From Planctomycetota bacterium (lineage in GTDB: Bacteria; Planctomycetota; UBA1135; GCA-002686595): 64,000 nucleotides of DNA. Under the pieces are notes generated by a model. It worked only from the letters and a program-made list of their open reading frames with translations, did not search any database and was not told the DNA's origin. Where the stretch lies: contig SIAI01000010.1 of the NCBI GenBank assembly GCA_009691855.1, positions 1 through 64,000 of the forward strand, given 5' to 3'. Positions 1 through 64,000 of the stretch are shown here, in pieces. Within the stretch, counting starts at the first letter, position 1; the number at the start of each line of letters is the position of its first letter. The translations under genes were made by a program, and so were the position numbers.

Positions 1-2
1 GC

Positions 3-221
3 ATGAGCCGCAAGGGCAACTGCTACGACAACGCCGTCCAGGAGAGCTTCTTCCACACGCTCAAGACCGAGCTCTGCGATCACGAGCACTACCGGACGCG
101 CGCCGAGGCGCGCGCCAGCGTCTTCGAGTTCATCGAGGTCTTCTACAACTGCCAACGCCTGCACTCGACGCTCGGCTATCGCTCGCCGACGGAGTGCGAG
201 GCTCTGCCGATCGCAGTCTGA
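3..221 (+). pseudogene. C-terminal fragment of an IS3-family (orfB/DDE integrase) transposase, cut by window edge or truncated
   Basis: [24 protein letters not shown]...[19 protein letters not shown] is the characteristic IS3-family integrase C-terminus. Confidence 0.9.
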
Positions 222-387
222 CGTCGCGCTCGTCGGCGGGACCCCGGCCTCCGACGCACGAACATGGCCTCGCGAGGGATCAGCGGATCCGCGCACGAGG
301 CCGTGAAGGTGCTCGTCGCGCTGCGGAGTCTCCTCGTGGGCACCCTCCACAAGTTGTGAGTCTCCTCCCCTTGTGAATCCCCACCTC

Positions 388-407
388 CCGGGGGCTTCCG
401 CCCCCGG
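388..407. repeat. Perfect GC hairpin (8 bp stem, 4 nt loop)
   Basis: ccgggggc-ttcc-gcccccgg read directly. Confidence 0.8.
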
Positions 408-461
408 AACGCCGCGCTGCGCTCGAGCTCCGCAGGGCTCCGCTCCGCGCGGCTCCCCCGA

Positions 462-487
462 CTGGGGAAGGGAGGACCCTTCCCCAG
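462..487. repeat. Perfect hairpin (11 bp stem, 4 nt loop)
   Basis: ctggggaaggg-agga-cccttccccag read directly. Confidence 0.85.
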
Positions 488-849
488 AACCCCATCCCCC
501 TTGACGGCTCTGCGAAACTCGTCGTCTACTGCAGCTGTCACGTAACCACGTGTCCACCGAGCCGGATGAGGGTCACTAGCCCCAGCGGTCGGCCACGCCA
601 CGCATGCCGACGACCGACCCTCCAGCACAGGCCGAATCAGCTTCTACCCACACGAAAGCCTGAAGCGCCCATTTTGGACCCAACCTCTCAAGCAATGTCG
701 GCGGGGATGTGCGGTTGGTGTGCGTGCGGGATCGCACACCCCGGTCCTCCCCCAAATGGGCTCCCTCGCCAGCTTCAGGTCAGGGCACGCGAGTTGCGGA
801 AGCTTGCCGGCATGGCCACCCCGCTGGCATCCTGACCACGAGACCAGTC

Positions 850-2967
850 ATGAAAAACCTGCTTGCCACTACGCTTGCACTGACCTCCCTAGCTCTCGCA
901 CCCTTGGCGTATGCTCAGAAGACGGACCACGGGGGTGGGCATGCCCCTCCCAAGCCCGGCGCCGGCTGGAACGGTCCCGGGGACACGGTTCCGAATGGTG
1001 GAGGCTCCGGGAGCGGGAGCAACGGGGGGGGCAATCCTCCTCCCCCGCCTGGGCCGACAACCGGTCCGTCCGGGCCGGACTATGCCCCAGGCGCCAACCC
1101 CCTTGCGCCTCGCACCCCCCCGCCGGGGCTGGATGGTGTCCCCGGCTCGCCAGGAGAGGCTCCTCCCGCAAAGCCGAGCACTCCCCCGCGCACCGAAACA
1201 CTCAATTCTTGGCAGACCTGGTGGCATTACAACCGCTGGGCGCACCTGGACTTGGATCGCTCTCTAGCAGCCGACTCAGGTTCGTCGGGGTTCTTCCTTG
1301 GGCACGGCGAGAAGGCCCAGAAAGCGCCTTTGCTGAGGGCCACTCAAAACCAAATTCGGGATGTCGTCCAGCCGGCACTGATTCGAGCTCTCGCGCGAGG
1401 TGGCCAGTCCGACTTCGAGACATACGCACTTCACGCCTTGGCCAAGATCCGTGGGGTGCCGCTCCAGGAGGGAGCCCCGGACTTCTCTGTGGTCATTCGT
1501 CCGTACCTTCGTAGTGCAAATCAATTTGTCGCAGAGAAGGCGACGCTTGCGCTCGGGATCCGAGGAGATGAGTCGTTTCAGCCCTGGCTTTCTTCAATTC
1601 TTGCCGACGCCCCCGAAGGTCGGGACTTGGTTGGCCGATCCCTAGTCGGTGACCGCCTACGAGCGTACGCCGCCTACGGGCTAGGTTTGTTGGGTGAGCG
1701 CGCTCGCGACGCTGGCGTGCGTGTCGGGGTGTACGACGCTCTCATGAGTGCCCTACCCGCTGAGCGCGAAGAAGTCCAGGCAGCATGCTTGCTTGCGCTC
1801 GGCCTTGTACCCATGCCCAACGGGGAAGCATTCATCGAGGGCGGTGATCAGTTCCGTGGCAAGACGCGCGTCGATCAAGTCTTGGCAATCCTCTCCTTTT
1901 TCGAGGATACTGCACAGTCCTTTCTCGCCAGGTCTCAGGCTCCGAACGCCCTTGCCCGTTTGATCGAAGGTGCCCCGGAATCTCTGCGGGGGCGGGTTGC
2001 CTACGCGCTGCTGGTTGCATCAGGCCCCTTAACTCAGGAGCAGCGTGAGGTGCAAAATGCTGCCGTCATCGCCCTGGGAATGATTGGCCGTTCCGGACAG
2101 GCCCCGCTCGATCAAGAGGTTCGCGATCATCTCGAAAGGGTCGCGTACAAGTCGGGATCGGACCGATCTACTCGCTACCTAGGGATGATCTCCATGGCCC
2201 AGGTCGCAGCCAGAAGAGGTGAAGGGGAACAGCCCTTTGCCGGTCTGGATACCACCCGGAGGACTCTACAGCGCTACCTCTCTCGTAGCCGAGGCGAGAC
2301 CTTGGCTTGGACGGCACTGGCTCTCGGAGTTCTAGAAGAGGATGCAAACGAGCGCGGAGAGGTCGCTTCGCCGGACTCTGGAAAGGCCCTGCGCGCGGCA
2401 CTCGAGAAGGCCCGTTCGTATGAAGTCGCCGGAGCCCTCGCGATCGCCCTGGGGATGGTGCATGACCCTGCGTCTGCCGACATGCTGCTCACACGCCTGA
2501 ACGATGCGAGCGACATGTACATGCGCGGCTATTGCGCTTTGGCTCTGGGAATGCTTGGAACGCCGAATGCAATCACTCCCATCCGTGAGGCCATGGCCGC
2601 CTCGACGAACCAGTCCTTCGTTGTAGAGAACGCCGCCATTGCATTGGCACTTCTCGGCGACCAGGGAAACGGGACGAGGATCTTCTCGTTGCTCGATCGC
2701 TCGTCGAATCCAAAGGTTCAGGCATCCGTAGCCTCCGCCATGGGATGGATCCGCGATCCACGCCCCCTCGGCGACCTGTGCGCCATGCTTGCGGACCCGC
2801 GTCGAAGCGACGCTGCTCGAGCCTGGACGGCGGTGGCCATCGGACGCATTTGCGACCAAGACCGTTGGCCGTGGGTTGGGCGCCTATCCGTTGGAGTGCA
2901 GTACGACGTCGCTCTACCGACTCTTCTAGAACCAATCTATGAAACGGGGCTCTTGGATTTGCCTTAG
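850..2967 (+). CDS. Secreted HEAT-repeat-type protein with Gly/Pro-rich N-terminal linker
   Basis: Signal peptide MKNLLATTLALTSLALAPLAYAQ at the internal ATG; repeated ALGLLG/ALGMLGTPNA helical repeats. Confidence 0.8.
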   Translation: MKNLLATTLALTSLALAPLAYAQKTDHGGGHAPPKPGAGWNGPGDTVPNGGGSGSGSNGGGNPPPPPGPTTGPSGPDYAPGANPLAPRTPPPGLDGVPGSPGEAPPAKPSTPPRTETLNSWQTWWHYNRWAHLDLDRSLAADSGSSGFFLGHGEKAQKAPLLRATQNQIRDVVQPALIRALARGGQSDFETYALHALAKIRGVPLQEGAPDFSVVIRPYLRSANQFVAEKATLALGIRGDESFQPWLSSILADAPEGRDLVGRSLVGDRLRAYAAYGLGLLGERARDAGVRVGVYDALMSALPAEREEVQAACLLALGLVPMPNGEAFIEGGDQFRGKTRVDQVLAILSFFEDTAQSFLARSQAPNALARLIEGAPESLRGRVAYALLVASGPLTQEQREVQNAAVIALGMIGRSGQAPLDQEVRDHLERVAYKSGSDRSTRYLGMISMAQVAARRGEGEQPFAGLDTTRRTLQRYLSRSRGETLAWTALALGVLEEDANERGEVASPDSGKALRAALEKARSYEVAGALAIALGMVHDPASADMLLTRLNDASDMYMRGYCALALGMLGTPNAITPIREAMAASTNQSFVVENAAIALALLGDQGNGTRIFSLLDRSSNPKVQASVASAMGWIRDPRPLGDLCAMLADPRRSDAARAWTAVAIGRICDQDRWPWVGRLSVGVQYDVALPTLLEPIYETGLLDLP

Positions 2968-2969
2968 GG

Positions 2970-3275
2970 CTAGCAGTCCTCCATGAAAAAGGGCTCTCCG
3001 GCAGGTTTAGTGTAACCGTCACGCCGTACCCGTTCGACCAGCGCGCGTGTCGTCGCGGCCACGGCCGAACGGATCGCGCCGATCAAGGTCTCACGCAGCT
3101 GCTCACGCAGGCTCAGGATCTCACCCAGCGGGCTGCGGCCGCCCTTCGAGGAACGGCGACCACGGGGCTGACGGGAGCGGTGGAACTTCGTAGTCTTCTT
3201 CACGGGGCTCGGCCTTTCGGGGACTGGTTCGCTTTCGCAAACGCAGTCCTCACAACGGGTTGAGCCCCAGATCAA
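2970..3275 (-). other. Short basic ORF, possibly a truncated transposase or orphan ORF
   Basis: 101 aa ORF, basic N-terminus; no clear family recognised. Confidence 0.25.
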
Positions 3276-3319
3276 ATCTCACGAGCGGACGGATATCCTC
3301 GCCTTTCTTCAACGGCCTG

Positions 3320-3841
3320 CTAACCCGAAACTCCCTTGCGCGTGACCAGTCCGCATAGGATAAGTCCCGCGCAGAGGCCTCCGATCGCTAGCACCTGCGC
3401 CAACAGGACTGCGTTGCGCAAGGCCTCCTCGTGGAGATAAAGACCGGCGCAGCGGGAGGAAAAGTCTGAGACTGCTCGCTGCCACTGTTCCCTATCCGCT
3501 GGCTTGAGTTCTGTGGAATGCTCCAGGGCTAGTCGCAGCCGAGTCGCATATTCTTGCGCCGTGGAGCTATCTTGCAGCCATATCGCGGAACCAGCGGCAT
3601 AATACAGGAGGTCGAGCTGCTCGGGACTTGTCCCGAGACCGACACTTGCCGCCGCAAGTGCACGCGAGGGATCTCCCGCGCCATACAAAATCTCGGCCTC
3701 TTGACATGCGCGACGCACTGAATCCGATTGCGCCTCCATTCCAAGCCAAGCCGCTCGATAGTCATCGGAGGCTAGAGCCTCTCGAACTGCGTCCACATCT
3801 CCCTGGAAAAAGAGAACGGCGACAAGTACGAGCCCAGTCAT
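3320..3841 (-). CDS. Small membrane-anchored hypothetical protein, TPR-like middle
   Basis: ATG at 3841 overlaps the upstream stop (ATGA); N-terminal hydrophobic segment and C-terminal TM helix. Confidence 0.65.
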   Translation of the reverse strand: MTGLVLVAVLFFQGDVDAVREALASDDYRAAWLGMEAQSDSVRRACQEAEILYGAGDPSRALAAASVGLGTSPEQLDLLYYAAGSAIWLQDSSTAQEYATRLRLALEHSTELKPADREQWQRAVSDFSSRCAGLYLHEEALRNAVLLAQVLAIGGLCAGLILCGLVTRKGVSG

Positions 3842-5460
3842 GGGGCAAACAGGTGCAGGCGCCGTCGACTCGCCTCGCGAATTGAGCGAAACTGGAGCTG
3901 CTCTATGGGGCAGCAATCGTCGGTGAGAATGGCCGACGATCCGCTGGCCTCGACTAGCGCGGAAAAGCCAGGAAGTCGTCTCGGCCCCAAGGACAGGCGA
4001 CGACTCGTGGCTGCAGGCTCTAGCCCCCGCCCGTCCCATGGCAGTCGGCCGTCACGACGAGCCATGAGCATAAAATTGCGCGAACTCGGCACCTTGATCA
4101 AGAGGACCGCAGCGCCAAACGCGCGTGCACATGTGCGAGCAACGGCATCGACGACGGGGTCATCAAAGTCGAACCCGCCTAAATTTGCGGTCAGCCACCC
4201 CCCAGCGCTCAAGCGTGCCCTGAGCTCCTGAAAGAACTCGAAGGTACACAGATGAGGCGGGATCTCGACCTGGTTCGCATAGCAGTCGAGGACGATCTGT
4301 TCGAATTGCCGATCGACGATCCTCAGCGCAACGCGCGCATCGAGCCCGGGCCAGATCCTGGAGCCATCGTTGTCTATGGTCAGCTCCATCCACTGGCGCC
4401 CCAGCTCGATGACTTCAGGATCCAGCTCTACCCCCGTAAAATGGGTGTCGAGCCCTGGCTCGCCCGAAAAAACGCGCAGGACCGTTCCGGCACCCAGGCC
4501 GAGGACCAGCACATTCCACGGCCCCGTAGCACGACTCCAGGCTAGGGGCAGTAGAAAGTCGTTGTAGTAGAAGCCGTCCTCCAGCAATCCGGGTTCTGGT
4601 TGCCAGACGGACTGGAACGAGTCGAATCCCTCGTTGGACCTCAGAAACCTTATCGCAGGCTTGCGGGATCGGTCCTCGACTACGCGTAGAGACTGATAGC
4701 GCGACTCCGAGCGCGCTAACTCGTGGATCTCGGACCCTTCGCTTTCCTGCGGGAGTGGAACCAGCCCCGGCGCTCCTACCCCGACCAACGCGAGGATCCC
4801 AACCAAAGAGCCGCGAGTTCCGCGTCGCGCAAGTAGTGCCGCGCAACCAGCGCATAGCAAACCTCCGCCCGCCAGCAGGAATGTGCCCTTGGATCCCAAC
4901 TCAGGCAAGAAGAGGTGCGAGGTGCCAAAGACCCCGACGAGGCTGCCGAGCGTGGAGGAAAACAGCACGGAACCTCCCGCTCGTCCCGGGGAAACCTTTT
5001 GTACTCGCGCCAAGCTCTCGACAGCCAAAGGACAGACCGTCCCCAGCAGAACCGCGGGTGGCAAGAAAACCAGCATCGAAACCGCCAGGCTGCCCCAGCC
5101 AACAAGTTCCGCGGCCTCGTGCAGACCGATGTGTTCGGGCAGGATCCATCGTGCAAGCGCGGCCCCGAGATGCGGCAGCCAACAAACCCAGCAACCGGCG
5201 GCCACCAACAGCCAGCCCATGACCCGCAGCGGTGCGGGCCGAGCCGCCAGCTTCCCCCCAAGGCGGTACCCCAGAGCCAAGGCGAGGAGAATGACCCCGA
5301 TGACATTGGTCCAGACGACCAAACTCGTCCCGAACCAAGGCGCCAAGAGGCGCACCGCAGCGAGCTCAACCACCATCGTGCCGGCACCAGCCAAAGCCGC
5401 GATCAGCAGGAGGAAGCGGCCTTCCCTTTCACCAGGAGAGCGCGCTGGATTCGAGCTCAA
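3838..5460 (-). CDS. Membrane-fused spermidine synthase-like protein
   Basis: Multiple N-terminal TM helices then NVLVLGLGAGTVLRVF...FTGVELDPEVIELGRQW SAM-binding spermidine-synthase fold; start uncertain (TTG 5460 proposed, ORF open to 5535). Confidence 0.8.
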   Translation of the reverse strand: MSSNPARSPGEREGRFLLLIAALAGAGTMVVELAAVRLLAPWFGTSLVVWTNVIGVILLALALGYRLGGKLAARPAPLRVMGWLLVAAGCWVCWLPHLGAALARWILPEHIGLHEAAELVGWGSLAVSMLVFLPPAVLLGTVCPLAVESLARVQKVSPGRAGGSVLFSSTLGSLVGVFGTSHLFLPELGSKGTFLLAGGGLLCAGCAALLARRGTRGSLVGILALVGVGAPGLVPLPQESEGSEIHELARSESRYQSLRVVEDRSRKPAIRFLRSNEGFDSFQSVWQPEPGLLEDGFYYNDFLLPLAWSRATGPWNVLVLGLGAGTVLRVFSGEPGLDTHFTGVELDPEVIELGRQWMELTIDNDGSRIWPGLDARVALRIVDRQFEQIVLDCYANQVEIPPHLCTFEFFQELRARLSAGGWLTANLGGFDFDDPVVDAVARTCARAFGAAVLLIKVPSSRNFMLMARRDGRLPWDGRGLEPAATSRRLSLGPRRLPGFSALVEASGSSAILTDDCCPIEQLQFRSIREASRRRLHLFAP

Positions 5461-5467
5461 CCGCTCC

Positions 5468-6730
5468 CTACTTCGCGGTGACGTCAAGGCTAACCGAGGC
5501 TGTGAACACGCGCCCCCAGTCCCACGGGTCTCCATAGAAACGCCGCATCATGTCAGGAGCACTGCGGGCAACCGTCTGTTCGTGAACCACGCCGTTGATC
5601 GCGAACTTGATGGGCTTCTCGAGGTCTACGATCTCATCGTTCAGGTAGACGAGCACCTGCCCGACTTTGGTGGCATCGATCGTGATCGTGTTTGTCGCCT
5701 TGTCGGCCTTGGCTTCCACACGCGGATTCTCGGCGGCTTGCATGCCGTCGAGGAACAGCCAGTTCACCTTGCGCAGACTGTCGTCCTTTGGCGAGAAGGA
5801 GATCTGAGTAGGGTATGCGACTCGCCTGTTCTTTCCGATCCACTCCCAGGCAGTGGTCACGGTTCCCTCCGGCTCCTGCTTACAGTTGCCGAAGCCCAGC
5901 TCTCCGAGCTTGGCCTCGATACCCTTCGCGCCCTCACCACCCTTGATGAAGAGGGTCGGAACCGAGCGGAAGTTCTCCAGGAAGGCAGGGTCTGCGGGGG
6001 CCACATCGCCGAGGCCGATCAAGCCGGCAAAGACATCGGGCATGTAGGCCGCCGCGACCTCGGTCGCCCCGAAGCCTTTGCCCGATCCAACCAGAAAAAC
6101 GCGGTTCGGATCGATCGAGACTTGGCGCCGGATCAGGAAGAACGTGGTGATCACCGTGAAGGCTCCCCCTGGAGACTTCGGTGATCCGAACACGCCCCAG
6201 GACTTCGTGTCCTTGCCCAGGTCGAATGCGACCAGGAACGCGCTCTCGCGGACGCCGGGATCGTTCCAATGCGTATTGAGGTGCGCGGCAGGCGCCTCAC
6301 CGTCGTCGCACGCGATAAGGACCAAAGGGAGCGGTTCCTTGCCGGTTTTTTTGGGTGCCGAATACGCGATGTTGACCTCCAAGCCGCGGTCGCTCTTCAG
6401 TTTGGTCTCCGCCACCTCCCCCTTCTTCTTGAGGGTTGTCTCTTTCAGGCGCTCCTGAGTGACCATGCGGAAGACCTGCTCCCAGTCCCCCACCGAGGCC
6501 AAGAGCTTCGCGCCCTTGAGCCGCTTCTCGGTTGCCTCGATCTGATCGAGGACCTTCTGTTTGGCCTCAAAGATGCCCTTCTCCTCGTCCTCGGCCTTGA
6601 AGTAGGTGCCGACCAAGTCGCCTAGCTTCTTGTGGTCAGCCTCCTTGAGTTTGAGATCGCCGACCCAGGGAAGTGTGGCCAGGTAGAGCAGCGGGCCGAC
6701 CAGTCGCAGCGAGGAGAGAGCGGGAATCAT
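5468..6730 (-). CDS. Secreted alpha/beta-hydrolase-like protein with degenerate nucleophile elbow
   Basis: Pattern DPNRVFLVGSGKGFGATEVAAAYMPDVFAGLIGLGD resembles the esterase/PHB depolymerase-like core. Confidence 0.6.
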   Translation of the reverse strand: MIPALSSLRLVGPLLYLATLPWVGDLKLKEADHKKLGDLVGTYFKAEDEEKGIFEAKQKVLDQIEATEKRLKGAKLLASVGDWEQVFRMVTQERLKETTLKKKGEVAETKLKSDRGLEVNIAYSAPKKTGKEPLPLVLIACDDGEAPAAHLNTHWNDPGVRESAFLVAFDLGKDTKSWGVFGSPKSPGGAFTVITTFFLIRRQVSIDPNRVFLVGSGKGFGATEVAAAYMPDVFAGLIGLGDVAPADPAFLENFRSVPTLFIKGGEGAKGIEAKLGELGFGNCKQEPEGTVTTAWEWIGKNRRVAYPTQISFSPKDDSLRKVNWLFLDGMQAAENPRVEAKADKATNTITIDATKVGQVLVYLNDEIVDLEKPIKFAINGVVHEQTVARSAPDMMRRFYGDPWDWGRVFTASVSLDVTAK

Positions 6731-7602
6731 GGTCTTTCTTCAGGCGGTGTCTTCGTGGCGGGAGCGGTGTGAAACGAGGGGAGAAGCGCCGTTCCCCACC
6801 CCCTCCAGGCCCAGTCGGGGGGAGGTGTGTTGAGTATGAGGGCCCGGAATCCGGTCCGTGCCGCAAGCGTGCTGTTGGCCACCATGTCGAGGCGCGCGAG
6901 GAGCAAGGCCGCGTCGTCCGAGCCGAGCGCCATGGCTCTCCCCAGGTAGTCGCGCGCCAGCCGTTCGTCACCGAAACCGAGTGCCAGGATCCCGCGGTGT
7001 TCCCACAACACCTTGGGACGTCGGCCAGCGGCCGTCTCGCGCTCGATCGTCTCAGCCAGCACGGCGTCGGCTTCGGCCGACCGCCCGAGGTTCTTCAGGG
7101 TGAGGAACAGGTCCAGGGCACTCCACTCGGCACGATAGCGTTCGTGTAGCGCGTTCTGGAGCGAGAACGCGCCGTCAAGACGCAGCGCCCTGGCTTCGTC
7201 CACACCGGCGTTGTAGGCCAAGAAAAGCTGCCAACGTTCGAGCTCGGTCGGCGACTGGAGGGCCTCAAGTGCCAACTGTGCGCGTTGAGGGCCGCTCGGG
7301 AGGCAGTCCGCGAGATACCAGTGCTCGCGGGGCGTGAACGGATCGGGCTCCAACGCGAGCAGTCTTCTGACGACCGACGGATCGCGCCCCGCCAGGCGTT
7401 CGAGCTGGGCCCGCAGGAGCTCCGCCCGCACGTCGCCCGCGAGTCCGCGTGCCGCCTCGGTCAAGTGCACGCGCAGCGCTTCGGCCTCCGCAGGTGCGAG
7501 CTGCGGATCGTGCAGGCTGTCGAGCTCGGTCCACAGCTGGGCCCAGACGTCTCCCTGCGGGCTGCCGAGCGCGCCCAGCACCGCCAGCACCACCGAGATC
7601 AC
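6727..7602 (-). CDS. TPR-like hypothetical protein
   Basis: GTG start overlapping purM stop; helical repeat pattern EHRGILALGFGDERLARDYLGRAMALGSDDAALLLARLD. Confidence 0.6.
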   Translation of the reverse strand: MISVVLAVLGALGSPQGDVWAQLWTELDSLHDPQLAPAEAEALRVHLTEAARGLAGDVRAELLRAQLERLAGRDPSVVRRLLALEPDPFTPREHWYLADCLPSGPQRAQLALEALQSPTELERWQLFLAYNAGVDEARALRLDGAFSLQNALHERYRAEWSALDLFLTLKNLGRSAEADAVLAETIERETAAGRRPKVLWEHRGILALGFGDERLARDYLGRAMALGSDDAALLLARLDMVANSTLAARTGFRALILNTPPPDWAWRGWGTALLPSFHTAPATKTPPEERP

Positions 7603-8639
7603 GCGCGGCCCCAGCGCACGTTGCCCTCGCCGCGGACCGTGTGGCCGATGCGATAGACGCGTTCGCCACGGCGGACGAGATCGCGCTCGACCTCGGTCGC
7701 CTTGTCCGGATCGACGATCAGGACCATGCCGATGCCCATGTTCAGGGCCCGATAGGCCTCGTCCGCGTCGAGTTCCCCACCGCTCACCAGAAGCTGAAAG
7801 AGCCCCGGCGGCGTCCAGGTGTCGCGATCGATGATCGCATCGCAGGCGCCGAGAACGCGGTTCACGTTGCCGGGCAATCCCCCACCCGTGATGTGTGCCA
7901 TCGCGGCGAGTTTTTTGCCTTCGATCAGCGGCCACACGGGCTCGAGGTACGGCCGGTGGATGGCCAGCAGCGCTTCCTGCACGCTCTTTCCACCCAGCTC
8001 GCTCGGCCTGTCAGCGAGTGCCAGCCCGAGACGCTCGAAGAGCACTCGCCGCGCGAGCGAATATCCGTTCGTGTGCAATCCGCTCGAGGTCAGGCCGAGC
8101 AGGACCTGCCCCGGGCGCACCGCCGATCCGTCCAGCAGGTGCTCGCGCTTCACCGCTCCCACCAGGAAGCCGGCGAGCTCAAAATCGCCTTCCTTGTACA
8201 GCCCCGGCATCTCGGCGGTCTCGCCGCCGAGCAGCGCGAGGCCGCTCGCGCGACAGGCCTCCGCGCAGCCCGCGATCAGCTTCCCGGCCACGGCCTGGTC
8301 GAGCTTGCCCATCGCGACGTAGTCCAGGAAGAACAGCGGCCGCGCGCCCTGCACCAGCGCATCATTGATGCAGTGGTTGACCAGGTCCCAGCCGACCGTG
8401 TCGTAGACCTTCGCGCGGCGCGCGACCTCGAGCTTGGTGCCCACGCCATCGGCGGTGGCGACCAGGATCGAATCGGCGAAGCCGACCTTGGCCGGGTCGA
8501 ACAACCCGCCGAAGAGCCCCACGTCGCCAAGCACACCGGGTGTGAAGCTCTTGCGAATCGCGTCCTTCGCGTTCTCGAGCAGGGTTTCTTTGGCGTCGAT
8601 GTCGACGCCCGCGTCCTTGTAGGTGATCTTGCCGTTCAC
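7599..8639 (-). CDS. purM: Phosphoribosylformylglycinamidine cyclo-ligase
   Basis: YKDAGVDIDAKETLL, ATADGVGTKLEVA, LGGETAEMPGLY, HITGGGLPGNVNRVL motifs. Confidence 0.97.
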   Translation of the reverse strand: MNGKITYKDAGVDIDAKETLLENAKDAIRKSFTPGVLGDVGLFGGLFDPAKVGFADSILVATADGVGTKLEVARRAKVYDTVGWDLVNHCINDALVQGARPLFFLDYVAMGKLDQAVAGKLIAGCAEACRASGLALLGGETAEMPGLYKEGDFELAGFLVGAVKREHLLDGSAVRPGQVLLGLTSSGLHTNGYSLARRVLFERLGLALADRPSELGGKSVQEALLAIHRPYLEPVWPLIEGKKLAAMAHITGGGLPGNVNRVLGACDAIIDRDTWTPPGLFQLLVSGGELDADEAYRALNMGIGMVLIVDPDKATEVERDLVRRGERVYRIGHTVRGEGNVRWGRA

Positions 8640-8647
8640 TGGGTCGT

Positions 8648-9217
8648 TCAGGGACTGCGCGCGTCGCCGTTCAGGAGCTTCTGGAGCCGGGTCCAGGGCG
8701 ACTCAGGATAGCCACCGGCGTGGCGCAGCCGCTCCAGGATCCGAGGGTAGTTGTCGAATCCGATCTCCGCCGGCAGCGCGTCGAGCCGGAACCAGGCTGC
8801 CTCGGTCTCCTCGTCCCCCGGCCGCAGCGCCCCGCCGATGGCGCGACACAGGTATACGGCCACGTTGGCGGGCTTGCGCGGGTCGTCGCGCACGAACAGG
8901 AGGTCCAAGAGCCCGTGAACCTCGACCACCAGGCCGGCCTCCTCGTACACCTCGCGCACGACCGTCCTCTCCGGGTCCTCGTCGATCTCCTGGTAGCCCG
9001 CGGGCAGCGCCCAGTAGCCCTGGAAGGGCTCGATCGCGCGCCGCACAAGCAAGACCTCCCCCAGCGGGTTGAACACGACCCCCGCCGCGGCGCAGGCCGG
9101 ATTGCTGTACAGCACGAACGGGCAGCGCGAGCAGCGCAGGCGCGCGCGCCCTCCGACCTCCGACTCGAGCAGCTCGGCGCTGCACAGCGGGCAGTGTCTC
9201 GCCTGGTCTTGCCACAC
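8648..9217 (-). CDS. NUDIX hydrolase with N-terminal zinc ribbon
   Basis: CPLCSAELL..LRCSRC ribbon and GYQEIDEDPERTVVREVYEEAGL Nudix box. Confidence 0.93.
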   Translation of the reverse strand: MWQDQARHCPLCSAELLESEVGGRARLRCSRCPFVLYSNPACAAAGVVFNPLGEVLLVRRAIEPFQGYWALPAGYQEIDEDPERTVVREVYEEAGLVVEVHGLLDLLFVRDDPRKPANVAVYLCRAIGGALRPGDEETEAAWFRLDALPAEIGFDNYPRILERLRHAGGYPESPWTRLQKLLNGDARSP

Positions 9218-9354
9218 GATCGCGTTTGCGCGGGGCCGGGAAGACGTCGCGATCGTCGAGAGCGCGCGACTCGCGTTTCCCCGTGCCCTTGGCGTGTCCT
9301 ACACTAAGAGATGCCGTCTCGGGGGGCAACGTCGTGCCGTGACGCCTCCCTCCC

Positions 9355-10536
9355 ATGAAATCTCTGCTGCTGCTGGGGAGTACCGGCTCGATCGGGCGTC
9401 AGACGCTCGACCTCGTGCGTGGTGCTCCAGGTGAGTTCCGCGTGCTCGGACTCGCCGCGGCGAGTTCCTGGGAGCGGTTGCTCGAACAGGCGCGCGAGTT
9501 CCGGCCCGCCCTGGTCGCGCTGGCCAGCGAGGAAGCCGCCGCGTCCCTGCGCAGCGCGCTGCCGGCCGGCATCGGCGTGCGCAGCGGCCCGGGGGCGGCC
9601 GAGGAGCTGGCGCTCGAGCTCGATTACGACCTCGCCGTGCACGGCATCACCGGAGCCGCCGGCGTGCGCCCCACGCAGCGGATCCTGGAGCGCGGACGCG
9701 CCCTTGGGCTGGCCAACAAGGAGTCGCTGGTCGTGGCGGGCAAGCCGCTGATGGAGCTGGCGCGCGCCACGGGCGCGCGGCTCCTGCCGATCGACTCCGA
9801 GCATTCGGCGATCTTCCAGTGCTTGCGCGACGAGCCCCTGGGTCGCGTGCGTCGCATCCTGCTGACAGCCTCGGGCGGCGCCTTCCGCGACCTGCCGCTG
9901 GCGGAGCTCGAACACGTCACGCCCGAGCGCGCCCAGCAACATCCCAACTGGGACATGGGCCCGCGCATCACGGTCGGCTCGGCCACGCTGATGAACAAGG
10001 CGCTGGAAGTGATCGAGACCCACCATCTGTTCGGACTCGAGCCAGAGCGCATCGAGGTCGTGCTGCACCGCCAGTCGATCGTGCACTCGTTGGTCGAGTT
10101 CGTGGACGGCTCGGTGCTGGCGCAGATGGGCCCGCCCGACATGCGCGGCCCGATCCAGTTCGCCCTGCACTGGCCCGAGCGCCGCCCATCGGAGCTGGTG
10201 GGGTTCGACCTGCGCTGGTTCCGCGAGCTCTCCTTCGCGGCCGTGGACCGCGAGCGCTTCCCCAGCCTCGAACTCGGCTACCAATGCGTGCGCGAGGGCG
10301 GCGACGCGGGGGCCACGCTGAACGCCGCCGACGAAGAGGCCGTGCAGGCCTTCCGAGACGGCCGAATCGGGTTTCAGGACATCGCCCGCATCAACCGATC
10401 CGTGCTGGAGAAACGCCCGCGCCTGTCCGGCTCGACGGTCGCATCCGTAGACGCCCTGCTCGAAGCCGACCTGCGCGCCCGCGCTCTGGCCCAGCACGAG
10501 ATTGCTCGCCTGGCCCGCCCTCCTCTCCCAACCTGA
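9355..10536 (+). CDS. dxr: 1-deoxy-D-xylulose 5-phosphate reductoisomerase
   Basis: LLLGSTGSIGRQTLDLVR, NKESLVVAGKPLM, LLPIDSEHSAIFQ. Confidence 0.97.
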   Translation: MKSLLLLGSTGSIGRQTLDLVRGAPGEFRVLGLAAASSWERLLEQAREFRPALVALASEEAAASLRSALPAGIGVRSGPGAAEELALELDYDLAVHGITGAAGVRPTQRILERGRALGLANKESLVVAGKPLMELARATGARLLPIDSEHSAIFQCLRDEPLGRVRRILLTASGGAFRDLPLAELEHVTPERAQQHPNWDMGPRITVGSATLMNKALEVIETHHLFGLEPERIEVVLHRQSIVHSLVEFVDGSVLAQMGPPDMRGPIQFALHWPERRPSELVGFDLRWFRELSFAAVDRERFPSLELGYQCVREGGDAGATLNAADEEAVQAFRDGRIGFQDIARINRSVLEKRPRLSGSTVASVDALLEADLRARALAQHEIARLARPPLPT

Positions 10537-12390
10537 ATGCTGCCGATGGACGGACCCTTCGAAATCGCGCGTGGACTCCAGGTGATCTTCGGGATCGGCC
10601 TGGTGATCTTCGTGCACGAGCTCGGGCACTACCTCGCCGCACGCCTGTGCAAGGTGCGCGTCGAGACCTTCAGCCTGGGCTTCGGGCCGCGCCTCCTGGG
10701 CAAGCGCATCGGCTCGACCTACTACCAGCTCGCCGCCATCCCGCTCGGCGGCTATTGCCGCATGGCCGGCGAGGAACGGCGCGCGGACGGTCTGCCGCCC
10801 GAACCCGACGAGCTGCCGGCCAAGAGCGTCGGCCAGCGCTTCTTCATCTACTCGGGGGGCGTGCTGATGAACGTGCTCTTCGGGCTGGTCGTGTTCACGA
10901 TCCTGTTCCAGGTTGGCGTCCCCTTCACCAGCCCGATCGTCGGCCAGACGATCCCCGGTGGCCCGGCCTGGCGCGCAGGCGTTCCCGAGGGCCAGGAGAT
11001 CGTGGCCGTGAACGGCACGCCGATCCTGGAGTTCGAACACCACTACACCGAGATCGCGCTCGGCGACCCCCAGCGCGCCACGCTGCTCATGCGCGATCCG
11101 CACAGCGGCCTGCAGCACACCTACGAGATCACACCCAAACTCGACGCACGCGAAGGCCTGCGCACGATCGAGATCACGCCCGATTTTCAGCGCGATGCCC
11201 AGGGCCGGATCCTGCTCGACGTCAAGCCCAACTCCGCCGCCGCGCGCGCGGGCCTGGCGACCGGCGACCGCCTGCTCGAGGTCCTGGACGGCGTGCCGGG
11301 CCTGTCAGCGCTGGACCAGATCGCGCTGCAGGCGCGCGGCGATCAGCCGCTGTCGTTGCGCATCGAGGGCGCCGACGGCGTGCGCGATGTGCGCGTGGCC
11401 CCGGAGCTCGGCACGCGCCTGAATCCGCCGCGCGTGGGCATCGCCCAGGTCCAGAACCAGGTGCAGGCGCTACGCGCCTCGGCCCTGGCACCCCCCCTCG
11501 GCCTGCGCGAGGGCGACGAGCTCCTGAGCGTGAACGAGCAGCCCATCCTCGGCCTGGGCGACCTGCAACGCGCGCTACTCTCCTCCAGCGCACCGGTGCG
11601 CATGCGCGTGCGGCGCGGCGAACGCGAGGAGGAACTCCGCGGCCCGGCCCTGGACCGCGCGGCGGCCCTGGCGCTGGCGGACGACGTCGCCATCGGCGGC
11701 CGGGAGAGTTCCACGGAACTCGTGGTCCAGCCCGGCGATGCGGCCGAGCGCGCCGGCCTCCGCACCGGCGACCAGGTGCTGCGCATCGACGGTACCGAGG
11801 TGCGCGGCTGGCTCGAGATCAAGACGCTGGTCGAGCGCGCCGGCCGCGGGCAGCGCCCGGCCGAGTTTCGCGTGCGCCGTGCGGGTGCGCCGGACCACCT
11901 GACGATCGCCGTGCAACCCGAGGCGCGTGCGATCGCCGACTACGGACTCTCCCTGCAGCAGGCGCAGTACCTCTATCGCTCCGACAACTTCTGCGCGGCC
12001 ATGCTGTTCGGCGCGCGCTACTCGTGGCGCTTCCTGGAGGACTCCTGGCTGACGCTGAAGCGCATGCTGACGCAGGACGTCTCGCCCAAAAACGTGGGCG
12101 GAATCATCTCCATCAGCGCCGTCTCCTACAGCCTGACCGAGGCCGGCTGGTCGAAGTTCTTCTTCTTCCTGTGCCTGGTCAGCATCAACTTGGCCTTCAT
12201 CAACATACTGCCCTTCCCCGTGCTCGACGGCGGACACCTGTTCTTCCTGATCATCGAGAAACTCAAGGGCTCGCCGGTCTCGAACCGCGTGCTGGGCACG
12301 AGCCAGGCTATCGGCGTCGTGCTGCTGCTCTCGTTGATGGTGTACGTGACCTACAACGACCTGGTGCGCTGGGTGTTCCCCCCGCGCTGA
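10537..12390 (+). CDS. rseP: RIP zinc metalloprotease RseP family, multi-PDZ
   Basis: HELGHYLAARLCKVRVETFSLGFGPRL, LPFPVLDGGHLFFLIIE; several PDZ-like segments. Confidence 0.94.
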   Translation: MLPMDGPFEIARGLQVIFGIGLVIFVHELGHYLAARLCKVRVETFSLGFGPRLLGKRIGSTYYQLAAIPLGGYCRMAGEERRADGLPPEPDELPAKSVGQRFFIYSGGVLMNVLFGLVVFTILFQVGVPFTSPIVGQTIPGGPAWRAGVPEGQEIVAVNGTPILEFEHHYTEIALGDPQRATLLMRDPHSGLQHTYEITPKLDAREGLRTIEITPDFQRDAQGRILLDVKPNSAAARAGLATGDRLLEVLDGVPGLSALDQIALQARGDQPLSLRIEGADGVRDVRVAPELGTRLNPPRVGIAQVQNQVQALRASALAPPLGLREGDELLSVNEQPILGLGDLQRALLSSSAPVRMRVRRGEREEELRGPALDRAAALALADDVAIGGRESSTELVVQPGDAAERAGLRTGDQVLRIDGTEVRGWLEIKTLVERAGRGQRPAEFRVRRAGAPDHLTIAVQPEARAIADYGLSLQQAQYLYRSDNFCAAMLFGARYSWRFLEDSWLTLKRMLTQDVSPKNVGGIISISAVSYSLTEAGWSKFFFFLCLVSINLAFINILPFPVLDGGHLFFLIIEKLKGSPVSNRVLGTSQAIGVVLLLSLMVYVTYNDLVRWVFPPR

Positions 12391-12392
12391 GC

Positions 12393-13346
12393 GTGCCTCC
12401 CGTCGCGGCTTCGCGCGCCCTCGCCTACGGACGCCTGCTGCGGCTGTCGCTCGCGCCTTCGGCGCTGGCCGACATCGCCGCGGGCTGCGTGCTGGGCGTC
12501 GGCATCTGGCCGAGCGGCGCGGCGCCCTTCGTGCTCATGCTGGGCTCGGCCTGCGTGTACCACGGCGGGATGGCGCTGAACGACTGGGCCGATCGCGCGG
12601 AGGACGCACAAACGCGCCCTGGGCGGCCGATTCCCAGCGGCGCCATCGCGCCAACCAGCGCCCTCGGCCTCGCCCTGGCTCTGCTCGTGCTCGGAACTCT
12701 GCTCGCCTCACTCGCCTCACCGCGCTGCGCACTCGTGCTGGGCGCCGTGGCCCTGTGCGCGGCGCTCTACGACCTCGCCGGACGCGGTCCGTGGCGCGGT
12801 CCGCTGCTGCTCGGCCTCTGCCGCGCAGGAAACCTGGGCGCGGGCCTGGCGCTGGCGAGCACGGTGACTCCCTGGCGACCGCTGCTGTGGCTCGCCCCCT
12901 GTGCCTACGGCGGCTACGTGTTCTTCGTCTCGCGCGTCGCGCGCCTCGAGGACGTCGAACCCGAGCGCGTGGATTCCCGGCCGGCGCGCTGGGTCATGGC
13001 GGCCGTGCTCGCGCTCCTCGCACTCGGCGCACTGGCTGCATACTTCGCGGACCTCGCGCTCGAGGTCCAGCCAAGGACTAGCTACCTACGCTCCTTGGGC
13101 GCGCCATTGGCGCTCGCCATCGCCGGAGCCACGGGGCTGTTCCAGTTCGTTTGGAAGCACGCGGACTCTGTCTGCAGCCCAGCGGACATCCAGCGCGTGG
13201 CCGGAATGGCTCTGCGCCGGCTGCTGGTCTGCAGCGCGACCATCGCCTGCGGCGCGGGCACCCTCGATGGAACGCTGGTGGCGCTCGCGATCCTGCTCGG
13301 CTACCCGTTGGCGTTCGCGCTGCGCCGGGTCTTCCCCCCCACCTGA
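12393..13346 (+). CDS. UbiA-superfamily prenyltransferase (EboC/SCO3242-like)
   Basis: NDWADRAED motif, RPGRPIPSG, polytopic membrane protein; GTG start 3 nt after rseP stop. Confidence 0.85.
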   Translation: MPPVAASRALAYGRLLRLSLAPSALADIAAGCVLGVGIWPSGAAPFVLMLGSACVYHGGMALNDWADRAEDAQTRPGRPIPSGAIAPTSALGLALALLVLGTLLASLASPRCALVLGAVALCAALYDLAGRGPWRGPLLLGLCRAGNLGAGLALASTVTPWRPLLWLAPCAYGGYVFFVSRVARLEDVEPERVDSRPARWVMAAVLALLALGALAAYFADLALEVQPRTSYLRSLGAPLALAIAGATGLFQFVWKHADSVCSPADIQRVAGMALRRLLVCSATIACGAGTLDGTLVALAILLGYPLAFALRRVFPPT

Positions 13347-13347
13347 G

Positions 13348-14613
13348 CTACGCACTGAGCTGACGCGCGAGCCAGGCAAGCGCGTCCTCGCGCGTGCGCA
13401 GCTCGCCGTCGAGTTGCGCGTCCTCGGCGGCACGCAGGAGCTGCGCCCAGCGTGGTCCGCGCGGGATGCCGCTCGAGGCGAGTTCGCGACTCGTGACCAG
13501 CGGCGCCGGACGCAGGTCCTCGGGCGCGAGCGCCCCGATGCGCGCGCGCAGCTCGGCCGCCTCGCGTTCGAAGCTTCCCGGCTGCCAGGCGCGCCACGCG
13601 GCCCAGGCATCCTCGAACTCCGCGGCACGCGCGAGGCGCATCCAACGCGAGCGCGGCACTGCGGGGCCGCCCAGCGCTTGCAGGCAACCCTCCAGCTCGC
13701 GCACCGCGTTCCACACGCGTGGTACGCCCTCCAGCAGCGCGCGCGGTGGGCGTAGCGCGCCCAGCACCTGCAGGGCTTGCTGCTCGTCGGCCGCCTGCGG
13801 CGCCCACAAAAGGGTCGCGAAAAAGCGCCGCGTGCCGCCGGGCGCGAGCCGCTCCAGGACCGCCACGCGTTGCCCGACCTCAGGCCCCGCGAGCGCGCCC
13901 AGGCCGGCCAGCCGCGGCAGCACGCCGAGCTCGAGTAGGATCGCGAGCGAGCGCGCCGGCGCGCGGCCCGCGGCCATGCGCTCGAGCTCGGCCAGCACGC
14001 GCTCCGGGCTCACGCCGCGCAAGGCCTCCAGCGCCGAGCGCGCCGCGGACGCCGTGCCGGGTTCGATCTCGAGCCCATACTGCGCCGCGAGGCGCGCCAG
14101 ACGCAACAGGCGCAGGCCGTCCTCGGTGAAGCGCAGCGCGGCGTCGCCGACGCAGCGCAGGCGGCCGTGCTCGAGGTCCGCCAGCCCCCCGGTCGGGTCA
14201 CGGAGTTCGTCCGTCAGCGGATCGAGGTACAGCGCGTTGCAGGTGAAGTCGCGGCGCTCGGCGTCTTCCTCCAGGCTGTTCGCGAAGCGCACGTGACTGG
14301 GGCGGCGCGCGTCGTCGTAGCCCGATTCGGCGCGAAAAGTCGTCACCTGCACGGCGAGCCCTTCGCAGTGCACCACCACGGTGCCGAAGGCCTTGCCCAC
14401 CGCGTAGGTGCGCGGGAACAGCCGCTCGAGCTCTTCGGGCAGCGCCGCGCTGGCCAGGTCGGCGTCGTGCGGCGCGACGCCCAGCGCGAGGTCGCGCACC
14501 GCGCCGCCCACCAGCCAGGCGCGCCGGCCGCCAAGCCTCAGACCTTCGGCCACCGCGCGCGCCGCGCGCGCGAGTTCGGCCGGCAAGTGCTCGATCGAGG
14601 GGCGCCGCGCCAC
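13348..14613 (-). CDS. cca: CCA tRNA nucleotidyltransferase / poly(A) polymerase family
   Basis: AWLVGGAVRDLALG..PHDADLA, RDFTCNALYLDP, EDGLRLLRLARLAAQ. Confidence 0.93.
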   Translation of the reverse strand: MARRPSIEHLPAELARAARAVAEGLRLGGRRAWLVGGAVRDLALGVAPHDADLASAALPEELERLFPRTYAVGKAFGTVVVHCEGLAVQVTTFRAESGYDDARRPSHVRFANSLEEDAERRDFTCNALYLDPLTDELRDPTGGLADLEHGRLRCVGDAALRFTEDGLRLLRLARLAAQYGLEIEPGTASAARSALEALRGVSPERVLAELERMAAGRAPARSLAILLELGVLPRLAGLGALAGPEVGQRVAVLERLAPGGTRRFFATLLWAPQAADEQQALQVLGALRPPRALLEGVPRVWNAVRELEGCLQALGGPAVPRSRWMRLARAAEFEDAWAAWRAWQPGSFEREAAELRARIGALAPEDLRPAPLVTSRELASSGIPRGPRWAQLLRAAEDAQLDGELRTREDALAWLARQLSA

Positions 14614-14652
14614 GCTTGAAGCCTAGCACGCGCATGCGCACAATCCGCCGCG

Positions 14653-15240
14653 ATGACCCGCGAGGCCGCAACGCTCCCGCTCGACCGCACGACCGCCGCG
14701 CCGCCGCGCGGACTCTCGCTCTCGGGTGCGCTCGCGCTGTGCGCCATAGCCGCCGTGCTGGTCGTGGTGTCGATCCCGCGCCTGTGCGGCATGGCCCAGC
14801 AGGAAAACGAGGTCGATGCGTGCGCGACCGCCCGCCAGCTGGCCTCCGCCCTGCGGACCTACGGCGAGGAGCGCGCGCCGACCCTGAGCGACCTATTGCG
14901 CATGCCCGAGCTCGTCGGGCTGCGGGCGGATGCCGAGCTCCTCGAGCAAGGCCGGCTGCTGCGGCGGCACGGCTACCTGTTCGAGCTCTCGCCCCTGACG
15001 CCCAGCGTCGCCTTCATGGCCGTGCCGCTGACCCCTTTCGCCGCGCCCGCGGGCTCTTCGGCCGCGCACCACGCCGTGCGCGCCTGGCCCTGGGAGCACG
15101 GCTCCACGGGACGCGCGAGCTTCATGGCCACCGATTCCGGCGCGACCTTGATGCACGCCAATGCAGGCGCGCACTGCCAAGGCCCGCGCGCAGCCGGCGA
15201 GAGCTGCATCCCGCTCGAGGGCTGGACGCCGGTGAACTGA
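14653..15240 (+). CDS. Hypothetical single-TM (pseudopilin-like) protein
   Basis: N-terminal hydrophobic helix SLSGALALCAIAAVLVVVSIPRL followed by a soluble domain. Confidence 0.6.
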   Translation: MTREAATLPLDRTTAAPPRGLSLSGALALCAIAAVLVVVSIPRLCGMAQQENEVDACATARQLASALRTYGEERAPTLSDLLRMPELVGLRADAELLEQGRLLRRHGYLFELSPLTPSVAFMAVPLTPFAAPAGSSAAHHAVRAWPWEHGSTGRASFMATDSGATLMHANAGAHCQGPRAAGESCIPLEGWTPVN

Positions 15241-15258
15241 TCTTTTATTCGCCGGCCG

Positions 15259-15426
15259 CTAGTGTTCCTGCCCCGCAGTAGCGCCAACAAGGCGCCGTGA
15301 TGGATCGTCGCTGGCAAGGCGCGCCGCCGACGCGTATGCGCTGCAATACTAGGGAGGAGGCGCAACGCCGCCAGCGGCGCTTCAGTGCGGCGGATTGTTG
15401 GCGCTACTTCGGGGAAGGGACACTAG
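15259..15426. repeat. Inverted-repeat element E1 (type B/B termini, CTAG ends)
   Basis: Left CTAGTGTTCCTGCCCCGCAGTAGCGCCAACAA vs right reverse complement CTAGTGTCCCTTCCCCGAAGTAGCGCCAACAA (29/32). Confidence 0.88.
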
Positions 15427-15643
15427 TCCGGCGGGCAAGACTCCTGGAGCGGAGGAAAGCGCAGCGCGGCGACGCGCGGAGAAGGAAAGAGCATGGGCCT
15501 CCGCGGTTCAGCCTGCTGGAATCCGACGCTCCGCAGGTCTTCCGCCCCGCTCCCCGTTCTTCCTCCGTGGCGCTCTGCGCGTCTCCGCGCTGCGTTTGGG
15601 TCGCTGGCGGCGCACGCGCGGAACGACTTGTTCTTTGGAAGCC
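15427..15643. repeat. Interspersed hairpin-like repeat family R2, copy 1
   Basis: Imperfect inverted arms aaagcgcagcgcggcgacgcg.../...cgcgtctccgcgctgcgttt; ~110 bp internal segment near-identical to 60210-60310. Confidence 0.75.
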
Positions 15644-15658
15644 CGCGCGCTGCTGAGC

Positions 15659-17341
15659 TCAGTACCACATCCACAGCAGGCACTGCAGCGCGGCGCGCGC
15701 CTCGGCCTCCGCCTGGCCCTGCATGGAGTAGGCGACGCGCTTGAGCCGCGGCGCCACCTCCCACGAGGGGCCCACCTTGATCCACGCGCTGGCGGCGAAG
15801 AGCCGCTCGAGCGGCGCGTTGGCGGGGTCCTCGGCCACCGCGCCCAGGGTTGCGCGCGCGAGCTCGTCGCGCGCCGAGCCCACCGCATCGACCAGGTCCA
15901 GACGCAGCAGCGGATCGCGTTCCTCCAGCAGCCGCTCGGCCAGGTAGCCGCGCCCGGCGCTCGCGGTGTTGGCAGCCTGGATCATCAGCCAGTCGTGGGC
16001 GCGCAGGCTCTCGATCTTCTCGGCCCCGGCCTCAACGCCGATGCGGTGCAGAAACTCGGCCGCCTCGCGCAACGGCACCTGGCCCATGGCCTTGAAGGTC
16101 GCCGTGCGCTGCTGCACGGGGCGGTGCTCCTCGAGCGCGTGGCGCTGCAACAGGCGCTCGTAGACCGTGCGCGCCAGCCCGGCCTGCGTGCGCAGCGGTG
16201 CGCGCAGCGCTTGCAGCGCGGGTTGCATCTCTCCCGGCTCGCCGTCGAGCTGCACCAGGGCGCGCGCCAGACCCTCGGGGTCACCGTGCGCGCACAGGCC
16301 CTTCAGCGCTTCGGCCTGCACCACGGGCGAGCCGTCGTTCAAGGCCGAGCGCAGCCAGGTGCGGCGCTCGTCGTCGAGCTCCTGGGCCGCCAGCGCCGCC
16401 GCGCAGATCGCGCGCAACTCGGCCGACGGATCCTCGAGCAGCGAGTGGCGCAGCTCGCCCACCCGCCCCGCGCGTTGGATGGCGTTGACCGCGGCCATGC
16501 GGCGCTGCAGATCCTCGCTGCGCAACTCGCCGCGCAGGAAGTCGAGCGCCGCGCCCTCGCCCAGTTGCGCCGCGGCCGCCGCGAGGTGCACGCCCAGCAG
16601 CGGCTCGAGGGTCGGGAAGAGCTCGGCGCAGCGGCGCGCGGTCTCGACGCTGTGCGTCTGCGCCAGGCGCGGCACGGCCGTGATCCACAGTTCGCGCTGC
16701 TCCCCGCTCACCAGGTAGTCGAGGAACAACGCTTCGGCGCGCGCGGCGTCGGCCCGGAACAGCGCTGCCACCGATTGACGCCGCAGCTCGCGCGTCTCGA
16801 TCCCCAGGCGCGAGGTGAGGATGTCGAAGTCCGCGGGCCGGGCCTGGCGCCCCAGACCGTCGAGGGCCTTGGAGCGCACGCTCTCCTGCGGGTGTTGCAG
16901 CGCCTCGAGCAACAATTCGTGCGCATCGTCGGTGGTGCTGAAGGCCAGCGCATCGACCGTGTTCTCCAGGAACGGCGAGCGCATCATGTCCGTGTAGTAG
17001 GAATGGAACGCGTTCTCCAGCAGCGGGAAGGCGCGCTCCCCCAGCAGGCCGAGTTCCTCCTTGGCGCGCTTCAGCGGATCCGGGCGCGCGCGCTCGAGCT
17101 TCTCCAGCAGCAACGGCACCGGATCGGACAGGTCGCGATCGTAGAAGCCGCTCCGCGCACCGCCGACGAGGAGCTCGCCCACGCGCCGGTCCTCGCGCAG
17201 CAGCGCGGCGGGCTCGGGCACGACGACCGGCGCGGCCTGCGCGCAGCTGCACTCGCCGAGCAGCAGCGTCCCCGCGGCCAGGGCAAGCGCTGCGAGGCGG
17301 CGCAAGGCTGCCCCGGGTTGCTGCCGCGCGTGCGCGCTCAT
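15659..17341 (-). CDS. Secreted HEAT-repeat-type protein
   Basis: Signal peptide LAALALAAGTLLLGECSCAQA; repeated HEAT-like helices; ATG overlaps upstream stop. Confidence 0.8.
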   Translation of the reverse strand: MSAHARQQPGAALRRLAALALAAGTLLLGECSCAQAAPVVVPEPAALLREDRRVGELLVGGARSGFYDRDLSDPVPLLLEKLERARPDPLKRAKEELGLLGERAFPLLENAFHSYYTDMMRSPFLENTVDALAFSTTDDAHELLLEALQHPQESVRSKALDGLGRQARPADFDILTSRLGIETRELRRQSVAALFRADAARAEALFLDYLVSGEQRELWITAVPRLAQTHSVETARRCAELFPTLEPLLGVHLAAAAAQLGEGAALDFLRGELRSEDLQRRMAAVNAIQRAGRVGELRHSLLEDPSAELRAICAAALAAQELDDERRTWLRSALNDGSPVVQAEALKGLCAHGDPEGLARALVQLDGEPGEMQPALQALRAPLRTQAGLARTVYERLLQRHALEEHRPVQQRTATFKAMGQVPLREAAEFLHRIGVEAGAEKIESLRAHDWLMIQAANTASAGRGYLAERLLEERDPLLRLDLVDAVGSARDELARATLGAVAEDPANAPLERLFAASAWIKVGPSWEVAPRLKRVAYSMQGQAEAEARAALQCLLWMWY

Positions 17342-18894
17342 CTTCCTTCGACCTGCGGCTCCAAGTCCTCGCCCAGCCGTCCCTCGACCCACACCAGCCG
17401 CGCCTGCGCCTTGGCGTAGGCCGCCTTGGCCAGGACCTCGGTCGAGAGTGCCTGCGCCAGGTCCTCCTGGAACTGCAGCACCTGGAAGGTGGTAGAGAGG
17501 CCGACCTCCTGGCGCGTTTGCTCGGCCTCCAGCTGGCGCTGGGCGAGGTTACGGCTCTTGATCGCCGCGCCCACGGTCTCGCGCTGCTTGTCGACCTCGT
17601 TCACGGCCGTGCGCACCTCGGCCAAGAGGTCGAGCTCCAGGCTGTCGTACTGCAAGCGCGCGCCGCGTAGCGAGGAGCGCACCGAGTTCTCGGCGTTGCG
17701 CGCGCTGCGGTTCCACAGCGGCAGGCTGAAGGTCAGCGCGGCGGTCGAGCTCGGAAAGTCCCAGCCCGCGGCCTTGTCAAAGGCGTTGTTCGGGTCCGAG
17801 TCGAAGCCGGCGCTGGAGGTCGAGAGCGAGAGGTCGAGGCGCGCTTGGCGCTCGGAACGCGCGCGCAGCAGGGCGAGCTCGGCGCTGTCGATGTCCAGCC
17901 GGCGCTGGGCGAGCTCCGGACGACGCTCGATCGCCAGACGCAGCGAACTACGCCAGTCGAGGCTCTGCGGCACGTCGGCCTCGGGCAGCGTGGTCAGGGT
18001 CTGGATCGGCCAATCCCAGGCCGCGAGGTAGGCCTCGTAGTCGCCCTCGGGCCGCGGCGCCAGCATGCGCCGCAGGGAGTCGCGCGCCTGACGTACGCTG
18101 TAGTCGGCGCGCACGCGCAGTTCCTCTTGCTGCGCCACGTTGGTCTCGGACTGCAGCACGTCCACCTCGGTCCCGGCGCCAACCTCCAGACGCCGCTGGT
18201 CCTGGGCCAGCTGCTTCTGGCCGAGGTCCACGGCGAGCTCGCGCACGGCCAGCTCCTTCTCGGCGCTGACCAGGTTCCAGTAGGCGTTGTACACGTCGAG
18301 CAGCACGAGCGCGCGCGTCTCGCGCTCACGCTCGCGCTGGCGCGCCAGCACGATCTCGCTGGCACGCTGCTTCGAGGTGGCGTAGCGCCGCCATGCGCCG
18401 CGCAGCAACGGCTGCGTCAGCGCGGCAGTCAGAACGTCGGTGGTCGACACGTCGAAGGACGCGAAGCGACTGTTGGTCTTGGAGTTGATGTGGTCGAACG
18501 ACAGATCGATGCTGCCGCCGCTGGTCAGCGGGAGCACCAGGCTCGAGGACAGGCGTAGGTCATCGCCCTCCACCACCGAGGCGCCCGCGAAGGAGTTGGT
18601 CTGCTCGGTCTCGCTCTGGCTCGCCGAGCCGGTTGCGCTGAATACCGGATCGAATGCGCCCCAGCTACCCAGCGCGTCGTAGCTCGCCGCCTCGGTCACG
18701 AGACGCTCGATCTCCAGGCCGAAGTTGTTGCGCAACACGATCCTTAGCGCGTCTTCGAGGGTGAGTTGCAGCACTCTCTCGGATCCCTGGACGCTGGCCG
18801 CGGGCGGTTCCTGGCGCGGCGCGGCCAGCACGGGGCACAGACCCAGGAACCAGGCGGCGCTCGAAGCAGAGGACCGGGGTGAGCGGGAGGGCAT
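17338..18894 (-). CDS. TolC-family outer membrane efflux protein
   Basis: LTLEDALRIVLRNNFGLEIERL..., VLLDVYNAYWNLVSAEKELAVRE, GTEVDVLQSETNVAQ repeats. Confidence 0.9.
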   Translation of the reverse strand: MPSRSPRSSASSAAWFLGLCPVLAAPRQEPPAASVQGSERVLQLTLEDALRIVLRNNFGLEIERLVTEAASYDALGSWGAFDPVFSATGSASQSETEQTNSFAGASVVEGDDLRLSSSLVLPLTSGGSIDLSFDHINSKTNSRFASFDVSTTDVLTAALTQPLLRGAWRRYATSKQRASEIVLARQRERERETRALVLLDVYNAYWNLVSAEKELAVRELAVDLGQKQLAQDQRRLEVGAGTEVDVLQSETNVAQQEELRVRADYSVRQARDSLRRMLAPRPEGDYEAYLAAWDWPIQTLTTLPEADVPQSLDWRSSLRLAIERRPELAQRRLDIDSAELALLRARSERQARLDLSLSTSSAGFDSDPNNAFDKAAGWDFPSSTAALTFSLPLWNRSARNAENSVRSSLRGARLQYDSLELDLLAEVRTAVNEVDKQRETVGAAIKSRNLAQRQLEAEQTRQEVGLSTTFQVLQFQEDLAQALSTEVLAKAAYAKAQARLVWVEGRLGEDLEPQVEGR

Positions 18895-18998
18895 GGGCGC
18901 GAGAGCATAAGGGAGCCCGCGCGCCCAAGCCACGCCCGCGCGGCGCAGTACCGAAGGGAAACGCCGCGGCGTCGTGCGGCGTAGCGACCGGCGCCGAT

Positions 18999-19532
18999 TC
19001 AGCGTGCTTCCAGGAGCTCCAGACCTGCGCACGAACCCGCGAGCCGCAGGGCGCGCGCGAGGGCCGCGTGCAGCTCGCGCTCCCGGGCGCCGGCGCCGCT
19101 CTGGGGCGCGAGCAGGCGTGCTTCGAGTTCGCGCACGCTCACCCCGCGGTGGGCGAAGGTGAGCTCGGCGCGCGGCGCCGGCAAATAGGCTTCCACGCGG
19201 TCGGCCCACTCCACCACCGCCACGCCCTCGCCGGCCAGGAACTCGGTACCCTCCGCGAACAGGGCCTCGGCCCCGCCGCGCCAGGCGTCGAAGTGGTACA
19301 GCGCGAGGCGCCCGCTCAGGGCGCGCATGCGCGTGAAGGTCGGCGAGGCCACGGCCTGGTCGAGCTCGAGCCCGCGCCCGAGGCCGCGCACGAGGGTCGT
19401 CTTGCCGGCGCCGAGCTCGCCCACCAGCGCCAGCAGCGCGCCTGGCACCAGCACACGCCCGAGCACCACGCCCAGCGCCTCGGTCGTCTCGCTGGCGTGC
19501 GAGCGCGCGCGCCACAGCAGCTCAGCCGCCAT
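18999..19532 (-). CDS. tsaE: tRNA threonylcarbamoyladenosine biosynthesis ATPase TsaE
   Basis: GELGAGKTTLVRGL Walker A; VASPTFTRM; LYHFDAWR; VVEWADRVEAYLP. Confidence 0.93.
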   Translation of the reverse strand: MAAELLWRARSHASETTEALGVVLGRVLVPGALLALVGELGAGKTTLVRGLGRGLELDQAVASPTFTRMRALSGRLALYHFDAWRGGAEALFAEGTEFLAGEGVAVVEWADRVEAYLPAPRAELTFAHRGVSVRELEARLLAPQSGAGARERELHAALARALRLAGSCAGLELLEAR

Positions 19533-20451
19533 GGATCCAGCCGCCCTTCCCGTCCCACGCGCGCAGCGCGCCGCCCTCCACGCGCGCCACGGCGAGCCCG
19601 CCGCCGACGCGCACGCGCCCGATCACACCGAGCCGCGGAAATCGTCGCGCGGCCTCCGGCTCGGCCGCGCGCCAGCGGCGCGGCGTCAGGGTCGCGAGCA
19701 GCTCGTGATCCTCGCCATCGCTCAGGGCATGCGCGCGCGCCGCGCGGCCGCTCTTCCGCGCCAGGCGCCGCGCGTCGGCATGCACCGGGACGCGCTCGAG
19801 CTCAATGCGCACGCCCGAGGCCGAGGCTAGGCGCGAGAGATCGAGCGCCAACCCGTCGCTGACATCCATCAGCGCGCGCGCGCCATGGGCCAGCAGAAAC
19901 GCGGCCTCGGCGAAGCGTGGCTCCGGATCGAGATGGCGCCCCAGGCGGCTGCCGCCCAGCGGGCCCGTGACCAGCAGCAGCTCGCCCGCGCGCGCGCGAT
20001 CGCGTCCCGGCGGCCGACCACGGCCGGCGAAGCGACCGAGGGCCGTGACCGTGATGGAGAGCGGTCCGCTCGTGCTGGAGAGGTCGCCGGCCACCAGCTC
20101 GGCGCCGTGCTCGTGGGCCTTCTCGTCCACACCCTCGATCAGCGCGCGCAGCCGACTGGCCTGCTCGCAGAGCGGCGCAGCGATGCACAGCACCAGGGCC
20201 ACGGGCTGCGCGGCCGTGGCCGCGAGATCCGAGAGCGCGCGCCCGGCCGCTTTGCGCCCCAGCGTGCGCCCGGCGCAGCCGAACTCGGCGTGCACGCCTT
20301 CGACCACCTGGTCGGCGCACACCACCGGCCGTCCGCGCAGGGCCTTCAGCACCGCCGCGTCGTGGCCCTGGGAGCCCGTGAGCGCTCGCGCGCGCGGACG
20401 GCGCGCGATCCAGCGCAGCAGTTCGGCCTCGTTCCAGCCCATCGCGTCCAT
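19522..20451 (-). CDS. thiL: Thiamine-monophosphate kinase
   Basis: QGHDAAVLKAL, KAAGRALSDLAATAAQP, ALMDVSDGLALDLSRLA. Confidence 0.92.
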   Translation of the reverse strand: MDAMGWNEAELLRWIARRPRARALTGSQGHDAAVLKALRGRPVVCADQVVEGVHAEFGCAGRTLGRKAAGRALSDLAATAAQPVALVLCIAAPLCEQASRLRALIEGVDEKAHEHGAELVAGDLSSTSGPLSITVTALGRFAGRGRPPGRDRARAGELLLVTGPLGGSRLGRHLDPEPRFAEAAFLLAHGARALMDVSDGLALDLSRLASASGVRIELERVPVHADARRLARKSGRAARAHALSDGEDHELLATLTPRRWRAAEPEAARRFPRLGVIGRVRVGGGLAVARVEGGALRAWDGKGGWIHGG

Positions 20452-20452
20452 G

Positions 20453-21091
20453 CTACTCGGCGCGCTCCTCGAGCTGCTCCAGGTAGGTGCGCGTTGCCAC
20501 GCCCGGCTCGGCGGCGCCCAGCAGACGCGAGCGCACCGCCACCCCATGCAAGCCGCGCGCGACGAGCTCGCGCGCATCCTCGGCGCACACGCCGCCGAGC
20601 GCGTACGCCGGACACGGGGCCGCGCGCGCGGCGCGTTCCAGACCCTGCATGCCGACGGGCGCCTGGGCGTGTTCCTTGTCCGGCGTCGCGCGCAGCGGGC
20701 CGTGGAAGACGTAGTCGGCCCCACGCCACGCGCGCGGGTCGTCGTGCGCGTGCGTGGAGAGCCCGAGCGCCGTGGCGGGTCCGAGCCAGGGCCGCAGCTC
20801 CTCCACGCGCAGCGAGCGAAAGGAGAGGTGCACTGCGTCGGCCGCCAGCGCGCGCGCGAGGTGCGCGCGATCGTGCACGGCGAACCACAGTCCCCGGTGG
20901 CGCCGGCGCAAGTCCTCCAGGCTGCGGGCGAGCTCCAGGTACTCGCGATCCGAGAGCCGCGGCTCGCGCAGCAGAAAACCCGGCAGACCGGCCGCGCAGG
21001 CGCGCTCCAGCGCGTCCACCAGCCGGGCGGCACTCGCGCGCTCGAGGTCGCCGGGCGAGAGCGCGATCAGGCGCGGCAGCGCGCGGATCAC
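20453..21091 (-). CDS. Thiamine phosphate synthase/TenI-family protein
   Basis: ADAVHLSFRSL, GLSTHAHDDPRAWRGADYVFHGPLRATPDK, ALGGVCAEDARELVARGLHGVAVRS. Confidence 0.8.
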   Translation of the reverse strand: MIRALPRLIALSPGDLERASAARLVDALERACAAGLPGFLLREPRLSDREYLELARSLEDLRRRHRGLWFAVHDRAHLARALAADAVHLSFRSLRVEELRPWLGPATALGLSTHAHDDPRAWRGADYVFHGPLRATPDKEHAQAPVGMQGLERAARAAPCPAYALGGVCAEDARELVARGLHGVAVRSRLLGAAEPGVATRTYLEQLEERAE

Positions 21092-23238
21092 GCCGCCGAC
21101 TCGGCCAGCTCGACGATGTAGCCGAGCTCGCGCAGCAGCGCCTGCATGCGCCGCGGCGTGACGCGACCCTTCAGGCGCACGCGCCGCTCGTCGAGGATCT
21201 CGGCCAGGTGCCGACGCGTGCCCGCGTCCTGGCAGAAGCGCCGCAGGACGTCGGGCTCCTCGCAGCTCAGCACCAGGTTCGTCTCGAGGCGCATCAGGCC
21301 CGCACGCAGGGCCCAGTCCTTGATCGAGAAGGCCACGTTTTGCGGCACGGGCGTGCGCGCGTTCGACTCGATCACGCGCATGAGGTCGCCCAGCGTCATG
21401 CCGCCGCGTAGCGCGCGCACCACGCCGTCCTGGGTGATGCGCAGGTGCAAGAGCGAGCCCTGCTTCTCGCGCGTGCAGAAGCGATCCAGGGCGTGGATCA
21501 GCTCGCCGTCGTCGCCGGTCGGAAACAGCACCACCTCGAAGTCCGGCGTTACCACCAGGCTGGCCTCGCGCAGCGGCGCGCGCGGGCGATCCTCGACGCC
21601 CACCAGGCGCGCGCCGCTCTGCGTCAGGCGCATGGCCACCGGCCGCCCGGCCTTGTCGTAGCCTAGGTCGATCAGACCCAGCAGGTACAGGCGCTCGCGC
21701 GCCCAGCGGATCAGGCTCCAGGCCAGACGCTGCGGATCCTCCAGCGTCGGCGCGCGGCCGCCCTGGCTGCGCTCGGCGAACAGGTCCTCGGCCGTGCCGT
21801 CCTCGAGGTGTAGGAGGTACGTGTTGCGCGCCAGGAACGGCAGGTACATCAGGTCGTACCAGGTCTGCGGCTCGATGCGCTTCAAGAGGCGCAGGAACAG
21901 CTGACGCATGCCCACCTGGTGCAGCGGCTCGCCGGCGAAGGAGCGCTCGGACAGCGAGTAGTCGAGCAGCGCGCGTTGCTTGTCGAGCAACCCCAGCGCC
22001 TCCCACTCGCGCCCCTTGGCGGTCACGGCGAACGTGCGATTGCCGGTGCGGTCGATCAACCCCTGCTGGCGCGCGAAGCGGAAGATGAAGCGCAGCACGT
22101 CGTCGCGCGAGAGCTCGCGCCCCGGGTTGGGGATCAGGTGCTGCAGGATGCGCCGCTCGGTGGTCTTGAAGATCTCGCCGCGCACCGTGAAGCGCACGCC
22201 GTGCTCGTTCAGGTACGTCAAGAAGCGCGAGCTGTTCGAGGCCAGGTCGATGCCGGCCGAGAGCTCTTCGTGCGGGCGGTCCGGGTCGCTGGGCACGGCC
22301 ACGCGCCGCAGCCAGGCGAGCGCCACCTCGTTGAACACGACCAGCGTCTCGTCCTGCAGGGCGATGCCGTAGCGCGAGAGATCGAGCTCGCGCACCGTGC
22401 CGACTAGCGACTGCTCCAGGATCAGGCGCCAGCGGCGCGCGTTCCAGTGCAGGCCCTTGCTCTCGGTACGCTCGAAGAAGCTCTTCGGCAGGATGCCGCC
22501 GAACTCGAGGATCGCCTTCTCGACCAGCGCGTGCAGGCCCTCGGGCAGGCGCTCGATGCGCGCGGCGCAGGCCGTCTCCTGCGAGTACATCTTGTACAGC
22601 TCGCGCAGCCGGTGCGGCGGCAGCGGGCTCTTGGCGCCGTCGGCGTAGAGCTGGTCCATGTGCCCGCGCAGCGACAGGATCGCGAACAGCCCGCCGTGGC
22701 TCTCGCGCCGGCGCAAGAGCAAGCCGTGGCCCAGCTCCAGCGGCAGACCCAGCAGGCGCTCGCCGAAGCTCTCGAAACGGCGGTCATCGCCCTCCACCAC
22801 CACGCCGCGCCGCGCCAGGGACGAGACGCAGGCCTCGAGTTCGTAGGGCGAGAGCCCCACCAGGCCCGGCGCCAGGGTGAGCTCGCTCCAGCTGCGCTGG
22901 AAGCGCGGCGCGCCCACCAGGCAGTCCACCACCGTCGTCAGCCGGCGCCCCAGGGCGCCGACGCGCTCCTCGACGCGCATCGGGTCGGCCATCCAGCGCC
23001 CGATGCGCGCGCGCAGCGCGTCGTCCTCGCCGTTGGGCGGCTCGCACTGCTTGCCGCCCCAGAAGCGGTGCAGCTCGATCAGGTCCGAGCGCCGGCGCGC
23101 CGCCAGCCACTCCGCCAGCGCGAAGCCGGGCCCGGGCACGCGCGCCGTGGGCGTCGCCGCGCTCTCCTTGCCATGGCCGTTCGTGCCCGCGGCTTCCGCT
23201 GCGCCGCGCTCGTTCTCGAAATCGTGGGTGTCCTTCAC
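21088..23238 (-). CDS. XPB/Ssl2-associated (Helicase_C_3-like) protein
   Basis: GTG start overlaps XPB stop; C-terminal MRVIESNARTPVPQNVAFSIKDWALRAGLMRLETN resembles the XPB N-terminal segment. Confidence 0.8.
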   Translation of the reverse strand: MKDTHDFENERGAAEAAGTNGHGKESAATPTARVPGPGFALAEWLAARRRSDLIELHRFWGGKQCEPPNGEDDALRARIGRWMADPMRVEERVGALGRRLTTVVDCLVGAPRFQRSWSELTLAPGLVGLSPYELEACVSSLARRGVVVEGDDRRFESFGERLLGLPLELGHGLLLRRRESHGGLFAILSLRGHMDQLYADGAKSPLPPHRLRELYKMYSQETACAARIERLPEGLHALVEKAILEFGGILPKSFFERTESKGLHWNARRWRLILEQSLVGTVRELDLSRYGIALQDETLVVFNEVALAWLRRVAVPSDPDRPHEELSAGIDLASNSSRFLTYLNEHGVRFTVRGEIFKTTERRILQHLIPNPGRELSRDDVLRFIFRFARQQGLIDRTGNRTFAVTAKGREWEALGLLDKQRALLDYSLSERSFAGEPLHQVGMRQLFLRLLKRIEPQTWYDLMYLPFLARNTYLLHLEDGTAEDLFAERSQGGRAPTLEDPQRLAWSLIRWARERLYLLGLIDLGYDKAGRPVAMRLTQSGARLVGVEDRPRAPLREASLVVTPDFEVVLFPTGDDGELIHALDRFCTREKQGSLLHLRITQDGVVRALRGGMTLGDLMRVIESNARTPVPQNVAFSIKDWALRAGLMRLETNLVLSCEEPDVLRRFCQDAGTRRHLAEILDERRVRLKGRVTPRRMQALLRELGYIVELAESAA

Positions 23239-25004
23239 GCGCCGACCGAAGCCTCCAGTTGCGAAGAGTCGATGATCTCGTAGGAATAGCCCTGCTCGGT
23301 CAGGAACCGCTGGCGCTTCTGCGCGAACTCCTGGTCGCGCGAGCCGAGCGTGACCACCGCGTAGAACGCGGCGGCCGAGCCGTCGGACTTCGGGCGCAGG
23401 ATGCGTCCCAGACGCTGCGCCTCTTCCTGGCGCGAGCCGAACGTGCCCGAGATCTGGATGGCCACGTTGGCGTCGGGCAGGTCGATGGCGAAGTTGCCGA
23501 CCTTGGAGACGATCAGGATGCGCTCCGTGCCGCGACGGAAGCGCTCGTACAGGCGCTCGCGCTCGGCGTTGGGCGTCTTGCCGGTGATCAGCGGCGCGCG
23601 CACGTGGCGCACCAGCTCGTCGAGCTGGTCCAGGTACTGGCCGATGATCAAGACGCGCCCGTCCTGGTGGCGCTCGAGCAGCTGCTGCACCACGCGGATC
23701 TTGGCCGGGTTCTCGCTGGCCACGCGAAACTTGTTGCGCGCCGTGGCGCTGGCGTACTTGCCCTTCAGCGCCGCGGCCAGCGGCACGCGCACCTCGGTGC
23801 AGCGCGCCTGGGCGATGAAGCCCTTGTCCTCCAGCACCTTCCAGGGCACGTCGTAGCGTTTGGGGCCGATGAGGCAGAAGACCTCGTCCTCCTTGCCGTC
23901 CTCGCGCACCAGCGTGGCCGTGAGGCCCAGGCGCCGGCGCGCCTGCAGCGCGGCCGTGACGCGGAAGATCGGCGCCGGCAAGAGGTGCACCTCGTCGTAC
24001 ACGACCAGGCCCCAGTTCTCGCGCGAGAACAGGGCGAAGTGCTCGAAGGCGTCGGTCTTCGAGCGCCGCCAGGTGAGCATCTGGTAGGTCGTGACCGTCA
24101 CCGGCCGCACGCTCTTCTCCTCGCCCGTGTACTCGCCCACGTCGGCGGGCGAGATCCCGGTCTTGTCGAGCAGCTCCTCGCGCCACTGGCGCACGGCCAC
24201 GGTGTTGGTGGTCAGGATCAGCGTCTTCTCGCCCACCAAGCTCATCGCCGTCAGGCCCACCACGGTCTTGCCCGCGCCGCACGGCAGCACGACCACGCCG
24301 TTACCGCCCAGCACGCTGCCGCCGCGGTAGAAGCTGTGCGCGGCCTCGATCTGGTAGGGACGCGGCGCGAACGGCTCGCCGGCGCGCGTGGCCAGCTTGA
24401 GCACGATCGGGAACGGATCGCCGTCCAGGTACCCACCGCGGTCGTCCACCGGGTAGCCGAGCTTGATCAGCGCCTGCTTGATCGAGCCGCGCTGGTGCTC
24501 CTCGAGCCAGACGTGTCCGTCGGCGTCCAGCGTGACGAGTTTGCGCACGCTCTCGTGCGCCAATGCGTCGGCCAGCGCGTCGGCGGCGGCCGAGCACAGC
24601 GCGAAGCGCGCGCCGCTGGCGCCGGCCACGCGCTCGATGCGCAGCAGGCCGTAGCGCTCGATCCAGGTGCGGATCTCGCTCTCCACGTTGCGCGGGATTG
24701 GCACGCAGGCGAACTCGTCCAGGCGCGCCAGGATGTCGTCGGCGCTGAGTCCCAGCGCGGCCGCGTTCCACACCGAGACCGGCGTGAGGCGGTAGGTGTG
24801 CAGGTAGTCGGGGCTCTTCTCCAGCTCGGCGAAGGCGTTCAGCGCGTCGCGCGCGGCGGCGAAGCGCGGGTGTTCCTCGGTCATTGGGCGGCCCTGCGCG
24901 TCGCGCCGGGGGCGCCCGAGCTCGTCGAGCAGCGTGCGCACCGTGTGCAGCATCAGCGTGCGATCGCCCTGCACGATCAGCGGATTGTCGGCGGCTAGCG
25001 TCAT
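23235..25004 (-). CDS. XPB-type DNA repair helicase
   Basis: VVLPCGAGKTVVGLTAM, VVYDEVHLLPAPIFR, LGLTATLVREDGKEDEVFCLIGPKRY, QRLGRILRPKSDG. Confidence 0.95.
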   Translation of the reverse strand: MTLAADNPLIVQGDRTLMLHTVRTLLDELGRPRRDAQGRPMTEEHPRFAAARDALNAFAELEKSPDYLHTYRLTPVSVWNAAALGLSADDILARLDEFACVPIPRNVESEIRTWIERYGLLRIERVAGASGARFALCSAAADALADALAHESVRKLVTLDADGHVWLEEHQRGSIKQALIKLGYPVDDRGGYLDGDPFPIVLKLATRAGEPFAPRPYQIEAAHSFYRGGSVLGGNGVVVLPCGAGKTVVGLTAMSLVGEKTLILTTNTVAVRQWREELLDKTGISPADVGEYTGEEKSVRPVTVTTYQMLTWRRSKTDAFEHFALFSRENWGLVVYDEVHLLPAPIFRVTAALQARRRLGLTATLVREDGKEDEVFCLIGPKRYDVPWKVLEDKGFIAQARCTEVRVPLAAALKGKYASATARNKFRVASENPAKIRVVQQLLERHQDGRVLIIGQYLDQLDELVRHVRAPLITGKTPNAERERLYERFRRGTERILIVSKVGNFAIDLPDANVAIQISGTFGSRQEEAQRLGRILRPKSDGSAAAFYAVVTLGSRDQEFAQKRQRFLTEQGYSYEIIDSSQLEASVGA

Positions 25005-28000
25005 GCCTGCACCTTGCGCGGCGCCCGCCGCGCTGCGCGCGCGGGTTCCGCGGCGGGCGCGGACTCCGTGGCGGGCGCGGACTCCGCGGCGGGCGCGGGC
25101 TTCAGCTCGCGCGCCAGCCAGGGTCCGGTGACGGAGTCCGCCGCTGCGGCCACTTGCGCGGGCGTGCCCGCGGCGATCACGCGCCCGCCGGCCTCGCCGC
25201 CGCCGGGGCCGAGTTCGACCAGCCAATCGCACGCGCCCAGCAGCTCCAGGTGGTGCTCGATGACCAGCACCGCGTCGCCGCGCTCGGCCAGCTTGCGCAG
25301 CACGGCGTGCAACTGCACCACGTCGCTGCGCGCCAGCCCCGTGGTCGGTTCATCCAGGATCACGATGCTACGCACGTTCTCGGCGCGCGTCAGCTCGGCG
25401 GCGAGCTTCACGCGCTGGGCCTCGCCGGACGAGAGCGTGGTCGAGCTCTGGCCCAGGGCCAGATAGCCGAGGCCGACAGCGCGCAGCGTCTCCAGCGTGC
25501 GCGCGATCTCGGGCACGTCCTTCAGGAACTCGGCCGCGTCGTCGATGGCCAGCGCAAGCACGTCGGCGATCGAGTGCCCGCGGTACAGGATCGTCAGCAC
25601 CTCGGGCTGGTAGCGCTTGCCATCGCACTCCTCGCACGTCAGCCACAGGTCGGCCAGGAACTGCATCTCGACCAGCACGCTGCCGCGGCCCTCGCAGGCC
25701 GGGCAGCGCCCGCGGTTCGAGTTGAACGAGAAGTGCGCCGAGCCGAAGCCGCGCGCGCGCGCCTCGCTCGTGCGCGCGAACAGCTCGCGCAGCGGCTCGA
25801 GCAGGCCCACCGCCGTAGCCGGGATGCTCTTGGGCGTGCGCCCCAGCGGGCTGGCGTCCACCACCACCAGGCGCGTGCCCGAGTCCGTGCCGCCGCGCAC
25901 GCTCTTCCAGCGCCCGGCCGGCTTCTCGCCACGCAGTGCGGGCACGAGACAGTCGAGGATCAGCGTGCTCTTGCCCGAGCCCGAGGGTCCGCACAGCCCG
26001 GTCAACTCGCCGAAGCGGGCCTCGAACGAGACCCCCTTCAGGTTGTGCAGGCGTGCGCCGACGAGCGTGAGGCGCGCGGCCGACTCGTCACGGACACGCG
26101 GCGCGCGCGGCAAGCTCAGCTCGCCGCGCAGCGCGGCGGCGGTGAGCGAGGTCGGATGGCGCAGGAGCTCGGCCGGCGAGCCGCTGGCCACGATCTCGCC
26201 GCCGAAGCGTCCGGCGCGCGGGCCCATGTCGACGATGTGGTCGGCGCGGCGCATCAGCGACTCGTCGTGCTCCACAACCAGCACCGTGTTGCCGCCGTCG
26301 CGCAGCGCCAGCAGCGCGTCGGTCAGGCGCTCGACGTCGGCCGGGTGCAGGCCCACGGTCGGCTCGTCGAGCACGTAGCACACATCCACCAGCTGCGAAC
26401 CGAGGCTCGACGCCAGGCGCACGCGCCGCGCCTCGCCGCCCGAGAGCGTGCCCACGGAGCGCGCCAGCGTGAGGTAGCCGAGCCCGACCTGCTCCAGCAG
26501 CGCCACGCGCGCGACCAGCTCGCTCAGCACCGGCCCCACCGCCGCGCGCACCGCGGCCGGCAGCGTCAGCGCGGACAGCCACGCGCGCGCCCCGCTCACG
26601 TCCAGCTCCAGCACCTCGGGCAGGCGTTTCTTGCCCAGCGTGACCGCCCGCGGTGCGGGCGCGAGGCGCTCGCCGCGGCACACGTTGCAGCTCGCCTGGC
26701 GCATGGTGCGCTCGAGGATCGCGCGCCACTCGGGGTCCTCGCTCTTCTTGTGCCAGGCGTCGACGTGGCCGCACAGCCCCGGCCAGGCGGCGCTGAAGCG
26801 CTCTTCCAGCTGAAAACTCGCGCCTTCCTTGGCGATGCGCACGTCGTAGCTCGGCCGCGCGCCCGCGCCCTCCAGCAGCAGCGCCTGCTCGGCGTCGCTC
26901 AGGCTGCCCAAGGGCCGCGCGAGCTCGAGCTTGTGCACCTTCGCCACCGCGCGCAGCAGGAACTCGTAGTAGCCCTTGCCCTTGGTCAGGTAGCGCCCGA
27001 GCTTGCCCCACAGCGCGCCGCCGCCCTCCTCGTCGTCGACCAGCGCGCGTTCGGGGTGCGTGACCAGCAGCTCCGGCACGCAGCGCCAGTGTTCGCCCAG
27101 GCCGTCGCAGGCGGGGCACGCACCGACGTGCGTGTTGAACGAGAAGTGCCGCGGCTCGAGCGGCTCGCCGAGCTGGAAGCCGCACTGCGTGCAGGCGCCC
27201 TTCGTGCTGAGCTCGAGGCGCGCCGGCGCGGCGCCCTTGTCGCCGCGCACGACCACGCTCACGCGCCCGCCGGCCAGGGCCTCGGCTTGCTCGACGGCCT
27301 CGACGATGCGCGCGCGCGCGGCGGCGTCGAAGCTCAGGCGGTCGAGCACGAGGTCCACGCGCTGCGCCTCCTTGGGCACGAGCTCCTCGCCCTCCTTGCC
27401 GTCCAGGCGGCGCTCGCTGCCGTCCACCAGCAGGCGCACGAAGCCGGCCGTCTTCCAGCTCTCGCGGGCGCGCGCCACGGCCGCGGGCAGATCGTCCTCG
27501 AGCTTCGCGCCGGGCCCGAAGACGGGCGCCACGATCCAGCCCTTCTGACCGCCGAACTCCCCGAGGATGCGCTTCGCCGCGCGGCCGGCGTCGCTCGCCA
27601 CGAGCTCCTCGCCGTGCGTCGGACAGCGCGGCGTGCCCGCGCGCGCCCACAGCACGCGCAGGTGGTCGTGGATCTCGGTGGTCGTCGCGACGGTCGAGCG
27701 CGGATGGCCGAGCGAGGTGCGCGCCTCGACGGCGACGCTCGGGCCCAGGCCCTGGATGCGGTCGACGGGCGGCTTGTCGCGGTTGCCCAGGAACTGGCGC
27801 GCGTAGGTCGAGAGCGACTCGACGAAGCGCGCGCGGCCCACCGCGTGGATCGTGTCCAGCGCCAGCGAGCTCTTGCCCGAGCCGCTGGGCCCGGTGAACA
27901 CGACCAGCGCGCGACGCGGCACGGAAATATCGACGTTCTTGAGGTTGTGCGTGCGCGCACCGAAGACCTCCAGGCGCTCGCGCGGCAGGACGCTGGTCGT

Positions 28001-30856
28001 CGCCTTGCGCGCACGCCTGTCGGGCGTCCCCAGACTGCGCGCGCGCAGCGCCGCGCCGGTGTGCGAGCGCTTGCAGGCCGCGACTTCCTCGGGCGTGCCC
28101 TGCACCAAGAGCTCGCCGCCGCCGCTGCCGCCCTCCGGTCCGAGGTCGATGACGTGGTCGGCGATCTGCACGAGCTCGAGCATGTGCTCGATCAAGACCA
28201 CCGTGTGGCCCTGGTCGACCAGCTTCTGCAGCGCGCTCACCAGGCGCAGCACGTCGGCCTGGTGCAGTCCGGTGGTGGGTTCGTCGAGCAGGTACAGCGT
28301 GTGGCGCGCGGAGCGCTTCTGCAGGTAGGTCGCCAGCTTCACGCGCTGCGCCTCGCCGCCCGAGAGCGTGGTCGAGGGCTGGCCGAGCTGCAGGTAGCCC
28401 AGACCCACTTCGACCAGCGCACCGAGCGGTCGCGCGACCTTGGGCAGATCCTTGAAGTGCTCCAGCGCCTCCTCGATCGTCAGTCCGAGCACGTCGGCGA
28501 TCGAGCGGCTCTTGTAGCGCGCCTCCAGCGTCTCGGCCTGGAAGCGGTGTCCGCCGCACTCCTCGCAGGGCACCGTCACGGGCGCCAGGAACTGCAGCTC
28601 GACGAAGCGCGCGCCGGCGCCCTGGCAGGTCTCGCAGCGCCCGCCGGCGACGTTGAACGAAAAGCGCCCCGGGCCCCAGCCGCGCATCTTGGCCTCGGGC
28701 AGGCTGGCAAAGAGGTCGCGGATGGGCGTGAAGGCACCGGTGTAGGTGGCCGGGTTCGAGCGCGGCGTGCGGCCGATGGGCGTGCTCGACAGGAACACGA
28801 GCTCCTCGACGTGCTGCAAGCCCTCCACGCCGTCGAGCGCCTCGGGCGGCGGCGCGTCCTGGCCCAGGTGACGCGCGACGGCGCGCTGCAGCGTGTGGTG
28901 CACCAGCGTCGACTTGCCCGAGCCCGAGACCCCGCTCACCACCGTCAGCGTGCCCAGCGGGAAGCGCACGTCGATCCCCTTCAGGCTGTAGCCGCGCGCG
29001 CCGCGCAGCACCAGCGCCTTGCCGTTGCCCTTGCGACGTACCTTGGGCGCGGGCAGCGCGAGCTCGCCGCGCAGCAGTTTGCCGGTGGGCGAATCCGCCT
29101 TGCGCACCTCCTCGGGGGTCCCCTGCGCGACCACGCGTCCGCCATGGCGACCGGGGCCGGGACCGATGTCGATCAGCCAGTCGGCGGCGCGCAGGGTGGC
29201 CTCGTCGTGCTCGACCACCACCACCGTGTTGCCGCCGTCGCGCAAGAGCTGCAGCGCGCCGAACAGGCGCCCGTGGTCGCGCGCGTGCAGCCCGATCGAG
29301 GGTTCGTCGAGCACGTACAGCACGCCCTGCAGGCCGGCGCCGAGCTGCGCCGCCAGGCGAATGCGCTGCGCCTCGCCCGAGGACAGCGTGTCGGCCGAGC
29401 GATCCAGCGACAGGTACGAGAGCCCGACCTCGTTCAGGAACGCCAGGCGCCGGTGGATCTCGGTCAGCAGCGTCTCGGCGATCTTCTTCTCTCTGCCACC
29501 CAGAGCCAATGCGTCGAGCCGCGCCCCCAGCTCGCCGATCGCCGTGCGCGTCAGCTCGGGCATGGTGACGCCGGCCACGCGCACGGCGCGCGCGCTGTCC
29601 CTGAGCCGACTGCCCTCGCACTCGGGGCAGGCACGCTCCTCCAGAAAGCGCTCGACGAAGGCCTTGCGCTGGCCGTTCTTCCAGGCGCGCTCGAGCGCGG
29701 GCAGCACGCCGCGGTAGCGTTTTTCGAAGGAGACCTTGCCCTGGTACTTTTGCCCCGACCACGAGGCCGTGGCCTGGTAGCGCTCCTCGCCCGTGCCCTT
29801 CAGGATCAGCGCGCGCGCGTCGGCGTCGAGCTTCTTCCAGGGCGTGTCGAGGTCGAAGCCGTTGGCCTTGGCGACCTTCTCCAGGAAGGCGAAGTCGCAG
29901 TGCGGGAAGAGCAACGCCCCGCCGCTGGCGCGCGTGACCAGCAGCACGCCCTCGCGCAACGACTTCGACGGATCGCCGACGACCAGCCGCGGCGACGGTC
30001 GGCGCAGCACGCCCAGGCCCTCGCAGCGCGGGCAGGCGCCGTGCGGCGAGTTGAACGAGAACAGACGCGGCTCGAGCGGTGGTGCCTCGCGCGCGCACTG
30101 CGGACAGGTGCGCTGGGTCGAGAACGAGCGCTCGCCGCTGGTGCCGAGGATCACCACGTCGCTGTGGGCCAGCTCCAGCGCGGCGGCCACGGCCTCGCGC
30201 AGCCGGCCGAGGGCCTCGGGGCCGAACTTGAGGCGGTCGACCACGGCCTCGACCGTGTGACGCTTGTAGCGCTCGAGCTCGCCCACCTCCTCGATGCGCT
30301 TCACCACGCCGTCCACGCGCGCGCGCACGAAACCCTTCTTGCGCAGCTCGTCGAACAGCGCGCGGTGCTCGCCCTTGCGGTCGCGCACCAGCGGCGCGAG
30401 CACGTGCACGTTCTCGCCGTCGAAGGCTTCCAGCGCGGCCTGCACGATGGCCTCGGGCGTCTGCGAGGCCAGCGGCTCGCCGTGCTCCGGGCAGTGCGCC
30501 GTGCCCGCGCGCGCGAACAGGACGCGCAGGTGGTCGACGACCTCGGTCACCGTGCCGACCGTCGAGCGCGGGCCGCGCTGCACCGCTTGCTGGTCGACGG
30601 CGATGGCCGGCGAGAGGCCGGAGATGCGCTCGACGTCGGGCTTCTCCATGCGCCCCAGGAACTGGCGCGCGTAGGCCGAGAGCGTTTCCAGGAAGCGCCG
30701 CTGGCCCTCGCGGAACAAGGTATCGAAGGCCAGCGAGCTCTTGCCCGACCCGGACACGCCCGTGATCGCGACCAGCTGGTTGCGCGGGATGTCCACGTCG
30801 ATGCCGACGAGGTTGTTCTGGCGCGCCCCGCGGATCTCGATCGCTCCGGCCGTCAT
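25001..30856 (-). CDS. uvrA: Tandem-fused excinuclease ABC subunit UvrA (two UvrA units, four ABC ATPase modules)
   Basis: Four Walker A motifs ([40 protein letters not shown]); duplicated CxxC zinc fingers; ~1951 aa from internal ATG. Confidence 0.95.
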
Positions 30857-31023
30857 GAATCCGGTCTGTCTGCCTGCGGGTTGGATCAAGGAATTCGTCG
30901 CTCGGGAGCGCCTTCTGGCTGGGGCCGTCCGCGAGCCTTTCCCCTTCGAGGGAAAGACAGCTCATGGTATCCCCGTCGGGGAAGGCCCGGAAGGCGGGGC
31001 CCGCGACTCCGTGGGCGACTTCC

Positions 31024-31842
31024 TCAGTGCCGGAGGCGCTTCCGCAGGCCGTCGAACAGCCCCGGGCCGGCGGCGAGGACGTGTCCGCCCCGCAGCCAGT
31101 CCTCGCCACCGTCGAGGTCGGCGACCCGCCCGCCGGCCTCGCGCACCAGCAGTGCGCCCGCGGCCACGTCGTGCGGCGCGAGGTGCAGCTCCCAGTAGGC
31201 GTCGAAGCGTCCGGCGGCCACGTAGGCGAGGTCGAGCGCGGCCGAACCCATGCGGCGCAGGTCGCGCACGTCCAGGAACAGGCCGCAGAAGTTGGCGAGG
31301 TTGTTGTTGGCGAGCTCCGCGCGCCGGTACGGGAAGCCGGTCGCCAGGATGGCCTCGCCGAGGTCCTGGCAGGGCGAGACCGTCAGGCGCTCGTTGCCCA
31401 AGAAGGCCCCGCCCTCGCGCACGGCGTGGAAGGTCTCGCCCAGGCGTGGCGCGTGCACCACCGCGACCTCGGGCACGCCGTCCACGATCAGGCCCATCGA
31501 GACCGCGAAGCACGGCAGGCCGTGCACGAAGTTGACCGTGCCGTCGAGCGGATCGAGGAACCAGCGCGGCTGCGTCGAGGCCGCGTCGCGCACGGCCTCC
31601 TCGGATTCGATCGCGTGCGTCGGAAAAGCCGCGCGCAGCACGGCCACGAGACAACGCTCGCTGGCCAGATCCGCCTCGGTCACCAGATCGCGCGCGGCGC
31701 TCTTGGTGCCGATGCGCGCGCGGTCGAGGTGCCCGAGGTAGCCGAGCAGGAGCTCCCCCGCCGCGCGCGCGGCGCCCAGGGCCACGTCGCGCGCGTGCTC
31801 GCGCTCGGAGCGCGACAGGCTCACGCGCCGGCCCTCATGCAC
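31024..31842 (-). CDS. Inositol monophosphatase family protein
   Basis: LVTEADLASER, SEEAV, FLDPLDGTVNFVHGLP, GSAALDLAYVAAGRFDAYWE. Confidence 0.93.
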   Translation of the reverse strand: MHEGRRVSLSRSEREHARDVALGAARAAGELLLGYLGHLDRARIGTKSAARDLVTEADLASERCLVAVLRAAFPTHAIESEEAVRDAASTQPRWFLDPLDGTVNFVHGLPCFAVSMGLIVDGVPEVAVVHAPRLGETFHAVREGGAFLGNERLTVSPCQDLGEAILATGFPYRRAELANNNLANFCGLFLDVRDLRRMGSAALDLAYVAAGRFDAYWELHLAPHDVAAGALLVREAGGRVADLDGGEDWLRGGHVLAAGPGLFDGLRKRLRH

Positions 31843-31848
31843 CCGCCC

Positions 31849-33477
31849 TCATGCCCCATCCCGGAACAGCAGCAGCACGAGCTCGTCCTGCAGGTTCTTG
31901 AAGCAGCTCGCGTTCAACCCGCCGAGCTCGCTCGGGTACTCGATCAGGATCGAGAACACGGCCGGCGGCGCGCCGCTCTCGGGCGGCGGCTCGACGTAGC
32001 CGGAGAGGCACGAGACGCCCGCGATCCAGCCGGTCTTGGCGTGCACGCGGCCCTCGGCCACGCTGCCGCGCAGGCGCTCCTCGAGCGTGCCCTTCTGGCC
32101 CATCACCGCCAGGGAGTCGCGGTAGAGCTGCGCCGTCGCGGGCTCGGCGCCCAGCACACGCTCGAGCAGCGCCGTGATCGCGCGCGCGGTGACGCGGTCC
32201 TCGCGCGAGAGGCCCGAGCCATCGACCTGGTGCACGGGTTCGTCCGCGAGCCCCAGGCGCTCCAGCGCCAGCGCCACGGCGCGCGCGCCGCCCGCGCGCG
32301 TGCCCGCGCCAGCCACGGCCTGGCCCAGCGACAGGAAGACCTGGTCGGCCACGCCGTTCCTCGAATCGGCGTTGATCGCCTCGAGACAGCCGGCCAGCGG
32401 CGAGCGCAGCTCGGCCAGCACCACGCCGCGCGCCGTGTTGCGCGCGCGGCGCACGGAACCGGCGAGCTCGATGCCCGCGCCGTGCAACGCGTCCGCGAAC
32501 AGCGCGCCGAACAGTCCCACCGGATCGGGGTGCGCGAACTCGGCCTCGTACTCGCCGATGTCCTTGCCCAGGGTCCCGCGCACCGTGGCGGTCGAGGCCG
32601 TGGCGCCGACGCGCACGTCCACCTTGGTGCCGACGGTCGTGCGCACGTCGTAACTCGTCTTCAGGCCGTGGGGCGAGGGATGGACCGCGAGCGCCGCGCT
32701 CGCGCCGACCGCGCCGGCGCGCACCAGCGCGTGCAGGATGCCGCCGTTGGCGTTGAAGCCGCCCGAGAGCGCGCAGTACTCGGCCCAGTGCTGGCTCGGA
32801 TCCGGCCAGCTCGGACCGGGCCCGGGTGTTTCGAAGCTGCCCTCGTCCAGCACCAGATCGCCCTGGATGCGCCGTAGACCTGCGGCCGCCAGCGCGCGCG
32901 CGCACTCGGCCAGGCGCCCCTCGACCTCGCCGTGCCCGCGCGCGTCCCACAGCGGATCGCCGGCCGCGTGCAGCACGAGATCGCCGGCCAGCGCGCCGTC
33001 GCGCAGCGGCGCGCTGGCCTCGCACGGCGTGACCCACTGCGCCTCGCGCCCGAGCAGGATCAGCGCCGCGGCGGTGGTGACGAGCTTCATGTTCGAGGCC
33101 GGCGGCTGCGGCGCGTCGGCGCGCAAGGACACCAGGTCCTCGCGCGCGCCCAGCGCGCGCACGCAGGCCGCGACGCGCACGTTCTTGGCGCTGGCCTTGC
33201 CCTTGGAGAGACGATTCGCCTCGCCGATCCAGTGCGTGATGCGCGCGCGGAAGCGCTCGGTCAGCGCGGCCGCGCGCTGCGCGTGGCGCGGATCGACGCG
33301 CGGAGCGGGCGCGGGCGACACCACCGGCGGCTTGCGCGCGGGCTCCTCGTGAGCGCCCGCGCGCAGCCCGGCTTGGACCTCTGCCGCGGCTCCGGAGCAA
33401 GCGAAGCCAGCCGCGACGGCGAGCAGGGCGGCTAGCGCGAGGGCGGCGGACGTTCGGGGTTGTTGGCGATGAGCCAT
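31849..33477 (-). CDS. dacB: D-alanyl-D-alanine carboxypeptidase/endopeptidase (PBP4/DacB family)
   Basis: PPASNMKLVTTAAAL (SxxK), DSRNGVADQVFLSL (SxN-like), GRVHAKTGWI (KTG). Confidence 0.9.
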   Translation of the reverse strand: MAHRQQPRTSAALALAALLAVAAGFACSGAAAEVQAGLRAGAHEEPARKPPVVSPAPAPRVDPRHAQRAAALTERFRARITHWIGEANRLSKGKASAKNVRVAACVRALGAREDLVSLRADAPQPPASNMKLVTTAAALILLGREAQWVTPCEASAPLRDGALAGDLVLHAAGDPLWDARGHGEVEGRLAECARALAAAGLRRIQGDLVLDEGSFETPGPGPSWPDPSQHWAEYCALSGGFNANGGILHALVRAGAVGASAALAVHPSPHGLKTSYDVRTTVGTKVDVRVGATASTATVRGTLGKDIGEYEAEFAHPDPVGLFGALFADALHGAGIELAGSVRRARNTARGVVLAELRSPLAGCLEAINADSRNGVADQVFLSLGQAVAGAGTRAGGARAVALALERLGLADEPVHQVDGSGLSREDRVTARAITALLERVLGAEPATAQLYRDSLAVMGQKGTLEERLRGSVAEGRVHAKTGWIAGVSCLSGYVEPPPESGAPPAVFSILIEYPSELGGLNASCFKNLQDELVLLLFRDGA

Positions 33478-34997
33478 GCGGTGTTGAACATGAAGCGGGA
33501 GATGCGCGCCATCTTGGCGAGCGAGAGCTTCTCGACCGTGTCCGACCACATGTGGTAGTCGGGGTTCTCCGCGTCGATCGCGCCCTCGGTGAAGAACATC
33601 GCCGGCACGCCCTTCTCGGCGAAGTTGAAGTGGTCCGAGCGCGTCCACAGGTCGAGACCCTTGTCGGTGAAGACCTTCTTGATCTGCGTGGGCTTGAGCT
33701 TCTTCGCCTCCTTGAGCACGTCGGCCAGGGCGTTGTTGACGTGCGCGCCGATGACGTACACCTCGTCCTCGGCCAGGCGTCCGATCATGTCGACGTTGAG
33801 CATCGTCACGATCGAGGTCATCGCCACGGGCGGGTTCTCGCAGAACGCCTTGCTGCCGTCCAGGCCGTCCTCCTCCGAGCTGAACCAGCAGAAGAAGATC
33901 GAGCGCTTGGGGTGCGCCAGGGCCATGGCCTCGGCCTGCTCGATCAGCCCTGACGAGCCGCTGCCGTTGTCGTCGGCGCCGCAACCGACACGGCCCCAGC
34001 CATCGACTCCGATGTGGTCGTAGTGCGCGCCCATGACCATGTACTCGTTGGCGAGCGCGGGATCGTAGCCGCGCAGCAAGCCCACGATGTTGTCGATGGG
34101 CACGTGTTGCTTCTTGAGCCCGGCGCGCAGGCTCACGCGCACGTCCTTGCGCTCGCGCCGCAGGGGCTTGCCGCTCGTCTCGATCTTCTCGGCCAGCTCG
34201 AGCACGTCCTCACCCAGCAGCTTCGCGGCCGTCGCCGGGGTGATCTCGAGCACCGGGATCTTCGCGTGGATGCTCATGGTCGCCTGCGGCCCGGCGTAGT
34301 TCCACGGCGCCCAGCTGTGGCGGAAGCCGAGCGGCACGGTCTCGACCGGCTTGCCGTCCAGGCCCTTGGGCTGCTCCACCGGCGGGCGGCGCACGACCAG
34401 CACGCCGCGCGCGCCGCGCTCTTCGAGCGCCTTGACCTTGGTGTAGACGTCGGCGGCCTTCGTGATCTCCGGACCCTCGAAGAGCTTCTTCGAGCGCGGC
34501 TCGCTCTCGAGGATCATCACGATCTCCTCCTTGCAGTTCTTGCCCTTGAGATCGTCGTAGCGCTTCTCATCCGACTCGGTGATGCCGAAGCCGAAGAAGG
34601 AGAGCTTGCCCTCGCCCTCGCCCGGGCAAGACGGCAGCGGCACGAAGTCCTCTTCCAGCACGAAGGTCGTCTCCTCGCCGTCCTTGGGCGTCAGGATCAA
34701 CGCGCACTCGGCCGGGATCGGCGCTTCCTTCTCCACCGTGTAGCCCATGCGGTAGGACGTGCCGTTCATGCCGGGCGCGATGCCGGCCGCCTTCAGACGA
34801 CCGATGATGTACTCGCCCGCGCGGAAGAGCCCCTCGCTCGGCGAGTCGCGCCCCTCCAGCTGCGGCGAGGCGAGCTCGGTCACGTGCACGAGCAGGTCCT
34901 TCTCCGTGATGCTCGCGAAGCCGGTCTCGAAGTCCTTCGACTGGGTCTCTTGCGTGGCCAGCAGGAGCAGGGCGAGGAGCCAGGGACGCGGTCGCAT
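33432..34997 (-). CDS. Secreted M28-family aminopeptidase with PA-domain-like insert
   Basis: MGAHYDHIGVDGWGRVGCGADDNGSGSSGLIE, FFCWFSSEEDGLDGS, NVDMIGRL, SDHFNFAEKGVPAMFF. Confidence 0.93.
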   Translation of the reverse strand: MRPRPWLLALLLLATQETQSKDFETGFASITEKDLLVHVTELASPQLEGRDSPSEGLFRAGEYIIGRLKAAGIAPGMNGTSYRMGYTVEKEAPIPAECALILTPKDGEETTFVLEEDFVPLPSCPGEGEGKLSFFGFGITESDEKRYDDLKGKNCKEEIVMILESEPRSKKLFEGPEITKAADVYTKVKALEERGARGVLVVRRPPVEQPKGLDGKPVETVPLGFRHSWAPWNYAGPQATMSIHAKIPVLEITPATAAKLLGEDVLELAEKIETSGKPLRRERKDVRVSLRAGLKKQHVPIDNIVGLLRGYDPALANEYMVMGAHYDHIGVDGWGRVGCGADDNGSGSSGLIEQAEAMALAHPKRSIFFCWFSSEEDGLDGSKAFCENPPVAMTSIVTMLNVDMIGRLAEDEVYVIGAHVNNALADVLKEAKKLKPTQIKKVFTDKGLDLWTRSDHFNFAEKGVPAMFFTEGAIDAENPDYHMWSDTVEKLSLAKMARISRFMFNTAWLIANNPERPPPSR

Positions 34998-35063
34998 GGG
35001 GGCGCCCATTGTGCGCACGGCGGCGCGCCAATCCACGGGCTGCACGGGCTTCTCGCGCGCGAG

Positions 35064-35828
35064 CTACAGCTCGAACACGCGCCCGTCGCAGGCCACGTCG
35101 ATCGGTCCGTCGAAGATCCGCGCCGCCTTGCGACCGGCTTCGGCCGGGTCCAGGGAGGGATAGAAGTGCGTCAGGATCAGGCGCCGCACCCCGGCGGCGC
35201 GCGCCATCTCCGCCGCGGAGGTCGGCGTCAGGTGGTTGGCGACGGCCTGTTCCTCGGGGAACGAGCACTCGCACAGCAGCGTGTCCGCGCCGCGCGCCAG
35301 CTCGACCACGCGCACGTCGGGCCCGGTGTCGCCGGTGTAGACCAGCGACCAGCCGCCGGCGGCCGGCTCGACGCGCCAGGAAAGCGCCTCGGGCGTGTGG
35401 CCGTTGGCGGTCGAGCGCCAACGCAGGCCCTCGCGCTCGAAGGCCTCGCCCGGCTCGACCTCGACCACCTTCGCCGCGGGCATCGCGGCCCAGTGTCCGA
35501 GCACGCCCGGCGCGCCCTCGACGCGCGCGCGCAGGCCGCGCGGGCCGACGAGCTCGAGCTCCCCCACCGCGCCCAGGGCCGGGTTGTGGCGCGCGAAGGC
35601 CAGCGCGAAGAGGTCGAGGCAGTGGTCCAGGTGGTAGTGGCTGAAGACCACGCGGCGCACCTCGCCCACGCCGATGCCGAGCGTCGCCAGGTTGCGGATC
35701 GAGCCCGGCCCGCAGTCGAGCAGCGTGACCGGGCCGCCGGCTTCCGCGCGCAACGCGTAGCCCGCGCAGCCGTAGCCGACGCGCGGCAGGATCGAGCCAG
35801 CGCCCAGCACGCCGAGCGTCGCGCCCAA
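35064..35828 (-). CDS. Metallo-beta-lactamase-fold hydrolase (RNase Z-like)
   Basis: FSHYHLDHCLDLF, DTLLCECSFPEE, ILTHFYPSLDP. Confidence 0.9.
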   Translation of the reverse strand: MGATLGVLGAGSILPRVGYGCAGYALRAEAGGPVTLLDCGPGSIRNLATLGIGVGEVRRVVFSHYHLDHCLDLFALAFARHNPALGAVGELELVGPRGLRARVEGAPGVLGHWAAMPAAKVVEVEPGEAFEREGLRWRSTANGHTPEALSWRVEPAAGGWSLVYTGDTGPDVRVVELARGADTLLCECSFPEEQAVANHLTPTSAAEMARAAGVRRLILTHFYPSLDPAEAGRKAARIFDGPIDVACDGRVFEL

Positions 35829-35830
35829 GC

Positions 35831-36853
35831 TCAGTCGCCCGCGTAGCCGCGCGGGTGCTTCTGCATGAAGCTCCAGGCGTCCTTCAGGATCTGCTCGAGC
35901 CCCGAGCGCTTCGGCGTCCAGCCCAGCAGTTCCTTGGCCTTCGCGCCGTCGGCCACCAGCTGCGCCGGATCGCCCGCGCGGCGCGCCACGACCTCGACCG
36001 GGATCGCGTGCCCGGTGACCTTGCGTGCCAGCTCGACCAGCTCCTTCACCGTGTAGCCGTTGCCCGTGCCGAGGTTGCAGGCGATCGCGCTCGTGCCGCC
36101 CTGCAGCTTCGTCAGCGCGCGCACGTGCGCGTCGGCCAGATCCTCGACGTGGATGTAGTCGCGCACGCAGGTGCCGTCGCGCGTGGGCCAGTCGCCGCCG
36201 AAGATCGCGATCGACTTGCGCCGGCCGAGGGCCACGCCCAGCACCAGCGGGATGATGTGCGTCTCGGGCTCGTGGTCCTCGCCCAGGCCCTCCTCGGGCA
36301 TGCAGCCCGCCGCGTTGAAGTAGCGCAGCGCGGCCGTGCGCATGCCGTAGGCGTGCCCGTAGTCCTGCATCATGTGCTCCATGTGCAGCTTGGTGCGCCC
36401 GTAGGGATTGATCGGGTTCTGCGGGTGGTCCGAGGGGATCGGCACCGTTCTGGGCTCACCGTAGGTCGCGGCGGTCGAGGAGAAGACGATGTCGCGGCAG
36501 GCGTGCGCGCGCATCTCCTCCAGCAGGTTCCAGGTGTGGATCACGTTCTCGCGGTAGTACTTGGCGGGCTCGGTCACGCTCTCGCCGACGTAGCACTTGG
36601 CCGCGAAGTGCACGACCGCGACGGGCTTGTGGCGCTGGAACACGCCGGCCAGCGCCGCGCGGTCGCCGAGGTCCACCTGCTCGAAGGTCGCCTTCACGCT
36701 CTCGCGGTGGCCGGTCGAGAGGTTGTCGAGCACGACCACGGGCACCTTCAAGCGCTCCAGCACGCGCACGAAGTGCGCGCCGATGTAGCCGGCGCCGCCA
36801 GGGACGAGCACGGGACCGCGGGGCGAGAGATTGGCAGGCTGCTGAGTGCTCAT
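35831..36853 (-). CDS. galE: UDP-glucose 4-epimerase
   Basis: VPGGAGYIGAHFVRVL, SSTAATYGEPRTVPI, NPYGRTKLHMEHM, GDWPTRDGTCVRDYIHVEDLADAHV. Confidence 0.96.
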   Translation of the reverse strand: MSTQQPANLSPRGPVLVPGGAGYIGAHFVRVLERLKVPVVVLDNLSTGHRESVKATFEQVDLGDRAALAGVFQRHKPVAVVHFAAKCYVGESVTEPAKYYRENVIHTWNLLEEMRAHACRDIVFSSTAATYGEPRTVPIPSDHPQNPINPYGRTKLHMEHMMQDYGHAYGMRTAALRYFNAAGCMPEEGLGEDHEPETHIIPLVLGVALGRRKSIAIFGGDWPTRDGTCVRDYIHVEDLADAHVRALTKLQGGTSAIACNLGTGNGYTVKELVELARKVTGHAIPVEVVARRAGDPAQLVADGAKAKELLGWTPKRSGLEQILKDAWSFMQKHPRGYAGD

Positions 36854-36917
36854 GAGCGCGCTAGGCACGAGGTAGGGCGGAAGCGTAGCGAGCTGCGCCA
36901 GGGGCTGCGAGCCGCAA

Positions 36918-38210
36918 CTACTCGCTCGGCTGGGCGAGCTCGCGTCCCGCGAGCACGGCCTCGCCGCCGAGCGCCAGCAGCGCCCCACGCGCGGCGGCGA
37001 CGACTTCCGGAGACTCGTCTTGCAGGCTCTCCGCCAAGGGGCCGAGCGCCAATCGCGATCCGAGACGCTGCAGACACTCGCACACCAGCACGCGCACGTG
37101 CGCGCGCGGATGCCCGAGCAACGGTGTCAGTTGCGGAGCCAGGGCGTCGCGGTGCAAGGGGTGCTCGGAGAGCTCGCGTAGCCAGGCGCACAGGTCGCCG
37201 ACCGACTCGGTGCCGTCCAGCTTGGCCAGGGTCGCGAGTACGCGCGGAGCGCGCTCCTGGCGCCAGGTCTCCTCGCGGCCGTACCACGAGCGCCAGGCCT
37301 GGGCGGAGGCCGGCAAGGACACGCCGCTGATCACGCGCAGCGCGGCCAGCGCGGCGCGAACAAGGGTGCGCTCGCCGGAGACCAGCACCTCGATCAGGTC
37401 GGGGATGGTGTCGGGCTGTCCGAGGCGCCCGAGCGTCGCTGCGGCGGCCAGGACCTCGGCGCACTCGGCGGAGGACAGGTACGGCACGACGCTCTCCGCG
37501 AGCGCCACGCGTTCGTCGGGTTCGGCGCGGGCTGCAAGGTTGCCCAGGGCCTGCAGCACTGCCGCGTCCAGCCCGCGGCGCAGGCCGAGCAGCGCGTGCA
37601 CGCAGGCCAGGGCCTCGCGCGAACCCGTGCGCTCGCTGGCGCGCAACGCGGCGCTGCCGGTCTCCGGCCCCAGCGAGGCGAAGCGTTCGCGCAGGCGCGC
37701 GTGGGCCTCGGGCGCGCGCGCGAGCAGCGCGAAGAGCGCGTCCCCGAAGACGGCCTCGGCCGCTCCGAACGCCGCGCGCTCCTCCGCCATGCGCCCCAGC
37801 GACAGCAGCGTCGGCAGGTCACTCGCACGCCCGTGCGCGCCGAGGATGCGTAGCGCTGCGCAGGAGTCGGCGGTGGAGCGCGGCGCGCGCGCGGTCTGGG
37901 CCACGAAGGCGTCCAGGCGCGAGGAGCCCAGCCGCTCGAGCGCCGCCAGGACGAGCTCGAGCTGGCGCGCCCCGAGCGGCGCGGCCTCCTCGTCGGGCGC
38001 GCGCGCGCTGCCCAGCGCGGCGAGCAGCGGTTCGTAAGCCTCTTCCACGCGCGCGAGCTCCTCCGCGGCCACGGCGAGCTGTGCGTCGTCGGGCTCGTCG
38101 ACCCGCTGCAGGATGAGCGCCAGCGCCTGGCCCGCAGTGGGCGCGGACGCCTCCTGCGGCTTCTCCTGCGAGGCAAGGGCGGCGAGCGCGAGCAGCGCGG
38201 CCCAGCTCAA
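36918..38210 (-). CDS. Secreted HEAT-repeat-type protein
   Basis: TTG start overlapping upstream stop (TTGA); signal-like SWAALLALAALASQ; HEAT-like repeats. Confidence 0.7.
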   Translation of the reverse strand: MSWAALLALAALASQEKPQEASAPTAGQALALILQRVDEPDDAQLAVAAEELARVEEAYEPLLAALGSARAPDEEAAPLGARQLELVLAALERLGSSRLDAFVAQTARAPRSTADSCAALRILGAHGRASDLPTLLSLGRMAEERAAFGAAEAVFGDALFALLARAPEAHARLRERFASLGPETGSAALRASERTGSREALACVHALLGLRRGLDAAVLQALGNLAARAEPDERVALAESVVPYLSSAECAEVLAAAATLGRLGQPDTIPDLIEVLVSGERTLVRAALAALRVISGVSLPASAQAWRSWYGREETWRQERAPRVLATLAKLDGTESVGDLCAWLRELSEHPLHRDALAPQLTPLLGHPRAHVRVLVCECLQRLGSRLALGPLAESLQDESPEVVAAARGALLALGGEAVLAGRELAQPSE

Positions 38211-39460
38211 GGGCCCTCTCCGCTCGCCAGCATGGCTCCTTCCAGCGGGCGCCAACCGAGGATCTCGTAGCCGCTGCCGGCCTCGAGGCCGCCGTTGGAG
38301 AGCTTCTCGTCGAAGTGGAGCTTGGAGTTGCTGGAGAGCTCGATCCAGCGCGCCTTCAGGCAGCCGAAGACCTCGAAGTTGCTGGAGATCACCACCGACA
38401 AGTTGGGTGCGTTGATCGTGCCGTAGAACTCCGAGTTCGAGCTGAAGTCGATCTTGGGGCTGCTCGAGCCGGAGGTGGCGTGCGTGCCCGTCAAGTTCAG
38501 GGTGAGCGTGGTCGGATCCTTCGACGTGGTGGCCATGGTCGAGTTGCTCCGGAGGTCGAAGCTGCCCAGGGCGTAGACCTGGATCGGCCCGTTGGTGGCG
38601 TCGAAGGTCCAGGTCGAGTTCGAGCTGACGGTCGCGGCCGAGGAGATCACCAGGTTGCACGGGCCCTTGACCAAGAGGCTGGAGTTGCTCTTGGTGGTGA
38701 TGCTCGTGTACTGCACGTTGCCGGGGCCGAGCGTCTTGGTGCTGCCGCCGTTGACCGTCAGCGCGCCCGAGCTCGCGTAGCTCGGGGCCGTGATCGCGGG
38801 CAGGACCACCTGCGTCTGCGCCGCGCCGTAGCCGTCGAGCAGAGTCACGTTCGAGGCCACGCTGATGGTGTCGTCGGCATCCGGACCGTACTGCGCGTAG
38901 CCGTACACCTTGGCGTTGGCCGAGACGGCGATGTCCTCGTTCGAGCCGATGTTGCCGTTGGCGTGCGCGTAGGCTCCGGAGACCTGCGAGGCGTAGGTCC
39001 CCAGACTCGAGTCGTAGCTGTCGATATTGCTGTTGCTGCGCAGGGTCACGCCACGGTCGCCGAAGATGCCGAAGTCGGTGATCTCGCTGCTTTCGTCGCG
39101 CACGATGAGCTCCACGCGGCTCAGCGCGTGCCCGTCGCTGCCGGTCGCCACCAGGGCGGTCACGTCGTCATCGACCGCGTTGACTTCGACCCAGTAGTCG
39201 AGCCCGCCCAGCTTCTCGGGCGCGTCCGCGCTGCCGAGCACGCCGTCGCCGCCGTTCTGCAGCTCGACCCAGGCCACGTTCAGCCCGGCCTCGGCCGCGT
39301 AGAACGCGGCCAGCTCGCTGCTCGAGGCCGCGGCCTCTTGCTGGCTGCGCGTCGCAGCCGTGACCGTCAACATCGCCAACGTGCCGATCAGCGTCGTGAT
39401 CACGATGGCCGTGAGCAGCGCCGAACCGCGCCGCGCGCGACAAAGAACATCCCCGTTCAT
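38207..39460 (-). CDS. PilX-like pilus assembly protein with Ser/Asn-rich beta-repeat domain (DUF7305-like)
   Basis: RRGSALLTAIVITTLIGTLAMLTVTAATRSQQ...AAFYAAEAGLN (PilX N-terminus); repeated SSNS/SNSxxF motifs. Confidence 0.75.
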   Translation of the reverse strand: MNGDVLCRARRGSALLTAIVITTLIGTLAMLTVTAATRSQQEAAASSSELAAFYAAEAGLNVAWVELQNGGDGVLGSADAPEKLGGLDYWVEVNAVDDDVTALVATGSDGHALSRVELIVRDESSEITDFGIFGDRGVTLRSNSNIDSYDSSLGTYASQVSGAYAHANGNIGSNEDIAVSANAKVYGYAQYGPDADDTISVASNVTLLDGYGAAQTQVVLPAITAPSYASSGALTVNGGSTKTLGPGNVQYTSITTKSNSSLLVKGPCNLVISSAATVSSNSTWTFDATNGPIQVYALGSFDLRSNSTMATTSKDPTTLTLNLTGTHATSGSSSPKIDFSSNSEFYGTINAPNLSVVISSNFEVFGCLKARWIELSSNSKLHFDEKLSNGGLEAGSGYEILGWRPLEGAMLASGEGP

Positions 39461-39469
39461 GCTTCCCCC

Positions 39470-40117
39470 CTAGTTGCGGAGCCGTACCGAAGTCTGCAGC
39501 GTGCGCACCAGGCACCCGCCGTCGTTGTCGTGCTGTTCCAGGCTCATGCGCAGGATCAGCCGTCCGTTCTGGTGCTCGAACGACACGCCGGCCTCGTCCT
39601 TGAGGCCGTTGCCGTTGTCGTCGAGTCCGTTGGCCGTCTCCCCCTCGAAGAGCTCGCGCACCCCGTGGACCAGCACGCTGCTCACCGGATCGGCGCCATC
39701 CTCTTCGCGGGTCATCACCAGCTTGCGCTCGTCGACCATGCCGTCGCCGTTGTTGTCGTTCCCGTCGTCCAGCTCGCCGTCGTCCAGCGCCAGGGAAAAC
39801 GAGACCAGCTCACCCCATTGCACCGCGCCACTCGCGTAGGCGCCGATGCGCTGGAAGCTGAGCGAGGAGCTGCCGTAAGGCGCAACCGGATCCGGGCTGA
39901 GCGAGTCGGCCACCGCGCCCACCAGCTCGGTGGCCATGCGATCCAGCGTGCGCCGCGCCAGGCCCTCGATCGACTGGCGCGCCATGCCCGTGCGCGCCGA
40001 GCGCGAGCCCTGCCCGAGCACCAGTATCAGCGCGCCCAGGAATGTCCCCAGCGTGGCCAGCGAGACCGCCACCTCGACCAGGGACATGCCCTGTCTGGGG
40101 GTGAGACGGGTGCTCAT
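39470..40117 (-). CDS. Prepilin-type minor pilin with Ca2+-binding-like loops
   Basis: RQGMSLVEVAVSLATLGTFLGALILV prepilin-like N-terminus; DDGNDNNGDGMVDE. Confidence 0.8.
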   Translation of the reverse strand: MSTRLTPRQGMSLVEVAVSLATLGTFLGALILVLGQGSRSARTGMARQSIEGLARRTLDRMATELVGAVADSLSPDPVAPYGSSSLSFQRIGAYASGAVQWGELVSFSLALDDGELDDGNDNNGDGMVDERKLVMTREEDGADPVSSVLVHGVRELFEGETANGLDDNGNGLKDEAGVSFEHQNGRLILRMSLEQHDNDGGCLVRTLQTSVRLRN

Positions 40118-40671
40118 CGCTCGGCGAGGATGGTGCTCTGCTCGACCTGCATCGGAGCCGTCTGCCCGCGCCAAGCGACGCGCACGAGCACGGGCAGCAG
40201 CTGGTAGTTCGTGGCGTGGTCGAGCGCGTCCACGGCCCCGTTGCCGTCCAGATCCATGGGCATGCCGAGCTGCGGCAGCTGCTTGTCCTCGCGCAGCTGG
40301 GTACCCGTGACCGGAAAGACGATCTCGCCCACCAGTCCGTCGGCGTCGCTCAGCGTGGCGTCGAGGCCGTCGGCGCTGAAGGTGGCGCCGGGCGCCGTGC
40401 CCGCACCACCCGGGTCGTTGGCCGGATTCGCGTCGTAGAGCGCAAAGACCTGGGCAAAGTCCGCGTCCTGCAGGTCCTCCAGCATGCGTCGCACGGCTTC
40501 GACCGCGACGGCGCGCTCGCGCGTGGCGCTGGCCAGCTGGCTCGAAGCCACCATCGTCCGCGACAGGCCCAGAGCCGCCATGGCCAGCACGACCACGGCG
40601 CACAGGACCTCCAGCAGAGAGAAGCCGGCGCGGGAAGGACCGCCAAGGAATGGAACTCTAGGGCGAAGCAT
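40114..40671 (-). CDS. Prepilin-type minor pilin
   Basis: RAGFSLLEVLCAVVVLAMAALGLSR prepilin motif; DLDGNGAVDALD loop; ATGA overlap with next gene. Confidence 0.85.
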   Translation of the reverse strand: MLRPRVPFLGGPSRAGFSLLEVLCAVVVLAMAALGLSRTMVASSQLASATRERAVAVEAVRRMLEDLQDADFAQVFALYDANPANDPGGAGTAPGATFSADGLDATLSDADGLVGEIVFPVTGTQLREDKQLPQLGMPMDLDGNGAVDALDHATNYQLLPVLVRVAWRGQTAPMQVEQSTILAER

Positions 40672-40775
40672 GTGTGTGGACTGCGCACGAGAGAATCGGA
40701 CACGCTTCTGGCGCGAATCCAATCCAACCGAGAATCGCGAGACTCGCGCGTGGGCGTCCTGGAATTGAGACTCCC

Positions 40776-42131
40776 TCAGCCGCGGAGGAGCTGCGCGCCA
40801 AGACCCGCGAAGTCGGCCCAGAACAGAGACCAACTCTTGGCCACGCAGCCCGGGTCGAGCACCAGAACGCCGGGACGCAGCAGGCCCAACAGCGCGAAGG
40901 CGAAGGCCATGCGGTGATCGCCGTGCGGATCGAGGCGCACGGGAGTCTCCGTCGCGCGCGCACTCGGCGCGATGCGCAGCGTGTCCACGCCGACCTCGAC
41001 CTCGAGGCCGACGGCGCGCAGGCCCGTGGCGAGCACCGTCAGTCGGTCGCTCTCCTTGCCCGGCAGGGTGGCCAGGCCGCGCAGCTGGCTAGTCGCGCCC
41101 GCGCGCAGCGCGACCCCAGCGGCGACGGCGCACAGGACCGGCGCGAGGTCCGGCTCGCCCTCGAGGTCGAGCTCAGCGCCGCGCGTGGGGAAGCCGCGTG
41201 CGACCAGCGCGTCCGCCTCGGCGCGCGCCTCGCAGCCAAAGGCGCGCAGGTGCTCGACGATGCGCGCGTCGCCCTGGGCCGAGTCGCGCCCGATCCCGCT
41301 CACGGACAGCTCGCCGCCCGAGAGGCAGGCTGCGGCCAGCAGCACGGCGGCCGAGGAGGCGTCGGGCTCGATCGCCAGCGCCGTCGCGGGCGCGACGAGT
41401 GGGCCGTGCACGAGGAAGCGCTGCTCGCTGCCGCTCTGCTCCACGCGAATACGCGCGCCGAAGCGCGCCAGCAGCGCCACCGTCAGACGCACATAGGGCT
41501 CGCTCGGGATCCGTCCGCGCACGCGCAGCACGCGCGGCTCGGGGTGCGCGGCGAGCGCCAGCAAGAGGCCACTCACCTCCTGGCTCGACACGGCGCGCAC
41601 CAGCTCGAGCTCGGCCGGCGGCGCGATGGACACGAACTCGACCGGCCAGGTGCCGGGCAGGTTCTGGCGCACCAGCTCGACCCCCGCCGCGCGCAGGGTC
41701 TGGAACAGCGGCAGGCTCTTGCGGAACAGGAGCGTCCCACGCGCCTCGACCGTCCAGCGCTCCAGCGGCCGGCTGGCGAGCGCCAAGAGCGCCGTGGAGA
41801 GCCGCGCCAGGGTGCCCGACTCCCCCACCGTCAGCGCCGCGCGCGGCGCGAGGCCCGCGGCGCGCGCGGGCGGCAGACCCTCGACGCGCAGCACGCCGAG
41901 GTGGTTCGCGATCACGTCCTGCGTGCAGCTCCGCGCCAGGGCCGTGACGAGTTCGAGCGCCGCGCGCACGTCCTCGCCCTCGCCGAGGCCCGCGAGCTGC
42001 GTCGTGCCGCGCGCCACCGCGGCGGCCAGCAGCGCGCGCTGCGCCAGGGACTTCGAGCCCGCCGGACGGAACGCGCCGCGCACGCAGGATTCGGGCGCGA
42101 AGCCCAGCAGCTCGGCGTGAACGGCACTCAT
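40776..42131 (-). CDS. aroA: 3-phosphoshikimate 1-carboxyvinyltransferase (EPSP synthase)
   Basis: GSKSLAQRALLAAAVA, LTVGESGTLARLS, LPGKESDRL, DPHGDHRMAFAFALLG. Confidence 0.94.
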   Translation of the reverse strand: MSAVHAELLGFAPESCVRGAFRPAGSKSLAQRALLAAAVARGTTQLAGLGEGEDVRAALELVTALARSCTQDVIANHLGVLRVEGLPPARAAGLAPRAALTVGESGTLARLSTALLALASRPLERWTVEARGTLLFRKSLPLFQTLRAAGVELVRQNLPGTWPVEFVSIAPPAELELVRAVSSQEVSGLLLALAAHPEPRVLRVRGRIPSEPYVRLTVALLARFGARIRVEQSGSEQRFLVHGPLVAPATALAIEPDASSAAVLLAAACLSGGELSVSGIGRDSAQGDARIVEHLRAFGCEARAEADALVARGFPTRGAELDLEGEPDLAPVLCAVAAGVALRAGATSQLRGLATLPGKESDRLTVLATGLRAVGLEVEVGVDTLRIAPSARATETPVRLDPHGDHRMAFAFALLGLLRPGVLVLDPGCVAKSWSLFWADFAGLGAQLLRG

Positions 42132-42198
42132 CGCGGGCGCGATTGTAGGCTGCGCACGCGCCTGCCATACTCGCCGTTCTCCCCCCACCGCTCCCGCC

Positions 42199-43107
42199 AT
42201 GAAGGACACCGACGTCTACCTCGGCCGCACCCCGCGCCTCGGCCGCCTCGTGCTGCGCAACGCCGGCAAGGTGCGCGACATCTACGAGGTCGATCCCGAG
42301 CACCTCCTGTTCGTGACCAGCGACCGCGTGTCCGCCTTCGACGTGATCCTGCCGCAGGGCATCCCGCACAAGGGTCGGGTGCTCACGCGCATCGCCGCGC
42401 ACTGGTTCGCGCGCACACAGGACGTGATCCCGAACCACCTCGTCTCGACGAATCCCGAGGACGTCCCCGGGCTCACTGCCAAAGAGCACGAGCTGCTGCG
42501 CGGGCGCATCATGCTGGTGCAGCGCGCGCAGCCGACCACGGTCGAGTGGGTCGTGCGCGGCTATCTCGCCGGCTCGGGCTGGAAGGAGTACCAGAAGACG
42601 GGCACGGTGTGCGGCATCGCGCTCCCGCAGGGCCTGGGCTTCTGCCAGAAGCTGCCGCGCCCGATCCTGACCCCGACCACCAAGGAAGACACCCACGACT
42701 TGCCGCTGACGCCCGCCGAGGCGCGCGCGCGCGTGGGTGCGCCGCTCTTCGATCCGGCCGAGCGCGCCGCGCTGGCGCTGTTCGCGCGCGGCACGCAGGA
42801 GCTGGAGAAGCTCGGCATCCTGCTGGCCGACACGAAGTTCGAGTTCGGCCTGCGCGCCGGCAAGCTGCTCTTGATCGACGAGGCGCTGACACCCGACAGC
42901 TCGCGCTTCTGGCCGGCCCAGGGCTACAAGGTCGGCGACAACCCGCCCAGCTACGACAAGCAGGTGCTGCGCGACTACCTGGAGACGCTGGACTGGAACA
43001 AGCAAGCGCCGGGGCCCGACCTGCCGCCCGCGATCGTGCACAAGGTCTCCGAGCGCTACCTCGAGATCTGCGCCAAGATCACCGGCCGCGCGGAGGTGCT
43101 GGCGTGA
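42199..43107 (+). CDS. purC: Phosphoribosylaminoimidazole-succinocarboxamide synthase
   Basis: GKVRDIYEVDPEHLLFVTSDRVSAFDVILP, VEWVVRGYLAGSGWKEYQKTGTVCG, LLIDEALTPDSSRFWP. Confidence 0.97.
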   Translation: MKDTDVYLGRTPRLGRLVLRNAGKVRDIYEVDPEHLLFVTSDRVSAFDVILPQGIPHKGRVLTRIAAHWFARTQDVIPNHLVSTNPEDVPGLTAKEHELLRGRIMLVQRAQPTTVEWVVRGYLAGSGWKEYQKTGTVCGIALPQGLGFCQKLPRPILTPTTKEDTHDLPLTPAEARARVGAPLFDPAERAALALFARGTQELEKLGILLADTKFEFGLRAGKLLLIDEALTPDSSRFWPAQGYKVGDNPPSYDKQVLRDYLETLDWNKQAPGPDLPPAIVHKVSERYLEICAKITGRAEVLA

Positions 43108-43604
43108 GCGTGGCCCTCTTGATGGGCTCGGACTCCGACTTCCCGCGCCTGGAGCCGGGCGTGGCGCTGCTGAAGAAGCTCGGCATCCCCTTCGAGGCGC
43201 GCGTGCTGTCCGCGCACCGCACTCCGAAAGCGGTGGTGCAGTTCGTCGAAGCGGCGCCCAGACGCGGCATCAAGATCTTCCTGTGCGCCGCCGGCGGCGC
43301 CGCACACCTTGCGGGCGTGGTCGCGGCGCACACCGATCTCCCCGTGATCGGCATCCCCATGGACAACCCGCCGCTCGGCGGCCTCGACGCGCTGCTCTCG
43401 ACCGTGCAGATGCCCGGCGGCGTGCCGGTCGCGGCCGTGGGCGCCGGCGCGGGCGGCCCGCTCAACGCCGCGCTGTTCGCGGCGCGCGTGCTGGCGCTCT
43501 CCGACCCCGCGCTCGCCCAGCGCTACGCCGCCTGGCGCGAGGACGAGACCGCCAAGGTCGCCAAGAAGGACGCGGCGCTGCAGGCGAAGCTCACGACCGG
43601 CTGA
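43104..43604 (+). CDS. purE: N5-carboxyaminoimidazole ribonucleotide mutase
   Basis: VALLMGSDSDFPRLEPG, VLSAHRTPKAVVQFV, AAGGAAHLAGVVAAHTDLPVIGIP; GTGA overlap with purC. Confidence 0.96.
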   Translation: MSVALLMGSDSDFPRLEPGVALLKKLGIPFEARVLSAHRTPKAVVQFVEAAPRRGIKIFLCAAGGAAHLAGVVAAHTDLPVIGIPMDNPPLGGLDALLSTVQMPGGVPVAAVGAGAGGPLNAALFAARVLALSDPALAQRYAAWREDETAKVAKKDAALQAKLTTG

Positions 43605-43609
43605 GCCGC

Positions 43610-44179
43610 TCAGCGCAGAGTCGGTCCTCCCGGAACGGAACCGATCCAGTCCCTCAGGTGCACCGAGTCCCTGCTCGGATCGACGAGGAAATCGAGCCGG
43701 AACGACGCGCAGCTCCCTGCGCTAGAAACGAGCTCGACGCGGCAATCGATTGCGTCGTTCCGTCGTGCGTCCACGAGCACGCGACCGTGTAGCCCTTCGA
43801 ACCACGAGCCTCCCGTGTCGGAAAAGTCGAAGGCTCCGACGCGCACGGGGCACCAACCTTCAGGGCTCGGCTGGAGTTCGAGATAGCAGGTCTGCGACTC
43901 GTACTCTTGCGCCAGCATCACCGCCGCAAGAACTCCACCATCCCGGAGCGGAACACTCTCCGCGTAGCGGGCCGCGGAGGGCTCACGGTCCAAGTCCCCC
44001 ACGAGGAAGCGCACCGCTTCGCTCGGCCCTTCGAGTGACCACTCACCTCGGCGCGCGCCAAGCTCTTCTTCGAGAGCGAAAGGCAGCTCCCTCAGCTGCT
44101 CAGGAGCTTGCTCACGTGGCTCACAGGCGACGAAGGCCACCAACCAGAGGGCGAGTCGGCCGCCAAACCTCGCGGACAC
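43610..44179 (-). CDS. Hypothetical lipoprotein
   Basis: LALWLVAFVACEP lipobox; GTG start proposed. Confidence 0.55.
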   Translation of the reverse strand: MSARFGGRLALWLVAFVACEPREQAPEQLRELPFALEEELGARRGEWSLEGPSEAVRFLVGDLDREPSAARYAESVPLRDGGVLAAVMLAQEYESQTCYLELQPSPEGWCPVRVGAFDFSDTGGSWFEGLHGRVLVDARRNDAIDCRVELVSSAGSCASFRLDFLVDPSRDSVHLRDWIGSVPGGPTLR

Positions 44180-44190
44180 GGCCGCCGACC

Positions 44191-45033
44191 TCAGTACGAC
44201 TCCGTCTCGCGCGGAAATTCCCCCGCGCGCACGTCCTGGGCGTAGCGCGCGAAGGCGTTCTTCATCTGCTCGCCCAGCTCCGCGTAGCGGCGCACGAAGC
44301 GCGGGTGGAACTTGGTGTACAGGCCGAGCATGTCGTGCGACACCAGGATCTGCCCGTCGCACTCAGGACCGGCGCCGATGCCGATGATCGGGATCGAGAC
44401 GGACTTCGAGACCTCGCTGGCCAAGCTCGCGGGAACCTTCTCGAGCACGATCGCGAAGGCGCCGGCGTCCTCGAGGGCCTTGGCGTCGCGGCGCACCTCG
44501 TCGGCTTCCTCGGGCTCGGTCGCGCGCACCTGGTAGGTGCCGAACTTGTGGATCGACTGCGGCGTGAGGCCGAGGTGGCCCATCACCGGGATGCCGGCCT
44601 CGACGATGCGCCGGATCGTGGGCGCGATCGAGAGGCCGCCCTCGAGCTTCACGGCCTCGACGTGCGCCTGCTGCACCATGCGCCCGGCGTTGCGCAGGGC
44701 TTCGTCGGTGTTCACCTGGTAGCTCATGAAGGGCAGGTCGCCGACGACGAGCGCGCGTTCCACGGCCGAGGAGACGAGTTCGGCGTGGTAGAGCATCTCC
44801 TCCATCGTCACCGAGACCGTCGTGTGCCGGCCCTGCACCGCCATGGCGGCGGAGTCGCCCACCAGGATCACGTCCACCTCGGCCTGGTCGAGGAGTTCCG
44901 CCATCAAATAGTCGTAGGCGGTGAGCGCGACGATGCGCTGCTTGCGCTCCTTCATCAGGCGCAGCGATTTGGTCGTGACCTTCTTGTCGCGCTTCTCGGG
45001 CTTGGCCTCGCGGCCGTTGCGCTCGCGGGTCAT
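44191..45033 (-). CDS. panB: 3-methyl-2-oxobutanoate hydroxymethyltransferase
   Basis: ALTAYDYLMAELLDQAEVDVILVGDSAAM, PVMGHLGLTPQSIHKFG, IIGIGAGPECDGQILVSHDMLGL. Confidence 0.97.
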   Translation of the reverse strand: MTRERNGREAKPEKRDKKVTTKSLRLMKERKQRIVALTAYDYLMAELLDQAEVDVILVGDSAAMAVQGRHTTVSVTMEEMLYHAELVSSAVERALVVGDLPFMSYQVNTDEALRNAGRMVQQAHVEAVKLEGGLSIAPTIRRIVEAGIPVMGHLGLTPQSIHKFGTYQVRATEPEEADEVRRDAKALEDAGAFAIVLEKVPASLASEVSKSVSIPIIGIGAGPECDGQILVSHDMLGLYTKFHPRFVRRYAELGEQMKNAFARYAQDVRAGEFPRETESY

Positions 45034-45058
45034 CGGCAGCCCGCCTTCTCTGCCCGCT

Positions 45059-46195
45059 TCACGACCGGCCCTTGGGGCGCAACGCGCCGCCGCCGTGCGA
45101 CACGCGCGCGCCCTTCGAGTAGTCGATGAACTTGGCAATAGTCTCGCGCATCTCGGAACGCTTCACGATCGCGTCGATCATGCCGCGCTCGAGCAGGAAC
45201 TCGGCGCGCTGGAAGCCGGGCGGGAGCTCGACCTTGAGCGTGGTCGCGATCACGCGCGGCCCGGCGAAGCCGATCAGCGCGCCCGGCTCGGCCAGGATCA
45301 GGTCGGTGATCGAGGCGAACGAGGCCGTCACGCCGCCGGTGGTCGGGTGCGTCATGACGCAGATCGAGAAGCCGCCGTTCTCGTTCAGCGTCTGCAGCGC
45401 GGCACAGGTCTTGGCCATCTGCATCAAGGAGAGGATCCCCTCGTGCATGCGCGCGCCGCCCGAGCTGGTGAAGATGAGCAGCGGGCGCTTCTCGCGCACG
45501 GCCAGCTCGGCCGCGAGCGCGATCTTCTCGCCCACCACCTCGCCCATCGAGCCGCCCATGAAGTTGAAGTCGAGGATCGCCAGCACGACCGGGCGCCCGA
45601 GGATCGTGCCCAGGCCGCAGAGCAGCGCTTCCTTCTGGCCTGAGCGCTCGGTCGCGCGCCGCACCTTCTCGGCGTAGGGCTGCGCGTCCATGAACTGCAG
45701 CCGGTCGAGGGCCTCGATGTCGGCGAAGTGCTCGCGGAAGCTGCCCTCGTCGAGCGTCATGCGGATGCGCTCCTTGCCGGGCACGGTGAAGTGGAAGCCG
45801 CACGAGGGGCACACGCGGCCCTTCTCCTCCAGCTCCTTGCGGAAGATCACCTGGCTGCAGGACTCGCACTTGAGCCACAGCCCGCCGGGCATGTCCTTCT
45901 TCTTCGAGAAGCGCAGACGCGCGAGGCGCCCCTCGCGCTTGGGCTCCTCTTCGGGCTTGTCGCTGCTGCCCTCGGTGGCCTCCGCAGGCTCGGCCTTCTC
46001 GGCGGCCTTGTCGGCCTTCTTCTCCGCCTTGCGCTGCAGCTTCTCGAGCTTCTTACGCTCCTTCTCGCGGCCCTTGTCCGAGCGCGGGTCGGCGGCCGAG
46101 CCCGGGGCCGGGGCGACGGGCTCGAGCGGCGCGCCCGAGCTCTCACCGGCCAGCGGATTGGACTGCGTTTCGTCGGCCAAGGAGCGTCCTTCCAT
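45059..46195 (-). CDS. accD: Acetyl-CoA carboxylase carboxyltransferase subunit beta with charged N-terminal extension
   Basis: WLKCESCSQVIFRKELEEKGRVCPSCGFH zinc ribbon; FTSSGGARMHEGILSLMQMAKT; MTHPTTGGVTASFA. Confidence 0.96.
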   Translation of the reverse strand: MEGRSLADETQSNPLAGESSGAPLEPVAPAPGSAADPRSDKGREKERKKLEKLQRKAEKKADKAAEKAEPAEATEGSSDKPEEEPKREGRLARLRFSKKKDMPGGLWLKCESCSQVIFRKELEEKGRVCPSCGFHFTVPGKERIRMTLDEGSFREHFADIEALDRLQFMDAQPYAEKVRRATERSGQKEALLCGLGTILGRPVVLAILDFNFMGGSMGEVVGEKIALAAELAVREKRPLLIFTSSGGARMHEGILSLMQMAKTCAALQTLNENGGFSICVMTHPTTGGVTASFASITDLILAEPGALIGFAGPRVIATTLKVELPPGFQRAEFLLERGMIDAIVKRSEMRETIAKFIDYSKGARVSHGGGALRPKGRS

Positions 46196-46199
46196 GGGG

Positions 46200-46949
46200 C
46201 TAGCCTGGGGTGGTCTGGTGCGCCGCACGCCGCGCCGCTTCAGCGGCGGCGCGCAACTCGGCGATGCGCCGCGCGCGCTCGGCGACGCCGTAGATGGCCG
46301 AGCCGGCCACCAGAACGTCGGCTCCCGCCGCGGCACAGCGCGGGAGGGTCTCGGGATTCAACCCGCCGTCCATCTCGACGTGCCCGGCGTAGCCCGCGCG
46401 CCGCAGCGCGACGACCTTGGGCAGGACCTCGGGCATGAAGCGCTGGCCCCCGAAGCCGGGGAACACGCTCATGACCAGCACCAAGTCCAGCGCGTCGAGC
46501 ACGCCCAGGACACGCTCGACGGGCGTGTCGGGGTTGAGCGCGATGCCGACCTTGGGCACGCCGGCCGCGCGGAAGGCGCGCACCACCGTGCGGATGGCGG
46601 CGTCGTCGGCGCACAGCTCGGCGTGGAAGGTCAACACATGCGCGCCGGCCTTCACGAAGTCCGGGGCGTAGCGCACCGGGTCGGTGATCATCAGGTGCAC
46701 GTCCAGCGGGCGCTTGGCGACCGCGTGGATACGCTCGACCACCGGCGGGCCGATTGTCAGGTTCGGCACGAAGTGGCCGTCCATGACGTCCACGTGGTGC
46801 CAGTCGGCGCCCGCCGCCTCGATCGCGACCAGCTCGTCGGCGATGCGCGCGAAGTCGCAGGAGAGCAGCGACGGCGCGATCGTGAGCGGCTGCAATTCCT
46901 TCACCGGCTGGGCCTTCGCGACGGACAAGGGGCTCCCGACGGGCGGCAT
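46200..46949 (-). CDS. rpe: Ribulose-phosphate 3-epimerase
   Basis: IAPSLLSCDFARI, HHVDVMDGHFVPNLTIGP, VMSVFPGFGGQRFM, EMDGGLNPETL. Confidence 0.97.
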   Translation of the reverse strand: MPPVGSPLSVAKAQPVKELQPLTIAPSLLSCDFARIADELVAIEAAGADWHHVDVMDGHFVPNLTIGPPVVERIHAVAKRPLDVHLMITDPVRYAPDFVKAGAHVLTFHAELCADDAAIRTVVRAFRAAGVPKVGIALNPDTPVERVLGVLDALDLVLVMSVFPGFGGQRFMPEVLPKVVALRRAGYAGHVEMDGGLNPETLPRCAAAGADVLVAGSAIYGVAERARRIAELRAAAEAARRAAHQTTPG

Positions 46950-47006
46950 GGGCGGGCGATTCTACGCTCGCGGTCTGGACGAACCCAAGGGAGGGCGGGG
47001 CGCGGA

Positions 47007-48215
47007 CTACGCCTTGGCTACCCTGGGCCGCAGCAGGGCTTCGATCCCGGGCAGGGCTTTGCCGCCCAGGAGCTCCAGCGACGCCCCACCGCCGGTGGAG
47101 ATGTGCTTGATCCTGGACGCGACCCCCAGGAGCTCGACGGCCGCCACCGAGTCCCCACCCCCCACCACGGTGTAGGCCGCGGCCTCGGCCACGGCCTTGG
47201 CCACGGCGGCGGTGCCGGCGCGGAAGGACTCCCACTCGAAGACCCCCATCGGGCCGTTCCAGACCACGGTCTTGGCCTTGGCGATCTCGACCGCGTAGCG
47301 GCGTCTGGTTTCCGGACCGATGTCGAGGGCGAGCTTTCCGGCCGGGATCTCGGTCACGGTGCTGGGCTTGGCCGTCTCGGCCAAGGCGTCGGCCACCACG
47401 TGGTCGCTCGGCAACAGGATGCGGCAGCCGCGCTTCTCGGCCGCGGCCATGGTCTGCTTCACGGCCTCGAGCTGGTCCGCCTGGAGCTTGGAGCCGCCGA
47501 CCTCGTGCCCCAGGGCCTTGAGGAAGGTGTAGGCCATCCCGCCGCCGATCAGGATCGCGTCGCAGACCGGTATCAGGTTCGCCACCACAGGCAGCTTGTC
47601 CGAGACCTTCGCGCCGCCGAGGATCGCGACCAGCGGCCGCGCGGGGTTCTCGAGCACCTTGCGGAAGGCCGCGACCTCACGCTCCAGCAGCCGGCCCGCG
47701 GCCGACGGCAGAAACTGGGCCACGACCGACACCGACGACTCCGCGCGGTGCGAGGTGCCGAAGGCGTCGTTGACGAACACGTCGCCGAGCTTCGCGTAGC
47801 TCTTCGCCAGCTCGACGTCGCCCTTCGTCTCGCCCTTGTGGAAGCGCACGTTCTCGAGCAGCACGATCGCGCCCGCCGGCGCGGCCTGGACCGCCTTCTC
47901 GACGGCCGGGCCGATGCTCTCGTCGAGGCCCACGACCTTCTTCTTGGTGAGCTGCTCGAGGCGCTCGGCCACCGGCTTCAGGCGCAGGGACTCGAGCACC
48001 TTGCCCTCGGGCCGGCCGAGGTGGCTCATCAGCACCGGACGGCCCTGCTTGGCGAGGATGGCCTCGATCGTCTCCAACGAGGCGCGGATGCGCGTGTCGT
48101 CGGTGATGTGCCCGGCCTCGTCCTGCGGCACGTTGAAGTCCACGCGCACGAGCACGCGCTTCCCGGCCAGGTCGAGGTCGTCGAGGTGCGGGACGTCGAA
48201 GCGCATGGCTGCCAT
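47007..48215 (-). CDS. pgk: Phosphoglycerate kinase
   Basis: RVDFNVPQD, MSHLGRPEG, LLENVRFHKGE, ILGGAKVSDK, WNGPMGVFEWESF, GGGDSVAAVE. Confidence 0.97.
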   Translation of the reverse strand: MAAMRFDVPHLDDLDLAGKRVLVRVDFNVPQDEAGHITDDTRIRASLETIEAILAKQGRPVLMSHLGRPEGKVLESLRLKPVAERLEQLTKKKVVGLDESIGPAVEKAVQAAPAGAIVLLENVRFHKGETKGDVELAKSYAKLGDVFVNDAFGTSHRAESSVSVVAQFLPSAAGRLLEREVAAFRKVLENPARPLVAILGGAKVSDKLPVVANLIPVCDAILIGGGMAYTFLKALGHEVGGSKLQADQLEAVKQTMAAAEKRGCRILLPSDHVVADALAETAKPSTVTEIPAGKLALDIGPETRRRYAVEIAKAKTVVWNGPMGVFEWESFRAGTAAVAKAVAEAAAYTVVGGGDSVAAVELLGVASRIKHISTGGGASLELLGGKALPGIEALLRPRVAKA

Positions 48216-48220
48216 GACGG

Positions 48221-49249
48221 CTAGGCCTTGGCGGTCGCCTTGGCGCCCTTGCCGGAAAGCGCGTGCACGTACTGCATGAGGTCCACCACGCGATTCGAGT
48301 AGCCCCACTCGTTGTCGTACCAGGCGATGACCTTGACCATGTTGCCTTGCATCACCATGGTCGACTGGGCGTCGAACAGCGCGCTCGCGGGGTGGTGCAC
48401 GACGTCGCTGGAGACCACCGGATCGTCGGTGTAGTCGATGATCCCGGCCATCGGCTTCTTGCCGGAGGCCGTCTTGAAGGCTGCGTTCACCTCCTCGACC
48501 GTGACGGTGCGCGAAAGAACGGCCACCAGGTCCACCACCGAGCCGTCCGGCACCGGCACGCGCAGCGAGCAGCCGTCCAGCTTGCCCTTGAGCTCGGGCA
48601 GGATCTTGCCCACGGCGCGCGCGGCGCCGGTGGAGGTCGGGATGATGTTGAGCGCTGCCGCGCGCGCGCGGCGCAAATCCTTGTGCGGGAGGTCGAGGAT
48701 GTTCTGGTCGTTCGTGTAGGCGTGCACAGTAGTCATCAGGCCGTGCTGAATGCCGAAGGCGTCGTGCAGCACCTTGGCGACCGGCGCCAGGCAATTCGTG
48801 GTGCAGGAGGCGTTGGAGATGATGCGGTGCTCGGGTCGGAGCGTGTTCTCGTTCACGCCCATCACCACCATCGCGTCGATCTCGTCCTTGGCCGGCACGG
48901 TCAGGATCACCTTGGGCGCGCCCGCGGTGCAGTGCTTCTCGCAGCCCTCGCGGCTGGCGAACACGCCCGTGGATTCGATCACGAAGTCGATCTGGTTGGC
49001 GGCGTGGGGGAGCTTGGCCGGGTCCCTCTCGGCCGTGACCTGGATCTTCTTGCCGTCCACCACGAGCCCGTCCTTGGCGGCCTCGACCTTGCCCGCGAAA
49101 CGCCCGTGGACCGAGTCGTAGCGCAGCAGGTAGGCCAGCGTCGCCGCGTCGGTCAAGTCGTTGATCGAAACGACCTCGAGGCCCTTCTGGTGGCAGACGC
49201 GGAAGACGTTGCGGCCGATGCGGCCGAAGCCGTTGATGGCGATACGCAT
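48221..49249 (-). CDS. gap: Glyceraldehyde-3-phosphate dehydrogenase
   Basis: [49 protein letters not shown]. Confidence 0.97.
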
Positions 49250-49500
49250 TGCGACGGTGGGGTGGCGGTCTAGGGGCGCTGGGGGATTGGGACGGGTCGG
49301 TTCCGCGGAACTTCCGAGCGTGCCAGCGACCGGCGGCCCGTCGCCGGAGCGAGGATCCAGGAGGGCGCAATTCGCTCGCACCCCCGGGCAGCCGCTCCCG
49401 ACGTTGTTTCCCGCGGAAACCCGGCAGAGACTAGCGGTCTCTTCCGATGGCTTCAATCGGCTCCGACTAGACTTCCCGAGCTCCCTCTCGCCCGCCCTCG

Positions 49501-50994
49501 ATGAGCGCCGCCGCCCGCACCACCGACGACTGGTCCCAGCGCTGGCCGGCGCTGGCGCGGGCGGTCGGGCTCGGCGCGGACGAGCGCCTGCTGCTGGCGC
49601 TCTCGGGAGGTGCCGACAGCGTGCTGCTCCTGCACTGGCTGGCCGCCGCGCGGCCGAGCGCGTGCATCCGCGCGGCGCACGTCGACCACGGCCTGCGCGG
49701 CGTCGAGAGCGACGGCGACGCCCTCTTCACCGCCGAGCTGTGCCGCGCGCTGGGCGTGCCCTTCGTCTGTCTCCGCGCCGAGCTCGAGCCCGGGACGAAC
49801 CTGGAGGCGCGCGCGCGCGCCGAGCGCTACCGCCTGCTCGTGTCCGAGGCGCAGGCGAGCGGCCACACCACGATCCTTACCGGACACCACTCCGACGACG
49901 CGCTCGAGACCGTGCTCATGCGCTGGGTGCGCGGGACGGAGCTCGCCGGCCTGCGCGGGCCGCGCGAGAAGCTCGTGTGGCGCACCGCGCCGGGCGAACC
50001 CGCGGTACGCGTGGTGCGCCCGCTGCTGACCCTGCGCCGCGAGGAGGTGCGCGCGCTGCTCGCCGCGCGCGGCCTCGCCTGGCGTGAGGACTCGAGCAAC
50101 GCCGATCCGCGCTTCACTCGCAACCGCGCGCGCGCGCGCTTCCTGCCGCTGCTCGAGGATCTGGGCGGGCCGGAGCTGATCGACGAGTTGCGCGCCTTCT
50201 CGCACGCGGTCGAGGCGCTGGAGAGCGAGTTCGCGCGGGCCACCGCGCACCTCGCCTGGCGCGCGGCGCCCTATGCGGTCGCGGCGCGCGGCGCGGAGGA
50301 GCGCACGCTGGGGGGCGTGCTGCCGCGCGGTGAGCTCACGCCGCTGGCGCGTCCGCTGGCGCGCCGGGTTCTCTGGCGCCTGCTGACCGACGGCGTCGGC
50401 GTGGCGCCCTCGAGCACCGTGCTCGAGCGCGTGCTGGCGGATCTCTTCGCCGCGCGCAACGCGCGCGTGGGTCTGGCGCGCGGCTGGACGTTGCTCCTGC
50501 GCCCGCGCGAGCTCGTGCTGCTGCCGCCGCGCCGCGCGCAGAGCGCCCTCGGAACCGTGGCGCAGCAACTCTTACTGCCCTTCCCCAGCACTGGGCCGGT
50601 GCGGCTGCCCACGCCCGAACTCGCCCTGAGCGTGCCGGGGATCGTGACCCTGGAGGACGGCCGGCGGCTGTCGGCCGAGCTCAGCGCCCCGCCACCGAGC
50701 ACCCCGCCGCGGCGCGCCAGGCTCGAGGCCGAGCTCGACGCGGCGGCGCTCGAGGGCCCGCTGACGGTGCGCTTCCCGCAGCCCGGCGATCGCTTCCGCG
50801 CGCTGGGCGCGCCGGGCTCGAAGCCGCTGGTGCGCTTCCTCGCCGATCGCGGGGTGCCGCGCGAGGAGCGCGCCCACGTCCCGCTTGTGACGGTGGGCGC
50901 CGAGATCCTGTGGGTGGCGGGCTTCGCCCCGGCCGAAGCGCGGCGCATCCAGAGCCACACGCGCCGACGGCTGCGCCTGACGCTGCACGCCTGA
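49501..50994 (+). CDS. tilS: tRNA(Ile)-lysidine synthase
   Basis: [19 protein letters not shown]-loop; [26 protein letters not shown]. Confidence 0.94.
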
Positions 50995-51019
50995 GCTACT
51001 TCTGCCAGAAGTCTGCGCA

Positions 51020-51240
51020 CGGCGCGAGGATTCTCGAAGCAGAGGAAAACGCAGCGCGGAGACGCGGAGGAAGAAGGGGAGCGCGGTGGAAGAATGAGGT
51101 CAGAGAAGATGGGGCCTCCGCGGCTTCGGCTCTCCGAGAGTCGCCCATCCGGAGGCCGATTCTTCCTCCTCCGCGTCTCCGCGGTGCGTTTGGGTTGCAG
51201 GCACCGCCCGCGCTGAACGGCTTGTTCTTGGGAAGGGGTT
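51020..51240. repeat. Interspersed hairpin-like repeat family R2, copy 2 (boundaries approximate)
   Basis: Inverted arms aaaacgcagcgcggagacgcggaggaagaa / ttcttcctcctccgcgtctccgcggtgcgtttg. Confidence 0.75.
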
Positions 51241-51255
51241 GCTTCCCCCGCGCGG

Positions 51256-52134
51256 GTGACTTCCCACGCCCCCAGGGGTAGTCTCTTGCGCTGGCGCTCG
51301 CGGCCGGTGACGAGCAGGGAGCGTCGCAGGACCCCGGCTGGCAGATCCGTCTTGGACACGCGTCCCCTCGAACCGTCCCCCCACTCCCCGAACGCTCACG
51401 TTCCCCTCGCGCAACGGCGCGCACGGGTCCTGGAGCGCATCGCGGACGCCGCACGCCTGGCCGGACGCGCCCCGGGCGAGGTCGAGCTGCTGGCGGTGAC
51501 GAAGTCGGTCTCGGCCGAGCGCGCGGCGGAGCTGTTCGAGCTCGGCACCCAGGACCTGGGCGAGAACCGCTTGCAGGACCTCGAGGCAAAGCGCCTCGCC
51601 TTTCTGGCCGCCGGTCGGATCGCGCGCTGGCACTTCGTCGGCCATCTTCAGCGCAACAAGGCGCGCCGCGTGGTGCGCGTCGCCCACGCCATCCACTCGA
51701 TGGACTCGCTCGAGCTCTACGAGACGCTGGTGCGGGTGGCGACCGAAGAGCAGCGCTTCCCCGGCATCTTCCTGCAGGTGAAACTGGCCGACGAGGAGAC
51801 CAAGGGCGGCCTGGCGCCGGCCGACGTGCCGGCGCTGGTCGAGCGCGCGCGCTCGGGCCCGCTGCCGCTGCTCGGCCTGATGACCATGGCCCCGCTGGTG
51901 GCCGAGACCCAGGCCGCCGTGCGCGGCGCACGCCAGGTCTTCGAACGCGCCGGGGCGCTCGCGCGCACCCTGGCGGCTTCGGCCTTCGTCGGCGGCCGCG
52001 TGCGGCTCTCGATGGGCATGAGCCAGGACTTCGAGGAGGCCGTGCGCGCCGGTGCGCACCTGGTGCGCATCGGCAGCCTCTTGTTCGCCGAGCCGACGCC
52101 CTCGGCGTTGCCGGCGCGGGAGCAGGCCGGATGA
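51256..52134 (+). CDS. YggS-family PLP homeostasis protein (start uncertain)
   Basis: LLAVTKSVSAERAAELFELGTQDLGENRLQDLEAK, WHFVGHLQRNKARRV, RLSMGMSQDFEEAVRAGAHLVRIGSLLF. Confidence 0.92.
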   Translation: MTSHAPRGSLLRWRSRPVTSRERRRTPAGRSVLDTRPLEPSPHSPNAHVPLAQRRARVLERIADAARLAGRAPGEVELLAVTKSVSAERAAELFELGTQDLGENRLQDLEAKRLAFLAAGRIARWHFVGHLQRNKARRVVRVAHAIHSMDSLELYETLVRVATEEQRFPGIFLQVKLADEETKGGLAPADVPALVERARSGPLPLLGLMTMAPLVAETQAAVRGARQVFERAGALARTLAASAFVGGRVRLSMGMSQDFEEAVRAGAHLVRIGSLLFAEPTPSALPAREQAG

Positions 52135-54938
52135 GCGATCCGCGCTGGGTGCTGGAGCTGACCGGCCTCGACTCGCGCTCGGTCGAGCTGCCGCTGAGCG
52201 GCACGCTGGTCGTCGGCTGCGCCAACGCGCGCGCCGGCTTCGTGATCGACGGCCAGGGCGTGGACGAAGCGCACTGCGCGATCGGCCGCACGAAGGAAGG
52301 CGACTGGGCGGTCAAGGATCTCGGCTCGCGCCACGGGACCCTGCTCAACGGCCAGCGGGTCGGCTCGGCGCGCCTGAAGCTCGGCGATCAGCTGGTGCTC
52401 GGCACGCGGCGCCTCGAGGTGCGCGCGGCCCGCGATGCCGCCCTGGCCGCGGTCGGGAGCGCGCGCCCCAGCGACGCGCCGCAGAAGATCGGCGGCTACC
52501 GCATCGAGCGCCTGATCGGCAAGGGCGGCATGGGCGCGGTGTACCTGGCGGTGCAGGAGAGTCTGCGCCGGCCGGTGGCGCTCAAGGTCCTGCCCCCGAA
52601 GCTCGCCGCCGACCGCGACTTCGTGCACCGCTTCCAGGCCGAGGCGCGCGCCGCGGCCGCGCTCAGCCACCCCAACGTGGTGGTCGTGTACGACGTCGGC
52701 GAGGAGAACGGGCAGCACTACCTGTCGATGGAGTTCATGGCCGGCGGCTCGCTGGAGCAGAAGCTCACCGCCTCCGGTCCGCTGCCGTGGAAGGCCGTGC
52801 TGTCGGTGCTGAGCGACGCCGCCGCAGGCCTGTCGTACGCCGAGTCGCGCGGCATCGTGCACCGCGACATCAAGCCCGCGAACCTGATGTACTCGGGCAC
52901 GGGCACGGTGAAGATCGCCGACCTGGGTCTGGCGACCACGCTCGAGCAAGAAGCGAGCGAGGCCGTGGACGGTAGGCGCGTGTTCGGCACGCCGCACTTC
53001 ATCTCGCCCGAGCAGGCGCGCGGCGAGGCCGTGGATCATCGCTCGGACCTGTACTCGCTCGGCGCCACCGCCTATCGCCTCTTGTCCGGCAAGACGCCCT
53101 TCGAGGGCGCGAGCACGCGCGAGATCCTGCGCGCGCTGCAGAACGACGCGCCGCGGCCGCTGAAGGAGCTGGTGGCGAGCGTGCCGCCCGAGCTCGACGC
53201 GGTGATCACGCGTCTGATGGAGAAGACGCCCGGCGCGCGCTTCGCCACCGCCGAGAGCCTGCGCCGCGAGTGCGAGCGTCTGCGCCTAGTGGCCGAGCAC
53301 GGCCCGACGCTCGAGGTGCAGAGCGGCTCGCGCTCGCAGCGCTGGCTGGGCCTCGTGCTGCTGCTGGTGGTGCTGGGCGCGAGCGCGGCCTGGTACGCGC
53401 TGAACCGCCCCGCCGCCCCGCAGGAAACCGGGACGGGCTCGAGGGTCGTCGAAGACGCGCCGGCCGTGGAGGCGGGGAACGACACCTTCTTCGGCAACGG
53501 CAACCCTACCGCGCCCGCGGCGCCCGACGAGGAAGGCGTGCTACGCGCGCGCGAGCGCGAGGCCGAGCAACGCCTGCGCGAGATCCCGGCCGGGAGTGTC
53601 GGCGACGAGCGTGTGGCGGCCCTGGAGAGGGTGCGTGCGCAGTACCCCGGCACCGCCGCCGCGGCGCGCGCCGAGAGCGAGATCGCCGGCCTGCGCGCTG
53701 GCACCTCGGGCTCGAGCAGCGGGCGCAGCGTCGATCCACTCGTCAGCGAGCTGAAGGAAGCGCTGGCCAACCTGGGCCCACAGGCCACGCTGGCCGCCGA
53801 GCTGGCGGTGATCGAGAACAGCCGCCCGCCCTTGGACCTGGTGGCGGCCTTCGAGCCCCTGCGCCTGGGCCTGGCTGCCGAGCGCGTGCAGGCCGCCGAG
53901 GGTGCGCTGCGCGCGCGCTTCGCCAGCGCCACCGAGCTGGCCCTCGCCGGACGCTTTGCCGAGCTGCGCGCGCACCTCGCCGCGACCGAAGCCGCGTTCG
54001 CGGGCCTCGACGAGGTGCCCGGCGATCCCGCACGCCTGGCGGGCATGAAGGCCCTGCGCGACGAGCTCGCCACGCGCCGAGCGCGCGTGGACGAGGAAGA
54101 GCGCTTCTACCGCGCCACCGCCGAGCGCGCCGAGCGCCGCGCGGTGGGCGAGGCCCTGGGGCCCGGCTCGGGCCTGCTGGCCGAGCTCGGCGGGCTCGAT
54201 CTCGACGCCGTCGCGCGGCGCCTGGAGGCGCTCTCGCCCGCGCAGCGCGCGCGGCCCCTGTGCGTCGCGCTGCAGGGCGAAGTGGCGCAGGCCAAGCTCG
54301 CGCTCGACAGCCTGGGCAAGGAATTCGGCGCCGGCGGCTGGAGCCGCAAGTCGGTGGTCGATCCGCGCTCCAAGAAGGTGCGCGACGTGCGCGACGTGCG
54401 CCCCGAGGGCCTGGTGTTCGAGAAGGAGGGCGCGCTCGACAGCTTCTCCTGGAAGGCAGCCAAGAACGACCCGGACTGGTTCAACAAGTTGTTCCAGGGG
54501 CGCCTGGCGCGCGACTGGAACGCGGGCGAGGCGCGCGGCATCGTCGCCGTGTTGCGCCTGATCGGCGCCACGCGCGGCGCGGCCATCGCGCGTGAGCTGC
54601 TCGACGCGCGCGCGCGCGGCCTGTTGCAGCCGGCGGACCTGACGGCCCTGGCGGAGGTCTTCGCGCCGGCACAGACCTGGCTCGAGGGCGCCGCGCCCGA
54701 GCTGCGCGCCGCGCTGCAACGCGAGAGCGCCAGCGCCGTGCGCCTGGCGCAGGCGCTGGAGGCCTACCAGGCGAAGTCCCTGACCGGCGCGACGGCGCAC
54801 CTCGAGCGGCTGCTCGCCGAGGGCGGCGATTCCCTGCTCGTGGGCCTGCTCTCGGACGGCGGTGACTGGATGCCCGCGCCCTCCATGCCGCCCGTCCAGC
54901 CGACGCCGGCGAACGGCGACAGCCCGCTCGGCAAGTGA
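52131..54938 (+). CDS. FHA-domain Ser/Thr protein kinase with TM helix and long C-terminal region
   Basis: FHA-like SRHGTLLNGQRV; kinase IGKGGMGAVYLA, VHRDIKPANLMYS, IADLGLA, GTPHFISPEQ; TM WLGLVLLLVVLGASAAWYAL. Confidence 0.94.
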   Translation: MSDPRWVLELTGLDSRSVELPLSGTLVVGCANARAGFVIDGQGVDEAHCAIGRTKEGDWAVKDLGSRHGTLLNGQRVGSARLKLGDQLVLGTRRLEVRAARDAALAAVGSARPSDAPQKIGGYRIERLIGKGGMGAVYLAVQESLRRPVALKVLPPKLAADRDFVHRFQAEARAAAALSHPNVVVVYDVGEENGQHYLSMEFMAGGSLEQKLTASGPLPWKAVLSVLSDAAAGLSYAESRGIVHRDIKPANLMYSGTGTVKIADLGLATTLEQEASEAVDGRRVFGTPHFISPEQARGEAVDHRSDLYSLGATAYRLLSGKTPFEGASTREILRALQNDAPRPLKELVASVPPELDAVITRLMEKTPGARFATAESLRRECERLRLVAEHGPTLEVQSGSRSQRWLGLVLLLVVLGASAAWYALNRPAAPQETGTGSRVVEDAPAVEAGNDTFFGNGNPTAPAAPDEEGVLRAREREAEQRLREIPAGSVGDERVAALERVRAQYPGTAAAARAESEIAGLRAGTSGSSSGRSVDPLVSELKEALANLGPQATLAAELAVIENSRPPLDLVAAFEPLRLGLAAERVQAAEGALRARFASATELALAGRFAELRAHLAATEAAFAGLDEVPGDPARLAGMKALRDELATRRARVDEEERFYRATAERAERRAVGEALGPGSGLLAELGGLDLDAVARRLEALSPAQRARPLCVALQGEVAQAKLALDSLGKEFGAGGWSRKSVVDPRSKKVRDVRDVRPEGLVFEKEGALDSFSWKAAKNDPDWFNKLFQGRLARDWNAGEARGIVAVLRLIGATRGAAIARELLDARARGLLQPADLTALAEVFAPAQTWLEGAAPELRAALQRESASAVRLAQALEAYQAKSLTGATAHLERLLAEGGDSLLVGLLSDGGDWMPAPSMPPVQPTPANGDSPLGK

Positions 54939-55258
54939 GCGCGCCGGACGCCGCCGGGTGCAGCGCGGAGGCGGACGGGCGCTCCGTGCTCTTGTCGGTG
55001 CGCATCCAGCCGGGCGCGCGGCGCGCGGGCGCGGCGGGCAGCTGGAACGGCTGGCTGAAGCTCGCCGTGGCCGCCCCGCCCGAGGACGGGCGCGCGAACG
55101 AGGCCGCGTGCGCGCTGCTGGCCGAACTCTTCGGACTGCGCTCTTCCGCCGTGGAGCTCGTTCGGGGACACTCCGCGCGCTCCAAGATCTTCCGTCTGCG
55201 CCTCGCGCCCCGCGCGGCGCGCGCGCGGCTGGCGGAACTCCTGGGGACTCAGCGATGA
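54935..55258 (+). CDS. DUF167/YggU-family protein
   Basis: LSVRIQPGARRAGAAG..LKLAVAAPPEDGRANEAACALLAELF. Confidence 0.88.
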   Translation: MSAPDAAGCSAEADGRSVLLSVRIQPGARRAGAAGSWNGWLKLAVAAPPEDGRANEAACALLAELFGLRSSAVELVRGHSARSKIFRLRLAPRAARARLAELLGTQR

Positions 55259-56142
55259 GCTCCGTCACCCCCACCGCCCTCGGCCTGGACGAGACCGTCT
55301 TTCCGCTGCGCGAACGCCTGCGCGCGGCCGGCGTGCCCGCACCCGACGCGCTGTTCCTGATGGCGACGGGCGTCGGCTTCCTGCCCGGGCGCCTGCGCGA
55401 AGCGCTGGAGATCGAGCTCGGCGAGCTGTCGGGCGAGTGCGAGCCGTGGGCCGGGCAGGTCCTGCGCGTGGGGCGCCTCGGCACGCTCACGGCCTGGTTC
55501 CTGGAGGACGTCTCGGGCGAGCCTCTGGCCGACGAGCCCGAGTGCCCGTGGATGCGCGCGCTGCCGGTGTGGCTGGCCGCGGCGGCGGGCGCGCAGGTGT
55601 TGGTGCACTCGACGGCCGGCAGCGCCTTGCCCTGCGCGGACGAGGGCCGCACGCCGATCGAGGCGCGCTCGCTGGCGCTGCTCTCGGATCACCTGAACTT
55701 CAGCGGCGCGACTCCGCTCTTGGGCTTGGGCGAGAGCAAGCTCGGGCCGCTGTTCCCCGATCTCACGCAGCTGCACCACCGTGGGTTGCGGCGCAGCGCG
55801 CTGGCGCGCGCCGAGGCGCTCGGTATCCGCGCCTGCGAGGCGGTGGGCGCCTGCACGCTCGGCCCCGCGCTCGAGACGCCGGCTGAGCGGCGCATGCTGG
55901 CGCGCCTGGGCGCGGACGTGTCCGTGCCGAATCTGGCCACGCCGCTCCTGGCCGCGGGGCACGCGGGCCTGGCGACGCTTGCCGTGGTGGCGATCACCGA
56001 CGCGGGCGAGGGCAGCCCCGACGTGCGCAGCGTGGTCGCGGCCGCGAGCGCGCTGCAGCCAGCGCTCGAGGATCTGCTCATCGCACTCCTCCCCGACCTG
56101 GCCTCGATCTCGGCCGAGCTGGCGCGGGAGGCTGGGGCGTGA
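55255..56142 (+). CDS. Purine nucleoside phosphorylase family protein
   Basis: LLSDHLNFSGATPLLG, PDLTQLHHRGLRRSAL, VGACTLGPALETPAERRMLARLGADVSVPNLATPLLAAGHAGL. Confidence 0.85.
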   Translation: MSSVTPTALGLDETVFPLRERLRAAGVPAPDALFLMATGVGFLPGRLREALEIELGELSGECEPWAGQVLRVGRLGTLTAWFLEDVSGEPLADEPECPWMRALPVWLAAAAGAQVLVHSTAGSALPCADEGRTPIEARSLALLSDHLNFSGATPLLGLGESKLGPLFPDLTQLHHRGLRRSALARAEALGIRACEAVGACTLGPALETPAERRMLARLGADVSVPNLATPLLAAGHAGLATLAVVAITDAGEGSPDVRSVVAAASALQPALEDLLIALLPDLASISAELAREAGA

Positions 56143-56167
56143 GCGGGAGCCCGAGGGAGACGCGCGC

Positions 56168-56785
56168 GTGAAGGCTCAGCGCGGCGCGAAGGCGCGCATC
56201 GCGCTGCTGGTCTCGGGCAGCGGACGTTCGCTCGAGAACCTGGCCGAGCTCGGGGCACGCGGAGAATTGCCGTTCGAGATCGCGCTGGTGCTCAGCGATC
56301 GCGGCGAGAGCGGCGCGCTGGAGCGCTGCGCGCGCCTCGGCATCCCCGCGCTGGTGCTCCCCTACAAGGAACTCGGCGGCGCGGCCGGCTTCTCGCAGCG
56401 CGTCTTCGCCGAGCTCGATCAGCGCGGTGTGAAGCTGTGCGTGCTGGCCGGCTTCCTGCGCCTCCTGGCCGTGCCCGCGCACTGGACCGGGCGCGTGATC
56501 AACATCCACCCCTCGCTGCTGCCGGCCTTCGGTGGCAAGGGCATGTACGGCGAGCGCGTGCACGCCGCGGTGCTGGCCGCGGGCGTGGCCGAGACCGGCT
56601 GCACCGTGCACTTCGTCGACGAGCACTACGACCATGGCGCGCCGATCCTGCAGCGGCGCGTGCCGGTGCTCTCCGGCGACGACGCACACACGCTGGCCGA
56701 GCGCGTATTCGCCGAGGAAAAGCGCGCGCTGCCGGAGGCGATCCGGACCGTGCTGGCGCGCCTGGCAAACCCACGCCCTGGGTAG
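56168..56785 (+). CDS. purN: Phosphoribosylglycinamide formyltransferase
   Basis: IALLVSGSGRSLENLAE, LAGFLRLL, INIHPSLLPAFGGKGMYG, GCTVHFVDEHYDHGAPILQ. Confidence 0.96.
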   Translation: MKAQRGAKARIALLVSGSGRSLENLAELGARGELPFEIALVLSDRGESGALERCARLGIPALVLPYKELGGAAGFSQRVFAELDQRGVKLCVLAGFLRLLAVPAHWTGRVINIHPSLLPAFGGKGMYGERVHAAVLAAGVAETGCTVHFVDEHYDHGAPILQRRVPVLSGDDAHTLAERVFAEEKRALPEAIRTVLARLANPRPG

Positions 56786-56788
56786 CCT

Positions 56789-56953
56789 CTAGTGCTGTGA
56801 TTCACGCACAGAGGCCTTTATCCCGGGCCGCCTGCGCCCGCCGCGGCCTTGCGCCTTCTCCGAGACTTGCACCGAAGTCGCGTCGGCGGCGCGCCTTGCG
56901 CGAACGCAGGCGACCTCGGGATAAAGGCCCCTCTGCGTGAATCACAGCACTAG
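56789..56953. repeat. Inverted-repeat element E2 (type A/A termini, CTAG ends)
   Basis: Left CTAGTGCTGTGATTCACGCACAGAGGCCTTTATCCCG vs right reverse complement CTAGTGCTGTGATTCACGCAGAGGGGCCTTTATCCCG (35/37). Confidence 0.92.
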
Positions 56954-58206
56954 TTGCTGGTGAGCGCCACCGTGAGGTGCGCGACCACCGCGATGCGCTC
57001 GTAGCCGACGAGGTACAGGTGCAAGAGGCGCCCGTCCTCGTTCCAGCAGAAGACGCGGTCGATGCCGGTCTGGTGGTTGTCCACGTGCTTGCCGTCGGCG
57101 CCCAGCAAGAACAGCCAGTTGGGGCGCTCGGCGGAGAGCTCGGAGCTGCGCTCGGCCAGCGTCGCGAAGATGTCGGGCGTGCCGATGCCGAAGGTCAGGC
57201 GCAGCGTGTCCTTGTCGTTGTCGGGCGCCTGCGCGCGCGGCGGCAGGGCACCGAGGTCGCGGTCGGCGAGCACGATCCGCAGCCCGTTGGCGAAGGCGAG
57301 CTCGATCTCGGTCGCCTTCTGACCGCCACTCTGGGCGGCTTGGACGAGCTCGACCTCGCGGCGCGTGGCCTTGGTCGGTTGCGCCAGCCAGCCGAGGTCG
57401 AAGCTCACCGGGTTGGAGGGGTCGTAAAAGCCCGGCTCGCTGAAGCGCGCGGTGCGGATGGGCTGGTTGGCCTTGGCCGTGAAGTCGGCGTAGGTGGCGA
57501 TGCCGCTCGTCAGCACGAGCTTGGCCTTGCGCTTCTGCTCGCCGAAGCGGATCGGGGCCTCGGCCGGGAAGCTCTGCAGCGCCATCTCGTGCTCGCTCGT
57601 CACCTTGCGCAGCGCGGCGAGCGGCGCGTTCATGCCGGTGATCTGCGGGTACTCGGCCAGCAGGCGCTGGCACTCCTGGAAGCTGCGCCCGTTCAGCTGC
57701 TCGAACACGCGCGCGTACTCGTCGCGCGGGAACTCGAACCAGCCGTGGAAGGTCATCGCGTTGCCGCTCTCGACCTTCTTGTCCAGCATGACCTCCCACA
57801 GGCCCGACTTGAGGCAGTTGTTGGCGACCTTGAAGTCCGCGAGCTCGCCCTGCGGGCCGAACTTGACCTCGTTGCGGTTGAACTCGCGCTGCAGCAGCGC
57901 GAAGCGCGAGAGGTCGTCGTCGTGGCGCGCGTAGGCCGGCACGCTCGGGACCAGCAGCGACAGGTCGAGCGCGCTGAGGCCGAGCGGCGCGGCGGCGCCG
58001 ACCAGCTCGAGCGTGTGCTGCGCTCCGCTCCGCGCCAGACGCACGGCGCTCAGGTCCTGGCGCAACGGCAGGGAGAGGGTGGAAGGATTGGCCGCATAGC
58101 CGCCCGCCTCCTCCGGCTTGAGCGCCACGGTCCAGGTGCCGTCCCCGCCGCCGACGGAGAAGAAGAACGAGAGCAGGGCGAGCAACGGGAGCGTTGGGCT
58201 GGGCAT
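56950..58206 (-). CDS. Secreted protein of unknown family
   Basis: Signal-like MPSPTLPLLALLSFFFSVGGG; stop TAG lies inside the terminal CTAG of element E2. Confidence 0.7.
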   Translation of the reverse strand: MPSPTLPLLALLSFFFSVGGGDGTWTVALKPEEAGGYAANPSTLSLPLRQDLSAVRLARSGAQHTLELVGAAAPLGLSALDLSLLVPSVPAYARHDDDLSRFALLQREFNRNEVKFGPQGELADFKVANNCLKSGLWEVMLDKKVESGNAMTFHGWFEFPRDEYARVFEQLNGRSFQECQRLLAEYPQITGMNAPLAALRKVTSEHEMALQSFPAEAPIRFGEQKRKAKLVLTSGIATYADFTAKANQPIRTARFSEPGFYDPSNPVSFDLGWLAQPTKATRREVELVQAAQSGGQKATEIELAFANGLRIVLADRDLGALPPRAQAPDNDKDTLRLTFGIGTPDIFATLAERSSELSAERPNWLFLLGADGKHVDNHQTGIDRVFCWNEDGRLLHLYLVGYERIAVVAHLTVALTSN

Positions 58207-58326
58207 GGTGGGAGCAGCAGGGGTTCGTTGGCTGGAACGCGATCGAGCTCGCTGCCCCCGCGCCTTTCCCGGAAGATCTCCGGGACCCTCTTGCACTCTC
58301 CCGCACGCCCCTGCCCTACTCGGGGA

Positions 58327-59379
<1,053 letters not shown>

Positions 59380-59511
59380 GTCGCACGCGAGCGCGCGCCG
59401 CGGACGCGCCCGAAGATCTGCCCCGCGGCAGGCCGTTGTATTCAGTTGGGCGACGCGCGCGGTCGATCCTGTCCGCGCTCGGCTCCCCCCCGCGGCGAAC
59501 ATCTTTCCGGC

Positions 59512-59886
59512 ATGACGCCCCCCAAGCAACGCCCCACGCCCCCCCCGCGCCAGGACGGCGACAAGCCCTGGGTGCGCACGCACACGCCGCGACCCGACGA
59601 GCTCTCGCGTGAGACCTTCGAGTTCATCGCCGCGATCGACGAGTACAAACGCAAGCACATGCGCTCCTTCCTCTCCGACCGCGAGGTCCTGGCGGTGCTG
59701 CGCACGCTGGGCTACGGCCGCGCGGACGCCGGGGCCGAACCGAGCGCGGGCGAGCTGGCCGAGTACGCCGATTCACGCGCCCGCTATCGCACCGAGCACG
59801 GGCGCCTGTTTCCGACCTGGAGCGAGGTCTTCCAGCTGCTGCTGGACCTCGGCTACCAGCGCCGTGAGCCGCGCAGCGCGGCCTGA
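59512..59886 (+). CDS. Small protein with two tandem copies of a ~37-aa module
   Basis: FEFIAAIDEYKRKHMRSFLSDREVLAVLRTLGY and LAEYADSRARYRTEHGRLFPTWSEVFQLLLDLGY. Confidence 0.75.
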   Translation: MTPPKQRPTPPPRQDGDKPWVRTHTPRPDELSRETFEFIAAIDEYKRKHMRSFLSDREVLAVLRTLGYGRADAGAEPSAGELAEYADSRARYRTEHGRLFPTWSEVFQLLLDLGYQRREPRSAA

Positions 59887-59890
59887 GCTA

Positions 59891-60056
59891 CTGGTGGTGT
59901 GATTCACGCACAGAGGCCTTTATCCCGGGCCGCCTGCGTCCGCCGCGGCGTTGCGCCTTCTCCGAGACTTGCACCGAATACGCGTCGTCGGCGCGCCTTG
60001 CCAGCGACGATCCATCACGGCGCCTTGTTGGCGCTACTGCGGGGCAGGAACACTAG
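59891..60056. repeat. Chimeric inverted-repeat element E3 (type A left end, type B right end)
   Basis: Left ~47 nt match E2 left arm; final 67 nt (ggcgcgccttgccagcg...ggaacactag) are the exact reverse complement of the first 67 nt of E1. Confidence 0.92.
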
Positions 60057-60164
60057 GTTCGAGAGTCCGCGCGTCGCGCGCGGATTCTAGGGCGTAGTAG
60101 CTCCGGCGCCGCAGGCGCCGCGCCGCTCATCAAGCGGCGAGGAGGGGGAGGCCGCGTGGCGCGC

Positions 60165-60362
60165 CTGGCCTGGAGCAGGAGTCGCGCAGAGCGCGGCGAC
60201 TCGCGGAGAAGGAAAGAGCATGGGCCTCCGCGGTTCAGCCTGCTGGAATCCGACGCTCCGGAGGTCTTCCGCCCCGCTCCCCGTTCTTCCTCCGGGGCGC
60301 TCCGCGCTGCGTTTGGGTTGCGGGCGGCGCACGCGCTGAACGACTTGTTCTTTGGAAGCCCC
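60165..60362. repeat. Interspersed hairpin-like repeat family R2, copy 3 (boundaries approximate)
   Basis: gagaaggaaagagcatgggcctccgcggttcagcctgctggaatccgacgctcc shared with copy 1. Confidence 0.75.
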
Positions 60363-60435
60363 CGCGCGCCTGCCGCGCCGGCGCGGTGCACGGGCGCGAA
60401 GTCTGCAGAGCGCGAGTCCTCTCGCGCCCCAGCCC

Positions 60436-61689
60436 TCAGGGCGACGCCAGCGCGACGTGGATCGGGAACGCCTCGGTCAGCTCCGCCACCACGCCGCGCA
60501 CTCTGCGCAACACGCTTTCGTCGCTCGGCGCATGCAGCACGTCGGCGATGGCCGCGCCGAGGCGCAGGATCTCGTTGTGCCCGAGGCCCCGCGCGGTGAC
60601 GGCCGCGGTGCCGAGGCGCACGCCGGAGGCCTTCATCGGCGGCTGCGGGTCGTAGGGGATCAGGTTCTTGTTGCAGGTGATGTGCACCGCGCCGAGCGCG
60701 TTCTCGGCCTGGGCGCCGGTCAGGCCGAGGCCCGACACGTCGACCAGCATCAGGTGGTTCTCGGTGCCGCCCGAGACGATGCGCAGACCACGCTCGCTCA
60801 GCACGCGCGCCAGCGTGGCGGCGTTGTCCACCACCGCGCGCGCGTAGGCCTGGAACTCCTTCGACGCGGCCTCGCGCAGGGCCACGGCCTTGGCCGCGAC
60901 GATGTGCATGAACGGCCCGCCCTGGCCGCCGGGGAACACGGCGCTGTTGAGCTTCTTCAGCCACGGCTCCTTGCACACGATCAGGCCACCGCGCGGGCCG
61001 CGCAGGGTCTTGTGCGTCGTCATCGTGACCACGTCCGCGTGCGGCACGGGCGAGGGATGCACGCCGGCCGCCACCAGGCCGGCGATGTGCGCCTGGTCCA
61101 CGAGCAGGAGCGCGCCGACCTCCCGGGCGATGCTGGCGAAGGCCGCGAAATCGAGCGTGCGCGAATAGGCCGAGGCTCCGGCCAGGATCAGCTTGGGACG
61201 CACGCTCTGGGCCTGCGCGCGCACGCGCTCCATGTCGATGCGCTCGCTCTCCTTCTCCACGCCGTAGGAGTGGATCTCGTAGAACAGGCCCGAGAAGTTC
61301 TTGGGGTGGCCGTGCGACAGGTGTCCGCCGTGGTCGAGCGACAGCCCCAGGATCTTGTCCTTGGGCTCGAGCATGGCCATCAGCGCGGCCACGTTGGCCT
61401 GCGTGCCGCTGTGCGGCTGGACGTTGGCGGCCTCGGCCCCGAACAGACTGCGCGCGCGCGCCAGGCACAGCTCCTCGACCGCGTCCACGTGCTCGCAGCC
61501 GCCGTAGTAGCGCTTGCCCGGGTAGCCCTCGGCGTACTTGTCCGTCAGGCGCGTGCCCATCGCGGCCAGCACCTCGGTCGAGGTGTGGTTCTCGGAAGCG
61601 ATCAGCTCGAGGTGCGCCTCCTGGCGGCGTTCCTCCGCGCCCACGGCTTTCCAGACGGGGTCGTCGCTCGCGAAGCGGGGTCGCTCCAT
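60436..61689 (-). CDS. glyA: Serine hydroxymethyltransferase
   Basis: HLELIASENHTS, DKYAEGYPGKRYYGGCEHVD, NVQPHSGTQAN, VVTMTTHKTLRGPRGG. Confidence 0.97.
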   Translation of the reverse strand: MERPRFASDDPVWKAVGAEERRQEAHLELIASENHTSTEVLAAMGTRLTDKYAEGYPGKRYYGGCEHVDAVEELCLARARSLFGAEAANVQPHSGTQANVAALMAMLEPKDKILGLSLDHGGHLSHGHPKNFSGLFYEIHSYGVEKESERIDMERVRAQAQSVRPKLILAGASAYSRTLDFAAFASIAREVGALLLVDQAHIAGLVAAGVHPSPVPHADVVTMTTHKTLRGPRGGLIVCKEPWLKKLNSAVFPGGQGGPFMHIVAAKAVALREAASKEFQAYARAVVDNAATLARVLSERGLRIVSGGTENHLMLVDVSGLGLTGAQAENALGAVHITCNKNLIPYDPQPPMKASGVRLGTAAVTARGLGHNEILRLGAAIADVLHAPSDESVLRRVRGVVAELTEAFPIHVALASP

Positions 61690-61886
61690 GGAATGTGCGG
61701 AAGGCGCCAGAGACTCGTGCGGTTTGGAGGGGCTCACGGTGGCGTGCCATTGTTCCGTGCGCCCGTCCGCGGTTCCATCGCGGGCACGGAGGTTGCGCTC
61801 GCCGAAGACCCCGGCGGGTACCCTTGGGGTTGCGCAGAGGCCGCGCCATGCCGGATCCTCTGGCTCACGGCCTCCTGTCCGCGATC

Positions 61887-63041
61887 ATGATCCGACGCCT
61901 CGCGCTGCTCGTCCCGTTGTTCCTCGTCCCGCTCCTGTTGGGGGCCTGCGGCGCCGCGGCCACACCGACCGGCAAGGGGTTGGTGCTGCTCCCCTACGAC
62001 GGGCCGCTGGGACGCGGGGTCAAGGAACGCGACGCGCGCACGAACTTCTTCGACTTCGGTCGCGTGCCGGACGGCGACAACGCACAGCACGTCTTCCGTC
62101 TGCGCAACGAGGATCCCGCGCCGGTCTCGATCCTCAAGCTGGATCCCGGCTGCGGCTGCACCGTGGCCGCGCTGCGCGTGATCCACGCCGACGGCTCGAT
62201 CGAGAAGGGCGAGGCGATCCACTCCAAGGCGCCGAAGCTGCTGACCCTCTTGCCGGGTGAGCTGGCCGAGATCGAGGTGCAGATCTCCACGCGCGACATG
62301 GTCAACAAGAACCTCGACAAGCTGATCACGCTGCGCGTGCTCACCGACTCGGTCAACGGGTACTTCCTCACGCTCGAGGTGCACATCCTGGTCGAGCAGC
62401 CCTTCACCGCGGTGCCGGGCGCGATCGCGCTCGGCAGCATCCCCGAGTCGGGCGGCGGCGAGGGCAAGGTCGAGATCGTGCCTTCGGGCGGCTTCCACTA
62501 CGAGCTGGGCGAGCTCGGGACCGTGCCGGCCGGCGTGCACGCCAGCCTGCTCAAGGAGATCCGCAACGAGTTCCCGGTGTGGACGCTGCGCGCCGGCTTC
62601 GACGCGCCGCTGGCGCGCGGACCGCGCAACGAACTCCTGCGCATCCCCACCTTCGAGGCCGAGGGCGTGCCGGGGCGCGGAATCGAGGTGCCGCTGACGG
62701 CCATGGTGGTCGAGGACCTGGCCAGCGAACCCGCGCGCCTGGTCTTCGCGGCAGCGCGCGACGCCGCCGCGCACGGCACGGTGGAGCTCTACTCGCGCCT
62801 CGCCGGCCAGCGCCTGCGCGTGACGGCCGTGGACGTGCCCGAGGCCCAGCGCGCGCAGCTCGCGGCGCGCTTCGAGCCGGTGGAGGCCGACGCCGAGGGC
62901 ACCAGCCGGCGCTGGCGCATCACGCTGGAGACGCAGCCGCCGTTGGCGGAGACGCCGATGCTGTCGGGCAAGCTGCTCGTGCACCTCGACGATCCGCAGC
63001 ACCCGAGCCACGAGCTCGAGTTCGTCGTGCACCTGAAGTAA
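61887..63041 (+). CDS. Lipoprotein with DUF1573-like Ig-type domain
   Basis: LVPLLLGACG lipobox; FDFGRVPDGDNAQHVFRLRNEDPAPVSILKLDPGCGCTVA. Confidence 0.8.
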   Translation: MIRRLALLVPLFLVPLLLGACGAAATPTGKGLVLLPYDGPLGRGVKERDARTNFFDFGRVPDGDNAQHVFRLRNEDPAPVSILKLDPGCGCTVAALRVIHADGSIEKGEAIHSKAPKLLTLLPGELAEIEVQISTRDMVNKNLDKLITLRVLTDSVNGYFLTLEVHILVEQPFTAVPGAIALGSIPESGGGEGKVEIVPSGGFHYELGELGTVPAGVHASLLKEIRNEFPVWTLRAGFDAPLARGPRNELLRIPTFEAEGVPGRGIEVPLTAMVVEDLASEPARLVFAAARDAAAHGTVELYSRLAGQRLRVTAVDVPEAQRAQLAARFEPVEADAEGTSRRWRITLETQPPLAETPMLSGKLLVHLDDPQHPSHELEFVVHLK

Positions 63042-63046
63042 CGGGT

Positions 63047-64000
63047 CTACGGCGCCGGCTTGACGCGCGCGAAGCGGCGCTTGCCAACCTGGATCAGATG
63101 CTCGTCGGCGGCCAGCAACGGCGTGGTCACATCCTTGATGACCTTCCCGTTGACCTTGACGCCGCCCTGACCGATCAGTCGGCGCGCCTCTGAGCTGGAG
63201 GCGGCGAGGCCTATCAGGTGAAGGAGTGTCGGCAAGCTCGTGGCGTGTGCCGCGGGCAGCGGCCAGGAGACGATGGGGATCTCCGCCGGCAGCTCCTTTT
63301 CGACGAAGCGCCGATCGAACTCCGCGCGCGCTGCCTGCGCTGCTTCGCGGCCATGGAGGAGCTCCACGAGCTCTGCCGCCAGACGCGCCTTAGCCTCGCG
63401 TGGGTGGCCGCCGAGCAGCGTCTTGCGCTCGTCGTCGCCGATGCGCGTCAGGAGCTCGAACCACACCGGCATGGCCCCGTCGACGATGCTCATCGTCTTG
63501 CCGAAGACCTCCTGCGGCGCGTCGGTGAGCCCGATCGTGTTGCCGTAGGACTTGGACATCTTGCGTCCGTCGAGACCGTTGATGAGCGGAGACATGAGAA
63601 CTACCTGAGGCTCCTGACCCACCTGGGACTGCAGGTCGCGACCCACCAACAGGTTGAACAGCTGGTCGGTGCCGCCGAACTCGACGTCGGCCTTCACCAT
63701 CACCGAGTCCCAGCCCTGCATGACCGGGTAGACGAGCTCGTGCAGGCCGATGGGCGTGTCGCTGCTCAGGCGCTTCTGGAAGTCCTCGCGCGCCAGCGTT
63801 TGCGCGACTGTGCGCCGAGCCAGGAGGCGCAGCAAGTCCTCGAACCGCATAGCGTCGAACCACTCGGAGTTGCGACGCACCTCCGTCCGCCGCATGTCGA
63901 GCAGGATTCCGGCCTGCTCAGTGTAGGTCCCCAGGTTTGCCTGGACCTCCTCGCGCGTGAGCTGTGGGCGGAGCTTGTTGCGGCCTGAGGGGTCGCCCAC
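63047..64000 (-). CDS. tyrS: Tyrosyl-tRNA synthetase, partial (N-terminus beyond window)
   Basis: VEFGGTDQLFNLLVGRDLQ, DGRKMSKSYGNTIGL, C-terminal S4 domain LIGQGGVKVNGKVIKD. Confidence 0.95.
   Translation of the reverse strand: MGDPSGRNKLRPQLTREEVQANLGTYTEQAGILLDMRRTEVRRNSEWFDAMRFEDLLRLLARRTVAQTLAREDFQKRLSSDTPIGLHELVYPVMQGWDSVMVKADVEFGGTDQLFNLLVGRDLQSQVGQEPQVVLMSPLINGLDGRKMSKSYGNTIGLTDAPQEVFGKTMSIVDGAMPVWFELLTRIGDDERKTLLGGHPREAKARLAAELVELLHGREAAQAARAEFDRRFVEKELPAEIPIVSWPLPAAHATSLPTLLHLIGLAASSSEARRLIGQGGVKVNGKVIKDVTTPLLAADEHLIQVGKRRFARVKPAP

Follow-up and report, generated by a model that had tools for sequence, protein, structure and literature searches.

A hybrid short element in a planctomycete genome, its dispersed family and their shared core

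The window analysed here, a stretch of 64,000 nt of planctomycete DNA, carries a short element, E3, whose two ends do not match: it begins like one neighbouring element, E2, and ends like another, E1. How did such an element arise, and does it belong to a family that moves? A sequence-only reading of the window had proposed recombination or template switching between two sub-families of a modular, possibly mobile, short repeat.

E3 and the family to which it belongs

The coordinates and sequence of E3 given in that reading were correct on checking, and its composition of an A arm, a shared core and a B arm was confirmed by alignment of arms and cores, which gave one clean switch (Table 1). The 3' 68 nt of E3 are the exact reverse complement of the start of E1, where 67 nt had been claimed, and among the element loci examined E1 is the sole other carrier of this exact right arm. 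The left arm is nearly identical to the type A arm of E2, as proposed, but differs at three sites in 54 nt rather than at two. A and B cores are distinguished by seven positions, which read in series along E3 as A, A, A, A and then B, B, B. Folding energies agreed with the claim that E3 lacks the long terminal hairpin of E1 and E2, being -67.7 and -62.7 kcal/mol for the two strands of E3 and -96.4 to -132.5 kcal/mol for E1 and E2. The terminal arms of E3 are mismatched, and its inner core hairpin is also disrupted, with GACTT standing opposite AATAC. BLAST of E3 against its own genome (G000) returned 80 matches, the best non-self match at E = 1e-49, so that its resemblance to other copies is not due to chance.

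Table 1. Positions in the window of E3, its parts, the two neighbouring elements and the surrounding host repeat.
Feature	Position	Strand	Remarks
E3, hybrid MITE: A arm, core, B arm	59891..60056	+	166 nt
E3 left target/terminus, CTGG (CTAG with one substitution)	59891..59894	+	filled sister sites GAGCTACTAGTGG, E3 GAGCTACTGGTGG
E3 type A left arm	59891..59944	+	nearest copies C7:40215, C84 and C3: 1 difference in 55 nt
E3 core, 57 nt	59945..60001	-	A-type at left end, B-type at right; folded, conserved strand is minus
A-to-B switch interval in E3 core	59974..59979	.	A-specific base 59974, B-specific base 59979
E3 type B right arm, identical to that of E1	60002..60056	+	terminal CTAG at 60053-60056
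E1, BB-type copy with long terminal hairpin	15259..15426	-	
E2, AA-type copy with long terminal hairpin	56789..56953	+	
Host repeat left end GAGCTA, whose CTAG took the A-type element	59885..59890	+	
Host repeat continuing right of E3	60057..60103	+	GTTCGAGAGTCC...GTAGTAGCTC

Copies in G000, a 4.28-Mb draft in 91 contigs that is approximately 91% complete, were counted by exhaustive pattern scans and from fetched loci. The core pattern, scanned exhaustively with up to two mismatches, gave 77 sites. The fetched loci held approximately 31 A-core-A' (AA) and 36 B'-core-B (BB) copies, full or truncated, together with approximately 11 cores bearing other arms. Three copies are hybrids: E3 (A-core-B) and two B-core-A elements at C25:52137-52303 and C70:138-304, in which the switch lies in the right part of the core. 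Restriction of the arms and core to this locus, or a lack of AA and BB copies elsewhere, would have told against two sub-families; both were checked and excluded, and the many AA and BB copies, with two more hybrids of opposite polarity, bear out E3 as a recombinant of the two.

Ordinary copies are short and non-coding, 165-168 nt long with paired arms of approximately 54 nt, and occur in both orientations. Nearly all element ends carry CTAG, and the A and B termini have in common a C-TAGTG start and an IS630-like pattern. Four AA/BB dyads were observed in which the two copies meet on one common CTAG (C7:637-965, C9:68814-69143, C40:32520-32847 and C54:46916-47245); three have B'-core-B followed by A-core-A' in direct order and one is head-to-head. 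A third arm type, CTCAGAGGCTGAGCAAGAATTCC, was seen on the core at C72:24716 (L003:1122-1180), giving at least three terminus types around the core in one genome.

Insertion sites and the origin of E3

AA copies are nested within a second repeat, the host repeat. Empty left ends of the host repeat in G000 (at least 18 exact copies, GAGCTACTAGGTTCGAGA) have a single CTAG, and filled copies (GAGCTACTAG-element-CTAGGTTCGAG) have CTAG twice; this comparison demonstrates insertion of the element directly. Either CTAG or the TA within it is doubled, TA and CTAG duplication being indistinguishable at CTAG sites. E3 occupies the same nest, and its A arm is nearest to those of nested AA copies (Table 1). 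At the orthologous site the congener G001 has neither E3 nor the host repeat, and a gene that we take from its sequence, not from annotation, to be glyA-like lies approximately 45 nt after the gene upstream of E3. A BB copy lies nearby in G001, between that gene and mtnA, a gene recognised in the same way, and none is found there in G000. The proposed modular, mobile, short repeat family thus holds: AA and BB copies are dispersed, sites are found both empty and filled, and the congener differs in which copies are present.

Several features of the surrounding sequence were recorded alongside. The long host repeat (TGAGCTACTAGGTTCGAG...GTAGTAGCTC and onward; window 59884-60103 and 60120-60372; L064-L075) starts, in at least 12 copies, within or just after a TGA that is the apparent stop codon of the upstream gene. 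Another intergenic repeat, CTCCGCGCTGCGTTTGGGTTGC...GAACGACTTGTTCTTTGGAAG, was found at window positions 15463-15655, 51177-51249 and 60190-60372, just past both E1 and E3, with two copies 92-97% identical. At approximately ten element ends in G000 a gene runs 3 nt into the element and takes its stop codon from the TAG of the terminal CTAG.

We consider it likely that the elements are a family of IS630-type MITEs and that E3 is a recombinant of an AA and a BB copy, formed most simply by deletion between neighbouring copies or by gene conversion. Each copy would be a non-autonomous IS630/Tc1-mariner MITE, laid out as C-TA-G, an arm of approximately 54 nt, a 57-nt core, the inverted arm and C-TA-G, with two arm types, A and B, around the common core in G000. 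Copies would insert at CTAG, probably moved in trans by IS630-type transposases, and since element ends are themselves CTAG, AA and BB copies would come to lie side by side on one CTAG. By one route, a BB copy would enter the right-hand CTAG of an AA copy, and deletion between the two cores of the resulting A-core-A'/B'-core-B array would leave E3; by the other, a BB copy such as E1 (68 nt identical) would convert one end of an AA copy. Either route would involve homologous recombination in the common core and would leave A-core-B within the same host repeat. The existence of AA/BB dyads makes deletion a natural route; the direct A-then-B order that it needs was absent among the four dyads seen. 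For the exact route we infer one or other of these two.

Both flanks of E3 fit one copy of the host repeat, and the neighbouring genes are also adjacent in the congener, so that neither a crossover between distant loci nor a translocation is needed. E1 and E3 lie in opposite orientation at a distance of 44.6 kb. An inversion between them was dismissed as the only event, on the grounds that E1 is intact as a BB copy and that the genes around E3 are ordered as in the congener. As to the two processes first proposed, recombination within the core explains E3 and template switching is unneeded. E3 is an expected by-product of such a MITE family.

Joining of AA and BB reads at the common core during assembly could also have produced an apparent hybrid, given a draft of 91 contigs in which many copies are located at contig ends, and AA and BB cores with exact common stretches of up to 14 nt. 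At the switch in E3, however, only approximately 4 nt are common to A and B, k-mers of at least 13 nt across it occur in none of the other element loci examined, and the single host-repeat copy and congener-like gene order on either side also speak against such a chimera, which we regard as very improbable. The two B-core-A hybrids have a longer exact common stretch at their switches, which makes the case against assembly error weaker for them than for E3.

It is also unlikely that the hybrid is mobile in its own right, with E3 inserted as A-core-B by a transposase that paired unlike ends, one A and one B. The A and B termini are alike enough in their start and pattern to allow this, and three hybrids exist; yet three among approximately 70 copies, with differing polarity and switch points, give no sign of amplification, the left end of E3 is mutated (CTGG), and AA copies nested at this site have matching host-repeat flanks.

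IS630-like ends and a folded core across the phylum

The recombinant reading of E3 draws on the nature of the element ends, where CTAG and the terminal pattern TAGTG-n-CCTG-nnn-CA(A/G)AAGTTCG point to IS630. IS630 prefers TA in CTAG according to Tenzen and Ohtsubo (1991), as cited in PMC2170065, and TA duplication has been shown for ISY100 (PMC2170065). PF13358 proteins (IS630 transposases) were found in 9 of 81 genomes of the family; none was detected in G001 or in G000, where an assembly approximately 91% complete leaves the absence provisional. A search of G000 for an autonomous copy by the B-terminus pattern gave hits that paired at approximately 147 nt, corresponding to the MITE, or were unpaired, never at the distance of an IS.

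IS630 elements in two relatives, G006 and G070, are bounded by CTAG and have the ends TAGTGGGGTGAGTCAAAG and TAGTGCCCTGCGGCAAAAGTTCGTCG; the G006 protein is a DDE_3 transposase. Six of the seven IS630 copies in G006 adjoin a core element at a common CTAG (L234, L241, L243, L245, L247 and L248), and IS630 seems to insert preferentially at element ends there. In G070, 30 of 36 terminal bases were identical by eye between an IS630 end and the core element abutting it, the termini compared not being the A and B termini of G000. Termini like those of a PF13358 element were found in G070, a relative; G000 itself had no partner for comparison with A and B. On the TA-in-CTAG target and this end similarity, the A and B termini appear IS630-like, and the elements are probably mobilised in trans by IS630-type transposases recognising their termini.

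The core reaches much further than this genome. A covariance model detected it in 66 of 392 sampled genomes of the phylum and 61 of 267 genera. Alignment of 36 loci from approximately 21 genera gave the minus-strand consensus GCAAGGCGC-NNN-GACGACGC-NNNNN-loop-NNNNN-TCGGAGGA-NNN-GCAACGC. The outer and inner stems covary, with 91% of cells paired and both-sided changes in 20 of 25 pairs; the covariation score was 0.616, against 0.203 for shuffled alignments (0/500) and at most 0.134 for slid partners. As judged from the alignment, the constant segments would be opposed as two tandem G.A/A.G motifs with C-G pairs between them; the A-type core departs from the outer of these. The folded core strand is probably under selection: copying errors that did no more than perfect the palindrome would have erased the G.A mismatches.

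Such conservation could mean that the hosts keep these elements as structured RNAs with a regulatory or termination role, or as REP-like palindromes, and that the CTAG ends are incidental. The strongly covarying fold and the nearly invariant tandem G.A motifs, a rare kind of mismatch, fit this, as does placement: all 31 full copies examined are outside predicted genes, and 14 of them are flanked by convergent genes. (Beside tandem genes the orientations split approximately 7 to 2, too few copies to be of use.) Direct demonstration of insertion, the occurrence of both orientations, and arms and termini that are wholly different between genomes yet match transposon ends make this reading highly unlikely, and we retain that of an IS630-type MITE family.

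Termini around the core vary among genomes and include IS630-like CTAGTG, CTAGCAGCCTGTTGAAAAAG, CTNAG-flanked GAGCC/GGGCC classes and TTTAGCCCGCATT; one core thus appears to be carried by several unrelated-looking termini. Where genomes have other terminus types, several of their PF01609 elements end in a similar pattern flanked by CTAG or CTNAG (L333, L338 and L345), a likeness to some core termini that is suggestive only, with no exact MITE partner proved. A bolder and decidedly tentative possibility is that the core is the true replicating unit, a selected RNA or ssDNA motif, folded as a hairpin containing two tandem sheared G.A motifs, which has lasted across the phylum by exchanging arms between unrelated transposase families; its intermediates would be E3-like recombinants, followed by hairpin template switching that copies one arm across.

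A second element, with ends AAGGGG(A/C)TATCCCC, was also noted in G000, where nine pattern matches were found (L324-L332; among them C16:53122-53429, C28:122, C45:7757, C62:39591, C86:243 and C86:83760). All its readable junctions but that at C48 place it in the apical loop of the core, and the match at C86:8 is cut by the contig end; it is as if the hairpin tip were a homing site. The encoded start of a fragment resembles an IS1595 zinc ribbon at E = 0.008, below the curated cut-off. The duplicated target at C16 is 6 to 10 nt; an 8-nt target duplication is compatible with the IS1595 family.

Meaning and relation to known elements

In the usual description, a MITE is a defunct copy of a single insertion sequence that retains the ends and lets the middle decay. 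The pattern here is reversed: the middle, with compensatory changes, is conserved in many families across the phylum, and the arms and terminus class change. This suggests miniature elements able to change the ends by which they are mobilised, and in E3 and the two reciprocal hybrids there are actual recombinants that illustrate a way in which ends could be exchanged. The core is more surprising than the hybrid. If under selection, it would be an undescribed structured motif, in many copies and many genomes, open to direct tests for an RNA or DNA function.

Rfam covariance models run on the window gave no gathering match, with only chance-level hits at E up to 10 or 1, and phage and plasmid collections gave no match to E3; the earlier statement that no named family fits stands for Rfam and the literature searched. 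Two identities were rejected. An integron attC site was set aside on inspection, no R-box fitting, and REP/RAYT repeats on size and ends, the element being 166 nt with CTAG-flanked inverted termini. The GTAG/CGTC-tagged, RAYT-linked REPs are likewise palindromic and intergenic, often near gene 3' ends, are present in Planctomycetes and can be IS targets, but are 20-40 bp with stems of 5-13 bp and no terminal inverted repeats (PMC3733652), whereas the elements here, at approximately 166 bp, have ends like those of transposons and a duplicated CTAG. Mosaic TIME elements, derived from Tn3, are also non-autonomous and form mosaics and composites, but with another transposase family and by capture between two elements (PMC4133298), not by terminus exchange around a folded core.

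The closest likenesses lie with IS630 and its MITEs. IS630/Tc1-mariner elements (ISY100 and IS630; PMC2170065) have a TA target in CTAG, which these elements probably also use, and share with them the terminal pattern TAGTGnCCTGnnnCA(A/G)AAGTTCG; the element here differs in having no transposase gene within it. Its mode of life is already known, that of an IS630-type MITE resembling Correia elements; its mechanism appears to be like that of a Correia- or RUP-type MITE, and its ends would be explained by IS630 chemistry. Correia elements (CREE/NEMIS) of Neisseria are likewise short (100-160 nt), non-coding and dispersed between genes; they have a strong hairpin, a conserved core and inverted terminal repeats with TA at the termini, and have been named as recombination hotspots (PMC2649163, PMC2229807). 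They are reported only from Neisseria (PMC2649163, PMC2229807), whereas the host here is a planctomycete, and by description they differ from these elements, which have arms of approximately 54 nt, another folded core and several unrelated terminus types across the phylum. RUP of Streptococcus pneumoniae is a MITE with a TA target, for which mobilisation in trans by IS630-Spn1 through matching termini has been proposed; its termini are 9 bp, and neither a long arm nor a phylum-wide covarying core has been described for it (PMC2229807). The IS630 partner, in the present case, was found only in relatives. Set against MITEs of the Correia and RUP type, these elements stand apart in a folded core spread across the phylum and in termini of several kinds.
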